A stretch of 54,718 bases of DNA from Spirochaetes bacterium ADurb.Bin133 (GTDB lineage Bacteria > Spirochaetota > GWE2-31-10 > MWDO01), in contig MWDO01000015.1 of NCBI GenBank assembly GCA_002070605.1, positions 1 to 54,718 on the forward strand. Direction: 5' to 3'. Positions within the stretch are counted from its first letter, which is position 1. The number at the start of each line of letters is the position of its first letter. Both the position numbers and the translations under genes were made by a program. The notes under the pieces are model-generated. The model did not search any database. It was not told where the DNA came from and saw only the letters and a program-made list of their open reading frames with translations. Shown piece by piece: positions 1 through 54,718 of this stretch.

Positions 1-72
1 TTCTAATATTCTTCAAAGGATATTTAAAATATGCGCAGGCGAAATCTAAATTTATCTCCACTTGGAAGGGAG

Positions 73-115
73 TATGTGTCAATTTCTCATCCTCCCCAAA
101 AAACTGACGGATTAC
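73..115. repeat. Copy of the intergenic modular repeat (end fragment)
   Basis: The stretch holds a half motif TATGTGTCAATT at 73-84 and, after ten bases, CCCCAAAAAACTGACGGAT starting at 94. The latter matches the repeat end at 36207-36226 (CCCAAAAAACTGACGGATTA) and is the inverse of the ends at 35328 and 42092. Any partner end would lie left of the window. Confidence 0.6.
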
Positions 116-160
116 ATTGAAAAATTTCCTAAAAAAAACTCTTCAATGCAAAAATATTTT

Positions 161-189
161 TTGACAATATATCATAAATAATATATAAT
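161..189 (+). promoter_or_regulatory. Promoter of pnp
   Basis: A -35 box TTGACA (161-166) and a -10 box TATAAT (184-189) are separated by 17 bases, a perfect sigma70-type match. It lies about 26 bases before the pnp start, leaving room for the AAGGTAGG ribosome binding site at 203-210. Confidence 0.85.
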
Positions 190-215
190 GCCCTAAATAA
201 ATAAGGTAGGTAAAA

Positions 216-2381
216 ATGTTACAAATTCAAGAAAAAAAGTTTATGATCGGAGATAAAGAGATCGTAATTACTTTAGGAGAGTACGCTTTACAAGCAAACG
301 GAAGCGTAGTATTAAGATGCGGCGAAACTTTAGTTCAAGCGATTGTAGTTATGGGGGTAGAAAATCCGGATTTAGACTTCTTTCCCCTAACCGTAGAATA
401 TAATGAAAATTTATACGCCGGCGGAATGATAAAATCCAATAGATTTACGAAAAGAGAAGGAAGACCGTCGGATGAAGCTATTCTTAAAGCAAGATTGATA
501 GACAGATCGATTAGGCCTCTGTTTCCAAAGGATTTTTATCGCGAAGTTCAAGTTATTATTAATATTCTATCCAGCGATAAGACAAATCCGCACGACGTAT
601 TGGGATTAACCGCCGCCATAGCCGCTTTGGCTATAAGCGACATTCCTTTCGATTGCTCTTTGGGCGGAATCAGAATGAGTTACGTCGATAATAATTTTGT
701 CGTTAATCCGACTTACGCCGAAATTGAAAAGCAATCGTTCGAACTTGTTCTTGCCGGAAACGATGAAAAAATCGTCATGATAGAGTGCGCGGCGGATTGC
801 GTTAAGGACGACTTGATAGAGAAAGGTTTTGAGGCGTCTTTTAAACCTTTAGGGCTTGTTTCTCAAGCGATGGTAGAGTTGCAGAACAGTTTTGGAAAGA
901 AAAAAGCGGCAGTAGTTCCTAAAGTTGAAAACGCCGAAATTAAAGATAGGATTTTTGATTTTGCAAATAAAAAAATTGAAGAGTTTTCGACTAAACTTAC
1001 TCAAAAAGAGGCGACAAAGAACGATTACGACGAAATAGTGGCAAATCCTGTAGTCGCTCTTTTTACCGAAGAGGAACTTGAAGAAAAGTATCCGTTGAAA
1101 GAAGTTAAAGCGGTATTAGATAAGATATTCAAAGAAAAATTGAGAGAAAACATTCTTTTACGCCAAAAAAGAATAGACGGACGAGGAATAGAGGATATTA
1201 GAGAAATTCAGATAAAGTTAAATCCCATTCCGAGAGTTCACGGCAGTTCGATGTTTATGAGAGGAGAAACTCAAATATTAAACATACTTACTTTAAGCGC
1301 TCCCGGCAACGAACAGATAATAGAGGCTTTAGAGGGGGAATCGCTAAAAAGGTATATTCATCATTACAACGCTCCGCCGTATTCGGTTGGAGAAGTCGGC
1401 AGATACGGCGGAGCCGGACGTAGAGAGATAGGTCACGGAGCTTTGGCTGAAAAAGCTCTAAAACCGGTTATTCCTCCGCAATCCGAATTCCCTTACGTTA
1501 TAAGGCTTGTTTCCGAAGTTATGGGACAAAACGGTTCGTCGTCTATGGCTTCGACTTGCGCCTCCACGTTATCCTTAATGGTAAGCGGAGTTCCGATCAA
1601 ATGCCCCATTGCCGGAATTTCCATCGGGCTAATTACCGGAGATACCGACGACGTTTTTCAAACCATAACCGATATAATGGGATATGAAGATTTCGGCGGA
1701 GATATGGACTTTAAAGTAGCGGGTTCTGCCGACTCGATTACCGCAATCCAGATGGATACTAAGATAAAAGGACTAACTTTCCCGATAATTAAGCAGGCTT
1801 TAAAACAGGCGAAGGCGGCTAGAAATAAAATACTGGATATCATTAGAGCTCATATTAAAGAGCCGTCGGCTAATATCTCTCAATACGCTCCAAAAATTGA
1901 TTCTACTCAAATTCCCGTCGATAGCATAGGAAAAGTTATCGGTCCCGGCGGAAAAACGATTAAACAACTTTCCGCAGATTATAACGTAGAATTATCTATA
2001 GACGACGACGGCGTCGTTAATATTTCTTCTATGGATAAAGAATCGATCGATAAAGTAAAAAGAGTTATCGACGGTATGACAAAAGACCCTGTAGTCGGGC
2101 AAATTTATTCGGGTAAAGTTGTAAGATTGATGGATTTTGGCGCTTTTGTTGAAATATTTCCCGGTAAAGAGGGATTAGTGCACATATCCAAAATGTCTAA
2201 GGAGAGAGTTGCAAAAGTAACCGACGTTGTAAACGTTGGACAAGTAGTAGACGTTAAATTATTAGAGATAGATTCGCAACAAAGGTTAAATTTTTCTATG
2301 AATCTTGACGATAAAGAGACGAGCGGCGGTAGATCAAATTTTGGTCAAAGACGAGAGGTCAGAACCAATAATAGAAGATAA
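216..2381 (+). CDS. pnp: Polyribonucleotide nucleotidyltransferase (PNPase)
   Basis: This is the phosphorolytic 3'-5' exoribonuclease that degrades mRNA and can also add nucleotides, acting as a cytoplasmic trimer and often with RNase E. The 721-residue length is normal for the family. Two RNase PH domains (about residues 10-140 and 312-460) flank a helical segment, followed by a KH domain with the GKVIGPGGKTIK loop near residue 571 and an S1 domain from about 627 (GQIYSGKVVRLMDFGAFVE). The start is the ATG after AAGGTAGG. A tRNA-Gly gene follows eight bases downstream and may share the transcript. The identification is secure. Confidence 0.98.
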   Translation: MLQIQEKKFMIGDKEIVITLGEYALQANGSVVLRCGETLVQAIVVMGVENPDLDFFPLTVEYNENLYAGGMIKSNRFTKREGRPSDEAILKARLIDRSIRPLFPKDFYREVQVIINILSSDKTNPHDVLGLTAAIAALAISDIPFDCSLGGIRMSYVDNNFVVNPTYAEIEKQSFELVLAGNDEKIVMIECAADCVKDDLIEKGFEASFKPLGLVSQAMVELQNSFGKKKAAVVPKVENAEIKDRIFDFANKKIEEFSTKLTQKEATKNDYDEIVANPVVALFTEEELEEKYPLKEVKAVLDKIFKEKLRENILLRQKRIDGRGIEDIREIQIKLNPIPRVHGSSMFMRGETQILNILTLSAPGNEQIIEALEGESLKRYIHHYNAPPYSVGEVGRYGGAGRREIGHGALAEKALKPVIPPQSEFPYVIRLVSEVMGQNGSSSMASTCASTLSLMVSGVPIKCPIAGISIGLITGDTDDVFQTITDIMGYEDFGGDMDFKVAGSADSITAIQMDTKIKGLTFPIIKQALKQAKAARNKILDIIRAHIKEPSANISQYAPKIDSTQIPVDSIGKVIGPGGKTIKQLSADYNVELSIDDDGVVNISSMDKESIDKVKRVIDGMTKDPVVGQIYSGKVVRLMDFGAFVEIFPGKEGLVHISKMSKERVAKVTDVVNVGQVVDVKLLEIDSQQRLNFSMNLDDKETSGGRSNFGQRREVRTNNRR

Positions 2382-2388
2382 TTTTATT

Positions 2389-2459
2389 GCGAGTGTAGTT
2401 CAATGGCAGAACACAAGCTTCCCAAGCTTGTTGCGGGGGTTCGATTCCCCTCACTCGCT
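2389..2459 (+). tRNA. tRNA-Gly(CCC)
   Basis: A 71-nt cloverleaf with acceptor arms GCGAGTG/CACTCGC, anticodon stem CAAGC/GCTTG around loop TTCCCAA (anticodon CCC), and T arm with GTTCGATTC. No CCA is encoded. A T-rich stretch (CTTTTTTTATTG) directly follows and could end transcription. It reads GGG glycine codons. Confidence 0.93.
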
Positions 2460-2570
2460 TTTTTTATTGTCTATCGCGCGTCTTCTTAAAGCGCATCTTT
2501 TTAAACTAATCTGTCGAGATTTATTGCGGCTTTCCGAAACGGATTGTAAAACAACATAAAAGGAAAGAAT

Positions 2571-3527
2571 ATGGATTTTAAAGACGATTTATTGGAAGAA
2601 GAATTAAAAGATCTTGAAAAATTCGAAAAAAACGACGGCGCTGAGTTTTTGGTTAAGAAAAAACCAAAAAAGAACTACCAATTCGAACCTAACGAACTTC
2701 TTTATCGAATTAAACTAGCGTATAATAATTATTCTAAAGTCTATAAAACAAAAATTCAAAATTTAAAAATAGACTCTTTAGTCATTATTCCTACGCAATA
2801 CGGATCGGAGATAGGAGTAGTTCAAGGCGTAATTACTAATATGGACGAAATTATGTCTCAAGATGAAATTTTGAGCGTGGTAAGAATAGCTACCGACGAA
2901 GATAAATCTAAATATGAAAATAATCTAAAAAAAGAAAAGAATGCTTATGAAATTACCATAAAAAAAATAAAAGAGCATGGACTTGATATGAAACTTATCA
3001 ACGTTCACTACTTTTTGGAAGATTCAAAGGTTTTGTTTAATTTTACTTCCGACGGACGTATTGATTTTAGAGATCTGGTTAAAGATTTAGCTTCAATTTT
3101 TAAAACGCGTATTGAACTAAGGCAAATCGGAGTCAGAGACGAATGTAGAATTATGAGCGGATACGGGCAATGCGGAAGACCTTTTTGTTGTTCAAACGTA
3201 GTTAACGATCTTGAACCTATTACGATCAAGATGGCTAAAGAACAAAATCTCACGCTTAATTCTTTAAAAATCAGCGGGACTTGCGGCAGACTCTTATGTT
3301 GCCTCTCTTACGAATATAAAACATATCAGGAAGAAAAGAAGAAATTTCCGGATATTGGAACAAAAATAAAAATCAACAACGAAATTTATATAGTAAACGA
3401 AGTAAACGTTCAGACTAAAAACATCAAGCTTCACGAGGAAAAAGAAGGGAGAATCATTTATATAACCTTAGATAATATCAAATACGATTTTTGGAAATCC
3501 GGTTGGACGTACGTCGAAAGATCTTAA
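2571..3527 (+). CDS. ricT: PSP1 domain protein, RicT/YaaT-like
   Basis: The PSP1 family includes RicT (YaaT) of Bacillus, part of the RicAFT complex that binds FeS clusters and influences RNA processing. The protein has 318 residues. The first 70 or so are charged and low complexity; the PSP1 core then runs to the end. It contains the conserved cysteine blocks GYGQCGRPFCC (near residue 198) and GTCGRLLCC (near 238), which are family hallmarks. The start ATG follows AAAGGAAAG. Its 3' end overlaps the convergent M23 gene by four bases. The family call is firm; the gene symbol is by homology only and RicA/RicF are not in the window. Confidence 0.85.
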   Translation: MDFKDDLLEEELKDLEKFEKNDGAEFLVKKKPKKNYQFEPNELLYRIKLAYNNYSKVYKTKIQNLKIDSLVIIPTQYGSEIGVVQGVITNMDEIMSQDEILSVVRIATDEDKSKYENNLKKEKNAYEITIKKIKEHGLDMKLINVHYFLEDSKVLFNFTSDGRIDFRDLVKDLASIFKTRIELRQIGVRDECRIMSGYGQCGRPFCCSNVVNDLEPITIKMAKEQNLTLNSLKISGTCGRLLCCLSYEYKTYQEEKKKFPDIGTKIKINNEIYIVNEVNVQTKNIKLHEEKEGRIIYITLDNIKYDFWKSGWTYVERS

Positions 3528-4405
3528 ATATCCGGCGGTAAAATTCTAAAAGCTTTTCTAATTTCGGCTTTATTTCCGTAAAAATCCTCTGTTATAATGT
3601 GAAATCCGACCAAGCCGGGAAGGGAATTGAAATCCATTAAAAAATATTCATTTTCGACTCCGCTCGAATATATATCTTCAAATTTAAAATCCGTATCGCT
3701 TAAAAAAAGGTTGTTATCAGACTTTCTTAGATAATCAAATTTAATCGCACTAGCCTCTTTGCCGCCAATTATTACTTTAAACAGATACGGAGTCATAACC
3801 GAAGATCTACCGCTTAATCTGTCAAAAGCTCTAATATAGAGCTTACCTCCCCTTTTTAATCTTGAACTTTTAAAGAACGATACTATTTCTCCGTCTCCGG
3901 TTTTGAAAAAAGCGTCGCTTATGACGGGAGATAATTTATCCGACGTTTTTAAAAAAGGTAAAGGGTTTAAAATTCTTTTGTTTGTCAAATCTTCTATCTC
4001 AAGATGCAGGTGAGAACCGGTTGAATGTCCCGTATTTCCAACAAGAGCCAATTTTTCAAATTTTCTATATATTTTTTTATTGTAATCAAGATAATCGTCT
4101 GAAAGATGAGAATAGCTAATCCTGTAATTGTTATCTTGAGACTGTAATACGACAAAATTACCTAATCCATAATTTATAGCTCTGTTTTTTTTTGAATTAT
4201 GGAAAATTATTTCCGAATCCATGAGAGAATAGATAAATTCGCCGACAGCCGCCAAATCTATACCGGTATGAAAATGATCTCCTCTGGTATCTCCAAAATA
4301 CGACGTAATTGTATAATTATTCATAACGTCGCCGGTAGCCGCGTCCTGAGAGTAACCCTGAAAGCAAATTATAACCATTAATAATAAAATAGCGCTTTTT
4401 TTCAT
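3524..4405 (-). CDS. Secreted M23 (LytM) peptidase
   Basis: A 293-residue protein with an N-terminal signal peptide (MKKSAILLLMVIICFQGYS) ending near residue 19. The M23 metallopeptidase core follows with the zinc motif HTGID (about residue 45) and the HxH motif HLHLEIED (about 131). Such enzymes cut peptide cross-links in peptidoglycan, or act as inactive LytM regulators when ligands are missing; here the visible ligands are kept, so activity is plausible. The C-terminal 130 residues look like a beta-rich extension with no family I recognise. AAGGAAAG precedes the start. It is divergent from nifJ, and the intervening region holds a large inverted repeat. Confidence 0.88.
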   Translation of the reverse strand: MKKSAILLLMVIICFQGYSQDAATGDVMNNYTITSYFGDTRGDHFHTGIDLAAVGEFIYSLMDSEIIFHNSKKNRAINYGLGNFVVLQSQDNNYRISYSHLSDDYLDYNKKIYRKFEKLALVGNTGHSTGSHLHLEIEDLTNKRILNPLPFLKTSDKLSPVISDAFFKTGDGEIVSFFKSSRLKRGGKLYIRAFDRLSGRSSVMTPYLFKVIIGGKEASAIKFDYLRKSDNNLFLSDTDFKFEDIYSSGVENEYFLMDFNSLPGLVGFHIITEDFYGNKAEIRKAFRILPPDI

Positions 4406-4507
4406 TAACTTTCCTTAAAGTCGGATTATTTTTTACCGGATTTTAACATACATTTTCATTTTCATCAAATAATATTTTTTTATTGTACTTGATAAAACAA
4501 ATATAAA

Positions 4508-4536
4508 GAATTAATCAAATTTCATTTGATTAATTC
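4508..4536. promoter_or_regulatory. Perfect inverted repeat between M23 gene and nifJ (operator candidate)
   Basis: GAATTAATCAAAT and ATTTGATTAATTC are perfect 13-base inverted copies around a 3-base centre TTC. It sits about 86 bases before nifJ and about 100 bases before the divergent M23 gene, with no T-run after it, so a protein-binding site fits better than a terminator. I do not recognise the regulator; the half-site order is opposite to the FNR pattern. Confidence 0.55.
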
Positions 4537-4622
4537 GGTAATTATTATATTATATGGAATACGCCAAACTTAAATTAAAATAATTTTATTATCATTTCAA
4601 TATTTTATAAGGAGAGAGAAAT

Positions 4623-7600
4623 ATGGCTAATTTTAAGAAACAGACGATTGACGGAAATACCGCGGCGGCTCACGTCGCTTACGCGTTTTCCGAAGTAGCC
4701 GCAATATATCCTATTACCCCATCGTCAAACATGGGCGAATATTGCGACGCTTGGGCTTCGTCGGAAAAAAGAAAGAATATTTTCGGCGAAGTTCTTTCGG
4801 TAACTGAGATGCAATCGGAAGCGGGAGCCGCGGGAGCCGTTCACGGAGCTTTATCGGCGGGTTCGTTATCGACGACTTTTACGGCGTCGCAAGGATTATT
4901 GTTGATGATTCCTAATATGTACAAAATCGCGGGAGAACTGCTTCCTACGGTTTTTCACGTATCGGCAAGGACTTTAGCCGTTCATTCGTTATCGATATTT
5001 GGCGATCATTCGGACGTAATGTGCGTGAGACAAACCGGTTTTGCGCTTATGTCGGCTATTTCCGTTCAAGAGATAATGGATTTGGCTCTTGTCAGCCATT
5101 TAGCGACTTTAGAAGCAAGCGTTCCTTTTTTAAATTTCTTTGACGGGTTTAGAACCAGTCATGAAATTCAAAAAGTTGAAATGATCGACTACGATACTAT
5201 GAAAAGTTTAGTCGATATGAAATATATCGAAGCCTTTAGAAAAAGAGCGCTTAGTCCGGATAAACCTTCGGTGAAAGTCGCTCAACAAGCTCCGGACGTA
5301 TTTTTCCAGGGTAGAGAAGCTCAAAACAAATATTACGACGCTGTTCCGGAAATTGTCCAGAAATATATGGATAAGGTCGGAGAAGTTATCGGAAGAAAAT
5401 ATAAATTGTTCGACTATTACGGAGATCCAAACGCGGATAAAATAATTATCGCTATGGGATCCGGCTGCGACACGATAGAAGAAACTGTTAATTATTTAAA
5501 TAAAAAAGGTCAAAAACTTGGACTTATCAAAGTCAGACTATATAGACCTTTCTCCGTTAAACATTTGCTCAACGTATTGCCGGCGTCGGTTAAAAAAATC
5601 GCCGTTCTTGACAGAACAAAAGAGCCGGGGGCGATCGGAGAGCCTCTGTATCTCGACGTATTAACTGCTTTAAACGGAAAGAATATTAAGATTATCGGCG
5701 GTAGATACGGCTTATCGTCGAAAGAATTTACTCCGTCGATGGTTAAGGCTATATACGATCATCTTGACGGAGCTTGTACTCATGATTTTACCGTAGGTAT
5801 TGAAGACGATCTAACGAATAAATCCTTAGAAATTAAAGATATTATATCTACCGAGCCTGAAGACGTTAAAAAATGTATTTTCTGGGGACTCGGATCAGAC
5901 GGCACCGTAGGAGCTAATAAAAACTCGATTAAGATTATCGGCGATTATACAGATATGAACGCTCAAGGATATTTCTCCTATGACTCAAAAAAATCGGGCG
6001 GTATAACGATTTCTTATTTACGATTCGGAAAAAGCGTTATACAATCTCCTTACCTTATAACCTCGGCCGACTTCGTAGCCCTGCATAATCCTTCTTACAT
6101 CGGCAGATACGACGTTCTCAAAGAGTTGAAGGAAGGCGGAATATTCCTGTTAAATTCGGAATACGACAACGACGAAGTTTTCAGCAAATTAACGAAAGAT
6201 ATGCAGGAGACAATAATTAAGAAAAAGATAAAATTCTACAACATCAACGCGCTTAAAATTGCGGAAGAGGTCGGTCTTGGAAAGAGAATCAATACGGTAA
6301 TGCAAGCGGCGTTTTTTATCGTTTCCGGTATTCTTGAAAAGAATAAAGCGATTGAGCTGATAAAAAAATATATTGAAAAATCTTACGGTAAAAAAGGTCA
6401 AAATATTGTTCAAATGAACTGGAATGCGGTTGATAAATCGGAAGCGGCTTTGAACGAAGTAAAAATACCGGCTACCGTCGGAGAATATTACAAAGCTCCA
6501 AAGCTTATTCCTGAGAACTCAAGCGCTTTTGAAAAGAACATTATCGAAAAAATAATGCATTTAAAAGGCGACGAGATACCTACCTCGCATATGCCGTACG
6601 ACGGCGTTATTCCCGTATCAACTTCAAAACTTGAAAAAAGAGGTATTTCTCCGGAAGTTCCTCATTGGATGCCGGAAAATTGTATTCAATGTAATCTTTG
6701 CTCTTTGGTTTGTCCTCATGCGGCGATAAGAGCGAAACAAATCGAGCCGTCGTTGTTGGATAAAGCTCCCGCAACCTTTAAGACCATAAAGTCAAACACT
6801 AAAAATGATAAAAATCTTCAATATAAAATTCAAGTTTACATAGAGGATTGTACCGGTTGCGGAAATTGTATAAATTCGTGCCTTGGCAATAAAGGCGTAA
6901 AAGCTATCGAATTTAGAAAGATTGGCGAAGAGAGAGCCGCCGGCGAAAACGACAACGTTGCATTCTTCGAACAACTTCCGGATAACGTTACAGACGGAAC
7001 GCAAATAACTCAATACAAAGGGACGCAATTTAGACAACCGCTATTCGAGTTCTCCGGAGCGTGCGAAGGTTGCGGCGAAACTCCTTATATTAAGCTTGTA
7101 ACGCAACTTTTTGGAGAGAGAATGTTAGTAGCTAACGCAACCGGATGCTCTTCGATATACGGCGGCACATTCCCGACCATACCGTATTGTACCACAAAGG
7201 AAGGCAAAGGTCCGGCATGGGGCAATTCTCTTTTCGAAGACAATGCTGAGTACGGATACGGTTTTAGACTGGCGGTCGACGCCAACAGAAACCAATTGAA
7301 ATCTAACGTTCAAAGAGCGTTGGGAATGGATATATCGTCCTCTCTTAAAGACGGTCTCAATAAATCTCTATCCCTATGGAATAAAGTCGACGATGAAGCT
7401 CAAGAGGCGGCAAGAAAAGTAAAATTAGCTTTATCTAACGAAGTTAAAAACGCCAGCGGCGAAAAACTCGCGGTAATAAGAAAAATAATCGAATTGCAGG
7501 ATTATTTTGTCGATAAATCTGTTTGGGCTTTCGGAGGAGACGGATGGGCTTACGACATCGGATACGGAGGACTCGATCACGTTTTGGCTATGAACAAAAA

Positions 7601-8168
7601 CGTTAACGTTTTGGTTTTAGACACCGAAGTCTATTCTAATACGGGCGGACAAGCCTCAAAATCAACCCCGATAGCTTCTATAGCTCGATTTGCCGAAGCG
7701 GGAAAAAGAACGACAAAAAAAGATCTCGGTTTGATTTTTATGAGTTACGGTTATATTTACGTTGCAAGTATTTCGCTCGGAGCAAATATGAACCAAGCGG
7801 TCAAAGCTCTTTTAGAAGCCGAAGCTTACGACGGACCTTCGTTAGTTATCGCTTACTCTCCATGTATAAACCACGGATTAGCAAAAGGTATGGGAACGTC
7901 TATCGCGGAAGAAAAACTAGCTGTAAACGCCGGTTACTGGCCGTTGTATAGATATAATCCGGATCTTGCCAAAGAAGGAAAAAATCCGTTTGTTTACGAA
8001 TCAAAAGATCCTACGGTCGATATGATGGAGTTCTTAATGAACGAGACCAGATATAAAGCTTTGAAACAACTTTATCCCGACGTTGCCGACGAACTTTATA
8101 AACTGGCTCTGGAAGATAAAAAGAAAAAACACGCTTATTATAAGAAATTGAGCGAAATGCAATTTTAG
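4623..8168 (+). CDS. nifJ: Pyruvate:ferredoxin (flavodoxin) oxidoreductase
   Basis: The enzyme oxidises pyruvate with CoA to acetyl-CoA and CO2, reducing ferredoxin or flavodoxin; it is a marker of fermentative anaerobic metabolism. The 1181-residue single chain is the usual fused form. The N-terminal domain has YPITPSSNMGE near residue 30, the two-cluster ferredoxin domain has CIQCNLCSLVCPH (about 689) and CTGCGNCINSC (about 742), and the thiamine domain has GACEGCGE (about 812), GGDGWAYDIGYGG (about 971) and DTEVYSNTGGQ (about 999). The ATG follows AAGGAGAGAG. It is monocistronic: a 29-bp inverted repeat lies upstream and a strong terminator follows. Confidence 0.98.
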   Translation: MANFKKQTIDGNTAAAHVAYAFSEVAAIYPITPSSNMGEYCDAWASSEKRKNIFGEVLSVTEMQSEAGAAGAVHGALSAGSLSTTFTASQGLLLMIPNMYKIAGELLPTVFHVSARTLAVHSLSIFGDHSDVMCVRQTGFALMSAISVQEIMDLALVSHLATLEASVPFLNFFDGFRTSHEIQKVEMIDYDTMKSLVDMKYIEAFRKRALSPDKPSVKVAQQAPDVFFQGREAQNKYYDAVPEIVQKYMDKVGEVIGRKYKLFDYYGDPNADKIIIAMGSGCDTIEETVNYLNKKGQKLGLIKVRLYRPFSVKHLLNVLPASVKKIAVLDRTKEPGAIGEPLYLDVLTALNGKNIKIIGGRYGLSSKEFTPSMVKAIYDHLDGACTHDFTVGIEDDLTNKSLEIKDIISTEPEDVKKCIFWGLGSDGTVGANKNSIKIIGDYTDMNAQGYFSYDSKKSGGITISYLRFGKSVIQSPYLITSADFVALHNPSYIGRYDVLKELKEGGIFLLNSEYDNDEVFSKLTKDMQETIIKKKIKFYNINALKIAEEVGLGKRINTVMQAAFFIVSGILEKNKAIELIKKYIEKSYGKKGQNIVQMNWNAVDKSEAALNEVKIPATVGEYYKAPKLIPENSSAFEKNIIEKIMHLKGDEIPTSHMPYDGVIPVSTSKLEKRGISPEVPHWMPENCIQCNLCSLVCPHAAIRAKQIEPSLLDKAPATFKTIKSNTKNDKNLQYKIQVYIEDCTGCGNCINSCLGNKGVKAIEFRKIGEERAAGENDNVAFFEQLPDNVTDGTQITQYKGTQFRQPLFEFSGACEGCGETPYIKLVTQLFGERMLVANATGCSSIYGGTFPTIPYCTTKEGKGPAWGNSLFEDNAEYGYGFRLAVDANRNQLKSNVQRALGMDISSSLKDGLNKSLSLWNKVDDEAQEAARKVKLALSNEVKNASGEKLAVIRKIIELQDYFVDKSVWAFGGDGWAYDIGYGGLDHVLAMNKNVNVLVLDTEVYSNTGGQASKSTPIASIARFAEAGKRTTKKDLGLIFMSYGYIYVASISLGANMNQAVKALLEAEAYDGPSLVIAYSPCINHGLAKGMGTSIAEEKLAVNAGYWPLYRYNPDLAKEGKNPFVYESKDPTVDMMEFLMNETRYKALKQLYPDVADELYKLALEDKKKKHAYYKKLSEMQF

Positions 8169-8186
8169 TTTTTAAAAAAGTTTTTG

Positions 8187-8218
8187 AAAAGAGGCTGTCT
8201 CAGAAGGCAGCCTCTTTT
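8187..8218 (+). terminator. Intrinsic terminator after nifJ
   Basis: An 11-bp stem, AAAAGAGGCTG pairing with CAGCCTCTTTT, closes a 10-base loop 18 bases after the nifJ stop. The arms supply the A and T tracts, so it may also work for the convergent minus-strand gene. Confidence 0.88.
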
Positions 8219-8278
8219 AAATTTAGTATAAGTTATAAAAAAAAATATAACAAAGAATAGAATAACGCATTTAGAAAT

Positions 8279-8899
8279 TTATTTTACTACGTTGTTTTTT
8301 AAGATACCAATTTGTTCAATTTCAACTTCGACAATATCGCCATCTTTCATTCGACCTACCCCAAAAGGAGTTCCGGTTGCAATAATATCCCCCTCTTCAA
8401 GAGTCATAACTTGCGATATAAAACTTACAAGGTATTGGACGTTAAAAATAAAATCGTTGGTATTAGAGCGTTGAACAGTTTTCCCGTTTAATCTACATTG
8501 AATCTCAAGGTTGTTCGGATCTTTAACTTGAACGATATTCGGACCAATAGGGCAAAATGTATCAAAACTTTTCGCCCTAGTCCATTGACCGTCGATTTGT
8601 TGCAAATCGCGAGCCGTTACGTCGTTTAAACAAGAATACCCCTTTATGTAATCAAACGAAGCGTCTTTAGAAATATTTTTACATTTTTTGCCAATAATAA
8701 TAGCGAGCTCCGCCTCGTAATCTACTTGATTCGATATAGAAGGAATAACTATAGGTTGATTGTTATAAATAATCGAAGATAGGGGCTTCATAAACAAAAT
8801 CGGACTTGTCGGTATAGCAAAACCAAGCTCTTTTGCATGTTCCCTATAGTTTAAACCAACGCAAACAATTTTTGTAGGATTATAGATACTTGACTTCAT
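8279..8899 (-). CDS. Fumarylacetoacetate hydrolase family protein (acylpyruvase-like)
   Basis: A 206-residue FAH-fold enzyme. The start is set at MKSSIYNPTKI because any longer reading would run into the tRNA-Leu gene. Family motifs are CVGLNYREHAKEL near the N-terminus, the metal-binding VDYEAELAIIIG, the NDVTARDLQ block and the C-terminal GDIIATGTPFGVG. Small proteins of this type include FAHD1-like acylpyruvases, oxaloacetate decarboxylases and hydratases of aromatic degradation; the substrate cannot be told from sequence. It lies 26 bases after tRNA-Leu(CAA) on the same strand without a clear ribosome binding site, so it may be read from the tRNA promoter. Confidence 0.88.
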   Translation of the reverse strand: MKSSIYNPTKIVCVGLNYREHAKELGFAIPTSPILFMKPLSSIIYNNQPIVIPSISNQVDYEAELAIIIGKKCKNISKDASFDYIKGYSCLNDVTARDLQQIDGQWTRAKSFDTFCPIGPNIVQVKDPNNLEIQCRLNGKTVQRSNTNDFIFNVQYLVSFISQVMTLEEGDIIATGTPFGVGRMKDGDIVEVEIEQIGILKNNVVK

Positions 8900-8925
8900 A
8901 GTATATCGGTCTTTATTAATAAAAT

Positions 8926-9009
8926 TGCCGGCGGTCGGATTTGAACCGACACTGAGTCGCCCCAACTGGATTTTGAGTCCAGCACGTCTACCAATTCCAT
9001 CACGCCGGC
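8926..9009 (-). tRNA. tRNA-Leu(CAA)
   Basis: An 84-nt class II tRNA. Acceptor GCCGGCG pairs with CGCCGGC; the anticodon loop is CTCAAAA (anticodon CAA) on stem CTGGA/TCCAG, and there is a long variable arm. It reads UUG. No CCA is encoded. Confidence 0.93.
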
Positions 9010-9022
9010 TAATTGTTCTGTA

Positions 9023-9051
9023 TTTATAGCAAATTTTAGCGCCGTAGTCAA
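9023..9051 (-). promoter_or_regulatory. Promoter of tRNA-Leu(CAA)
   Basis: Read on the minus strand, TTGACT (9046-9051) and TATAAA (9023-9028) are separated by 17 bases, 13 bases before the mature tRNA 5' end. The downstream FAH gene may share it. Confidence 0.75.
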
Positions 9052-9060
9052 GATTTTTTT

Positions 9061-9474
9061 TTAAGAACCGAACTTAACCGGATGAAGATTGCGAGAAATA
9101 TTCTCGCTATGCTTTTCATCGACAATTATATCTGAAGAATGAATTATGCACCCTTCAGATTCCAGTCTCGACATATACTTTAAAAGATACTTGTTTGACA
9201 AGAATTTTTTATTAGTATAAACGCTGACAAATTTGGAAGGCATTGTCTCAATATTTTTTAAAAATGCGTCAAGCTCTTTTAATCTATTTTTCCCGATAAA
9301 AAAACCGGATTCAATAAAGAAAACAATATATTGAAACCCCGTTAGTCTGGTGTTTTCCAATATACCGTTTATCTCTTTAATTATATTTCCTTTGCCGTAC
9401 AAATCTTTCGCGAATATTTTTCTGGCGCTATTTAATAATTTATCGTTACTTATGTAAATAATAGCTATATTCAT
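9061..9474 (-). CDS. Small hypothetical protein
   Basis: A 137-residue protein I do not recognise. It starts MNIAIIYISNDKLL and alternates hydrophobic strand-like stretches (NIAIIYIS, QYIVFFIESG, FVSVYTN) with charged helices, a pattern seen in flavodoxin-like or Rossmann-like alpha/beta folds, but no phosphate-binding loop or catalytic motif is visible. There is no signal peptide or membrane segment. It ends only a few bases before the tRNA-Leu promoter, so it is a separate unit from the genes after it on the same strand. Confidence 0.6.
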   Translation of the reverse strand: MNIAIIYISNDKLLNSARKIFAKDLYGKGNIIKEINGILENTRLTGFQYIVFFIESGFFIGKNRLKELDAFLKNIETMPSKFVSVYTNKKFLSNKYLLKYMSRLESEGCIIHSSDIIVDEKHSENISRNLHPVKFGS

Positions 9475-9565
9475 AATTTTTCCTGATTAGTATTACTATT
9501 AAAATCGTAAGAAAAATAATTTTCTTTAATCTTTTTTTATGATATATTATTCGAAAACGGTTAAT

Positions 9566-9582
9566 CGTTGTTATTAACAACG
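9566..9582. promoter_or_regulatory. Inverted repeat upstream of moaA
   Basis: CGTTGTTA and TAACAACG are perfect 8-base inverted copies around one base, 58 bases before the moaA start. The position suits an operator for the cofactor operon. It only loosely resembles ModE-type sites, so no regulator is named. Confidence 0.4.
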
Positions 9583-9640
9583 TAAATTGTTTTTTTTAAT
9601 CTCTGTAAATCGGTATCCCGTAATTAATTTGGAGTAATTT

Positions 9641-10444
9641 GTGATCGATTGTTTCAATCGGAATATTAATGTCCTAAGAATTTCTTTAACGGATTCGTGC
9701 AATCTCAAATGCTTTTATTGTTACGAAGAAGAAAAAAGCGCTCCAACGATACATAAAATAGATAAAAATAAAATTATAGAAATCGTAAAAACCGCCGCTA
9801 AAATGGGGTTAAATCATATAAAACTGACTGGCGGAGAACCGCTGTTATATAAAGAAATACACGAAGTTGTATATAATATAAGACAAGTTAAAGAAATAGA
9901 TGATATATCTATGACTACAAACGGGGTTTTATTAGCCGAGTACGCTGAAATATTAAAAAAAAACGGCTTAGACAGAGTAAACGTCTCTTTAGATACTCTT
10001 GATAGAGATGTTTATAGACAAATAACGGGATTTGATTTGATTGATAAAGTTTTTGAAGGCATCGATCGCGCAAAAAAAAACAATTTAACTCCAATAAAAA
10101 TTAATACAGTCTTTTTGAAAGGCGTTAACGATAATGAAATACCGGAAATCAAGTCTTTTTGTAAAAAAAACAATCTGGAATTTCAACTGATAAACAGAAT
10201 GATTCTGGATCAAAATAAAAAAGATTCGGAAAGTAAAAACAGCGATAAACCTCCGGATTGCTCCAAATGTAATCGTATACGGCTAACCTCCGACGGTAAA
10301 CTACTTCCATGCCTGTTTTCTGAAAAATTTATTGATTTGACCGGCTATACCGACTACTCGGCGGCTCTAAAAGATTGTATAAATATAAAACCGGAAAGAG
10401 GCGAAAAAAAATCCGCTAAACAAATGTTTCAAATAGGAGGATAG
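9641..10444 (+). CDS. moaA: GTP 3',8-cyclase MoaA (short form)
   Basis: A radical SAM enzyme that rearranges GTP to 3',8-cyclo-GTP in the first step of molybdenum cofactor synthesis. The start is GTG after GGAG. The N-terminal motif CNLKCFYC (C-x3-C-x2-C) binds the radical SAM cluster, and TGGEPLLYKEI is the expected SAM-binding block. The second cluster motif CSKCNRIRLTSDGKLLPC keeps the C-x2-C-x13-C spacing, and the chain ends in the double glycine needed by MoaA. At 267 residues it is about 60 shorter than usual, the gap lying between the barrel and the C-terminal cluster. It is the first gene of moaA-moaC-MOSC-mogA. Confidence 0.88.
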   Translation: MIDCFNRNINVLRISLTDSCNLKCFYCYEEEKSAPTIHKIDKNKIIEIVKTAAKMGLNHIKLTGGEPLLYKEIHEVVYNIRQVKEIDDISMTTNGVLLAEYAEILKKNGLDRVNVSLDTLDRDVYRQITGFDLIDKVFEGIDRAKKNNLTPIKINTVFLKGVNDNEIPEIKSFCKKNNLEFQLINRMILDQNKKDSESKNSDKPPDCSKCNRIRLTSDGKLLPCLFSEKFIDLTGYTDYSAALKDCINIKPERGEKKSAKQMFQIGG

Positions 10445-10894
10445 ATGAAGTTTTCACACTTAAACGATAAAGGAGAAGTTCAAATTGTAAATATATCCGA
10501 TAAAGTCTTATCTCATAGAATCGCCGAGGCGTCCTGCGCGATTTATTTAGAGAATGAAACTATCGGTAAAATTATTAATAACGAGATAAAAAAAGGAAAC
10601 GTTTTAACAACAGCTAAAATTGCGGGGATAATGGCGGCAAAAAACACCGATAAAACGATTCCTTTATGTCATCAAATACAACTAACAAATATAGATCTGG
10701 CTTTCTCAATTTTAGAAAATAAAATAGAGATTTTTTCAAAAGTCGAATGTATTGACAAAACGGGCGCAGAAATAGAGGCTTTGCACTCAGTTTTAATAGC
10801 CGCGCTAACTATTTACGACATGTGCAAAGCGGTTGATAAAAAAATGGTTATAGGAGAGGCTAAATTATGCCAAAAATCAAAACTATCTGTCTAA
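10445..10894 (+). CDS. moaC: Cyclic pyranopterin monophosphate synthase MoaC
   Basis: MoaC converts the MoaA product to cyclic pyranopterin monophosphate. The 149-residue length is normal. Visible family residues are the LCHQ histidine, the two glutamates of TGAEIEAL, and the Asp and Lys of DMCKAVDK. The residue after the LCH histidine is Gln where most MoaC proteins have Pro. The ATG directly follows the moaA stop, with GGAGG inside the moaA end, so the two are translationally coupled. The MOSC gene begins inside its 3' end. Confidence 0.95.
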   Translation: MKFSHLNDKGEVQIVNISDKVLSHRIAEASCAIYLENETIGKIINNEIKKGNVLTTAKIAGIMAAKNTDKTIPLCHQIQLTNIDLAFSILENKIEIFSKVECIDKTGAEIEALHSVLIAALTIYDMCKAVDKKMVIGEAKLCQKSKLSV

Positions 10895-11304
10895 ACGCTC
10901 AAAAAGGAGCTAAATTTCAAGTAGATTCGGCTATATGTATCGAAAATATGGGGTTTAAAGACGATTATCATGCAAAAAAAGACTCCGATAGACAAGTCAG
11001 CATTCTTTTGGAAGAACATTTTATCTATATGAAAAAGAGAGTCCCTAGCATCGATTACGGAGCTTTTGGAGAAAATTTGATTATATCCGGCTTAAATTTT
11101 CAGGATATTAAAATAGGCGATAAAATTTCGGTTGGAAACGATGTTATTCTTGAAATTACGATAATCGGTAAAAAATGTCCAAAACCGTGTATAATATACA
11201 AAACGGTTGGAGAGTGTATTATGCCGATTTACGGGATATTTTGCAAGGTTCTAAAAGGAGGAGAAATTAAAAATGACGATACTTGTACTTACGGTAAGCG
11301 ATAG
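10867..11304 (+). CDS. MOSC domain protein
   Basis: A 145-residue stand-alone MOSC domain (MOCO sulfurase C-terminal family). These bind molybdenum cofactor or pterin-sulfur intermediates, with a conserved cysteine; here GKKCPKPC near residue 100 supplies it. FGENLIISGL and IKIGDKISVG match the family core. It overlaps moaC by 28 bases and mogA by 32 bases, the tight packing of a single pathway operon. The exact role, sulfur carrier or cofactor handling, is not settled for this family. Confidence 0.85.
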   Translation: MPKIKTICLNAQKGAKFQVDSAICIENMGFKDDYHAKKDSDRQVSILLEEHFIYMKKRVPSIDYGAFGENLIISGLNFQDIKIGDKISVGNDVILEITIIGKKCPKPCIIYKTVGECIMPIYGIFCKVLKGGEIKNDDTCTYGKR

Positions 11305-11758
11305 AGCGTTTAGAGGCGAAAAAGAGGATCTGACCGGTCCCGAACTTGTTAAATATCTTAAAAATAAAGGAGATAATTCCGTTTATTACGACATAGTCCC
11401 TGATGAAAAAGACGCTATAAAAGAAAAAATTCTCTCTTATATTAAGGAGCGTAAAATCCGGGTAGTATTGACGTGCGGAGGAACCGGTTTTGCTAAAAGA
11501 GACGTTACCCCCGAAGCGACGAGAGAGTTAATAGAAAAAGAAGCGCCCGGCGTAGCTGAATTTATGCGTATAGAAAATTTCAAAAATAACAAAAATTCCT
11601 TTTTATCCAGAGGCGTTTGCGGAGTATTAAACGATACCGTTATCGTAAACCTTCCCGGTTCTCCTAACGGAGCTCTGGAGTCTTATAAAATTATAGAAAA
11701 ACTTTTGTCGCATTGCCTTGGACTTATCAACGGCGATATTAAAAATTGCGCGTTATAA
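11273..11758 (+). CDS. mogA: Molybdopterin adenylyltransferase MogA
   Basis: MogA adenylylates molybdopterin before MoeA inserts molybdate. The 161-residue protein has the MoCF-binding fold motifs LTVSDRAFRGEKEDLTGP, TCGGTGFAKRDVTPEAT and NLPGSPNGALES, all typical. AGGAGGAG precedes the ATG within the MOSC gene. No moaD, moaE or moeA lies in the window, so the pathway is completed elsewhere. MoaB proteins share this fold, so the split between MogA and MoaB is by similarity only. Confidence 0.9.
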   Translation: MTILVLTVSDRAFRGEKEDLTGPELVKYLKNKGDNSVYYDIVPDEKDAIKEKILSYIKERKIRVVLTCGGTGFAKRDVTPEATRELIEKEAPGVAEFMRIENFKNNKNSFLSRGVCGVLNDTVIVNLPGSPNGALESYKIIEKLLSHCLGLINGDIKNCAL

Positions 11759-11832
11759 ATAAAAAAAAACTTGTTATTAATATAAATTTTGTGATATGGT
11801 TAGAAAATTTATTCATTTATAGGGAGTTTAAA

Positions 11833-14800
11833 ATGAAAAAAAGATTATGCGTTTTTTTGATAATGATATTGGTTTCAAATTTTTCTTACGGTATATTCAG
11901 ATCCCCCGAGGTAGGCAGATTTTTATACTGGATGTATTCTCCCAATTTGTTGTCCAGGGGTATGGGATTTGGCGGAACGGATACCCCGTCGGGGATTATT
12001 ATCAACCCCGCGTCGAACGCTTTCGTTCAAAGGTTTAAAATAGATTTTTCATTCGGATTCTCCCCCTCTTTCTGGTCCGGCTACAATACTTATAAATATA
12101 GAGACGAGACGGTTCCGACTAACGTTTATAACAGAACGGAAGATTTTCTTACGGCGATCGATTTTTTTATCCCTTTTAACGTTAACGCCGGAGTAGTTAT
12201 CCCTTCAAAATACGGAAACTTTACTATTTACGCCAATTATTTTAATATGAGCAATCTATCTTTTGGACTTTCAAATAACAACGACCTTTTATTAGGCAAA
12301 TACGGCAGTTTGTATTTTAGTTTTTCTAAAGATTATAACGACAGTTTTGCATTCGGAGCGTCGGGAAACGTAAAATTTAGTTATAATCCCGATAGCAAAT
12401 ATGTAAACAACAAATTTGACGTCGGAGGCGGTTTTGACTTCGGATTTATTTTTAGACCGGAATGGGTTCTGTATTTTAATAAAAAGAAAGCCCCCGGATG
12501 GGGTTTTCAAGATTTTGAATTCTCAATCATAGTTAAAGACATAGCTAAACCGCTAATAAACTCCGTAGACGGCGTCAACGGCGATAACGATTTATACTGG
12601 TACCCCGCCCCGTTCACGCCGAATTTCGGTATGAGTTTTAACTTATATAACGACGGTTCGACTTACTGGAAATGGCTGATAGACTCCGGATTTCCATTTT
12701 TTCAGAATCTTACCCTCTCTTTGGGAACGGAGATACAAATTTATAAATTTCTCGTCCTAAGAGGCTCTTATACGTTCGATTTGGAAGGGGTTTTGGAATA
12801 CGCCGGAGTTATTAATATGTATGAATATTTATACAATATAGCTAACGCAAGTTTTGGATTGTCATTTAAATTCAGCTCAAATTTTGCAAAAAAACAGACA
12901 AAAGAGGAGGCTTACGCCAATAGACATAAAACGACCGAGTTTTCCATAGACCTTGGAGCTAAACCTTATCATAACGGTTTTATTTTTCAATTAGGTTGTA
13001 CGATTACTATCGGAACGAAAGACGTAACTCCGCCCGATATTACGTATTATCAAAACGTCGGTTATTTTAGTCCCAATTTTGACGGAGTACAAGACAATCT
13101 GATAATAGATCTAAACATAAAAGACGACAGATACGTTATTTATTGGAAACTTGAAGTGTTAGACGCCGACAACAAAGTTGTAAAAACTATCGAAAGCAAG
13201 GAACAAAGAGCGGAGACTATGAAGTTTAAAGACGTTCTAAAAAAATACTTCTCGCCCAAATCGGGTATTTTGATACCAAAAAAGGTTATATGGGACGGTA
13301 AAGATAACAACGGAAATATAGTTCCCGACGGGCTTTATTATTTCAAATTCTACGCTATGGACGACAATAAAAATATAGATCTTAACGGCAGTAAAGTGGG
13401 AACCGTATATATTGATACCCAAAAACCTTATATAGAGTCAAAAGTTGAAAATGTTATTTTCTCGCCAAATGAAGACGGCAACAAAGACTTTCTAATAATA
13501 GATTTGGATATAATCCGGAAAGAAGTTGTGGAAGAATTTATACATATTAACCCAACAGTTTTAGATCAAAAGGTTTATGAAATATCGGAAAAGGAGATTC
13601 CGCAGACTATTAATAGCGAAGCGACTTCAGATTTGGACGTAAATAAAACAAATGTTGAAAAAAAACAAATTTGGATCGTCGATATTATCGATTCTCAAGA
13701 GAAAATTGTTAAAACTTATAAATACGAAGAAAAAGGAAAACAAAGAATCGAATGGGACGGAAAAGACGAAAACGGAAATAAACTTCCCGACGGAGTTTAT
13801 AAAATCAAACTGCATTCCATAGACCTTGCCGGTAATTACTGGGAAAAATTTATAACAAATATCATCATTAATACGGAGCCGACCCCTATTCAAATTAAAA
13901 CGCTGAGCGGAATATTTTCTCCAAATGACGACGGAATAAAAGATAAAATCGGTTTTAAATTTGAAATTCCCAATAAAAACGGCATAGATAGATGGGACTT
14001 TGAAATATTAGATAAAGCGGACAAACCGGTTAAAAAATTTGTAGGAGCCGGTCTTACGCCGGATTCTATAGAGTGGGACGGAAAAACGACGGCAAATTCT
14101 TACGCAAAAGAGGGGTTTTATAGAGGAAAACTTACCATATATTACGTCAACGGCAACACTCCGTCTAGTATTACCCCCGAATTCGAACTTGACGTTACTC
14201 CTCCGTCCGGTAAAGTCGATATTCAGGAGAAAATTTTTAGTCCCGACGGAGACGGGGTTTTGGACGAAGCCGTAATAAAACAGACCGCAAGTTCCGAGGA
14301 CGAATGGAACGGTAAAATTTTTGATTCGGAAAATAAAGTCGTAAAAAGCTACCTATGGAGAGGACAACCTCCGAAACAATTTAATTGGGACGGAGTGGAC
14401 GATAACAATAATTTACTACCCGACGGATCGTATTTTTATCAGTTATCGAGCCGAGACGTCGCCGGTAATTATTTTGAGACTCCTAAAAAAGAGGTGAAAA
14501 TATTTACAGCCAATACTCCCGTATTTATCACGGCTTCCCTATCTCATATTAGCCCAAACGGCGATAATATCAAAGATAATCAGATTTTCCAGATAAGATC
14601 TACCGAATCTAAGGAAAACAGACCGACAAATTGGTCTATAACGATAAAGGACGATAAGGATTCCGTAGTATTTACGGAAAAAAACGAAGGCTCTCTTCCG
14701 CCGACATATACTTGGAACGGTAAAAACAACTCGCAGTCAAACGCAATCGACGGAGACTATTATGGACTTTTAGAAGTTAATTTTGAATCGGGGACTAAAT

Positions 14801-16218
14801 CTTCAAGCAAATCAAAATTATTTACTATCGATACCGTTAAACCGTCTATTGAATTAAAATTGGTAGGATCGGTTTTTTCGCCAAACGGAGACAGTCGTTT
14901 AGACGTTATAGAAATTTTACAAAAAGGCTCCGAAGAAGATTTATGGGAATCTTATATCTACGATAAAGACAAAAAAGAGTTATTAAAAAAATATTACAAA
15001 GGAAGACCGGTAGAGAAAGAAATTTGGGACGGAAAAGATTCAAATAACAACTTGTCTCCAAACGGTTTTTACTCGTATTTAATCAAATCTGTCGATAAGG
15101 CGGGAAATTCGAATTTTGCGGAAATTAATAACATAGAACTGAAAAACATCAATACGCCGCTATTTTTAACGCTTTCAGACGATAAATTTTCGCCTAATCT
15201 GGATGGAAAATACGATACTCTGGATTTAAAACCGATTTTGGGAGTAAAAGACGACCTTGAAGTTTATAAAATCGAAATATTTAACTCTGATAAAAAAATC
15301 GTCAGAAAATTTGAAGGTTTAAAATCAATTCCGGATAGAATAACTTGGGACGGTCTGGATAATTCGGGAGTTGTAGTCCCGGACGGCGGTTACTACGCAA
15401 AATTATCTGCAATTTATAGATTTGGAAATAATCCCGAAGTTGAATCGGCTCAATTCTTAGTAGACAATACGCCGCCTAATATAGAATTGACAATGTCGCC
15501 GCAATACTTCTCGCCGGATAACGACGGGGCCGACGACGAACTGACTATGTCGATAAAATCTTACGATTTAACCGGAATAAAGGATTGGACTTTATCGATT
15601 ATGAATCCCGCTAAAACCAAAGTTTTTAACAGTTTCTCCGGAACGGGAAAACCGACGGAATTAATTATTTGGGACGGGGTAGGAAAAAACGGCGAATTAG
15701 TTGAAAGCGCCGAAGATTACCCATTACTGCTGAGGGCTGAAGACGTCGTCGGCAACGTAATATCAAAAGAACTGGATCCTATAATGGTGGATATTCTTGT
15801 TGAAAAACTCGACGACGGCAGATTAAAAATAAAAATTAGTAATATAGAATTCAAACCCGAATCCTCTGAAATGACGGACTCCGATAAAAACGGAAAAATA
15901 TTAGAATTACTATCGAAAGCTCTAAAAAAATACAATCTCTATAATATTACAATCGAAGGGCATGCAAACAGATTTATTACGGGTAGATTTAACGAAGAGT
16001 ACGCCAGAAAGTTATCTAAAGACAGAGCCGAATTCATAGCAAATTCGCTATCCAAAAAAGGGATACAATTGAAAAGAATAACGACCGAAGGAAAGGGGGG
16101 AGACGACCCGATTTTTATCCCGGTTGAGGACGGCAGAGAGTACACAAAAGAGGAGTTAGACGATATTAAAGATAAAAAAGGAAAAAATAGACGCGTGGAA
16201 TTTTATCTACAAAAATGA
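11833..16218 (+). CDS. Giant secreted FlgD-Ig repeat / OmpA-family protein
   Basis: A 1461-residue envelope protein. The start is the ATG after AGGGAG; a longer in-frame reading lacks a ribosome binding site and hides the signal peptide (MKKRLCVFLIMILVSNFSYG). The first 390 residues are rich in aromatic beta strands and include a NPAS block, like outer membrane porin-type proteins. Eight FlgD/CHU-type Ig repeats follow, each opening with FSPNxDG or a variant (about residues 410, 542, 694, 801, 905, 1014, 1118, 1225) and closing with WDG...DGxYxY. The last 125 residues are an OmpA-like peptidoglycan-binding domain (IEGHAN, LSKDRAEFIANSL, NRRVEFYL). It probably links outer membrane, periplasm and wall. 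Confidence 0.85.
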   Translation: MKKRLCVFLIMILVSNFSYGIFRSPEVGRFLYWMYSPNLLSRGMGFGGTDTPSGIIINPASNAFVQRFKIDFSFGFSPSFWSGYNTYKYRDETVPTNVYNRTEDFLTAIDFFIPFNVNAGVVIPSKYGNFTIYANYFNMSNLSFGLSNNNDLLLGKYGSLYFSFSKDYNDSFAFGASGNVKFSYNPDSKYVNNKFDVGGGFDFGFIFRPEWVLYFNKKKAPGWGFQDFEFSIIVKDIAKPLINSVDGVNGDNDLYWYPAPFTPNFGMSFNLYNDGSTYWKWLIDSGFPFFQNLTLSLGTEIQIYKFLVLRGSYTFDLEGVLEYAGVINMYEYLYNIANASFGLSFKFSSNFAKKQTKEEAYANRHKTTEFSIDLGAKPYHNGFIFQLGCTITIGTKDVTPPDITYYQNVGYFSPNFDGVQDNLIIDLNIKDDRYVIYWKLEVLDADNKVVKTIESKEQRAETMKFKDVLKKYFSPKSGILIPKKVIWDGKDNNGNIVPDGLYYFKFYAMDDNKNIDLNGSKVGTVYIDTQKPYIESKVENVIFSPNEDGNKDFLIIDLDIIRKEVVEEFIHINPTVLDQKVYEISEKEIPQTINSEATSDLDVNKTNVEKKQIWIVDIIDSQEKIVKTYKYEEKGKQRIEWDGKDENGNKLPDGVYKIKLHSIDLAGNYWEKFITNIIINTEPTPIQIKTLSGIFSPNDDGIKDKIGFKFEIPNKNGIDRWDFEILDKADKPVKKFVGAGLTPDSIEWDGKTTANSYAKEGFYRGKLTIYYVNGNTPSSITPEFELDVTPPSGKVDIQEKIFSPDGDGVLDEAVIKQTASSEDEWNGKIFDSENKVVKSYLWRGQPPKQFNWDGVDDNNNLLPDGSYFYQLSSRDVAGNYFETPKKEVKIFTANTPVFITASLSHISPNGDNIKDNQIFQIRSTESKENRPTNWSITIKDDKDSVVFTEKNEGSLPPTYTWNGKNNSQSNAIDGDYYGLLEVNFESGTKSSSKSKLFTIDTVKPSIELKLVGSVFSPNGDSRLDVIEILQKGSEEDLWESYIYDKDKKELLKKYYKGRPVEKEIWDGKDSNNNLSPNGFYSYLIKSVDKAGNSNFAEINNIELKNINTPLFLTLSDDKFSPNLDGKYDTLDLKPILGVKDDLEVYKIEIFNSDKKIVRKFEGLKSIPDRITWDGLDNSGVVVPDGGYYAKLSAIYRFGNNPEVESAQFLVDNTPPNIELTMSPQYFSPDNDGADDELTMSIKSYDLTGIKDWTLSIMNPAKTKVFNSFSGTGKPTELIIWDGVGKNGELVESAEDYPLLLRAEDVVGNVISKELDPIMVDILVEKLDDGRLKIKISNIEFKPESSEMTDSDKNGKILELLSKALKKYNLYNITIEGHANRFITGRFNEEYARKLSKDRAEFIANSLSKKGIQLKRITTEGKGGDDPIFIPVEDGREYTKEELDDIKDKKGKNRRVEFYLQK

Positions 16219-16226
16219 GATAAATA

Positions 16227-16255
16227 TTGACACAAACTCATATTAATGTTATATC
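16227..16255 (+). promoter_or_regulatory. Promoter of the tRNA-Cys/tRNA-Leu unit
   Basis: TTGACA (16227-16232) and TATATC (16250-16255) are spaced by 17 bases. It begins nine bases after the preceding stop codon and leads into a palindrome-rich leader before tRNA-Cys. Confidence 0.65.
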
Positions 16256-16264
16256 GGTTCGTAT

Positions 16265-16313
16265 CGCCGACGGCGTTTCAAGCGCGCTAGCGCGCTTGAA
16301 AAAGCGACGTCGC
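16265..16313. repeat. Three consecutive GC-rich palindromes in the tRNA leader
   Basis: CGCCG-A-CGGCG (16265-16275) is followed at once by a perfect 26-bp palindrome (16276-16301, half-site TTTCAAGCGCGCT), then by GCGACGTCGC (16304-16313). There is no T-run, so it is not a normal terminator. It could be an RNA processing hairpin before tRNA-Cys or a protein site. Confidence 0.8.
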
Positions 16314-16321
16314 GCTATTTT

Positions 16322-16392
16322 GGCAACGTCGCCAAGCGGTAAGGCAGAGGTCTGCAAAATCTCTATCAGCGGTTCAATTCCGCTCGTTGCCT
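16322..16392 (+). tRNA. tRNA-Cys(GCA)
   Basis: A 71-nt cloverleaf: acceptor GGCAACG/CGTTGCC, anticodon loop CTGCAAA (anticodon GCA), T arm with GGTTCAATTC. The anticodon stem contains a G-U pair. No CCA is encoded. Confidence 0.93.
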
Positions 16393-16405
16393 AAAAAAAT
16401 ATTTA

Positions 16406-16489
16406 GCCCGAGTGGTGGAATTGGTAGACACCCAGGACTTAAAATCCTGTGGACGCAAGTCCGTACCGGTTCAATTCCGGTCTCGGGCA
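16406..16489 (+). tRNA. tRNA-Leu(UAA)
   Basis: An 84-nt class II tRNA: acceptor GCCCGAG/CTCGGGC, anticodon loop CTTAAAA on stem CAGGA/TCCTG (anticodon UAA), long variable arm. It is 13 bases after tRNA-Cys and shares its promoter. No CCA is encoded. Confidence 0.94.
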
Positions 16490-16497
16490 TAAATTTT

Positions 16498-16534
16498 ACA
16501 GGCTATTTAATTTGAGTTAAATAGCCTGTTTTTA
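16498..16534 (+). terminator. Intrinsic terminator after tRNA-Leu(UAA)
   Basis: A perfect 13-bp stem (ACAGGCTATTTAA with TTAAATAGCCTGT) closes a 6-base loop and is followed by TTTTTATT. It ends the tRNA unit and lies directly against the start of the M24 gene. Confidence 0.9.
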
Positions 16535-16541
16535 TTAAAAT

Positions 16542-17678
16542 ATGGCTAAAAAAGTTGTTACCCTTATTATCAATACCCCCGAAAAAGACTCTAACCTACT
16601 CTATCTCTCAAATTTTTTTTGTATAGATCCCTTTGCTCTTTTAGTTGAAGAGGGCAAAACGATCGCATGGATTCCTTCTACAGAGTTTGAAAAAGCCAAA
16701 GCGCAAAGCTCAATCAATACCGTATATAATTTATCCGAATACTTAGATAAAATAGGTCGAGAGAAAAAATTAATTCAACTCAAATCTTCCGTAGTAATCG
16801 ATTATTTAAAACGCAATAGTAAAGATTATTTGATAAAAGTTCCCGAATCGTTTCCGGTTATTGAAGCGGATAATTTTAGAAATTGCGGATTTGAACTATC
16901 GGTCGTACAAGAACCTTTTCTTCCGCAAAGAGCCGTAAAAAGTCAAACCGAAATAGATATGATTCGCGAGAATTCGTTAAAAAACAGCCAAGTTATGAAC
17001 GAAGTTAAAAATATCATTCAGAATTCGACAGTTGATTCAAAAAACATATTAGTTTACGAAGGGCGACGATTGACTTCCGAATATATTCAAAGTTTTATTT
17101 TAAAACAATTTCTCGATCGCCGTCTTTTTTCTCAAAGCGCGATAGTCGCATTGGGAGATCAGGGTTGCTCTCCTCACGAGTACGGTAGCGGATTTGTATA
17201 CGCGAATCAATCGATTATAGTCGATATTTACCCAAGGAGCGTAGACAACCTCTATTTTTCAGATATGACCCGAACTTTTTGCAAAGGCAAAGCGCCTGAT
17301 GAATTAAAAAAAATCTACAACGCCGTATTGGAAATTCAAACGAGATTATTAGAAAAACTTCACGCGCGTGAAGACGGAAAAAAATTACACAACTTTGTTA
17401 TAGAGTTTTTTGAAAATAAAGGTCATAAAACGGGAGTTAAAGACGGTTTTTTACAAGGCTTTTTTCACGGAACCGGACACGGTTTGGGACTAGATTGCCA
17501 CGAAGCGCCTTATATATCAAAAAACGGATCGGAATTTGAAGAAAATAATTTGGTTACGGTCGAACCCGGATTGTATTATTTGGGCGTAGGAGGAGTAAGA
17601 ATTGAAGATCTTGTAGTTATAAAACAAAACGGTATCGAGAATTTGACGAATTTTGAAAAAATATTGGAGATAGAATAA
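16542..17678 (+). CDS. M24 family peptidase (Xaa-Pro aminopeptidase-like)
   Basis: A 378-residue protein with an N-terminal creatinase-like half and a pita-bread catalytic half. Metal ligands are present: Asp of IIVDIYP (about residue 227), Asp of SDMTRTF (about 240), His of HGTGHGLG (about 308), Glu of EPGLYY (about 340) and Glu of RIEDLV (about 353). Such enzymes remove N-terminal residues before proline. The first ATG has no ribosome binding site and begins only about seven bases after the tRNA terminator tail; no good in-frame replacement is evident, so the start is less certain than the identity. yggS follows 10 bases later. Confidence 0.9.
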   Translation: MAKKVVTLIINTPEKDSNLLYLSNFFCIDPFALLVEEGKTIAWIPSTEFEKAKAQSSINTVYNLSEYLDKIGREKKLIQLKSSVVIDYLKRNSKDYLIKVPESFPVIEADNFRNCGFELSVVQEPFLPQRAVKSQTEIDMIRENSLKNSQVMNEVKNIIQNSTVDSKNILVYEGRRLTSEYIQSFILKQFLDRRLFSQSAIVALGDQGCSPHEYGSGFVYANQSIIVDIYPRSVDNLYFSDMTRTFCKGKAPDELKKIYNAVLEIQTRLLEKLHAREDGKKLHNFVIEFFENKGHKTGVKDGFLQGFFHGTGHGLGLDCHEAPYISKNGSEFEENNLVTVEPGLYYLGVGGVRIEDLVVIKQNGIENLTNFEKILEIE

Positions 17679-17688
17679 CGGAAAAATT

Positions 17689-18378
17689 ATGATAAAAAAT
17701 AATATAAATTATATTTTAGAAAATATTGCCGGGATTAAACAAAAAAACGGAATAGACTATGATATTAATTTAGTCGCCGTTACAAAAAATTTCCCGGCGG
17801 AAGACGTTCTTGAAGCGTATAATTGCGGAATTACGCTTTTCGGCGAAAACAGAATACAAGAAGCCGATATAAAATACAATAGCGATATATTGAAAGAAAA
17901 AAAGTTAGAACTGCATATAATTGGACATTTACAAAGAAATAAAGCTAAAACTGCCGTAAAAATAGCAAGTATGATTCAATCCATAGATAAAATAGAAACT
18001 CTTGATTCTGTTGAAAGACATTGCTCTTTGATAAACAAAAAAATTGATTACTTACTTGAAATCAATACCTCTAACGAGAGTCAAAAAATGGGGGTATTCC
18101 CCGAAGAAACCGATAAAATCGTCGAAGAAATTTTGAAAAAAGATTATAAATTCTGCAATATAAGAGGCGTTATGACGGTAGGTCCTCTATGCGAAGATCA
18201 AGCTGAAATAAGAAAATCTTTCAGAAACCTAAAAAATATCTTCGAAAAATTAAATAAATATTTTCAAAAAAAGGATTTTGATATAATATCTATGGGAATG
18301 AGCGGAGACTACCCCATAGCCATAGAAGAAGGCGGCAATTTAATTCGCATTGGAACGGGAATTTTTGGAAAAAGATGA
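17689..18378 (+). CDS. yggS: PLP homeostasis protein YggS/YlmE (PLPBP family)
   Basis: A single-domain alanine-racemase-fold protein that binds pyridoxal 5'-phosphate and keeps free PLP and amino acid pools in balance without a known enzymatic activity. The 229-residue length is typical. The PLP lysine is in LVAVTKNFP; other family blocks are FGENRIQEA, HIIGHLQRNKAK, INTSNESQKMG, RGVMTVGP and SMGMSGDYPIAIEEGGNLIRIGTGIFG (the phosphate-binding end). It overlaps the next gene by four bases (ATGA), a coupled arrangement. Confidence 0.95.
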   Translation: MIKNNINYILENIAGIKQKNGIDYDINLVAVTKNFPAEDVLEAYNCGITLFGENRIQEADIKYNSDILKEKKLELHIIGHLQRNKAKTAVKIASMIQSIDKIETLDSVERHCSLINKKIDYLLEINTSNESQKMGVFPEETDKIVEEILKKDYKFCNIRGVMTVGPLCEDQAEIRKSFRNLKNIFEKLNKYFQKKDFDIISMGMSGDYPIAIEEGGNLIRIGTGIFGKR

Positions 18379-18893
18379 CAAAACTATTTAAATATTTTAT
18401 TATTACTCTCTTTTTTTTTAATACCGCGCTTGCGTTTTCCGATGAAAAATCGGCTTATTCTATCATATTTCAATCAATAAGCATAAATATTGATAAAAAC
18501 TACAATCTAAAAGACTATTATCGCCTAGAATATTATTTTAACGACCAATACGTTTCGTTTAACAACGGCAAATTTTCGCGCAATAACGCCGACTTTTTCG
18601 GCGATTATTATTTAACTCCCTCAAATATCGGATTGATGGAATTCAAAAAAAAAGAAAACGTCTTTAGAAGAATGGAGATTCTTTTTTTTGGATCGCTAAC
18701 AATCGTTTCGTTTGCCGGCTGGCTTAGTTTTTCGATATTCAACATAGTTATTTACGGCGATACGTTTGGAATAATCAGAAAAGAGCAGTTCTTGCCGTTG
18801 TATCTTGGAAGCAGCGTCGTATCTTTATCGGTATCTGTAAGCGACTTGCTTATCAATATTAAAAACAACAAAAAAATTGTAGAATTCTATTAA
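18375..18893 (+). CDS. Small membrane/exported hypothetical protein
   Basis: A 172-residue protein I do not recognise. It starts with a signal peptide or anchor (MTKLFKYFIITLFFFNTALAF) and has two hydrophobic segments near residues 100-120 (LFFGSLTIVSFAGWLSFSIF) and 135-155 (LPLYLGSSVVSLSVSVSDLL). The region between the signal and the first of these is rich in Tyr, Asn and Phe. It is coupled to yggS by an ATGA overlap and precedes the pseudouridine synthase by three bases, so it belongs to that transcript. No function can be given. Confidence 0.65.
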   Translation: MTKLFKYFIITLFFFNTALAFSDEKSAYSIIFQSISINIDKNYNLKDYYRLEYYFNDQYVSFNNGKFSRNNADFFGDYYLTPSNIGLMEFKKKENVFRRMEILFFGSLTIVSFAGWLSFSIFNIVIYGDTFGIIRKEQFLPLYLGSSVVSLSVSVSDLLINIKNNKKIVEFY

Positions 18894-18896
18894 TAT

Positions 18897-19811
18897 ATGA
18901 AAAAAAAATACGCTTTTTTTGTTAACGAATTTTTACAAAACAAAAGACTCGACGTCGCAATTACAGAAAAATTTTCTTTTATTACCAGATCTTCGTTAAA
19001 AAACAGTATTGAATTATTAACCGTTAATAAAAAAAATCAAAAGTTATCTTATAAATGCAAATTGGGAGATGAAATATATTTTGAATACGACGAACCTCCC
19101 GCTCTTGAAAAAGAAGATATAAAACCGGAAAAAATTGATTTGGATATTATTTTTCAAGATCAAAACTATTTAGTAATTAATAAACCTTACGGTATGGTAG
19201 TCCATCCGGCGAAGGGGAATTTTTCGGGAACTTTGGTAAACGCGTTGTTAGGATTGAATATCGATTTATCCGACGTTGATAAATCTCGCCCCGGAATAGT
19301 ACATAGAATCGATAAAGAAACGTCGGGATTGATAATTATAGCAAAAAACAACAAATCTCACGTTTATTTGCAGGAATTATTTAAAAACAGAGAAATATCA
19401 AAAAAATACAGAGCCATAGTAAAGGGGTATTTTAAAGAACCTTCGATACTAATCCAAAACAACATCGGTCGCGATCCAAATAATCGGCTAAAGATGACCG
19501 TCGTTGAAAACGGAGGAAAATATAGCGAAACTTATGTAACCGTAATATCAAGAAATAAAGAGCTATCCTACCTTGATATTGATTTATTAACGGGTAGAAC
19601 TCACCAAATTAGAGTACATCTATCCGATATGGGATATCCGATAATAGGGGATAAAATATACTCAAGAAAAAGTTTAAAATACAAAGACGCCCCCTTATGT
19701 CTCGTCTCGTACCGCCTATCTTTTTTTGATATTTTCTCAAATAAACTACTGGATTTCGCCATAGACGAACCAAAAGAAATGAAAATCATTTTGAATAATA
19801 TTAAAAATTAA
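18897..19811 (+). CDS. rluD: RluA/RluD-family 23S rRNA pseudouridine synthase
   Basis: The protein isomerises uridines to pseudouridine in structured RNA. It has 304 residues: an N-terminal S4 RNA-binding domain (about 1-65), then the catalytic domain with HRIDKETSGLIIIAKN, whose Asp (about residue 140) is the catalytic residue, and DLLTGRTHQIRVHL near the C-terminus. Length and layout match RluD (positions 1911, 1915, 1917 in E. coli 23S rRNA), but RluA and RluC relatives look similar, so the target is an inference. No ribosome binding site precedes the ATG, which lies three bases after the upstream stop, suggesting coupling. Confidence 0.88.
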   Translation: MKKKYAFFVNEFLQNKRLDVAITEKFSFITRSSLKNSIELLTVNKKNQKLSYKCKLGDEIYFEYDEPPALEKEDIKPEKIDLDIIFQDQNYLVINKPYGMVVHPAKGNFSGTLVNALLGLNIDLSDVDKSRPGIVHRIDKETSGLIIIAKNNKSHVYLQELFKNREISKKYRAIVKGYFKEPSILIQNNIGRDPNNRLKMTVVENGGKYSETYVTVISRNKELSYLDIDLLTGRTHQIRVHLSDMGYPIIGDKIYSRKSLKYKDAPLCLVSYRLSFFDIFSNKLLDFAIDEPKEMKIILNNIKN

Positions 19812-19819
19812 ACCGTTAT

Positions 19820-19855
19820 TTGATTTTATTTGGCAAAAAAGCAAGTTAAAATCAA
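19820..19855 (+). terminator. Possible weak terminator after rluD
   Basis: TTGATTTTA and TAAAATCAA form a 9-bp stem across an 18-base loop that itself can pair weakly (TTGGC with GCAA). The trailing TTATTT is a poor U-tract. It separates rluD from the cell-shape operon. Confidence 0.35.
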
Positions 19856-19871
19856 TTATTTACGATAATTA

Positions 19872-19898
19872 TTGACTTTTTTAAGAAAATTTTATAAC
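19872..19898 (+). promoter_or_regulatory. Possible promoter of the mre operon
   Basis: TTGACT (19872-19877) and TATAAC (19893-19898) with a 15-base spacer, shorter than ideal. It is the best match before the TPR gene that opens the cell-shape operon. Confidence 0.45.
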
Positions 19899-19932
19899 TC
19901 TCTATTAGAAGGTTTTGATCTGAGAGGAATTC

Positions 19933-20871
19933 TTGAATTATCAATATAACAATAGATATAAGAAAAAAAACAGTCCGGTTATAATTTTTTCTCTGATTAT
20001 CGTATTAGTTCTAGTATCGTTATCTGCGTTTTTTTTATTCAGGTATGCAAAAAAAAATAAAGATATAATTACTAAAAAAAACGAAATTCAAAAATATTAT
20101 CAGAAATTATTTGAAGAGAGGAATTTCACATTAATTATCGAAAAAATTGAAAACGAATTAAAAAACGATCCTTTTTCGGTAAAATATTTGATGTTTCGGG
20201 GATATTCGTTTTTTTTGTTGGGCGAAGAGGAGAAAAACATACAAAAAAGAAATTCATTTTTATATTCGGCGCTTATAGACTTACGCAAAGTTTTAGCGTT
20301 AGGCGTTTCTGCAAAAAATAAAGAGAATATCTTTTTGGCTATTGGTAAAATATACTATTATTTAGGCGAAAATTACTATAGATTAAGCGTGGATTATTTG
20401 AGCCGAGCTTTGGAATCCGGTATGGTTAGAAAAGATTTATACTATATCTTGGGATTAGTTCATTCAAATATCGGTTCTTACGATAAGTCGATTGAATATT
20501 TTAAAGAATCGCTAAAAATCGAAGAATCGGATTTTTTATTATTGGCTTTGGGTCTAACGTATTATAAAAACGACGATAGCGATAATACTATAAAATATCT
20601 AAATAGAGTAATAAAAGTCTCAAATAATCCGAAAATTATTGAGAAGAGTTTTTTTCTGTTAGGAGAAATTTATTTTAATCAAAATAAATTCTCCGAATCG
20701 TTAGATTGTTTTAACAAAGTTATTGATTTGAATGAAAATAACTCCTCCGCTTATTTTTACCGAGGGGAGATTTATTTAAAATATAATGAAAAAATTAAGG
20801 CTCGAGCGGAATGGAGAAAAACTCTACTGATTGATCCAAGCCATATTAGAGCGTTAAAAAGAATATATTGA
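19933..20871 (+). CDS. Membrane-anchored TPR protein, first gene of mre operon
   Basis: A 312-residue protein starting at TTG after AGAGGA. A single membrane segment (SPVIIFSLIIVLVLVSLSAFFLF, about residues 15-37) anchors it, with the rest probably periplasmic. From about residue 60 to the end it is made of TPR-like helical hairpins, clearest in YYILGLVHSNIGSYDKSIEYFKESL and FLLGEIYFNQNKFSESLDCF, and with YFYRGEIYLKYNEKIKARAEW last. TPR repeats mediate protein contacts. Its position 21 bases before mreB suggests a role as a scaffold for the elongation machinery; this is inferred from position only. Confidence 0.82.
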   Translation: MNYQYNNRYKKKNSPVIIFSLIIVLVLVSLSAFFLFRYAKKNKDIITKKNEIQKYYQKLFEERNFTLIIEKIENELKNDPFSVKYLMFRGYSFFLLGEEEKNIQKRNSFLYSALIDLRKVLALGVSAKNKENIFLAIGKIYYYLGENYYRLSVDYLSRALESGMVRKDLYYILGLVHSNIGSYDKSIEYFKESLKIEESDFLLLALGLTYYKNDDSDNTIKYLNRVIKVSNNPKIIEKSFFLLGEIYFNQNKFSESLDCFNKVIDLNENNSSAYFYRGEIYLKYNEKIKARAEWRKTLLIDPSHIRALKRIY

Positions 20872-20892
20872 ATTTATTTTACGAGGGGAATT

Positions 20893-21897
20893 ATGTCAAA
20901 AATTTCAGAGATGTTTTCGTTAGATTTGGGAATTGATTTGGGAACGGCAAATACTTTGGTTTACGTTAAGGGAAGAGGCATAGTATTATCGGAGCCGTCA
21001 GTTGTAGCGGTTGAAAGAGGCACTAAAAGAGTTATCGCAGTCGGGCAAGAGGCTAAAAGAATGTTGGGAAGAACTCCCGGCGATATAATTGCGATAAGAC
21101 CGCTGAGAGACGGCGTTATTGCGGATTTTGAAACAACCGAAAAAATGATAAAGTTTTTTATCGAAAAAGTTATACCAAAATCTCTATTTAAACCAAAACC
21201 GAGAGTCGTTATGGGCGTGCCTTCTTGCATAACCGAGGTTGAAAAAAGAGCCGTTAGAGAGTCTGCCGAACAGGCGGGATCTAAAGAAATTTATCTTATA
21301 GAAGAGTCTATGGCGTCGGCTATCGGCGCAAATATTCCCATTAACGAACCTGCCGGAAATATGATATGCGATATCGGCGGCGGGACTACGGAAATCTCGG
21401 TAATTTCATTAGGCGGTATGGTAATATCAAACGCTATAAGAATCGGCGGAGACGAGTTTGACGAAGCGATAATAAAGCACATCAAATTGGTGCACAATCT
21501 CGTCATAGGCGAATCGAGCGCCGAAGAGATAAAGATCAGAATAGGAAACGCTTATCCTGAAAGAGAAGTAAAAAAAATTGAGATAAAAGGACGCGACACA
21601 ATCAGCGGTCTTCCTAAAATATTGGAGATGGACTCTTTTGAGATCAGAGACGCTCTACAAGAACCGATAAATATAATTGTCGAAGAGATAAAAAAGACGC
21701 TGGATCAAACTCCGCCGGAACTCGCCGCGGATATAGTCGAAAGAGGTATCGTTTTGACCGGCGGCGGAGCTTTATTAACCGGTTTATCAAAACTGATTAG
21801 TTCCCAAACCGGAGTGCCCGTTATCATAGCCGAAAATCCTCTTCTTTGCGTAGCCCTTGGAGCGGGGAAATTTTTGGAAACGATATTGAAAAAATAA
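20893..21897 (+). CDS. mreB: Rod shape-determining protein MreB
   Basis: The bacterial actin that forms membrane-bound filaments directing lateral wall synthesis. 334 residues, normal length. Actin-fold nucleotide motifs are present: [27 protein letters not shown] (phosphate 1), [19 protein letters not shown] (phosphate 2) and [17 protein letters not shown] (adenosine). The start follows ACGAGGGGAA. It is followed by mreC with a one-base overlap. Confidence 0.98.
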
Positions 21898-22781
21898 TGT
21901 CAAAATTTAAAAATTTTATCCACAAAAGGCGAAGAGGCGTAATATATTTAATTCTCATAACTGTTTCGTTTGTTTTAATATTTTCTTCCGGAAATAAGGT
22001 AGTATTGTCAGGTAAAAATATATTTTACTCTATAATATACCCATTTCAATTTATAGCTAATTCAACCGGAAATTTTATTCAAAACACTTTAAATTCCATA
22101 TCGCAACTTAATAAAATTAAAAAAGAGTTAGATAAAACCCGCTCCGAACTTGATTCTTATAAAAAAGTAATAGTCGATTTTAACGAGTTAAATTCGCAAA
22201 TACAATCTTTAAAAAATTTATTAAAATTGAAAGAATCAATGGATTATCAAATTGTAGCGTGCGAAGTAATCGGAAGAGATTACAGAAAGATGAACGAAGT
22301 CGTCTTTATAAACAAAGGCTCGTCGTCGGGAATAAAAGAAAATATGCCTGTAATAAGCTACGCCGGCGGAAAAAGAGCTTTGGTTGGGAAAATTGCCGAA
22401 TGCTCTCTCTTCAGCTCTAAGGTCGTTACTTTAAACAATCCCAATTATTCGGTTGGCGCTCTTATTGTAAGCGATAGAACGCAATGTCTTATAAAGGGAG
22501 ATAATACAAAAAACGACTTGGTCAAACTCTTGTATATTCCAAAAGATTTTACCTTAAAAGAAAACAAAACGGAATATGTTTATACCTCCGGAGACTCGAT
22601 GATATATCCGAGGGGATTAGAAATCGGTAAAATAGAAAAGATTATTCCGTCGGAAAGATATGAAAATTTTAATGAAGCGGAAGTTCGTATATCGACGGAA
22701 TTAACTAAACTTGAATACGTTTTAGTTTTAAAAACGAACTACAAAGAAGATGATTTTCAATCTTTGGAGATACCGGAATGA
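21897..22781 (+). CDS. mreC: Rod shape-determining protein MreC
   Basis: MreC is the periplasmic partner that links MreB with PBP2 and RodA. The start is placed at the ATG overlapping the mreB stop (TAATG), giving 294 residues; the longer in-frame reading runs inside mreB. Layout: basic N-terminus (KFKNFIHKRRRG), one membrane segment (about 14-35), coiled coil (about 60-105), then the beta-barrel domain with VIGRDYRKMNEVVFINKGSSSGI. It overlaps mreD by four bases. Confidence 0.93.
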   Translation: MSKFKNFIHKRRRGVIYLILITVSFVLIFSSGNKVVLSGKNIFYSIIYPFQFIANSTGNFIQNTLNSISQLNKIKKELDKTRSELDSYKKVIVDFNELNSQIQSLKNLLKLKESMDYQIVACEVIGRDYRKMNEVVFINKGSSSGIKENMPVISYAGGKRALVGKIAECSLFSSKVVTLNNPNYSVGALIVSDRTQCLIKGDNTKNDLVKLLYIPKDFTLKENKTEYVYTSGDSMIYPRGLEIGKIEKIIPSERYENFNEAEVRISTELTKLEYVLVLKTNYKEDDFQSLEIPE

Positions 22782-23284
22782 TAAAAAAAATTATAATAAA
22801 CGGAATAGTTTTAGTTGTAATAACCGCGTTGTATTTTACAAGAGTTATTAATGTTATATCGATCAAAGACGTTTTGCCTGATTTCTTGCTAATTTTAACT
22901 ATTTTCAACGGAATTTTTATAAGTCCGACTTTTGGCATTATATTTGGCTTTTCAGCGGGAATATTATACGACGTTCAAACGTTATCTATAATAGGAATTA
23001 ATTCAATTATTTATTCAACGGTAGGTTATCTAACGTTTATTCCGATAAAAAGAGTGGAAATAGACAATAGTATAATATCTTCGATAATTGTTTTTATTTT
23101 CATAATAGTAAAATTGATAATTTTTCTTATTTTATCGGCGATATTCAGAGATAATAGTGAAATAGCGTTATATTTTAAGAATGTTTTTGTAATCGAAACA
23201 ATTTATACGCTTGTAATATCGATACCGATTTTTTACATTTATAAAAAGTTATTTAGAAAAACAAAAAACAGAATTAGTTTTTAA
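22778..23284 (+). CDS. mreD: Rod shape-determining protein MreD
   Basis: A 168-residue integral membrane protein with about five hydrophobic segments (for example NGIVLVVITALYFTRVI, LPDFLLILTIFNGIF and IISSIIVFIFIIVKLIIFLI). MreD is poorly conserved, but the PDFLLI stretch in the second segment, the size and the ATGA overlap with mreC directly before the PBP2 gene make the call safe. It acts in the membrane part of the elongasome. Confidence 0.9.
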   Translation: MIKKIIINGIVLVVITALYFTRVINVISIKDVLPDFLLILTIFNGIFISPTFGIIFGFSAGILYDVQTLSIIGINSIIYSTVGYLTFIPIKRVEIDNSIISSIIVFIFIIVKLIIFLILSAIFRDNSEIALYFKNVFVIETIYTLVISIPIFYIYKKLFRKTKNRISF

Positions 23285-23299
23285 GGAACGTTTTAGCTA

Positions 23300-25177
23300 A
23301 TGAGCGATTCAATATCATCAAAACCCGGGAAAAACAGAGAATTTCAAAAAAGACTAATTGCCGTTATAGCTGTTTTTATTTTTTCGTTTATAGTTTTATT
23401 GTCTGTAGCTAGTTTTATTCAACTTTTCAGAAATCCGGAATTTACTAATAGAACAAAAATTAATAGAGAAAAGATCGTAAGAATTCCTCCTATCAGAGGC
23501 AAAATATTCTCTTCGGACGGAAATATTCTTGCCGATAATAAAACTATTTTTAACGTTTATATTAATCCCAAAGAGTTATCTGCCAACTTTCAAGATAGAC
23601 AAAAAAGTCTTTTTTATTTGGCGAACGTTTTAAATTACAATTACAGCGATATTGAAAAAATATTAAGTTCAAAAGCCAAACAAAAAGGGGACGTTTTAAT
23701 CTCAGAAAATATTTCATTTAGCAATTATATTAAAATCAAAGAAAATATAGAAAAACTTCAAGGAGTTATAATAAAAGAAGATTCGGTCAGACACTACCCG
23801 TTCAAAAATACGTTAAGCCACGCTCTCGGCTATATAGGTCCGATTGATTCAAACGAATACGCCGTCAAAAAACAATTGGGGTATATCCAACTTGACGTTA
23901 TTGGAAAAAACGGAATTGAAAAAGAGTATGAGAGCGAATTAAGGGGGAAAGAGGGAAGAAAAGTATTTATCGTCGACGCCCGTATGGTGATTCAGGAGGA
24001 GGATTACAGTAAAGAAATAACCGCTCAATCCGGTTCGGAAGTCGTTCTAACTATAGATTTATTTCTTCAAAAAACGATTGAAGAGACGTTAGCGGATAGA
24101 ACAGGAACTATACTCGTAATGAAACCGCATAACGGCGAAATTCTTGCAATGACAAGCTATCCCAATTTTGATCCGAATATTTACGTCATGGAAAATGAAG
24201 AGAATTATGAAAAAAAAAGAATGATAGAACTTGACACAAAAGACACCCCTTTGATAAACAGAAACATACAAACGCTCTACCCTCCGGCGTCTGTATTTAA
24301 AATTGTTACAGTAACGGCTATTCTCAATGAGAATCTTATATCTCCATACAAACAATTTTATTGCGGAGGTTTTTACCAATTAAATAATCAGATATTTGGT
24401 TGTTGGATAAGACCGGGAGCGCATGGATTTCAAAATCTGGAAGACGCGCTGGCAAATTCTTGCGACGTGTATTTTTATAACGCCGCGTTAATAGTAGGTA
24501 TCGATAGGATATCCAAATACGCCGTTGATTACGGATTTGGACAGCCCTTAGGCGTCGATATTCCTTATGAAAAAAGCGGCTTGATCCCGTCGGTCAAATG
24601 GAAAAAAGAGCAAAATCAAAACTGGCATCACGGCGATACGTTAAACTCGGTAATAGGACAAGGAGACGTAAAAGTAACTCCGCTTCAATTAGCAAACCTA
24701 TTAAGCGTCGTATGTAATAAAGGCAAATCTTACAAACCCCGATTTATCAAAGAGATAAGATCGTCTACAGACGGCTCGACAATAAAAAAATACGATAGAG
24801 AGCTTTTAACCGATATGAAAATAAATCAAAACGTTTTTTACGAAGTAGAAAAATATCTAAGATCAGTTGTTACCGTCGGCACAGGTAAATGGGCGTTTTG
24901 GGGAAACGACCTTAAATTTGTCGGTAAAACCGGCACAGCCGAGATCGGTATGAGCAATAAAAAAATGACGCATTCGTTATTTGCCGGATACGGTCCCATA
25001 GACTATCCGCCGGAAGAGCGTATAGTAGTCGTTACTCTTGTCGAAAATGATAATAACGAGTATTTAAAATATTCGGCAAGATTGTCAAATTTAGTTTTTA
25101 ATTCGTGGTATAAAAAAGAAAGTTTTAAAGAATCGGCAAAAAGATTTGGATTTCCAATACTGGATTCTTACAAATAA
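23300..25177 (+). CDS. mrdA: Penicillin-binding protein 2, peptidoglycan transpeptidase
   Basis: The class B PBP that cross-links peptidoglycan during elongation, partner of RodA. 625 residues. A cytoplasmic tail and membrane anchor (about 17-40) precede the pedestal domain with RIPPIRGKIFSSDGNILADN and GKNGIEKEYESELRGKEG. The transpeptidase domain has the active-site PPASVFK (SxxK, about residue 330), SCD (SxN-type, about 387) and KTGTAE (about 542). AAGGAACG lies before the ATG, 15 bases after mreD. Confidence 0.96.
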   Translation: MSDSISSKPGKNREFQKRLIAVIAVFIFSFIVLLSVASFIQLFRNPEFTNRTKINREKIVRIPPIRGKIFSSDGNILADNKTIFNVYINPKELSANFQDRQKSLFYLANVLNYNYSDIEKILSSKAKQKGDVLISENISFSNYIKIKENIEKLQGVIIKEDSVRHYPFKNTLSHALGYIGPIDSNEYAVKKQLGYIQLDVIGKNGIEKEYESELRGKEGRKVFIVDARMVIQEEDYSKEITAQSGSEVVLTIDLFLQKTIEETLADRTGTILVMKPHNGEILAMTSYPNFDPNIYVMENEENYEKKRMIELDTKDTPLINRNIQTLYPPASVFKIVTVTAILNENLISPYKQFYCGGFYQLNNQIFGCWIRPGAHGFQNLEDALANSCDVYFYNAALIVGIDRISKYAVDYGFGQPLGVDIPYEKSGLIPSVKWKKEQNQNWHHGDTLNSVIGQGDVKVTPLQLANLLSVVCNKGKSYKPRFIKEIRSSTDGSTIKKYDRELLTDMKINQNVFYEVEKYLRSVVTVGTGKWAFWGNDLKFVGKTGTAEIGMSNKKMTHSLFAGYGPIDYPPEERIVVVTLVENDNNEYLKYSARLSNLVFNSWYKKESFKESAKRFGFPILDSYK

Positions 25178-25196
25178 ACGCATAGAGGAAAATATT

Positions 25197-26528
25197 ATGA
25201 AAATTCAGAAATTTATTTCAAACTTTGACTATATTATTTTTATATCTGCTATATTGCTGACAATTATCGGGATTTTATTCATTTATTCTGCAAATCTAAG
25301 TAGATCGGATCTAAATAGAGAATTTATTAAGCAGATCATTTTTGCGGTAATCGGTTTAATTATTCTTATTACCTTACTTTTTATTCCGACAAAAAACATA
25401 GCGGACTTTTCATTGACTTTCTATATTATATGCATCTTTGGATTGATAATTACTCTGTTTTTTCCATATATTAAAGGGCAAAGAAGATTGAATATCTTCG
25501 GCGCATCTTTTCAGTTTTCCGAGTTTATGAAAATAGCGACAATTTTTTTATTATCTTTGTATTATTCTAAAAAGAATAAAGAGGAGATGAGAAATATCCT
25601 TACGTATATAGTAGGATTGCTTATTGTTTTAATTCCGGTGGGATTAATTTTGTTGCAACCCGATTTGGGAACAATGCTCGTTTTTATTCCGATAGTCTTA
25701 GTAATATCTTTTATGGCGGGAGTAAAAAAGAGATATATAGTTTATACTATTTTATTTATTTTTTCTATTACGATTATTCCCGTTGCGACTTCCATAAACC
25801 ATCTTTTTTTTAACGATGAAAACGAGTTTATATACCTGCTTTTAAATCCTAAATATATAATTATCGTTTTTTCAACATTAATAGTTACTATAATAATCGC
25901 CATTTTAGCTTATTTTAACGTTATAAAAGGTATTAACGATAAATTCAGACTGTTTTTTTATTGGTATATTTTTTTTATGTCGATTTTTATTATCGGAGGG
26001 GCGTTATCTTATCCCGTCGATAGATATATTTTGAAAGGATACCAAAAAGACCGCCTTCTGATTTTTTTCAATCCTGAATTTGACCCTAAAGGCAAAGGAT
26101 TTCATATAATACAATCAAAAAACACAATAGGCAACGGCGGTCTTTTTGGCAAGGGATGGACTAAAGGGGAGCTTACTCAAAATTATTTTTTACCCGAGCA
26201 AGCTACCGATTTTATTTATCCGGTTATAGCCGAAGAAAAAGGATACGTTGGAAGTTTGATAATTTTGATACTATACGGATTGATTTTTTTTAGAGGATTT
26301 CGTATAGTTATAAATGCAAGGGACAATTGGAGCGCTTACGTTATAATAGGTCTTATGTCTATGCTTTTATTCCATATATTTGAAAATATGGGTATGTGCC
26401 TCGGAATAATGCCGATTACCGGCATTCCTCTGCCTTTTTTGTCTTACGGAGGCTCGTTTCTAATGTCGTGTTTTACGACAATAGGGATTATTTTAAATAT
26501 AGGTATAAATAAATACCAATATAGCTAG
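25197..26528 (+). CDS. rodA: Peptidoglycan glycosyltransferase RodA (SEDS family)
   Basis: RodA polymerises lipid II into glycan strands with PBP2. The start is the ATG after AGAGGAAA, giving 443 residues; the longer in-frame reading lies in the PBP2 gene. SEDS motifs include RRLNIFGASFQFSEFMKIA, LQPDLGTMLVF, GNGGLFGKGWTKGELTQNYFLPEQATDFIYPVIAEEKG and the C-terminal GIPLPFLSYGGS. It is about 70 residues longer than E. coli RodA because of extra hydrophobic stretches in the middle (around residues 200-270), a feature also seen in some other phyla. Confidence 0.96.
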   Translation: MKIQKFISNFDYIIFISAILLTIIGILFIYSANLSRSDLNREFIKQIIFAVIGLIILITLLFIPTKNIADFSLTFYIICIFGLIITLFFPYIKGQRRLNIFGASFQFSEFMKIATIFLLSLYYSKKNKEEMRNILTYIVGLLIVLIPVGLILLQPDLGTMLVFIPIVLVISFMAGVKKRYIVYTILFIFSITIIPVATSINHLFFNDENEFIYLLLNPKYIIIVFSTLIVTIIIAILAYFNVIKGINDKFRLFFYWYIFFMSIFIIGGALSYPVDRYILKGYQKDRLLIFFNPEFDPKGKGFHIIQSKNTIGNGGLFGKGWTKGELTQNYFLPEQATDFIYPVIAEEKGYVGSLIILILYGLIFFRGFRIVINARDNWSAYVIIGLMSMLLFHIFENMGMCLGIMPITGIPLPFLSYGGSFLMSCFTTIGIILNIGINKYQYS

Positions 26529-26534
26529 GACGTT

Positions 26535-28991
26535 ATGTTTGAAAATATTGCAAGAGATTTATTAAATTTTCAAAAACCGGCGCGATATATCGGTTCGGAA
26601 TTAGGTATACCGCAAAAGGATTATGAAAATTCTTTTGTAAGATTTGCTTTGTGCTTTCCCGATCTATATGAAATCGGAATGTCTAATCTGGGAATAAAAA
26701 TTATTTACGATATAATAAATTCTCTGGAATTTAGCTCTTGCGAAAGAGTATTTTCAGTTTGGCGCGATTTTGAAAAATATTTACGAGATAATAATTATCC
26801 TTTATACGCGTTAGAATCAAAATCGCCTCTAAATAGTTTTGATTTTGTTGGTTTTTCCATACAGTACGAACTATTGTTCACAAACTTCCTAAATATTTTG
26901 GATCTGGGAAAGATAGAAGTATTAGCTAAAGATAGAAAAGAAGGAAGCCCGATAATAATTTGCGGCGGTCCTTCGGTTACTAATCCTCTACCCTATTCTC
27001 CTTTTGCAGATCTTTTTTTGATAGGCGAAGGCGAGGAAGCCATAGTGGAAATTCTATCGGAATACAAATCTTTAAAAGAAAAAAAAATATCGCGAGAAGA
27101 TATAATAGATAGGCTATCTAAAATTGAGGGAGTTTATTCTCCAAAGTATACAAAAAATATCGTACGAAGAAGAGTTTATCAATCTTTTGTCCGAGACGAG
27201 GGGATAAACAATCACATTATTCCAAATATCGACGTCGTTCAAAACAAACTTGTCGTTGAGATAATGAGAGGATGCCCTAATAAATGCAGATTTTGTCAAG
27301 CCGGCGTTATATACAAACCTTACAGAGAAAAAAGTATCGATACAATCGTAAAATCCATCGACGAGGGGTTGTCAAAACTGGGAATCGACGAAGTAACGCT
27401 TGCAAGTTTATCCTCCGGCGATTATTCTAAAATTATCGAATTGGCTCAAATTTTTAATGAAAAATATAAAAATAAATTCATATCGTTTTCGTTTCCGTCG
27501 TTAAGAGTCGAATCTTTCAACAAAGAGTTGCTTCCGCTACTGTCAAGGGTAAGAAAGAGCGGTTTAACGTTTGCTATCGAGAGCGGCGGCGCGGAAGGAA
27601 GATTCTCTATAAATAAACCGATCGAACTTGAAAAAATCCTTGATATAATTAACTACGCCATATCTAACGGGTGGAAGATGATAAAACTATATTTTATGAT
27701 CGGACTTCCAAACGTTTCAAACGAAGCCGACGATATTATAAATTTTGTCGATAATATTCTCCAAAAATTCAGAAGACTCGAAATAAATTTAAACGTCGCG
27801 GTATTTGCGCCAAAGCCCCACACCCCGTTTCAATATGTCAGACAAATTTCTATAGAGGAAGCGAAAAAAATATTTGAAAAACTGGAACGGCATTATAAAA
27901 AAACCGGAGTAAAAATAAAGAGACACAATCCCGATATGTCGTTTGTAGAGGGGGTTATCGGCAGAGGAGACGAAAATGTCGGTTACGCGTTTTTAGATAT
28001 TTTCAGAAAAGGGGTAAGATTTGACAGTTGGGAAGAAGAGTTTGATTTTAACAATTATACGGAGTCGTTTGAAAAATTTGATATTACTTACGAGAGATAT
28101 TTGGAAGAAAGAGGCGACGACAAAATATTTTGGAAATTTATAGATTGCGGAGTCGACGATAAATATTTAAAGAACGAACTGAATAAATCCGTAAATCGTC
28201 AAATAACTAAAAGTTGTAAAGAAGAATGCGAAAAAGAGTGTTCTATATGCGGAAACGGCGTAAAAACGGAAGAGGCGCAGGAAAACGGCGAAATTAGTTT
28301 GAAAAATAAAAACGCCGAGCCGTCCGATAAAAACTTAAAAATCAGATATTTGATAGAGTTTAGTAAAAAAAATCTTATGAAATATCTCGGACATATCGAT
28401 TTGTTAAAATATTTTGAAAGACTTTTTAGAAGAGCCGAAATCGACTTGATATTTACAAGAGGATTTAACCCGCATCCGAAAATGCAGTTTTCCTCGGCTT
28501 TATCGCTGGGAATCGAGTCCAATTGCGAAATATTAGAGTTTTTTACTCACACCGCTTACGAAACGGAACAATTAATGTCAAGATTGAAGCGTTTAGAACA
28601 TCCCAATCTGAGTATTCTTAGAATCAAAAAGATAGAGAACTTAAAAAAAATATCGTTTGTCGAACAGATATTTATGACAAAATATATATTATCTTACGAC
28701 GCCCTATATTACGAAGAGATAAAAAAAAGGGTCGCCGAATATTCTACGCAAAATCTTACTTATATTTTTGAAAAAAACGGCAATACGATTCAGGGAGTTT
28801 ACTCGGATTATTTATCCTTATATTTAAATAAAGAGGTATTATACGCCGAAGAGTTGAATATTCATAATAAACCCAAAATATTTAACGCTACAGTTGAAAT
28901 TTTTCAAAATAAAATATATAATATAGAGAAGTCTAAGTGTTATAGTAAGCGCGATGAAAAAATAATGGATTTATTTGATATATTAGACTGA
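26535..28991 (+). CDS. Radical SAM protein fused to DUF2344 (TIGR03960/TIGR03936 type)
   Basis: An 818-residue fusion. The N-terminal part resembles B12-binding radical SAM proteins (LCFPDLYEIGMSNLGIKIIYDIIN, then FVGFSIQYELLFTNFLNIL). The radical SAM motif CPNKCRFC (C-x3-C-x2-C) is at about residue 245. A cysteine-rich linker (KSCKEECEKECSICGNG, about 558-574) precedes the C-terminal DUF2344 domain from about 605 (RYLIEFSKKNLMKYLGHIDLLKYFERLF). The two parts are separate genes in some bacteria. Such proteins are linked to RNA or ribosome modification by gene neighbourhood, but the reaction is unknown. It follows rodA by six bases with AGGA before the ATG. Confidence 0.9.
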   Translation: MFENIARDLLNFQKPARYIGSELGIPQKDYENSFVRFALCFPDLYEIGMSNLGIKIIYDIINSLEFSSCERVFSVWRDFEKYLRDNNYPLYALESKSPLNSFDFVGFSIQYELLFTNFLNILDLGKIEVLAKDRKEGSPIIICGGPSVTNPLPYSPFADLFLIGEGEEAIVEILSEYKSLKEKKISREDIIDRLSKIEGVYSPKYTKNIVRRRVYQSFVRDEGINNHIIPNIDVVQNKLVVEIMRGCPNKCRFCQAGVIYKPYREKSIDTIVKSIDEGLSKLGIDEVTLASLSSGDYSKIIELAQIFNEKYKNKFISFSFPSLRVESFNKELLPLLSRVRKSGLTFAIESGGAEGRFSINKPIELEKILDIINYAISNGWKMIKLYFMIGLPNVSNEADDIINFVDNILQKFRRLEINLNVAVFAPKPHTPFQYVRQISIEEAKKIFEKLERHYKKTGVKIKRHNPDMSFVEGVIGRGDENVGYAFLDIFRKGVRFDSWEEEFDFNNYTESFEKFDITYERYLEERGDDKIFWKFIDCGVDDKYLKNELNKSVNRQITKSCKEECEKECSICGNGVKTEEAQENGEISLKNKNAEPSDKNLKIRYLIEFSKKNLMKYLGHIDLLKYFERLFRRAEIDLIFTRGFNPHPKMQFSSALSLGIESNCEILEFFTHTAYETEQLMSRLKRLEHPNLSILRIKKIENLKKISFVEQIFMTKYILSYDALYYEEIKKRVAEYSTQNLTYIFEKNGNTIQGVYSDYLSLYLNKEVLYAEELNIHNKPKIFNATVEIFQNKIYNIEKSKCYSKRDEKIMDLFDILD

Positions 28992-29002
28992 GAGACGCTA
29001 TA

Positions 29003-30430
29003 ATGGACGAAACGATCAAAAACATAATTTGCGGCATACTTATTCTTGATAAAAAATTTTCCATTCTAGATATATCCAATGAGTTTGAAAATATTACCGA
29101 GTATAAATTGTCTGAACTAAAAGATAAAGGAATCGAGATACTTAACAATACGTTCCTTGAAAAAATATACCTTCAAATAAAGAATAAAGTTTTTAGCGAT
29201 ATTAACGACGAACTAACGATAATATCAAAAACAAAGCAAGAGAAAACAATAAAAAGACGCGTTTCATATATTATTTCAAACGACGACGTGGATAAAATCG
29301 TAATATCTATAGTAGATATAAGCAACTCGAAAAAATACGAACTCGAAATCTTTAACTTCCAAAAACTGGAGACTTTGAGCGCTATAACTAAGTCGATCGC
29401 TTTAGAGTATAACAATTTATTAGCGGCGATTATGGGTTTTTCGTCGTTTCTCAAATCTATGGTAAATCCCACAAATGAGATATATAACTATCTAAATATT
29501 ATAGAGAATAACGCAAATAAAGCCTCTACCCTAACCAATCAGCTTATGAGTTTTGCCGGGAATAACTATTTTAGACAAGCTCAAATTGAATTAAATAAAT
29601 TGATTAAAAGCAACATCGATATATTTCAGAAATCTTTGACCTCAAATATTACTATAAAAGAAAATTTATACCAAGGGGAGATACTACTATACTGGGATGA
29701 AAACCAGATTCACCAAATAATTATAAACACTATACTAAATTCAAAAGAAGCTATTGAAGAGGCTAATATTGAAGAGGGGATAATAGAAATTTCTACAAAT
29801 ATCGTCGACGGCGACATAATTTATGAAATATCGGATAACGGAATAGGGGTATTAAACGACAATGCCGATAAAATATTTGAACCGTATTATACGACCAAAG
29901 AGATAGGCAAACATACGGGATTGGGACTTTCGGTTACTCAAGGGATAATAAAAAACATGAACGGCTCTATATCCTGTAAACAAATCGACGGAAAAACAGT
30001 TTTTAAAATAACTATCCCTTATAAAGAGCCTAACGCGAACGAATTTTTTGTTAAAGATTTTAGAGGATCAAATCAAAATATATTAATTATCGACGACGTC
30101 GACGAGATCAGAAATTTAGCCTCGGTTTTATTAAAAAATAAAGGATTTAACCCGATAGGCGCCAAATCCGGCAAAATGGCTCTCGACATACTTCATAATA
30201 ATAAAATCGACTTGGTATTATTAGATATTGTTATGCCTGAAATGACCGGCGAAGAATTTTTTAAAGTAATCAACAGACTATACCCGGAGATTCCGGTTAT
30301 ATTGCTAACGGGCTGTATGGAAGAGGATATAGTTAAACCTATGATGGAAAAAGGCTTGAAAGACGCAATACTTAAACCTTTTCAGACGTTTGATTTTTAT
30401 AACAAGATAGCCAAAATTTTTAACGACTAG
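29003..30430 (+). CDS. Hybrid sensor kinase-like protein lacking the phosphoacceptor His
   Basis: A 475-residue cytoplasmic protein: PAS-like sensor (about 1-115), a dimerisation region, a HATPase domain and a C-terminal receiver from about 358. The dimerisation helix reads SIALEYNNLLAAIMGF where the family has IAHDFNNLLxAIxG; the phosphorylated His is Leu134. The ATPase keeps its N box (NTILNSKEAIEE), G1 (ISDNGIGV) and G2 (TGLGLSVTQG). The receiver is intact: IIDD, DIVMPEMTG with the acceptor Asp, and the LKPF lysine. It may act through ATP binding or as a receiver alone, or take phosphate from another kinase. It runs 11 bases into the convergent aroE end. Confidence 0.85.
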   Translation: MDETIKNIICGILILDKKFSILDISNEFENITEYKLSELKDKGIEILNNTFLEKIYLQIKNKVFSDINDELTIISKTKQEKTIKRRVSYIISNDDVDKIVISIVDISNSKKYELEIFNFQKLETLSAITKSIALEYNNLLAAIMGFSSFLKSMVNPTNEIYNYLNIIENNANKASTLTNQLMSFAGNNYFRQAQIELNKLIKSNIDIFQKSLTSNITIKENLYQGEILLYWDENQIHQIIINTILNSKEAIEEANIEEGIIEISTNIVDGDIIYEISDNGIGVLNDNADKIFEPYYTTKEIGKHTGLGLSVTQGIIKNMNGSISCKQIDGKTVFKITIPYKEPNANEFFVKDFRGSNQNILIIDDVDEIRNLASVLLKNKGFNPIGAKSGKMALDILHNNKIDLVLLDIVMPEMTGEEFFKVINRLYPEIPVILLTGCMEEDIVKPMMEKGLKDAILKPFQTFDFYNKIAKIFND

Positions 30431-31202
30431 TCAAAGCCTTTTTCATAACCTCTATAGGCGCTTCTTTGCCTGTCCAAATTTCGAAAGATTTTGCGCCTTG
30501 ATAAACCAGCATATCTTTGCCGTCGATAAAGTTTTTAATGTCGCTTGGCGTATGCCAGTATTTGAGATCAAAATATGTCGTTTCGCCGTTATAATTTTGA
30601 ATTAGATTTTTAAACTCCTGAGTAGTAGAATTTATAACCAAAGAGTAGTCGTCGATAACGGAGTTAATATTGTTGAAATCGACGGGGCGCGCAAAATCAA
30701 AAATCTTACAAATATCGTCCGCTTTACTCATAGTTCTGTTTGTTATGGAAATATCTGAAACGCCGTATCGTTTCAGTCCATAAATCGCTCCGGGAGTCGC
30801 GCCGCCCGCTCCAATTATCAAGACTTTAGCGTTTTTATCAATTTTATTATTCTCCAGAGTTTTGAAAACTCCATACCAATCGGTATTATGTCCTATCCAT
30901 CGGTTATTTTTTACCTCTATCGTATTTGCCGACCTAATCGCTTCGACTTCGTCGGAGAACTCGTCTATATGCTCCATAATATCAAATTTATAAGGAACGG
31001 TAACATTCATTCCAAGCAAATCCATTTTTTTTAATCCGGCGACTACGTCGTTGAAATATTTTTTTTCAATTTTTAAAGCGAGATATACAGCGTTAATATT
31101 CAGATACTGAAACGCGGCGTTTTGAAATACGGGCGACTTGGAATGCTCGACAGGATCGCCGATAATAAAAGCCGCTTTTGTTTGAGCATTAATATTATTC
31201 AT
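30420..31202 (-). CDS. aroE: Shikimate dehydrogenase
   Basis: AroE reduces 3-dehydroshikimate with NADPH in aromatic amino acid synthesis. 260 residues, near normal. Motifs: GDPVEHSKSPVFQNAAF (substrate binding), MNVTVPYKFDIM with the catalytic Lys, GHNTDWYGVFKTL with the catalytic Asp, and the nucleotide-binding IGAGGATPGAIYGLKRYG. The end FEIWTGKEAP is also typical. It lies two bases after the DUF2442 gene on the same strand. No other shikimate pathway gene is in the window. Paralogous YdiB-type enzymes are possible but less likely. Confidence 0.93.
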   Translation of the reverse strand: MNNINAQTKAAFIIGDPVEHSKSPVFQNAAFQYLNINAVYLALKIEKKYFNDVVAGLKKMDLLGMNVTVPYKFDIMEHIDEFSDEVEAIRSANTIEVKNNRWIGHNTDWYGVFKTLENNKIDKNAKVLIIGAGGATPGAIYGLKRYGVSDISITNRTMSKADDICKIFDFARPVDFNNINSVIDDYSLVINSTTQEFKNLIQNYNGETTYFDLKYWHTPSDIKNFIDGKDMLVYQGAKSFEIWTGKEAPIEVMKKALTSR

Positions 31203-31204
31203 AA

Positions 31205-31480
31205 TTAAAATGCCGTTAAAACCGGATTTTTAATTGAATATTCGCTATAATTCGAATTCGCATTTAGCATTGACTCAATACTTAATTGAAAATCAATAGT
31301 TTCCCATTCAATACCGGTATTTTTACAAATAAATTTATACTCCTTAAGTTGTTGAATCGTGAGCTTTAATAATTCGGGATACCAATTTAATGGCGTTGAA
31401 ATTATTCTGCCGTCTTCGAGTTCTACATTAAGATATTTATTGTCAAAAGTAACGTTTTTACCTCTTATTAAAGTATTCAT
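31205..31480 (-). CDS. DUF2442 protein
   Basis: A 91-residue protein matching DUF2442: KNVTFDNKYLNVELEDGRIISTPLNWYPELL, then a helical end (DFQLSIESMLN). Proteins of this family are commonly encoded next to DUF4160 genes, as here, with a 23-base overlap. The pair has been suspected to be a toxin-antitoxin-like unit, but I know of no firm activity for these families. A small DNA-binding or partner protein is as likely. It is followed closely by aroE and probably shares its transcript. Confidence 0.8.
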   Translation of the reverse strand: MNTLIRGKNVTFDNKYLNVELEDGRIISTPLNWYPELLKLTIQQLKEYKFICKNTGIEWETIDFQLSIESMLNANSNYSEYSIKNPVLTAF

Positions 31481-31691
31481 ACCATTTCTCCAAAAATAAA
31501 GATTTATTTTCTTTTATTATTTCAATAATAACATTTGTTTCGTTAGCGCTGAAATAATTATTGACAAAAACATCCCTTTCTAAATCATATTTCGCGAAAT
31601 CGTCGCCCTTTGTTATATGTATATGCTTCGGCAAATGTTCGTTTGCATAAAAGAAAAATCTAAAACCGTTTTTTAATAACAACGTAGGCAT
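31458..31691 (-). CDS. DUF4160 protein
   Basis: A 77-residue protein starting MPTLLLKNGFRFFFYANEHLPKHIHI, a close match to the DUF4160 pattern with its HxHI histidines, whose function is unknown. The ATG at 31691 is preferred to an upstream TTG because the family starts with MPT. No ribosome binding site is present; a -10 box ends seven bases before the ATG, which suggests a leaderless mRNA. It overlaps the DUF2442 gene by 23 bases. Confidence 0.8.
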   Translation of the reverse strand: MPTLLLKNGFRFFFYANEHLPKHIHITKGDDFAKYDLERDVFVNNYFSANETNVIIEIIKENKSLFLEKWYEYFNKR

Positions 31692-31697
31692 ATTATT

Positions 31698-31725
31698 AAT
31701 ATAATACAATTATAAGAAATGTCAA
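31698..31725 (-). promoter_or_regulatory. Promoter of the DUF4160-DUF2442-aroE unit, leaderless type
   Basis: On the minus strand TTGACA (31720-31725), a 16-base spacer and TATATT (31698-31703) are followed by six bases and then the ATG. The expected transcript start falls on or next to the start codon. Confidence 0.55.
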
Positions 31726-31787
31726 AATTAATCTGTCCTCCGTCAATCTTATTTACGATTAACAAACGCCGATTAATGACTAAAATG

Positions 31788-31871
31788 TGCCCGGGAGGGG
31801 ACTCGAACCCCTACAGACTTGCGTCCACTAGGACCTGAACCTAGCGCGTCTACCAATTTCACCACCCGGGC
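31788..31871 (-). tRNA. tRNA-Leu(CAG)
   Basis: An 84-nt class II tRNA: acceptor GCCCGGG/CCCGGGC, anticodon loop TTCAGGT on stem CTAGG/CCTAG (anticodon CAG), long variable arm, T arm GGGGTTCGAGTCCCC. No CCA is encoded. It reads CUG, the third leucine isoacceptor in the window. Confidence 0.94.
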
Positions 31872-31883
31872 TTTGTTTGCGTA

Positions 31884-31912
31884 ATAATAACATAATTTTG
31901 ATAAAATATCAA
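31884..31912 (-). promoter_or_regulatory. Promoter of tRNA-Leu(CAG)
   Basis: On the minus strand TTGATA (31907-31912) and TATTAT (31884-31889) have a 17-base spacer, and the -10 box ends 12 bases before the mature tRNA. Confidence 0.75.
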
Positions 31913-31930
31913 TTATTATATTAACAAACG

Positions 31931-31942
31931 CGACAATTGTCG
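31931..31942. repeat. CGACAATTGTCG palindrome, copy 1
   Basis: A perfect 12-bp palindrome two bases after the stop codon of the TPR-M23 gene. Identical copies occur at 35541-35552 and 42169-42180, always between genes and elsewhere next to the CATATG repeat modules. Confidence 0.75.
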
Positions 31943-31944
31943 TA

Positions 31945-33600
31945 TTATTTTTTTATTAGCTCCATACGAAGCGGCGTTCTATTTTTTACATTTTCGATTT
32001 TATCGCCTTTGATGATAGAATATTCTGTAAATTTAACCGGCATAGTCGCAATCCAGTCTTGCGAATATACTGCAAAGTGAAGATGAGGAACCGTAGTGAA
32101 GCCGCTATTGCCAAGCCGAACGAGGAGATCCCCTTTTTTTACGACGTCGCCGACTTTGACCACAGACGATCCCTTCATATTATGATGAAACAGGCAATGA
32201 TAACCGTTGGCGTCTTTGATGGCGATATGATTGCCGTCCTGCAGAATGGGCTCGAACGACGGAGGAATATCGTCAAAATCGTCCGCAAGGCTCTCGACGA
32301 CGCCGTCTACGGGAGAGTAAATCGGCATTCCAAAACCGTAATAATCCTCGTTATTGCCCGGTCCGGTTACGTTTGTTTTTAGCGTAGAGCCGTATTTATC
32401 CGCGCCCATAAAATCAAAACAATACTTGTGAAAACCCGCATGGGTTATAGCTTCCGGTTCAGAGTTGCCGCCCGAAGTCAGGACGAAGCCTTTTAACGGA
32501 AAATCGATAATCAATTCGTTTAGATATTCGGGGCGCTCTTTTATCATAAGGTCGTACGCTTGATAGACTATGGCGATACCTTTCTTTTTATCGCCGGAAT
32601 GATACGTAAACACACCCCTTGTATGCATAATAAGATATTTTTTATCAAACAACTTTTCAAAATCGTCTATGATATCGAATATCTCTTTAAACCGATTGTC
32701 ATAGGCGTAAGAAAATAGAATCGCATTTAAGCTATGATAGGCATTGAGCCATATATCAGAACTAAATTTTGTTAAAGCTTCCTTATAGATTTTTAGCGCC
32801 GTTTCAAAATCATTTTTTGACTTATAGTATTCGGCATAGGCGTTATACGCGCTTATAAGATTGGGTTTATACCATTGATTATTTTGAAATTTGGCGCAGC
32901 CGTATTCGAGAAGCTCTATGGATTTTTGAAATTCTTTTAACTCTTTTAGAACAGAGCCGTAAGCGAGTATGGCGTCTTCGTGTTCTTTATTAAGGCTGTA
33001 GGCGGTGAAGAATAGATCGCGCGCTTTGGTAAATGCGCCCGCGTTGAACTCGTCCCACCCTTGTTTGAGGAGCGAGTCGATATAGGTATTTTTAATATCC
33101 GTACTGTTCGGAAACTTAGCCATACCCGACTTTAGTATTTCATTCGCTTTATCGTACAGAGCGCTCTCTTTTAAAAAATACCCGTAGCCGAGATAATTGC
33201 CTTCGTCGTCGGGCTTTAATTTATACGCCCTCTCGAATAATTTCAAACACTCGGACTTTTTATTTTGCGAATTAAGAAACCACGCGAAGTTTTGAAGCGA
33301 CCAATTTAGATTAGTTTGGACGTCTTTGTTGTCGGGATACTTCTTATATACCTCCTCGATTTGAAGAAGAGCCGCCTCGTAACGCTTTGTTTCTCTTAAA
33401 AAATAAGTCAGATTCAGATGATAATTAAGCTCGTCGGGAAACTTTTTTATCGCTTCGTAACATAGTTCGACGCCGCGTTCAAACTTTTTTTCGCCGGCCA
33501 ATTTGGAGATTTGTTCATAGTAATAGTTTTTATCCTGCGAATATACGCTCGTACAAAGAAATAACGTCAGCGTTAATAAAAAAAATATATTTTTTTTCAA
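31945..33600 (-). CDS. Secreted TPR protein with C-terminal M23 peptidase domain
   Basis: A 551-residue exported protein with a signal peptide (MKKNIFFLLTLTLFLCTSVYS). Residues 25-345 are TPR-like repeats (for example ELNYHLNLTYFLRETKRYEAALLQIEEVY and EGNYLGYGYFLKESALYDKANEIL). From about 385 a LytM/M23 domain follows with HKYCFDFMGAD, YYGFGMPIYSPVDGVVES and the HLHFAVY zinc motif near residue 505; the first ligand block is not the classic HxGxD but HKYCFDF, as in a subgroup of M23 proteins. A periplasmic wall hydrolase or wall-binding adaptor is likely. It is separate from the accessory patch upstream. Confidence 0.85.
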   Translation of the reverse strand: MKKNIFFLLTLTLFLCTSVYSQDKNYYYEQISKLAGEKKFERGVELCYEAIKKFPDELNYHLNLTYFLRETKRYEAALLQIEEVYKKYPDNKDVQTNLNWSLQNFAWFLNSQNKKSECLKLFERAYKLKPDDEGNYLGYGYFLKESALYDKANEILKSGMAKFPNSTDIKNTYIDSLLKQGWDEFNAGAFTKARDLFFTAYSLNKEHEDAILAYGSVLKELKEFQKSIELLEYGCAKFQNNQWYKPNLISAYNAYAEYYKSKNDFETALKIYKEALTKFSSDIWLNAYHSLNAILFSYAYDNRFKEIFDIIDDFEKLFDKKYLIMHTRGVFTYHSGDKKKGIAIVYQAYDLMIKERPEYLNELIIDFPLKGFVLTSGGNSEPEAITHAGFHKYCFDFMGADKYGSTLKTNVTGPGNNEDYYGFGMPIYSPVDGVVESLADDFDDIPPSFEPILQDGNHIAIKDANGYHCLFHHNMKGSSVVKVGDVVKKGDLLVRLGNSGFTTVPHLHFAVYSQDWIATMPVKFTEYSIIKGDKIENVKNRTPLRMELIKK

Positions 33601-33648
33601 ATTTTTATCCTCGTTGAAATAATTATAAATGTAGTCTATTCAAGCCTA

Positions 33649-33909
33649 TCATTTGCCGAATAGAGCAAGAACGACCACTGCAATCAGGTTAATGAGTATT
33701 ACCGAAATCATAAAGATATTGCCGATAAGCGAATTTCTTATGAAGGACCATATTTTTATATCATGCCCCAAAACCATGGTTACCCAAAAAAGATTAATAA
33801 AAAAAATACCGGCGGCTACAACCGCAGAGGGTTTACCCCAATATCGCCTAGTTAAAATAAGAGCCGCGCCCACTATTAACAAAACCGCCTGCATTAGCAA
33901 TGTTTTCAT
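33649..33909 (-). CDS. Small membrane protein, three helices
   Basis: An 86-residue protein with three hydrophobic segments (TLLMQAVLLIVGAALIL, VVAAGIFFINLFWVTMVLG, IGNIFMISVILINLIAVVVLALF). AAAGAGG lies nine bases before the ATG. An 87-residue reading on the other strand covers the same bases but lacks a ribosome binding site and membrane pattern, so it was set aside. Function unknown; the 48-base gap places it just upstream of the TPR-M23 gene, possibly in the same transcript. Confidence 0.65.
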   Translation of the reverse strand: MKTLLMQAVLLIVGAALILTRRYWGKPSAVVAAGIFFINLFWVTMVLGHDIKIWSFIRNSLIGNIFMISVILINLIAVVVLALFGK

Positions 33910-34086
33910 AGTTTAAAACCTCTTTAGGATATACTACCATAAAATTCAAAAAATGTCGATATACTTTTATGGGTATTAGCGTGTGGAAAAAGAACGACGC
34001 GGTAGTCATGTAGAATATTGAGAGGCGATACTCTGTCCATATTTTACATCCGACAAACGTCTATTTGGCGAGACGTATCTGAGTTT
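33910..34086. other. Gene-free stretch at the edge of the accessory patch
   Basis: No open frame of note, no tRNA and no clear terminator. It holds the ribosome binding site of the small membrane protein gene at its left end; the rest shows nothing I recognise. Confidence 0.5.
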
Positions 34087-34461
34087 TTATTTTCGGAAGA
34101 AAACGATGTAGGCCGCGACCATACGTTTGATCTTAGGATTGCTTGTTAGCCCTCTCACTTCGAGTTTTTTTGAGCCCTCGAAGTAACCCGTATCGCCGCT
34201 AAACTCCCATTTGCGACTTCCGTCGACGTAGAGTACGTTGCCCGACAGTTCGCCCACGCGGGAACCGTCGCGGTAAATAGCGCCGCTGTCAGCGATCTCG
34301 CCAACGCGGCTGCCGTTAGCGTACACCGCGGCGCCGTTTACCTCGCCTACCCGACTTCCGCGTATGTAGATAACGTCGCCTGAAATTTCGCCGACATTGG
34401 AGCCTTCGTCATAGATCGCGGGGTTAGCCTGTCCCCCGGAGCTACAGACTAACATTCCCAT
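34087..34461 (-). CDS. Tandem 15-residue repeat lipoprotein, probably frameshifted at its start
   Basis: The readable 124 residues contain six near-identical 15-16-residue units opening with GSxVGE (GSNVGEISGDVIYIR, GSRVGEVNGAAVYAN and so on), then a short hydrophobic tail. The frame opens at MGMLVCSSGG. Upstream, a GAGGGG ribosome binding site and ATGAAA (34487 leftwards) are one base out of frame; with one more A in that run the product would start MKTILRILLMGMLVCSSGG, a typical lipoprotein signal. So the gene is either broken or phase-variable, or there is a sequence error. A promoter copy shared with the neighbouring gene lies at 34510-34538. Function unknown. Confidence 0.65.
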   Translation of the reverse strand: MGMLVCSSGGQANPAIYDEGSNVGEISGDVIYIRGSRVGEVNGAAVYANGSRVGEIADSGAIYRDGSRVGELSGNVLYVDGSRKWEFSGDTGYFEGSKKLEVRGLTSNPKIKRMVAAYIVFFRK

Positions 34462-34502
34462 AAGTAGGATGCGTAGGATTGTTTCATAATACCCCTCATT
34501 GT

Positions 34503-34553
34503 TGAAATAATTATAATTGAATTTTGATAATTATGCAAATGTAATGGTAAAAA
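34503..34553. repeat. Duplicated promoter cassette, copy 1
   Basis: About 50 bases running GAAATAATTATAATTGAATT to ATGGTAAAAA, almost identical to 35273-35323 (an A/C exchange near ATGCAAA and small changes at the end). It carries the promoter of the repeat-lipoprotein gene. Confidence 0.85.
34510..34538 (-). promoter_or_regulatory. Promoter of the repeat-lipoprotein gene
   Basis: On the minus strand TTGCAT (34533-34538) and TATAAT (34510-34515) are spaced by 17 bases, about 22 bases before the ATGAAA start at 34487. It lies inside the duplicated cassette. Confidence 0.7.
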
Positions 34554-34563
34554 AAATAGTTTT

Positions 34564-35214
34564 TTACGATAAATATTCTGAGAACTGTCTGTAATTAAAG
34601 ACGATCATGTCGACCAGCGAGAACAGGTAAAGGGCAATGTCTAAGCATAAAACTCCCCGATCCGCGCAGGTTACGAAGCCGCCGGCAAAGGTAAAGTATG
34701 CCGCAGAAAACGCCGGCAGCAGCAGAACCGCTAAACCAATCAGGACTCCCGGATTTTTTTTTATATATTGGCTCTTTTTTTTCCATGAGAAAACCAGCCT
34801 CGCGAATCCGGTTTTATTATTCTGTTTTTCTTCTTCGGTCCAGGGATGGAAAAGCGCGGCTATCGTAATAGAAAAAATAATGCCGCTTAATGATACGGAG
34901 GCGTTAACGGTCATTATCCTGAGCAGAGAATCTGTTCCGTAAAAAATCAGATACAGCGTATGGTTCAGAACTGCGGGGATAAAGAGCATGGCGGCTCTGC
35001 GGATGTTCCGGGGAAAAGACTCATAAACGAGGACGAATCCCGCCACAAGAAAAAACAGCAGTCCAAAACCGGCAAACCATGACGTCCATCTGAGAGCGGG
35101 CGGTATATCTATTCCGCCATGCATCGCTATCAGCAGTACGGCAGGCAACAGTAGATACCAGACCATATATATCGACATTATAATTTTGTTAAGTAATGAT
35201 CGTTTTTCTTTCAT
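34564..35214 (-). CDS. Hypothetical six-helix membrane protein
   Basis: A 216-residue protein with about six hydrophobic segments (for example IIMSIYMVWYLLLPAVLLIAM, WFAGFGLLFFLVAGFVLVYE, GVLIGLAVLLLPAFSAAYF). The start is placed at MKEKRSLLNK because GGAGT lies seven bases before it; the longer frame runs through repeated promoter DNA. Tryptophan and arginine use differs slightly from the neighbours and the DNA looks richer in GC, so transfer is possible. I do not recognise the family. Confidence 0.65.
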   Translation of the reverse strand: MKEKRSLLNKIIMSIYMVWYLLLPAVLLIAMHGGIDIPPALRWTSWFAGFGLLFFLVAGFVLVYESFPRNIRRAAMLFIPAVLNHTLYLIFYGTDSLLRIMTVNASVSLSGIIFSITIAALFHPWTEEEKQNNKTGFARLVFSWKKKSQYIKKNPGVLIGLAVLLLPAFSAAYFTFAGGFVTCADRGVLCLDIALYLFSLVDMIVFNYRQFSEYLS

Positions 35215-35272
35215 TTTTTTACTCCGGATGCGGAATAATCTGAACCCGCGCCGCATTGAAGAAATTATAATT

Positions 35273-35323
35273 GAAATAATTATAATTGAATTTTGATAAT
35301 TATGCAAACGTAATGGTAAAAAG
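35273..35323. repeat. Duplicated promoter cassette, copy 2
   Basis: Second copy of the sequence at 34503-34553. Here the TATAAT-containing part is itself repeated (AAATTATAATTGAAATAATTATAATTG, from 35262), giving two stacked -10 candidates. Confidence 0.85.
35279..35307 (-). promoter_or_regulatory. Promoter of the six-helix membrane protein gene
   Basis: On the minus strand TTGCAT is replaced by TTTGCATA read as TTGCAT (35302-35307), with TATAAT (35279-35284) 17 bases on. A second -10 candidate lies at 35264-35269. The start codon is about 65 bases downstream. Confidence 0.65.
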
Positions 35324-35327
35324 AAGC

Positions 35328-35361
35328 GATCCGTCGGTTTTTGGAAATCGGACGCATATGG
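35328..35361. repeat. Modular intergenic repeat, left-type end
   Basis: GATCCGTCGGTTTTTGG (35328-35344), AAATCGGA, then CGCATATGG. CCGTCGGTTTTTGGAAAT is identical to the inverse of 42216-42233. It faces the inverse end at 36207-36226 and, with it, brackets the 171-residue protein gene. Confidence 0.75.
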
Positions 35362-35410
35362 AGCTACATACGCGCGACTATTGAACCCTCAATTTCGCGT
35401 CCCGCGCCCG

Positions 35411-35575
35411 CCCGATAGGATAAAATGACACATATGGGATATTTTGTTCTTAACGGCGCAAGCCCCGATAGGGGCCCGGCATGAGCGGTATTTAGTATTT
35501 TAGTATATTCAAAACGGGAATTCCCGCTTTTATCGGGGCGCGACAATTGTCGCATACAAATTGACACATATGAGA
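35411..35575. repeat. Palindrome-rich intergenic block
   Basis: GC-rich compared with its surroundings. It holds CCCGATAGG twice (35411, 35464) and inverted TATCGGGG (35531), TGACACATATGGGA (35426-35439), the palindrome CGGGAATTCCCG (35515-35526), CGACAATTGTCG (35541-35552) and TTGACACATATGAGA (35561-35575). The 67-codon frame across it on the minus strand looks accidental. Confidence 0.65.
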
Positions 35576-35589
35576 TAATTATTTATCAT
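35561..35589 (+). promoter_or_regulatory. Possible promoter of the 171-residue protein gene
   Basis: TTGACA (35561-35566), part of the TTGACACATATG repeat module, and TATCAT (35584-35589) are spaced by 17 bases. The gene starts 84 bases later. This suggests the repeat can supply a -35 box. Confidence 0.5.
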
Positions 35590-35673
35590 TTTTTAAAATT
35601 TATACAAATTTTTGTAAAGAGTTTTCTACTTTTAGTTGTTATATATATAAAAGAAAAAAAAGGAGAAAATTTT

Positions 35674-36189
35674 ATGAAAAACAAAAAACATTTATTTCAC
35701 TTTATAGTATCCGAATCTATGAATAATAACGTTATAGATTTTTTACTTAAAGAGTTCAAAATTAATACGTTCAGCGAATTATTTGAAACTATGTTTCGCC
35801 TTATTGACAAAAAAATCCCAAAAATGAAGAAAATAATCGGTAATCATCGCTCCGAATACGCCGTTATAGATAATACCGACGATAAAAGGCTGGATAAATA
35901 CCTCAGGATTAGCGAAGCGGATTATCTTCGAATAAAAAGATGGCATTCTTTGTATAACGAATTTGGTATGGCTTCGACGGTTCGAGATATTATACTGTTT
36001 TTCTATAACGGCGTTGTAAAATACGGGTTGGAAGAATTTCTTGAGATCGTTGGTAAGAAATTGAATATTGATAGATTGAAAAACGACTTTTTGGGTAAAA
36101 TGACACAACTGTTAAATATCTCCGATCAAAAACAGCTACTATACTCGCTCGTAATCGAAAATTATCCCCAATACGTCTGCTCTACGTAA
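35674..36189 (+). CDS. Hypothetical protein, possible ribbon-helix-helix type
   Basis: A 171-residue soluble protein with AAAGGAGAAAA before its ATG. I do not recognise it. The stretch LRISEADYLRIKRWHSLYNEFGM and STVRDIILFFYNGV (about residues 75-110) has a short strand, a basic helix and a second helix, as in ribbon-helix-helix DNA-binding proteins, and the N-terminal VSESMNNNVIDFLLKEF and FSELFETMFR repeats that pattern. So it may be a DNA-binding protein with two such units; this is a guess from pattern. It stands alone between inverted repeat ends, which makes it a candidate cargo gene. Confidence 0.65.
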   Translation: MKNKKHLFHFIVSESMNNNVIDFLLKEFKINTFSELFETMFRLIDKKIPKMKKIIGNHRSEYAVIDNTDDKRLDKYLRISEADYLRIKRWHSLYNEFGMASTVRDIILFFYNGVVKYGLEEFLEIVGKKLNIDRLKNDFLGKMTQLLNISDQKQLLYSLVIENYPQYVCST

Positions 36190-36206
36190 AAATAATTTTT
36201 TATTCC

Positions 36207-36260
36207 ACCCAAAAAACTGACGGATTACCCATATGTGTCAAAAAAAATTTGACGCATATG
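36207..36260. repeat. Modular intergenic repeat, right-type end with CATATG hairpin
   Basis: CCCAAAAAACTGACGGATTA (36208 onward) is nearly the inverse of 35328-35344. Directly after it, CATATGTGTCAAA (36230-36242) and TTTGACGCATATG (36248-36260) form a 13-bp inverted repeat with one G/T pair around five A bases. The M28 gene ends seven bases later. Confidence 0.75.
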
Positions 36261-36266
36261 AAACGA

Positions 36267-37082
36267 TTATAACTTGTCCAGATTATCGACTACTCGATCC
36301 AAAAATTTATACATCATAACAAGCGAGCGCTCTTGAATTGCCGTTATATTATCTCTATTAGAGTGTATATTTTTCCAGACGGAAGGTATATCTTTAATAT
36401 TTTCTTCCGAACGATTATAATACTGCGCTTCTGAAAACGGAATAATTCCTATTAAAATACCGGGGATTCCCATAACGTGAGCCGATAACATATCTGAGTT
36501 TGTTACTGAAGTTTTTATATATTTATAATTATATAATTTTGCTATATTTTCAATAAATATAACCGAACGATCGGCGCTTTTTACTCTACCTGAATATTCG
36601 GCTATCATTATCGAATCCCCTATTCCGCACAGCTCCAGATTGAATATAGTAACTATTTTTGATCTATCTGAAACATTTTTAAGATAGTTAAAAGAACCGA
36701 CGGCGGAAATAATCTTGGTCAATCTATCGAGGTTTTCAGAACCGTTAAGCAATCCTCCCAGCGCCTCTTCGTTATCGGTAAATACAATTTTTATATTATA
36801 AAGAGGTTTGCGCGGCGCCAGCGACTCCGCCAATTCAATAAGCGCGGCTACCGACGAAGTATTATCGTTCGCCCCTTCGTCCGTATGGGAAGAAATATCG
36901 TGATGAGCAAAAAATATTATATCTTTGTCAATCTCGCCTTTAAAGCTTATTTCAATGTTTTTTCCGCGATCGTAAGTAAAAACAGAATGATTTATCCCTT
37001 TTTTATCAAGAATATCTATAATTCTCTCGAGTCTTCCGTCTCTTTTCCGAGCGATTATCTCCACATTTTTCTTTATATCCAC
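36267..37082 (-). CDS. M28 family zinc peptidase
   Basis: A 271-residue protein with the M28 core: FFAHHDISSHTDEGANDNTSSVAALIELAE carries the first His, Asp and GANDN block, and FTDNEEALGG the catalytic Glu pair. No signal peptide, so it is cytosolic. The family covers aminopeptidases and related amidohydrolases; the substrate is unknown. It is the last gene of the minus-strand glycan operon, one base after the PHP gene. Confidence 0.82.
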   Translation of the reverse strand: MDIKKNVEIIARKRDGRLERIIDILDKKGINHSVFTYDRGKNIEISFKGEIDKDIIFFAHHDISSHTDEGANDNTSSVAALIELAESLAPRKPLYNIKIVFTDNEEALGGLLNGSENLDRLTKIISAVGSFNYLKNVSDRSKIVTIFNLELCGIGDSIMIAEYSGRVKSADRSVIFIENIAKLYNYKYIKTSVTNSDMLSAHVMGIPGILIGIIPFSEAQYYNRSEENIKDIPSVWKNIHSNRDNITAIQERSLVMMYKFLDRVVDNLDKL

Positions 37083-37083
37083 T

Positions 37084-37941
37084 CTATCCTCTATAACTTT
37101 TCATAAAATCTTTCATCTTATCAAGAATTTCTTTAGGAATAATCTTTTTTTCGCCGTAAAAACCTAATTTATTATTCCTATATTTTGATTCTCCGTGAAA
37201 ATCCGATCCTCCCGAGCAAAGCAAAGAATATTTACGCGCAATACCTTTATAACGCTTAATAATATTTTTTTTATAACCCGTATAAAAAATCTCAATACCG
37301 TCGAGTCCCTTTTCTTTCAAATCTGAAATAAAACTTAATAATAATTTATGATCTTTTATGCCTAATTGATCGGGATGAGCCAAAACGGCTATCCCGCCGG
37401 CGGTATGTATTATATCTAGCGCTTCTCTATCGCTTATTTTTTTTCTTTCGATTGATTTTAGATTAGACTCGGACAAATATTTGGAATACGCCTCAAATTC
37501 ATTTTTTGCGTAACCATTTTTGTATAAAGCGCGCGCAAAATTGGGCTTACCAATATTTTCAATCCTGTCGTTATGACAAAAAAGATCGTCCATATCTAAT
37601 TTTATCCCCTGTTTGGTTAAAAGCTCTATGAGTTTTTCGTTTCTCTCCTTGCGATACTCTTCAAGCTTCTTTATTAGTTTTAACAATTCAGCATTAGTTT
37701 CGTCGATAAAAAGACCTAAAATATGCAATTCTCCGCTATCGCAATCGCAATTAAATTCGATGCCGCTTATCAGCTCGATTCCGACTTTTCGGGCGGTTGT
37801 TTTCGCTTTGGATAATCCCGATATAGTATCGTGGTCGGTTAACGCAAGAGAGGATATTCCCGAATCGTAAGCTTTTATTACCAACTCTTCAGGAGTCAAC
37901 GAACCGTCCGATGCGCTTGAATGACAATGTAAATCAATCAT
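37084..37941 (-). CDS. PHP domain phosphoesterase (YciV/RNase AM type)
   Basis: A 285-residue protein with the PHP metal motifs DLHCHSSASDGSLTPEELV, ALTDHDTISG, ISGIEFNCD, AHPDQLG and the late GGSDFHGE. Relatives include the 3',5'-nucleotide phosphatase / 5'-3' exonuclease YciV (RNase AM), and the two-domain layout with an inserted segment (about 95-160) fits that group. It overlaps the GT4 gene by eight bases. A role in nucleotide or RNA turnover is likely; a link with glycan synthesis is not implied by the family. Confidence 0.87.
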   Translation of the reverse strand: MIDLHCHSSASDGSLTPEELVIKAYDSGISSLALTDHDTISGLSKAKTTARKVGIELISGIEFNCDCDSGELHILGLFIDETNAELLKLIKKLEEYRKERNEKLIELLTKQGIKLDMDDLFCHNDRIENIGKPNFARALYKNGYAKNEFEAYSKYLSESNLKSIERKKISDREALDIIHTAGGIAVLAHPDQLGIKDHKLLLSFISDLKEKGLDGIEIFYTGYKKNIIKRYKGIARKYSLLCSGGSDFHGESKYRNNKLGFYGEKKIIPKEILDKMKDFMKSYRG

Positions 37942-39130
37942 TTTTTATTATATCCTCAAATATATTTTTATATTTTAAAGAAATAAGCGAAATATCGTAA
38001 TTATTGATAAAATATTTGCGAATATTATCTGAATAATCTTTTATTAGATTCCGGTTATTATAAAAAATCAAAATCTTTTTTGCAATATCGTTGGGGTCGT
38101 TTTGAGCGGCCAGATAACCCAACTTTTTATTTTGAACCTCGTATCCTATATCGGTATCCGGGGAGCACAACGCTACAATCGGAGTTCCGGACGCAATAAT
38201 TCCGCAGAATTTCGACGGAACGCAAAGATTATTAACTCTATCGTCAAGCGATATAATAGCGATATCTGCCAAATTTAACGACAAATTTAGATATTTTTTT
38301 TCCAAATAATTTTCAAATACTACGTTGTTTAGCCCGTATTCTTCTTTTTTTGATATTAACGACTTTTTCTTGCCGCCGTCGCCGATAAACAGGAAAAGTA
38401 TATCTTGGTAATCCTTCAATAAATTAGCGGCGTCGATTAGCGCTTCCAAATTGTGAAACAATCCTATATTGCCCGAATATTGAACGATAAATTTTTGACT
38501 ATATCCTATTTTCTTTTTTATGTCTTCTTTTTGACTAATCGGAAAAATTACTTTACGGTCCGCCCAATTAGTAATAACCGATATTTTATCGGAATATTTT
38601 GGATACAACTCCCCTATTTTATTTTTCATTAATGCGCCGAGCGCGATAATTTTTTCAGCTCTGCCGAATATTTTATTATTAACGCCCTTCCATATTTTAA
38701 CTAACGCCGAATTTGGTTTGAGATATCCGAGAGCTTCGGCAATCTCCGGATACTGATCGTGTATGAGATATACGTAACGCGCCCCTCTGAGAAAATTTAA
38801 TAAACAACCGACAACCGCTATATAAGGCGGGTTTGAAACAAATAAAAAAACAGATTTTTTATCGGAAAACAGCAGAAAAAAAAATGTTTTAAACAGAAAT
38901 TTTAAGCCGTTATATACTCTGCCTACTTTCTTATTCTTATCAAGTTTGGTAAATCTAAACCATTTAATTTTTAGTTTATCGTATATCTTCGCGGGTGTTT
39001 TTTTATCAATTGTAGTAACGATATTAACGTCAAAATATTCAGATAACTCCAAAGCCAACTCTTCCATCAATTGCCCGGTTGAAGCAAAAGAGGGAGGAAA
39101 ATATTCCGATACAATATATATTTTTTTCAA
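37934..39130 (-). CDS. Glycosyltransferase family 4 protein
   Basis: A 398-residue GT-B fold enzyme. The N-terminal half begins KIYIVSEYFPPSFASTGQLMEELALEL (acceptor side); the C-terminal half has VQYSGNIGLFHNLEALIDAANLL, FLFIGDGGKKKSL, the SKFCGIIASGTPIVALC donor-binding loop and CSPDTDIGYEV, typical of WcaI/WbuB-like enzymes. It adds a sugar, probably from a nucleotide donor, to a surface glycan intermediate. Its place next to a WbaP-type transferase supports this. Substrates are unknown. Confidence 0.88.
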   Translation of the reverse strand: MKKIYIVSEYFPPSFASTGQLMEELALELSEYFDVNIVTTIDKKTPAKIYDKLKIKWFRFTKLDKNKKVGRVYNGLKFLFKTFFFLLFSDKKSVFLFVSNPPYIAVVGCLLNFLRGARYVYLIHDQYPEIAEALGYLKPNSALVKIWKGVNNKIFGRAEKIIALGALMKNKIGELYPKYSDKISVITNWADRKVIFPISQKEDIKKKIGYSQKFIVQYSGNIGLFHNLEALIDAANLLKDYQDILFLFIGDGGKKKSLISKKEEYGLNNVVFENYLEKKYLNLSLNLADIAIISLDDRVNNLCVPSKFCGIIASGTPIVALCSPDTDIGYEVQNKKLGYLAAQNDPNDIAKKILIFYNNRNLIKDYSDNIRKYFINNYDISLISLKYKNIFEDIIKND

Positions 39131-39135
39131 GATTG

Positions 39136-40470
39136 TTAAATAGCTCCTCTTCTGAATATTATAGTCTCAACTGTGTATAATAATATTTTAATATCGAAGA
39201 AAATGTTAAGATTATTAATATAATACAGATCGTAACTTAATTTTTTGTTCATACCCTCTATACTGTTAACATACGTATATTTGACCTGAGCCCAACCGCT
39301 AAGTCCCGGTTTAACAAGCAGTCTTTTTTTAAATAATGGGACCTCCTTAATTATGTCTTCGATTAGCTCTTTTCTTTCAGGTCTCGGACCTATAAAAGAC
39401 ATATCTCCTATCAATATATTAAAAAGTTGAGGTAATTCGTCGATACGAAAAGCTCTTATAACTTTTCCGACCGCGGTAACTCTCATATCGTTTTCTTTAG
39501 CGAGTATAGGCTTCCCGCTCTCCGCGTTAGCCACCATGCTCCTGAATTTGTATATATAAAACTCCTTCCCTTTTAACCCCACTCTTTTTTGAGTATAAAA
39601 TACTTTACCCTTCGACGTTAATTTTACTAAAACTACCGTTATTAACGTAATCGGGAGCGTTAATACCAATAAAAACAGCGATATAAAGACGTCGCCGACT
39701 CTTTTAACCACCTTGGCGTAAAACGTATCAAGACGGTAAGAAGAAAAGAGTTCAAAATGCCTTCGCTTAATTATTTCAGCGGGAAGACTCTGATCCAGAT
39801 AACCGAATATATCAATTAATGAGTAAATGCTTCCGTCCGCTATCTCATAATCGTTTAATACTTCAAAATTATCTTTACTTATATCTTGTTCGGTATCTAC
39901 GACAACATATTTGTAATTTGACAACTTATCGCTTAACTCTTTTTTCCCGATATTCATATTTAGATACTCAACTTCATAAAAAAACCATTTATTATATTGG
40001 GTTATGAGCTCTTTTAACAATCTAAAATTGCGCTCTTCGCCAAAAAAAAGAATACTGCCTTTTTGCGATCTTTTGAGAATTATAGAAAAAGACAACTTAT
40101 TATAAAAAGAAATAATAAAAGGGATAATCAAAAATCCTAAAAAGAATACAAATCGCGCGAAATCAATCTTTGTAAAAAAATAAACGCCGCCGATAACCCC
40201 AATAGAAACAAGAGATATAAAAATATTTGTTAATATTGATTCTTTAATTTGAGATATTTTATTTAATTCGTAAATCTTAAACGATATATTTAATATAACG
40301 ATTATAAAAGAGTAAATCATTAGAGATATTAATACTTCTAAATCAATATCTCTTTTATCGACGTCTGCAAAATCAAACCATTTATATCGTATAAAAAAGA
40401 TTATAACAAAAATCAAAAACGAGAGTATGAAATTTGAAATAATAAAAAACACTCTGTTAAATTTGAACAT
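39136..40470 (-). CDS. Undecaprenyl-phosphate sugar phosphotransferase (WbaP/PglC superfamily)
   Basis: This enzyme starts a surface glycan by moving sugar-1-phosphate to a polyprenyl carrier. 444 residues: four N-terminal membrane helices (to about 120), a CoA-binding-like middle, a re-entrant helix (VFISLFLLVLTLPITLITVVL) and the catalytic core with KRVGLKGKEFYIYKFRSM, FRIDELPQLFNILIGDMSFIGPRPE and KPGLSGWAQV, all family hallmarks. The ID-ELPQ Asp-Glu pair is in place. The gene is flanked by UbiA and GT4 genes of the same operon. Confidence 0.93.
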   Translation of the reverse strand: MFKFNRVFFIISNFILSFLIFVIIFFIRYKWFDFADVDKRDIDLEVLISLMIYSFIIVILNISFKIYELNKISQIKESILTNIFISLVSIGVIGGVYFFTKIDFARFVFFLGFLIIPFIISFYNKLSFSIILKRSQKGSILFFGEERNFRLLKELITQYNKWFFYEVEYLNMNIGKKELSDKLSNYKYVVVDTEQDISKDNFEVLNDYEIADGSIYSLIDIFGYLDQSLPAEIIKRRHFELFSSYRLDTFYAKVVKRVGDVFISLFLLVLTLPITLITVVLVKLTSKGKVFYTQKRVGLKGKEFYIYKFRSMVANAESGKPILAKENDMRVTAVGKVIRAFRIDELPQLFNILIGDMSFIGPRPERKELIEDIIKEVPLFKKRLLVKPGLSGWAQVKYTYVNSIEGMNKKLSYDLYYINNLNIFFDIKILLYTVETIIFRRGAI

Positions 40471-40485
40471 AACGTCTCCGAAATA

Positions 40486-41415
40486 TTATCGTTTAAAATA
40501 GGAAAATAAATTAAAACGAAAATCAAATCCGATATCGCAATCTTTAAAATATATAAGAAATACAATTAATACAGCCCACAAAATTACGGCGGTAACGATA
40601 CCTACGTCCTTAACGGCAATATCTTCGGGATTTGCCCCCATATTCTTGCAATAAACAAGATATAAATATCTAAAGACTCCATAAATCACAAAAGGAAAAG
40701 AATATATGAGATTATCAACGCCAAGTTTCTCAACTACTTCTCTATCCATAGAATATAACGCGTAACTCATAACGGCGACCGATGCAGAAATAATGATAAA
40801 TATATCAAGGACCTGAACCGTATAATCTTTTAGATTAGTCCTACAATTAACGGCTTCTTCGCCCAAAATATTTATCTCGTTGCGACGTTTGCAAAATCCC
40901 AAAAATAAACTCAAAGCAAACGTCGCTAAAGCCATCCAATGGCTTAAATTTACGCCTATAGCGACGGATCCCAACAAAACTCGCAGAAAAAATCCAAAAG
41001 CTATTATAAAAACGTCGATAACGACTATACGCTTTAAAATATAACTGTAAAAAACGTTTGTTATAACATATATTAAAAGAATAATAGTTGCGTCGAGTCC
41101 TAAAAATAACGAAACGAATATCCCGAATATTAAAAATACCGCCCCAATAATAAAGGCTTTTGTCGTAGATATTTTGCCCGAAGCTATAGGTCTTTTGGAT
41201 TTGACGGGGTGCCTAGCGTCGCTATCTTTATCTTTTATGTCGTTTAAAATATAAACAAAAACCGAAACGAATGAAAAACTGATAAAAGCCATAGTCGCGT
41301 CAAATAATTTTTGTAAGTTTAAAAGCTGTAAAGAGAATACGAGCGGAGCGTATATAAAGAATATATTTTTTATCCAATGTTTAATTTTAATTAAATTTAA
41401 CAATAAAAAAACCAT
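40486..41415 (-). CDS. UbiA-family prenyltransferase, decaprenyl-phosphate phosphoribosyltransferase-like
   Basis: A 309-residue integral membrane protein with about eight hydrophobic segments. The first aspartate motif, NDIKDKDSDARHPVKSKRPIASGKIS, is the signature of DPPR synthase (Rv3806c type), which joins phosphoribosyl pyrophosphate to a polyprenyl phosphate for arabinose-type glycans, and differs from quinone-type UbiA proteins. A DPPR-like role is an inference; no epimerase (DprE) is in the window. It begins five bases after the preceding gene on the same strand. Confidence 0.82.
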   Translation of the reverse strand: MVFLLLNLIKIKHWIKNIFFIYAPLVFSLQLLNLQKLFDATMAFISFSFVSVFVYILNDIKDKDSDARHPVKSKRPIASGKISTTKAFIIGAVFLIFGIFVSLFLGLDATIILLIYVITNVFYSYILKRIVVIDVFIIAFGFFLRVLLGSVAIGVNLSHWMALATFALSLFLGFCKRRNEINILGEEAVNCRTNLKDYTVQVLDIFIIISASVAVMSYALYSMDREVVEKLGVDNLIYSFPFVIYGVFRYLYLVYCKNMGANPEDIAVKDVGIVTAVILWAVLIVFLIYFKDCDIGFDFRFNLFSYFKR

Positions 41416-41419
41416 AAAC

Positions 41420-42031
41420 TTATTTTTTACTCTCTTCGGGTAAAGGAGGAATTTTTATCTTGTTAACGCTCTTAATATCCGACAACAAATCGTCGATAAT
41501 CCACTTATCCGCGGAGGTTTTTCTCGAAAATAGAATGTTGTCTTCCAGATTTATCTCAACGTCGTCAAAATACCCTTTAACCGGATACGCCAAATAAAAA
41601 TTGTAAATATTATTAATAAAAAAAACGCGACACTCTTTTTCATTGTTTCTTAAAATATTTTTATTTTTGATATAAAAAATCTTAACGTTTACGCTTTTAA
41701 TATCTTTGTAATAAACCGTCTTTGATTTTTGAAAAACGTTTAGTATCTCAAATCTGTCGTTAAAACACTTAATCATCGGAGACATATTAAAAACCGATAT
41801 TAATATAAGTAAAATGCCAAAACCGAGCATACTAACGTGAAAACCGGTAATTATCGTCCAAAAAACGTTATTTTTAATATTATTAAAAAAAAAGTTAAGA
41901 TATCCCGGCTCGCCCTTGATTATCGCGCTTATAAAAAAAATAACGACAAATACGCCGATTATTCCCAAACCGTAGTAATACAAAAGATACCTGATGTTAT
42001 ATAAGTTATATTTCGGTCCCGACCTCTTCAT
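41420..42031 (-). CDS. Hypothetical membrane protein, first gene of glycan operon
   Basis: A 203-residue protein with two hydrophobic segments (LGIIGVFVVIFFISAII and VSMLGFGILLILISVF), then a soluble beta-rich tail (CFNDRFEILNVFQKSKTVYYKDIKSVNVKIFYI) that recalls bacterial PH-type domains; this likeness is weak. The ATG has no ribosome binding site and follows the -10 box by six bases, so the mRNA is probably leaderless. It starts the minus-strand operon that runs to 36267. Confidence 0.65.
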   Translation of the reverse strand: MKRSGPKYNLYNIRYLLYYYGLGIIGVFVVIFFISAIIKGEPGYLNFFFNNIKNNVFWTIITGFHVSMLGFGILLILISVFNMSPMIKCFNDRFEILNVFQKSKTVYYKDIKSVNVKIFYIKNKNILRNNEKECRVFFINNIYNFYLAYPVKGYFDDVEINLEDNILFSRKTSADKWIIDDLLSDIKSVNKIKIPPLPEESKK

Positions 42032-42037
42032 ACGAAC

Positions 42038-42048
42038 ATTATAACAAA
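42038..42048 (-). promoter_or_regulatory. Extended -10 promoter of the glycan operon, leaderless type
   Basis: On the minus strand TGTTATAAT forms an extended -10 box (TATAAT at 42038-42043). No good -35 box is seen. Six bases (GTTCGT) separate the -10 from the ATG, so the transcript should start at the start codon. Confidence 0.55.
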
Positions 42049-42091
42049 TTTTTTTGCATTTACATAGAAATAATTAGAATATTTTGCTTAT

Positions 42092-42234
42092 CCCGTCGGT
42101 TTTTTGGTAAGAGCAACTGTCCCATATGCGTCAATTTTTTTTTGACACATATGAGTCGAATTTCTGTGCGACAATTGTCGGGCGTTCTTTAATCGACGCG
42201 TCGCATATGCGCTAATTTCCAAAAACCGACGGGG
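42092..42234. repeat. Complete modular repeat with terminal inverted repeats (MITE/BIME-like)
   Basis: A 143-bp element. Left end CCCGTCGGTTTTTTGG (42092-42107); right end CCAAAAACCGACGGGG (42219-42234), its inverse with one T fewer in the run. Inside: CATATGCGTCAA (42123-42134) and TTGACACATATG (42142-42153) as an inverted pair around T7, CGACAATTGTCG (42169-42180), CGACGCGTCG (42194-42203) and CGCATATGCG (42202-42211). No coding frame, no obvious target duplication. Confidence 0.8.
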
Positions 42235-42311
42235 TTCCAAAATAAAAATGCTTATTTAACGGTTTTTTTTTCGCTATAAATATCAAAAATTTAATTTTTA
42301 TTAAAAAAGTA

Positions 42312-42340
42312 TTTAAAAAATTATTTATTTGTTTTATAAT
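42312..42340 (+). promoter_or_regulatory. Promoter of pyk
   Basis: TATAAT (42335-42340) with a weak -35 TTTAAA (42312-42317) at 17 bases. AAGGAATG, the ribosome binding site, follows at 42361, then the ATG at 42375. Confidence 0.6.
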
Positions 42341-42374
42341 GTTATTATTCTGATAAAAACCAAGGAATGTAAAT

Positions 42375-44147
42375 ATGAGACTAAGAAAAACTAAAATTAT
42401 ATGCACTATGGGACCTTCGACTAACGATATCGAGGTTATCAAGCAGTTATTGTCGGCGGGTATGAATATTGCTCGGCTGAATTTCAGTCACAGCAATCAC
42501 GAATATCACAAAAGTATGATCGAGAAAATTAGGAAGGCAAGTTCTGAAACGCGAATACCGGTCGCAATACTGTTAGACACGAAAGGTCCTGAAATCAGAA
42601 CAGGCAATATTAAAGACGGCAAAACTATTACTTTAATAAGAGATAAGAAAATAGTATTGACTACCGACGAAGTAGAGGGAACGGAAAATTTATTAAGCGT
42701 ATCTTACAAAAAATTACCCGAAGAGGTGGGCCCCGGCAAACATATCTATATTGCCGACGGATTAGTCGATCTCGAAGTTGAGAAAGTTGTAGGAAATGAG
42801 ATTCATTGCGTCGTAAGAAACGGTTCCGAAATCGGTAGTAGAAAAAACGTCAACGTTATAGGCGTCAAAACGTCGTTGCCGGCGATAACCGATCAGGATG
42901 AAAAAGATATAATTTTTGGTATCGGTCAAAAAGTAGATTATATCGCGGCTTCTTTTATGAGAAAACCCTCCGACGTTAAAGAAATCAGAAATATTTTGGA
43001 CAGATTTAACTCCCCTATTCACATAATATCAAAAATTGAAAACGAGGAGGGGGTGGAAAATATCGACGAAATAATCAGAGTTTCCGACGGAATTATGATT
43101 GCCAGAGGCGACCTTGGAGTACAGCTCAAATCGGAAGAGATACCGATAGTTCAAAAAAGGATTATCTTAAAGTGTAATAAAGCGAATAAACCTGTAATTA
43201 CGGCTACTCAAATGCTTGATTCGATGATAAACAACCCAAAACCAACTAGAGCCGAGTCGACCGACGTTGCAAACGCTATTTTCGACGGCGCCGACGCAAT
43301 AATGTTATCGGGAGAGACCGCCAGCGGTAAGCATCCGGTTCTTGCCGTTAAAACTATGAACGATATAGCGTATTTTGTCGAACAATCGACCGAATATTAT
43401 ATGAAATGTAAAGGGTATTTTGGAATGTACGACGGCAACAACAGCGCCGGCGAGGCTATAGCCAAAGCGGCGTTCGTCGTAGCGTCGGATATCGACGCTT
43501 CGGCAATAATCACTCCGACGGTTCACGGAACTACGCCTAAACTTATCAGTAAATACAGACCTACTCAGAATATTATAGCGGCGACAACCTCGGAAGAAAC
43601 TCAAAGAAAACTTCTGCTATTTTGGGGTATTACGCCAATAATTACTAATCTAGTATCTGATTCGGATATAATGCTTAATAACGCTCTTAAATCGGCTTTA
43701 AAAGAAAATTACGTTGAAAATTATGATAAAGTAGTTTTTGTCGCCGGAATTCCGATAAATTCGCCGATAATGCTTAACTTAATAAAAGTTCATCTTATCT
43801 GCAATATTTTAGGAAACGGTAAAAGGGGTTTCGGAAAAATATGTTCCGGTAAAATCGTTAAGTGCGAAGATATCAGCGACGCAATTTTAAATATCAAAGG
43901 GGACGGCGACGAGATACTTCTGACCAAATATGTCGATGAGAATTTTAAACCTTTATTTAAAAACATTAAAGGTATTATTCTTGAGGGGTATTCGGCAATT
44001 CCCTGGGATGAAATAACTGCCGTAAATCCCGATTTGGTTTTTATATCGGGAGTTACTAAAGCTATGACATATTTTGAAAATAATCTCATAGTGAGCTTAA
44101 ACGGTATGGAAAAACTGATATACGAAGGGGTCGTTAAAACTGACTAA
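42375..44147 (+). CDS. pyk: Pyruvate kinase with C-terminal extension
   Basis: The last glycolytic step, making ATP and pyruvate from phosphoenolpyruvate, supplying substrate for the nifJ enzyme. 590 residues, as in the long Bacillus-type enzymes. Motifs: KTKIICTMGPSTND, AGMNIARLNFSHSNHEYH, LLDTKGPEIRTG, the catalytic IISKIENEEGVENIDEII, MIARGDLGVQ and ATQMLDSMI. The last 110 residues (from about 475) form the extra PEP-utiliser-like domain, without a clear TSHAA active motif, so it is probably structural. Single gene with its own promoter. Confidence 0.97.
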   Translation: MRLRKTKIICTMGPSTNDIEVIKQLLSAGMNIARLNFSHSNHEYHKSMIEKIRKASSETRIPVAILLDTKGPEIRTGNIKDGKTITLIRDKKIVLTTDEVEGTENLLSVSYKKLPEEVGPGKHIYIADGLVDLEVEKVVGNEIHCVVRNGSEIGSRKNVNVIGVKTSLPAITDQDEKDIIFGIGQKVDYIAASFMRKPSDVKEIRNILDRFNSPIHIISKIENEEGVENIDEIIRVSDGIMIARGDLGVQLKSEEIPIVQKRIILKCNKANKPVITATQMLDSMINNPKPTRAESTDVANAIFDGADAIMLSGETASGKHPVLAVKTMNDIAYFVEQSTEYYMKCKGYFGMYDGNNSAGEAIAKAAFVVASDIDASAIITPTVHGTTPKLISKYRPTQNIIAATTSEETQRKLLLFWGITPIITNLVSDSDIMLNNALKSALKENYVENYDKVVFVAGIPINSPIMLNLIKVHLICNILGNGKRGFGKICSGKIVKCEDISDAILNIKGDGDEILLTKYVDENFKPLFKNIKGIILEGYSAIPWDEITAVNPDLVFISGVTKAMTYFENNLIVSLNGMEKLIYEGVVKTD

Positions 44148-44157
44148 CTTCAGTTTT
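44136..44157 (+). terminator. Possible weak terminator overlapping the pyk stop
   Basis: AAAACTGA (44136-44143) and TCAGTTTT (44150-44157) form an 8-bp stem around CTAACT, ending in four Ts. The stem includes the last codons of pyk. Confidence 0.35.
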
Positions 44158-44229
44158 AGATAAAATCGAATTGATTTTTTTCCTTGAAAATGGATTTTAT
44201 ATTTCATAATACCGAAAATAAATAGAATT

Positions 44230-46113
44230 ATGAAAAAATTAATAATTTTATTTATTTTCAATATATCTCTTTTTAACATAAATTCTTTAAATAACGACTA
44301 TTTCTCCTACGTTGTCGGAGGCGTCGAACCGGATTCGATTACTAGCGCGTCTACTAAAAAAGTCGACGACTCCGACGAAGAAAATAGCGCCGTTAACGGC
44401 GACGGCGAGGTTTTGTCGTCCAAAGACTTTTTTAATAAATCTAGTTTTTTTGAAGACGCAGTAACGGGCGCGTCGGAAAAGTTATCGGACGAGAAAGAAA
44501 ATATTATCGATCATGGAGCTAACGATAATAAAAATGATTATTCAATCAACGCGACGACCGACTCCGTTACGACGGCCTCTCCGGGAGACGTTGAATCGTC
44601 TGATGAAGACATAGATAAATCAAACATTTTCTCCATGGATACGGGCGACGCGGTAACGGCGGCGTCTCGGGGGATTGTCGAGTCGCCTGATGAAGACATA
44701 GATAAATCAAACGTCTTATCCATGGATACGGGCGACGCGGTAACGGCGGCGTCCGAAATATATTCTGAAACCAAAGAAGACATAAAGGAAGAAGAGTACC
44801 TTGATTCGATAACCAAAGGTTCCGAAACCGTAGCTATGAGTACCGAAAAACCGGAAGATATCAAAGTTGAAGTTCAAAATCCCAATTTAGACGCTTTATA
44901 TAATAAACTGCCTGAAAAAATTAAGAGAGATATTCTTACCGAAGATTATGAAACAAAACTTGTCGTTGAAAAAAAGAAAGAATTCCCCAACGAAGATCCT
45001 GTTTATTCTATGAAACCTAACGTCAAAAAATCGTTTTACCTAACGGATACGGATATCGACGAAGCCGCTACGCCTGAAAAACAGATTGAAGAAGAGATAA
45101 AAGAAACTCCGACTCCAAAAACGGAAGATAAACAGATTTTACCGGAGAAAATAAGAGAAAAGGTCGCTATTATTGATCGCGATATAGAAATAGCCCAAAA
45201 AGAAATTATAATACCGACTATAGACGACGTAATAACGCCGGATAAAAAAGAAAAGTCCTTTTTCATAGACGAAGATACGGATAAACCGATCGTAGAAATT
45301 GTAGAGAAAACTGAAGAGGTTGTAGTAGAAAAACCGGAAGAGATAAAATCTTCTGAAAAAGATTCGAAAGATACGATCGAACTGAAAATCGCTCCGCAAG
45401 AAAAGAGACAAGCGCGGGATAACAAGTCGAGAAAGACCAATTTTATAATATTTAGCGACGAAACTTCCGACGTCGTTCCCTCGCTTATGTATGATGAAAC
45501 CGATCCCGGTAGAATTTTGGAAGAAGAAAAAAGCGAAGATATAGCGCCCAAAAACTTAAACGAGCTTATCTCTGCAAATCCGGTCTTTAAATATAGAGAA
45601 AACAAAACGATAATTAACGGTCGTATAGCTATATCCGAAGAATTAGCTTTAGAAGCTCATAAAAACGCTCTCAAACTTTTTAAGGACAACCGGTTGCCGG
45701 AGTCTAAAAGAATGTTTGAAAAACTTATTCATTACAATAGTTTTACCGAAGACTCATATTACTATATAGGAATTATTTTATACCTAGAAAAAAAATATAC
45801 CGAATCTATTGAATATACGACCGAAGCGATAAATTCGTCTAAATCAAAAGACCCTATATTATTATCAAAATATTATTATCACATCGGCAGCGTATATATC
45901 TTAAAGAAAAACTACGATAAATCTTTATTCTTTTTAAAAAAATCTCTCGATAACAATTCCGGTAACGTCGAAGCTTACGGCGGAATAGGACTTTCATATT
46001 TCCGTCTTGGCGATATCAAGAATGCGTTAGAATATTGGAAACAAGGTATGGATAAAGGCTCAAAAGAGTGCAAAAAAAACTATAACTGGCTGATTAGAAG
46101 GATGAAATCTTAA
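44230..46113 (+). CDS. Acidic, repeat-rich exported TPR protein
   Basis: A 627-residue protein with a signal peptide (MKKLIILFIFNISLFNINS). Residues 20-450 are low-complexity and acidic, full of Glu, Asp, Lys, Ser and Thr. A short motif D[AS][VI]TxxS recurs six times (DSITSAS, DAVTGAS, DSVTTAS, DAVTAAS twice, DSITKGS), and one 29-residue unit is duplicated in tandem. The C-terminal 150 residues are TPR repeats (YYYIGIILYLEKKYTESIEYTTEAI, YGGIGLSYFRLGDIKNALEYW). It looks like a flexible periplasmic scaffold. No known family for the long middle. Confidence 0.78.
   Translation: MKKLIILFIFNISLFNINSLNNDYFSYVVGGVEPDSITSASTKKVDDSDEENSAVNGDGEVLSSKDFFNKSSFFEDAVTGASEKLSDEKENIIDHGANDNKNDYSINATTDSVTTASPGDVESSDEDIDKSNIFSMDTGDAVTAASRGIVESPDEDIDKSNVLSMDTGDAVTAASEIYSETKEDIKEEEYLDSITKGSETVAMSTEKPEDIKVEVQNPNLDALYNKLPEKIKRDILTEDYETKLVVEKKKEFPNEDPVYSMKPNVKKSFYLTDTDIDEAATPEKQIEEEIKETPTPKTEDKQILPEKIREKVAIIDRDIEIAQKEIIIPTIDDVITPDKKEKSFFIDEDTDKPIVEIVEKTEEVVVEKPEEIKSSEKDSKDTIELKIAPQEKRQARDNKSRKTNFIIFSDETSDVVPSLMYDETDPGRILEEEKSEDIAPKNLNELISANPVFKYRENKTIINGRIAISEELALEAHKNALKLFKDNRLPESKRMFEKLIHYNSFTEDSYYYIGIILYLEKKYTESIEYTTEAINSSKSKDPILLSKYYYHIGSVYILKKNYDKSLFFLKKSLDNNSGNVEAYGGIGLSYFRLGDIKNALEYWKQGMDKGSKECKKNYNWLIRRMKS
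44601..44755 (+). repeat. Tandem 87-bp (29-codon) duplication
   Basis: Two in-frame copies with period 87, starting TGATGAAGACATAGATAAAT at 44601 and 44688. Each encodes DEDIDKSN...SMDTGDAVTAAS. Near identity at DNA level implies recent duplication. Confidence 0.85.
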
Positions 46114-46118
46114 TTTTA

Positions 46119-47516
46119 CTATTTGTTATGTAAAAACTTCTCTTGAGCTATAATAAATTTCCTTCTTTGCTCGCCTATTTTCATAACGAAAGAGCCTAAC
46201 GTCTCGGCGTTTGACGACAAATCTCTTAGCTTGCCTCTTAATTTTTTAGGAATATTTAATTTTATTTCCGTCTCGATGCCCAATATTCTCTCTTTTAAAA
46301 GCAATACGGAAAAATAGGTGTCTTCTAAGAATTTATGAAGCGCGCTTTCCGTTCCTCTGGTTATTTTTAAGTATATATTTGAAGTCGGTTTTAATATTTC
46401 AGTAAAGAGAGCTATCTTTTTTTTGAGCATAGTGAGAAATTCCGTTACGTTTACAACGTCTTTTTCTATAGTTTTTGTCGAAGGATTGATATATTCTATA
46501 TGAAAATACTCCTCTTCGTTAGCGATATTCAAAATCTTTCTCAATACGCTTTGTATTTTTTCCGAGAAATTTTTCTCCCTCGTTTCGATAAGTTTAATAT
46601 TATAATCAAGATCGTAATAAAGTTCTTCAATATAACTTTTAAGATTGGCTATATTGACTATCAATTTAATCAATTTTTCTCTGGGAGAATTAATTATATT
46701 ATCAGTTTTCTTTTTTTCAAAGTCGGATAAAAAATTCTTCTTCAATCTTTCAAGAAAATCAATTTCGTTCAAGTTGTAACACTCTTTTACCGCTTCTCCC
46801 ACCCAATATCTATTATATTTAACGGATAAAAACTCTTTATCCATAAAATCTTCCAAATTCTTAAGAAATTGAGCCTGATTTTCTTTAAACAACTTCTCGT
46901 TCATATTTTGAGGCAGTATAGGAAACACTTTGTATCTAAAATGATATTTATACTTCTCTTTCTTGTATTTGGTTATCTCCTCGGTAGTCGTCTGAATAGT
47001 ATAAAAATTATCCGATAACAACTTCATAGAATCTATAACAACTTTTTTATACGCCTCGTCCTGGTTCGACAAAGCGCGATTGTAAATCTCTCTTAACGAT
47101 TTTGTGTTAATGCCGGCGCTTGAAGAGGATAAATTATGAAAAGACATGTAATCAAGAATTTCCCGGCAATTTTCCAAATATTTTTCTGTTATTTCATCTA
47201 CCGTTTCCGGCATGCTGGACGATAAAAAGTCCAGAGCGTAAACGGTAGCTTTAAGTCTTTCATATATTTTTAGAGGACGATCGGATTCCATAAAGTTTTT
47301 TTCTTCCGGAAGAAAAAAACTTGAGTTGCCGTCAGCATAATTATAGTTGTAAAGATCCTCTTTTAAGAGAGATTTGCGAACAAGCAGCTCCATTAAATTA
47401 CTAATATTAGCCCCGGCGCCCTTTAATAAATATTTGAATTTTGGAATTTTTTTAGATAAATATGTCGTATCAATTTGATCGTAAACAGTTTCAAAACTTT
47501 TTATAATATCCGACAT
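46119..47516 (-). CDS. Hypothetical coiled-coil protein
   Basis: A 465-residue soluble protein, largely helical, with no signal peptide or membrane segment and no motif I recognise. It is rich in Lys, Glu and Asn. Clear helical stretches include NLKSYIEELYYDLDYNIKLIETREKNFSEKIQSVL (about 290-325) and the C-terminal REILGIETEIK and SLSSNAETLGSFVMKIGEQRRKFIIAQEKFL regions. It is convergent with the TPR gene (5 bases between stops). A GGGG-type ribosome binding site precedes the ATG. Confidence 0.72.
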   Translation of the reverse strand: MSDIIKSFETVYDQIDTTYLSKKIPKFKYLLKGAGANISNLMELLVRKSLLKEDLYNYNYADGNSSFFLPEEKNFMESDRPLKIYERLKATVYALDFLSSSMPETVDEITEKYLENCREILDYMSFHNLSSSSAGINTKSLREIYNRALSNQDEAYKKVVIDSMKLLSDNFYTIQTTTEEITKYKKEKYKYHFRYKVFPILPQNMNEKLFKENQAQFLKNLEDFMDKEFLSVKYNRYWVGEAVKECYNLNEIDFLERLKKNFLSDFEKKKTDNIINSPREKLIKLIVNIANLKSYIEELYYDLDYNIKLIETREKNFSEKIQSVLRKILNIANEEEYFHIEYINPSTKTIEKDVVNVTEFLTMLKKKIALFTEILKPTSNIYLKITRGTESALHKFLEDTYFSVLLLKERILGIETEIKLNIPKKLRGKLRDLSSNAETLGSFVMKIGEQRRKFIIAQEKFLHNK

Positions 47517-47636
47517 AAGCCAACCCCTATAATAATACTATTATAGTAATGAAAATCTTTTTTTTCAATGAATTTTATCAAATTTTATTGAAAACAAAAA
47601 AAAATAATAATTATCAATTATATAAAACAATTGACT

Positions 47637-47665
47637 TTGACAAAATAATATTTTTCTTTTATTAT
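47637..47665 (+). promoter_or_regulatory. Promoter of the double-receiver gene
   Basis: TTGACA (47637-47642), 17 bases, TATTAT (47660-47665). The gene starts 52 bases later. Confidence 0.8.
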
Positions 47666-47716
47666 ATTAAATATCCGATGATATATGAATTATAAAAATG
47701 ATTTTACGGGCTTAAG

Positions 47717-48976
47717 ATGAAGAAAATTTTAGTAGTTCAAAGTTCCGAGTTGTTAAGAAGATATATATGCGAGAAACTTGAAAAATTGGGATTTGAAGTT
47801 TTATCTGCAAAAGACGGGTTTGACGGTCTTATAAAACTGAAAAACGCAATCCCGGACCTTGTAATTATGGATCTTGTTTTAAACAGACTATCGGGAATGG
47901 ATTTTATTCGCGAAAAAAAACAGTATAAAAATGTATCCGATATACCGGTGATATTGCTTTCAAATAAAATTGACAGACTAATAATAGAGCGTTTGATATT
48001 TTATAAGGTAACAAAAATTATATCAAAACCGGTAAAAGTTGATTTATTATTCAACGCGGTATCTGAGACTCTCAAAGTCCCCATAGATATAGACGATTCT
48101 TACTCATTAATTGACATTCATCTGAACGAAGATTTGCTTTTTGTCGAAATATCCGGCGGATTTAACAAAGATAAGATAGAAATCGCGCAATACAAAATCA
48201 TACAACTTTTAGAAAGTGCAAAGATCAAATACCCGAAGATACTTATCATCATAACGGATATCGAGTTCAACCAATACGCCTGCATACTCCTAGAACTTCT
48301 TATGAATTGCGTAACGGAGGCTACCAATACTCCAATTTCCTTTATTAAAATACTAACCGGACTCCCCTTTGTAAAAGAGTGTTTGGCGCTAAGCGATTCT
48401 TATAAAAACGTCGAAATAACGGAAGACATTAAAGAGGCGCTCAATTCGCTTGGTAAAGGGGACGTATTTGCATTTGGAAAGGAACTTGATAATCTGATAT
48501 CCCAATTATTATCTCAAGTATCCGAAAAAAACTTCGAAGAAGTTTTGGATTTTAAGTTTTCAACGGAATCGGATAAAGACTTAAATTCAATAGTAAGAAG
48601 TCCGGACGATAAATTTAATATCGCCATTGTCGACGACGATTTGCATATATTAGAGTATATAGCGACGGTTTTATCAGAAAACAACTGGAATATACTAATA
48701 TACGATACCGGAAAATCATTTTTAGACGATTTTAAAAAGAATATTCCAGATTTAGTCTTTTTAGACCTTATGATGCCCGATGTAAACGGCTTTGAAATTA
48801 TGCAAAGATTCAGAAGTTCGGGTTTTACCGCTCCAATAGTGGTTGTAACAGCTATGGTTGAAAAGGAGTATATATTAAAAGCTAAAAAATATGGAGCGAC
48901 AAGCTATATGACTAAACCGTTAAGTTCGGAAGTAATCATAAATAAAGCTTACAATATGTTAAAAATAAAAAAATAA
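47717..48976 (+). CDS. Protein with two receiver domains flanking an unknown domain
   Basis: A 419-residue signalling protein without output domain that I recognise. Receiver 1 (about 1-120) begins KILVVQSSELLRRY, so the acidic pair that binds magnesium is Gln-Ser instead of Asp-Asp; the acceptor Asp (IMDLVLNRLSG) and the Lys (ISKPVKV) remain. The middle (about 130-280) is a mixed alpha/beta region (LLFVEISGGFNKDKIEIAQYKIIQLLE). Receiver 2 (about 300-419) is complete: IVDDD, FLDLMMPDVNG, TKPLSSE. It may integrate two inputs. Coupled to the uridine kinase gene 17 bases on. Confidence 0.88.
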   Translation: MKKILVVQSSELLRRYICEKLEKLGFEVLSAKDGFDGLIKLKNAIPDLVIMDLVLNRLSGMDFIREKKQYKNVSDIPVILLSNKIDRLIIERLIFYKVTKIISKPVKVDLLFNAVSETLKVPIDIDDSYSLIDIHLNEDLLFVEISGGFNKDKIEIAQYKIIQLLESAKIKYPKILIIITDIEFNQYACILLELLMNCVTEATNTPISFIKILTGLPFVKECLALSDSYKNVEITEDIKEALNSLGKGDVFAFGKELDNLISQLLSQVSEKNFEEVLDFKFSTESDKDLNSIVRSPDDKFNIAIVDDDLHILEYIATVLSENNWNILIYDTGKSFLDDFKKNIPDLVFLDLMMPDVNGFEIMQRFRSSGFTAPIVVVTAMVEKEYILKAKKYGATSYMTKPLSSEVIINKAYNMLKIKK

Positions 48977-48993
48977 TTAATTCTGGAGAGACT

Positions 48994-50646
48994 ATGAACG
49001 ACAATATTTCTGTTTATATAAAAAATATTGATAAAAGCGTAACGATTAAAAGAGGCGCCAAAATATATGATCTTTTTCAGTTTTTATCAGACGAGGACTA
49101 CATAGCGTCTAAAGTCAATAACGAAGTAACTTCGCTCTCTTTTACCATAAAGATAAACTCGACGGTAGAATTTCTTACTATAAAAAACGATTTTGGTATG
49201 GAAGTTTATAGAAGAAGTCTTGCTTTTTTATTGAGTAAAGTGGTTTCAGAGTTATTACCCGAAAGAAAATTAAAAATAGGTCATTCGCTCGGTCCCGGGT
49301 ATTACTTTGATTTATTCGGCGCTGCGTTGACTGCAAACGATCTAAAATTATTAAAAAACGCCATGAACGACGAAATATCGGCGCAAAAACAGATATTTAG
49401 AGAAAGAATCAGTTATGAAGAAGCGATTAATTATTTCAAAAAAAATAACAGAGAAGATAAAATAAAACTCCTTTCCGGTTTAAATATGTCTAAACTTTCC
49501 ATTTATAGATGCGACAATTTCTTCGAACTATTCGACGGACCGCTCGCTTCTAATACTAAAGTACTGAAAGTTTTTGATCTGATACAATACGGAAACGGAT
49601 TTATTTTACAATTTCCTAAAAAATCCGCCCCCGATAAGGTCGCGCCTTTTATCGAACAAAAAAAGATTTTTGAAGTTTATAAAGAAACAAAAGATATATG
49701 TAAAGTTTTAAAGGTAGATAACGTGGGAAGTCTAAATGAAATAATAATCAATAACGAAATAGACAACCATATACAAATAGCTGAAAACCTTCAACTTAAG
49801 CAGATAATTAAAATATCCGACGATATATTTACAAGAAGAGAAAAAGTTAGACTTATTTCTATTGCCGGTCCCTCGTCTTCCGGGAAAACGACTTTTTCAA
49901 AGAAAATATCTTTACAACTTCAATCGTTGGGTCTTAAACTTATCACTATTTCGATAGATAATTATTTTATAGATAGAGACTTGACGCCGCTTGACGACGA
50001 CGGCAAACCGGATTACGAGTCGCTAGACGCTTTAAATCTGGAACTTCTTAATGAAAATCTTAGCGATCTACTGCAAGGAAAAACGGTAAAATTGCCTATC
50101 TACAACTTCTTTACAGGCAAATCTTCCATTTCAGACCGCGAAATAACGTTAAATCAAAACGAAATGATCGTTATTGAAGGTATACACTGTTTAAACGACA
50201 AACTGACAAGCTCGATAAATCCAAAAGAGAAATATAAAATCTATATTTCCGCCCTAACGCAAATTAATTTAGACGACAACAACAGAATTCCGACGACGGA
50301 CAACCGGCTATTAAGGAGAATGGTCAGAGATTACAAATATAGAGGGCACAGCGCAAAAAAAACTTTTCAAATGTGGCCTTCGGTGAGAAACGGCGAAGAG
50401 AAATATATTTTCCCATTCCAAAACAACGCCGACGGCTATCTCAATACCGCGCTCGACTACGAACTTGCGGTATTAAAACAGTTTGCGGAGCCGCTTTTAA
50501 TGCAAATTAAACCTTTCGACGAAGAGTATAGCGAAGCGGTAAGATTGCAAAAATTCTTGAGCTATATAATCTCCGCGCCGACGGCAAACGTGCCTTCCAC
50601 CTCGATATTGAGGGAGTTTATCGGCGGCTCTTTTTTTGAATATTGA
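48994..50646 (+). CDS. udk: Uridine kinase fused to a ThrRS-like TGS/SAD-type N-terminus
   Basis: The C-terminal half (from about 285) is a P-loop uridine kinase, phosphorylating uridine or cytidine with ATP: SIAGPSSSGKTTFSKK Walker A (about 291-300), ISIDNYFIDRD, DFDGPD-type core here DGKPDYESLDALN, and LRRMVRDYKYRG. The N-terminal half resembles the TGS (about 1-65) and second additional (SAD) domains of threonyl-tRNA synthetase, including IGHSLGPGYYFDLFG. But RRSLAFLLSK replaces RHSxxHLL and LFDGPLAS replaces the CRGPH-type block, so the zinc ligands are lost. The family is known in spirochaetes and some others; what the N-terminus does is unclear. Confidence 0.9.
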   Translation: MNDNISVYIKNIDKSVTIKRGAKIYDLFQFLSDEDYIASKVNNEVTSLSFTIKINSTVEFLTIKNDFGMEVYRRSLAFLLSKVVSELLPERKLKIGHSLGPGYYFDLFGAALTANDLKLLKNAMNDEISAQKQIFRERISYEEAINYFKKNNREDKIKLLSGLNMSKLSIYRCDNFFELFDGPLASNTKVLKVFDLIQYGNGFILQFPKKSAPDKVAPFIEQKKIFEVYKETKDICKVLKVDNVGSLNEIIINNEIDNHIQIAENLQLKQIIKISDDIFTRREKVRLISIAGPSSSGKTTFSKKISLQLQSLGLKLITISIDNYFIDRDLTPLDDDGKPDYESLDALNLELLNENLSDLLQGKTVKLPIYNFFTGKSSISDREITLNQNEMIVIEGIHCLNDKLTSSINPKEKYKIYISALTQINLDDNNRIPTTDNRLLRRMVRDYKYRGHSAKKTFQMWPSVRNGEEKYIFPFQNNADGYLNTALDYELAVLKQFAEPLLMQIKPFDEEYSEAVRLQKFLSYIISAPTANVPSTSILREFIGGSFFEY

Positions 50647-50679
50647 TTAGATTTTGTTTAATCGGTCGTTTTACGCCGT

Positions 50680-51360
50680 TCATTCGCCTCTAAGCTCAAT
50701 ACCGCTTAGAGGTATATTAGTATAGGCAATCGTTGATACCGCCGTCTCTTCTCCTAATAGTTCGAGAGCGTCGTATCTGTTTTTTAAAGAGAAAGAATAA
50801 TTTAGCGCGGTATTTTCTACGTCGTTATCCTCAAAAAAAGCGTAATAAGAGAAAATATCAGAATCAAAAGAGTATTTAAGCGCTTTTTTTGCTTCATTTG
50901 GCTTTTTTATCGATAAAGAAGACATTTTAACTATATTTTGAACTCCATTAATATTTATCGACAATTTGTATATACCGTTTTCATATTTTGATAAAAACAA
51001 TTTAGGCGATAATTTATTCATTTCAAGAAATATCAAATCGTCCGTATGATATTTAATTTTTTTATCTATAATACAATATTCCGACAATAGAAGTTTACCG
51101 GTATCCAAACGGTCAAAACCGTAGCAAACGACGTTATATTCGCCGGGATATACCTCTATACAGCTATCTTCCGATTCAAGATTTTTACCGAAAGATAAAG
51201 CCCTATTATTAATGTTTTCAAAATAAATATGCGTCAAATCGTAACCGACGCGCCGCGAAAACTCGATATAAACTTTTGATTTGTTTATTACCGAGTTGTC
51301 CATCATAACGACGGAACATGAAAAAACAGACGAAATTAAGATTAGCAATATTTTGTACAT
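50680..51360 (-). CDS. Hypothetical lipoprotein
   Basis: A 226-residue protein. The start is the ATG after GGAGAAAATT, not the TTG four codons earlier. It begins MYKILLILISSVFSCSVVMM, a lipoprotein signal with cysteine at about residue 15. The rest is beta-rich with no recognised domain; VGYDLTHIYFENINNRALSF and VYPGEYNVVCYGFDRLDTGKLLLS are features of the mature part. It faces the uridine kinase gene (convergent) and follows the AAA+ gene in the same direction. Confidence 0.68.
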   Translation of the reverse strand: MYKILLILISSVFSCSVVMMDNSVINKSKVYIEFSRRVGYDLTHIYFENINNRALSFGKNLESEDSCIEVYPGEYNVVCYGFDRLDTGKLLLSEYCIIDKKIKYHTDDLIFLEMNKLSPKLFLSKYENGIYKLSININGVQNIVKMSSLSIKKPNEAKKALKYSFDSDIFSYYAFFEDNDVENTALNYSFSLKNRYDALELLGEETAVSTIAYTNIPLSGIELRGE

Positions 51361-51425
51361 AATTTTCTCCAAAGTTTTTATTATATATATAACAACAAAA
51401 ACATGGAAACGTTATACAAAAATAT

Positions 51426-53210
51426 CTATTTATCTTCGCCAATTATCGCTTTTAATTGTCTGATCGATTCGGCAATTTTTGTTTTTGGCATTGCCGAATA
51501 TTTAGCCGGTATCATCTCCTTGTGAGTGCACTCCAAAACCGATACGAGATTTTGCAATTCGACTTCGTACGGATAAACCGCCGGAATAAAATTGTTAATC
51601 GCCTCCTCTATGTGTTTATCCGAGACGACGTCTTCCCCTTCGGCGGCGGCTATAAATTTGGATCTAACTAATATCGCTTCAATATCGGCGCCGGAATAAG
51701 TATGTTTCTGTCTTTTATAGAGATCGTCGTTATATTTTATATCAGTTTTAATTTTTAGTTTTTTTATCATTTTATAAAAAATATCTTCCCGCTCTTTTGG
51801 CGAGTCGGGATAAAATAGAGAGTGATGCTCTTCGCATCTCCCCTGCCTCTTAATATCGATCGGGAGCAGGTCCGGTCTGCAGGTTATAAGAAACCATATA
51901 ATTTTACCGCGATACTCGGTATTTCCCATAAACGACGCAATCTGCGCAAATACTCTGTTCGACGTTCCGCTGTCGCCCGATTGATTTCTGTCTCCCAAAA
52001 CGGCGTCGGCTTCGTCTATCATAACGGCTACGGGAGCCATCGCTTTCAAAATATTAAGTATCTTTTCGATATTGCTCTCCGTCGCGCCGACGTACTTGGA
52101 GCGAAAATTCAACATTTTTACCATAGGTATGCCGATTTCGCCGGTAAAACAGGTAACAAGGAAAGTTTTTCCCGTTCCGACCGGACCTGAAATAAGATAA
52201 CCCATCGGTAAAACGTCGAGACGTCCTTGTTTAATATTAGACGAGGCTTTTTTTAACAATTGTTTTACAAATTCGTGTCCGCTAACCATATCAAGGTTGT
52301 ACTCCGAATCGATTATTTCAAGCATACCGACGGATTCCGCTTCGATAAGCTCTTTTTTTCTCGTTCGAAGGTACTCCATTGAAATATTCTTTTTCTCTTG
52401 ATAACTTTCTGATATTATCTGATTAATATTAACCAAATTGAGCCCGCTGGTAACTTTAGCCATCGTATCGATAGTTATCGAGTCTTCTAAAAACAGTTTG
52501 CCCTGTTTTAGTTTGTAGTTTAAAAAATTTTTCCTTATCTCTTCGCTAGGTATGGGAATATGAATTTTAATAATGTTGGGACATTTAACTAACGTTTGAT
52601 TTAATTCGAATAAATTCTCCGTCAATAGTATAATGGTAATATCTTTGTTTATAAAAAGCGGATTGTAAGCCCATTTTTTTATCGTAACGATGCTGAATCT
52701 GTCGTCGTCCGAAAAAGAGGTCCCCGAACTATACGGAATAATGGTTTCCGAAAAATCGATAATCAACACTACCCTCTCTTTTAATTCAATCTTTTTATAA
52801 AAATATTTTTCTAAAGACTCCAGCGAATGAATCAGATTTTTCGAAAACAGTTTTTTTATCTTATCGGCTCTGTTGCCCGAAGATCCGCCGTCTAGCATCG
52901 TCCTGATAAAGTCGTTTTTAGTCCCGTTTGCCTCTTCGCTAAACGGATTTTCAACAAACGTTATGCCGCTCGATCTATCGTAACACAATATCCGCCCTTT
53001 ATATCCGAATAAAATGTCGGCAAAATAGTCCTGAATTTTCACAAATTTAAACTCGTCCTCTTCAGTCCGTTGAGCTAAAAAATCTCTGATATTACCGTGA
53101 AATATAAACGTCGAAGACGTGTTGGAACAATACTTTATCGCAAAAATTTTTGCCCATTCAGGAAGTTTTTTTATAAAATTATAATTTTTTTGAATTTGAT
53201 GTTCCGGCAT
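51426..53210 (-). CDS. AAA+ ATPase with degenerate first ATPase domain
   Basis: A 594-residue cytoplasmic ATPase. The second half (about 310-560) is an active AAA+ module of the classic (CDC48/FtsH-like) clade: GPVGTGKT Walker A (about 341), VAVMIDEADAVLG Walker B (about 391) and arginine-finger region IKRQGRCEEHH. The first half resembles an AAA+ fold that has lost Walker A (STFIFHGNIRDFL appears at its start, RVVLIIDFSETIIP at its second strand). The C-terminal lid has SGADIEAILVRSKFIAA. A strong ribosome binding site (GGGAGGGGGG) is present. Target unknown; it could remodel or unfold a protein. Confidence 0.87.
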   Translation of the reverse strand: MPEHQIQKNYNFIKKLPEWAKIFAIKYCSNTSSTFIFHGNIRDFLAQRTEEDEFKFVKIQDYFADILFGYKGRILCYDRSSGITFVENPFSEEANGTKNDFIRTMLDGGSSGNRADKIKKLFSKNLIHSLESLEKYFYKKIELKERVVLIIDFSETIIPYSSGTSFSDDDRFSIVTIKKWAYNPLFINKDITIILLTENLFELNQTLVKCPNIIKIHIPIPSEEIRKNFLNYKLKQGKLFLEDSITIDTMAKVTSGLNLVNINQIISESYQEKKNISMEYLRTRKKELIEAESVGMLEIIDSEYNLDMVSGHEFVKQLLKKASSNIKQGRLDVLPMGYLISGPVGTGKTFLVTCFTGEIGIPMVKMLNFRSKYVGATESNIEKILNILKAMAPVAVMIDEADAVLGDRNQSGDSGTSNRVFAQIASFMGNTEYRGKIIWFLITCRPDLLPIDIKRQGRCEEHHSLFYPDSPKEREDIFYKMIKKLKIKTDIKYNDDLYKRQKHTYSGADIEAILVRSKFIAAAEGEDVVSDKHIEEAINNFIPAVYPYEVELQNLVSVLECTHKEMIPAKYSAMPKTKIAESIRQLKAIIGEDK

Positions 53211-53274
53211 AGAAATCCCCCCTCCCGACCGTAAACTAAAAGCAAGACAGCTTGAACTAAATATTTAGAATAAA

Positions 53275-53303
53275 ATTTTACCAACAATATAATAAAATGT
53301 CAA
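53275..53303 (-). promoter_or_regulatory. Promoter of the AAA+ ATPase gene
   Basis: On the minus strand TTGACA (53298-53303), 17 bases, TAAAAT (53275-53280). The ATG lies about 65 bases on, after a purine-rich ribosome binding site. It is back to back with the LCP gene promoter. Confidence 0.75.
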
Positions 53304-53328
53304 TTGTTTTAACAATAAAAAATATATT

Positions 53329-53357
53329 TTGAATATATCGCTAATTTGTCCGATAAT
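53329..53357 (+). promoter_or_regulatory. Promoter of the LCP gene, leaderless type
   Basis: TTGAAT (53329-53334), 17 bases, GATAAT (53352-53357). Seven bases (ATTAAAT) separate the -10 from the ATG at 53365 and there is no ribosome binding site. Confidence 0.55.
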
Positions 53358-53364
53358 ATTAAAT

Positions 53365-54510
53365 ATGAGCCAAAAAGAACTCTTATCCTTACTGAAAAAG
53401 ATGATCGCTTTAACGTTTCTCTCCTTTTTTCTTTTCATAGTTTCCATTAATCTTCTTAAATTTGCAGATTTTGTCGTAAAAATTGACAATATTATAAAAA
53501 CGAAAGATACGGACGACGCTGAAATTCCAATAATGAATTTATCATATATCGTCGATGAATCAGACAATACGGCAAATTTTAATCCGGACAACTCTTATAG
53601 CGCCGATAAAATAGGATATCAAGACGACATTTCAAAATTATATAAATACGATTGGAGTTCGGGATATACGTTTCTGCTAATCGGCTCCGATAAAGCTAAC
53701 TCAAACATAAAAAAAGCCAGAGCGGACGTTATTATTCTATTAAGAATTAGTTCGGAAGGTAAAATCGCCTCTATCTCTATTCCAAGAGATACGCTTATAA
53801 CGATATCTAACGGCAGTTATAACGGTTATTTCGACAAAATCGGTCATAGTTTGTACTGGGACGGCTTAAATCAATTGACGCTCAACGTCGAACGTCTGGT
53901 AGGCGCGCCAATAGACTATACGATAGTCATAGACAATTTTAGAAGTTTTGAAGCGTTTTTAGCGATGATAGGCGGCGTAACCTTAGATAAAAATCTTAAA
54001 GGTAAATTAGGAATTCAATGGATTAGAAACAGAAATTTTAAATACGGCGACATCGAAAGATGTAAAAGACAACAGGTTTTTTTAAAAAAATCTATAGATA
54101 AATTATGGAAACTTTCAAAAAACGGCTCTTACATATATTCTGTTTTCATCTACAAAGCGCTAACCAAAATAGTAGACGCCGATATATCAAAAAAGGATTT
54201 TATTAGCGTTATATATTTGTTAAAAGAAAAGAATTTTGACGTAAACAAAGACTATTTTACTTCCGTGCTTCCGGGGAATTTTGGTCGATTTGATTCTAAG
54301 TTGCTTTATAAAAGCAATCTTACCTGCTGGGAACCCGACGAACTGACTTTGTCTAAAATTAATCTGCTGTTTACAGAAAACTCGGAAAATAATATAAAAA
54401 CCTCGTCTGCCGCAGATTTTATAATCTACGATCTAAACAAACTTTCCGACAAATTCAAATCTTTCATAAGATCAAAATTCTTAAATAGTTTTCTGACGTA
54501 TAAAAAGTAA
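53365..54510 (+). CDS. LytR-CpsA-Psr (LCP) family protein
   Basis: LCP enzymes attach polyprenyl-linked glycans to the cell wall, or have wider phosphotransferase roles. The start is placed at MSQKELLSLLKKM (381 residues), as the longer frame begins at TTG inside the promoter. One membrane segment (about 14-35) anchors a periplasmic domain with the LCP blocks LLIGSDKANSNIKKARADVIILL, SISIPRDTLITI (catalytic Arg/Asp), IDYTIVIDNFRSFEAFLAMIGGV and RNRNFKYGDIERCKRQQ. The glycan operon of this window is a natural source of substrate, though this is inference. Confidence 0.88.
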   Translation: MSQKELLSLLKKMIALTFLSFFLFIVSINLLKFADFVVKIDNIIKTKDTDDAEIPIMNLSYIVDESDNTANFNPDNSYSADKIGYQDDISKLYKYDWSSGYTFLLIGSDKANSNIKKARADVIILLRISSEGKIASISIPRDTLITISNGSYNGYFDKIGHSLYWDGLNQLTLNVERLVGAPIDYTIVIDNFRSFEAFLAMIGGVTLDKNLKGKLGIQWIRNRNFKYGDIERCKRQQVFLKKSIDKLWKLSKNGSYIYSVFIYKALTKIVDADISKKDFISVIYLLKEKNFDVNKDYFTSVLPGNFGRFDSKLLYKSNLTCWEPDELTLSKINLLFTENSENNIKTSSAADFIIYDLNKLSDKFKSFIRSKFLNSFLTYKK

Positions 54511-54559
54511 TTATCGGCAATACAGATTGCCACGTCTTTCTATTTATAAATAATATTTA

Positions 54560-54587
54560 TTGACATCTGTACGTTTTTCCATAATCT
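54560..54587 (+). promoter_or_regulatory. Possible promoter of an rRNA unit
   Basis: TTGACA (54560-54565) with a weak -10 TAATCT (54582-54587) at 16 bases. It precedes a gene-free leader that ends at what looks like 23S rRNA. Confidence 0.4.
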
Positions 54588-54707
54588 ATGAAAACAAAGA
54601 GGACGCTCGACTTTTCTCAAGATAGATCAACCTCTTGTTATCGCATATGATGCTAAGGTAAAAGTATTGATTAAATCTGCTAAAGCGGTTATAATTGAAC
54701 CAAGTTT

Positions 54708-54718
54708 GGTTAAGTACG
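54708..54718 (+). rRNA. Possible 5' end of 23S rRNA (cut by the window)
   Basis: The window ends in GGTTAAGTACG, which resembles the conserved 5' start of bacterial 23S rRNA (GGTTAAG...). About 120 bases of leader between the promoter and this point contain no coding frame and no 16S end. Only eleven bases are visible, so the call is tentative. Confidence 0.4.

Follow-up and report, generated by a model that had tools for sequence, protein, structure and literature searches.

A mobile repeat carrying a gene for a predicted DNA-binding protein in an uncultured spirochaete

We show here that in the draft genome of the uncultured Spirochaetes bacterium ADurb.Bin133 (Spirochaetota) a 171-codon gene moved as a unit with flanking inverted ends by transposition, with 8-9 bp target duplication, and that this element multiplied in the lineage after its split from a sister genome. 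Gene, promoter, and gene-proximal CATATG site stayed under purifying selection, while the ends decayed at the neutral rate. The encoded protein is predicted to be a single-chain double ribbon-helix-helix (RHH) protein. We infer that an external transposase, since lost or not recognized, moved the element, and that the protein binds the CATATG palindrome (half-site TTGACACATATG, full palindrome TTGACACATATGTGTCAA), autoregulates its own gene, and acts on neighboring promoters where gene-bearing and gene-less copies landed. In this reading, which we consider likely although DNA binding is inferred and no regulated neighbor is known, the burst spread one regulator and about 800 binding sites over the chromosome, a network that the cell now keeps.

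The element was found in a 54,718-nucleotide stretch of DNA (positions 1-54,718 of contig MWDO01000015.1, assembly GCA_002070605.1), hereafter the window. A first-pass annotation, made from the sequence alone, had noted inverted repeat ends bracketing a lone small gene and a palindrome-rich block, and had proposed either a composite element carrying a DNA-binding protein that acts on the repeat palindromes or two independent repeat copies that happen to flank a gene. The ends, the block, and the gene are real (Table 1), and the composite element is supported, whereas two independent repeat copies are excluded. However, the gene is far from lone. Binding of the protein to the CATATG palindrome is supported only indirectly, and binding to CGACAATTGTCG, a module present in only some copies, is not supported.

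Copy number and architecture of the element

The genome of the window (2.99 Mb, 103 contigs), for which all counts rest on sequence searches, contains 360 matches to the end core CGTCGGTTTTTTGG with at most 1 mismatch, against 1 for the reversed control, and 791 exact TTGACACATATG sites, against 0 for the control. A DNA search, in which only 40 candidates were scored, returned about 40 places. A protein search returned 55 full-length copies of the gene at 84-92% amino acid identity (subfamily I), three more distant ones at 38-45%, and about 22 partial ones located at contig ends (for example, contigs C21, C81, C58, C10, and C35), suggesting that the copies themselves probably account for much of the fragmentation of this draft assembly. 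The same-genus genome, termed G001 here, has 7 ends, 39 sites, and 13 genes, of which one is of the same subfamily at 82% identity. Three more genomes of the order, G004, G005 (a named Zodletone Spirochaetes MAG), and G008, carry a third subfamily, with several copies each in G004 and G005 and one in G008. Among 393 genomes of the phylum, one further genome gave only a marginal partial match.

Table 1. Coordinates of the element and neighboring features in the window
Position	Strand	Feature	Remarks
31931-31942		Solitary CGACAATTGTCG palindrome	No ends nearby
34502-34556 and 35271-35325		96% identical 55-bp direct repeat	Flanks the membrane-protein ORF; right copy ends one base before the left end of the element
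34564-35307	-	Membrane-protein ORF	
35326-36228	+	Whole gene-bearing element, end to end (903 bp)	End positions set from the empty site in L144/G001, where the element starts GTATCC and ends GGATTAC
35326-35344	+	Left terminal inverted repeat, GCGATCCGTCGGTTTTTGG	
35351-35360	+	CATATG module, GACGCATATG	
35426-35437	+	CATATG module, ATGACACATATG	
35490-35540		Piece of a second, unrelated repeat family (TATATTCAAAACGGGAATT...)	About 25 matches to 35490-35535 in G001
35541-35552		Palindromic module CGACAATTGTCG	Present in some copies only
35561-35572	+	Gene-proximal CATATG module TTGACACATATG, proposed operator	Starts 113 bp before the ATG
35608-35655	+	Conserved promoter-like block TTTTTGTAAAGAGTTTTCTACTTTTAGTTGTTATATATATAA	Same layout in the subfamily II paralogs
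35661-35666	+	Ribosome-binding site, AAGGAG region	
35674-36189	+	171-aa predicted tandem RHH protein	Strand 6-13, helices 14-28 and 33-44; strand 72-79, helices 81-94 and 99-117; low-confidence helical tail
36208-36228	-	Right terminal inverted repeat, CCCAAAAAACTGACGGATTAC	
36230-36260		Two further CATATG modules	Just outside the right end
42086-42235 (about)	+	Gene-less (MITE-like) element of the same family	

Nearly all inspected copies follow the same plan. The left end GTAWCCCGTCGGTTTTTTGGGG or GCGCCCCGTCGG... is followed by a variable set of blocks, each carrying (T/A)TGACACATATG or TCGACGCATATG, one gene-proximal module usually starting 126-141 bp before the ATG, a conserved block TTTTTGTAAAGAGTTTTCTACTTTTAGTTGTTATATATATA, AAGGAG, the ORF, and, about 35 bp after the stop, the right end CCCCAAAAAACCGACGGGGCGC or ...GGATTAC. 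In some copies one end is degraded or missing. Gene-less elements of about 90-305 bp have the same ends and modules, and the simplest of them, upstream of the subfamily II gene at locus L074, consists of ends plus one palindrome (about 100 bp). At locus L138, an exact left end with a module lies about 100 bp before a tRNA gene, with no proper right end. The second repeat family represented inside the window element (TATATTCAAAACGGGAATTSCCG) is abundant in G001, and at positions 93-192 of G001 contig C6 five TTGACACATATG sites are arranged in tandem at 22-bp spacing, resembling iterons.

Transposition and subsequent constraint

Among 30 elements with both ends recognizable, 9 are flanked by an identical 8-mer at a near-fixed offset, against 0.18 in shuffled pairs, and 5 by an identical 9-mer, against 0.02. 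One of them is a 704-bp gene-bearing copy (TTTACTCC). The window copy itself shows no clear target duplication, and clean empty sites for the two window elements were not obtained because the sister genome is rearranged there. Alignment of a 16-kb stretch of the window's genome to G001 (about 83-90% identity) gave direct evidence of insertion: a MITE flanked by GTAGTTTTA on both sides stands where G001 has a single 9-bp site and no element, and the gene-bearing copy at L144:3186-3909 is absent from the contiguous orthologous region of G001, which differs slightly around the junction. The ends (GCGC/GTAC) do not represent target duplications, since left and right outer ends differ within copies. 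The low numbers of ends and sites in G001 show that the expansion happened in the lineage of the window.

No transposase was found among the three families tested: IS66 and DDE_Tnp_1 have no match in the genome, and Transposase_mut (IS256) has only two short, unrelated fragments without the ends of the element nearby. Since other families were not searched, loss of the mobilizing transposase is an inference.

The copies are old. No two of 54 aligned coding sequences (53 from this genome and one from G001) are more than 94.3% identical. Mean deviation from consensus is 18% at fourfold sites, 5.8/3.4/13% at codon positions 1/2/3, and about 5% over the promoter block, in which many positions are invariant or nearly so. 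At the left end it is about 16% (2 mismatches per 13), a minimum because best matches were taken, whereas the CATATG core of the proximal site deviates by only 0-8% by position. None of the 53 aligned copies has a premature stop, although neutral decay at 18% per site would leave 7% of copies stop-free, and 47 of 53 have exactly 171 codons. Variants shared by 4-40 copies have a dN/dS of about 0.2, private ones 0.6. Thus, the ends have been evolving neutrally, while gene, promoter, and site have been constrained. Selection on every copy is unexpected for both a parasite and a redundant regulator. Although copies differ by 11%, variants are essentially unlinked beyond 5-10 bp (mean r2 0.02, the chance level), which makes this an unusually tree-less gene family. 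We read this as a star-like old burst with much parallel mutation, possibly with gene conversion; the data do not separate the two fully. Assembly chimerism is an unlikely cause, because linkage is lost already at 10-25 bp, within a read.

The predicted RHH protein and its putative binding site

The protein matches no curated family above cutoff. Searches of Pfam, NCBIfam, and PHROGs gave only subthreshold hits, among which neither DUF1564, a Leptospira family, nor any catalytic family appeared, and distant members gave weak RHH_1/RHH_3 hits. No relatives were found in phages, plasmids, or viral contigs, and a search of solved-structure sequences gave no hit. Across subfamilies I-III, the residues M1, H9, F10, Y84, K88, H91, R104, and G118 are invariant. 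An AlphaFold2 model of the window protein, built from a 7-sequence alignment with six distant relatives, shows a strand-helix-helix unit twice, with a pLDDT of about 74-85 over most of both units but a mean of 60 overall because the C-terminal tail is poor. A second model, of subfamily III, was poor. Foldseek found nothing significant (E-values 2.3-9). Its hits with the highest target TM-scores (0.48-0.59) are small chains of the F-plasmid relaxosome, whose TraY is described as a monomer containing a whole RHH dimer in one chain and occupying its sites in direct and inverted orientation (PMC12117103). That the matched chains are TraY rather than another relaxosome subunit is our inference from their size and fold. 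We take this as support for the fold, not for homology.

Three independent correlations link the protein to the palindrome. The site lies at a near-fixed place before the promoter in most copies. A single TTGACACATATG or close variant lies upstream of the same promoter layout in most of the 12 subfamily II genes inspected (about 45% identity), which lack the ends and some of which sit at orthologous places in both genomes. Moreover, the site is abundant only in the two genomes that hold subfamilies I/II, whereas the subfamily III genomes, whose second strand reads HLHVY instead of DKYVR, have 0-1 sites. In three subfamily II ORFs (loci L083, L086, and L087), the coding sequence itself contains an exact TTGACACATATG, read as Leu-Thr-His-Met within ILTHM, in the C-terminal part. 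Gene-bearing copies lie in divergent gene gaps more often than in convergent ones (21 against 6, by mechanical ORF calls), so many modules sit between two start sites.

Alternative readings and related systems

It is conceivable, albeit unlikely, that the 171-aa protein is itself a mobility factor, a new kind of transposase or an obligatory transposition partner, and that the intact genes reflect selection for mobility in cis. Gene and ends travel together, no other transposase was found among the families tested, and a few charged or aromatic residues (H9, Y84, K88, H91, and R104) are invariant across the whole family. However, no catalytic domain is seen, the model is RHH only, and the divergence of the copies together with neutral decay of the ends indicates no recent transposition, yet the genes stay intact; in addition, subfamily II genes lack the ends and sit at orthologous places in two genomes. 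Similarly improbable is a role as a chromosome organizer, with the protein and its roughly 800 dispersed palindromes working like MatP-matS or a centromere-type RHH system rather than as a promoter regulator. The predicted fold, the genome-wide repetition of a short palindrome, and the conservation of sites although the elements no longer move would fit. A single organizer gene would suffice, though, whereas 55 copies each keep promoter and operator, the site has a fixed place before the promoter of this gene, and the copies favor divergent gene gaps.

Gene conversion between copies, rather than selection on each copy, might keep the copies similar, and near-complete linkage equilibrium between variants more than 10 bp apart, few private variants (1.7 per copy), and transversion alleles shared by half the copies point in this direction. 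We regard it as doubtful, because fourfold sites have diverged 18% while second codon positions stay at 3.4%, so conversion does not homogenize, and because high-frequency alleles are increasingly transitions, as expected of parallel mutation in a star-like family. An ordinary expanded gene family near unrelated palindromic repeats would fit the existence of subfamily II and III paralogs without the ends, but for subfamily I it is refuted by the target duplications and empty sites, which show that gene and ends insert as one unit.

Bacterial MITEs and cassettes are known to carry promoters, binding sites, or passenger genes. In a limited literature search, we found no described case of one element spreading a DNA-binding protein and its own binding sites together at this scale, or of dozens of copies of such a gene being kept intact after the element died. 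It is tempting to see here a transposon burst that dispersed a transcription factor gene together with its operator and was then domesticated as a whole, a bacterial realization of the idea that mobile elements build regulatory networks, yet this remains tentative.

Mobile insertion cassettes (MIC231-type) and MITEs share with the element inverted ends, target duplication, the absence of a transposase gene, and the occurrence of gene-bearing and gene-less versions, and they depend on a transposase supplied in trans (PMC3129680, PMC6542083). Here, by contrast, the passenger is a predicted DNA-binding protein with its own presumed binding sites, copy number is very high (at least 55 gene-bearing), no cognate IS was found among the families searched, and the passenger genes stay under purifying selection after mobility ended. 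REPIN-RAYT systems likewise form high-copy palindromic mosaics in intergenic DNA tied to one protein family, but RAYTs are described as single-copy tyrosine transposases outside the mobile unit (PMC3116915), whereas the gene studied here sits inside the element in dozens of copies, its insertions leave target duplications, there is no such domain, and no His-x-His motif is present in subfamilies I and II. F-plasmid TraY has two RHH units in one chain, forming in one molecule what other RHH proteins form as a dimer (PMC12117103); the 171-aa protein has no detectable sequence similarity to it, an extra C-terminal tail of about 50 residues, and no conjugation context. MatP-matS, too, appears to pair an RHH protein with a short dispersed palindrome, but it probably relies on a single gene with few sites in one region, while in this spirochaete the sites are genome-wide and the gene is multicopy.
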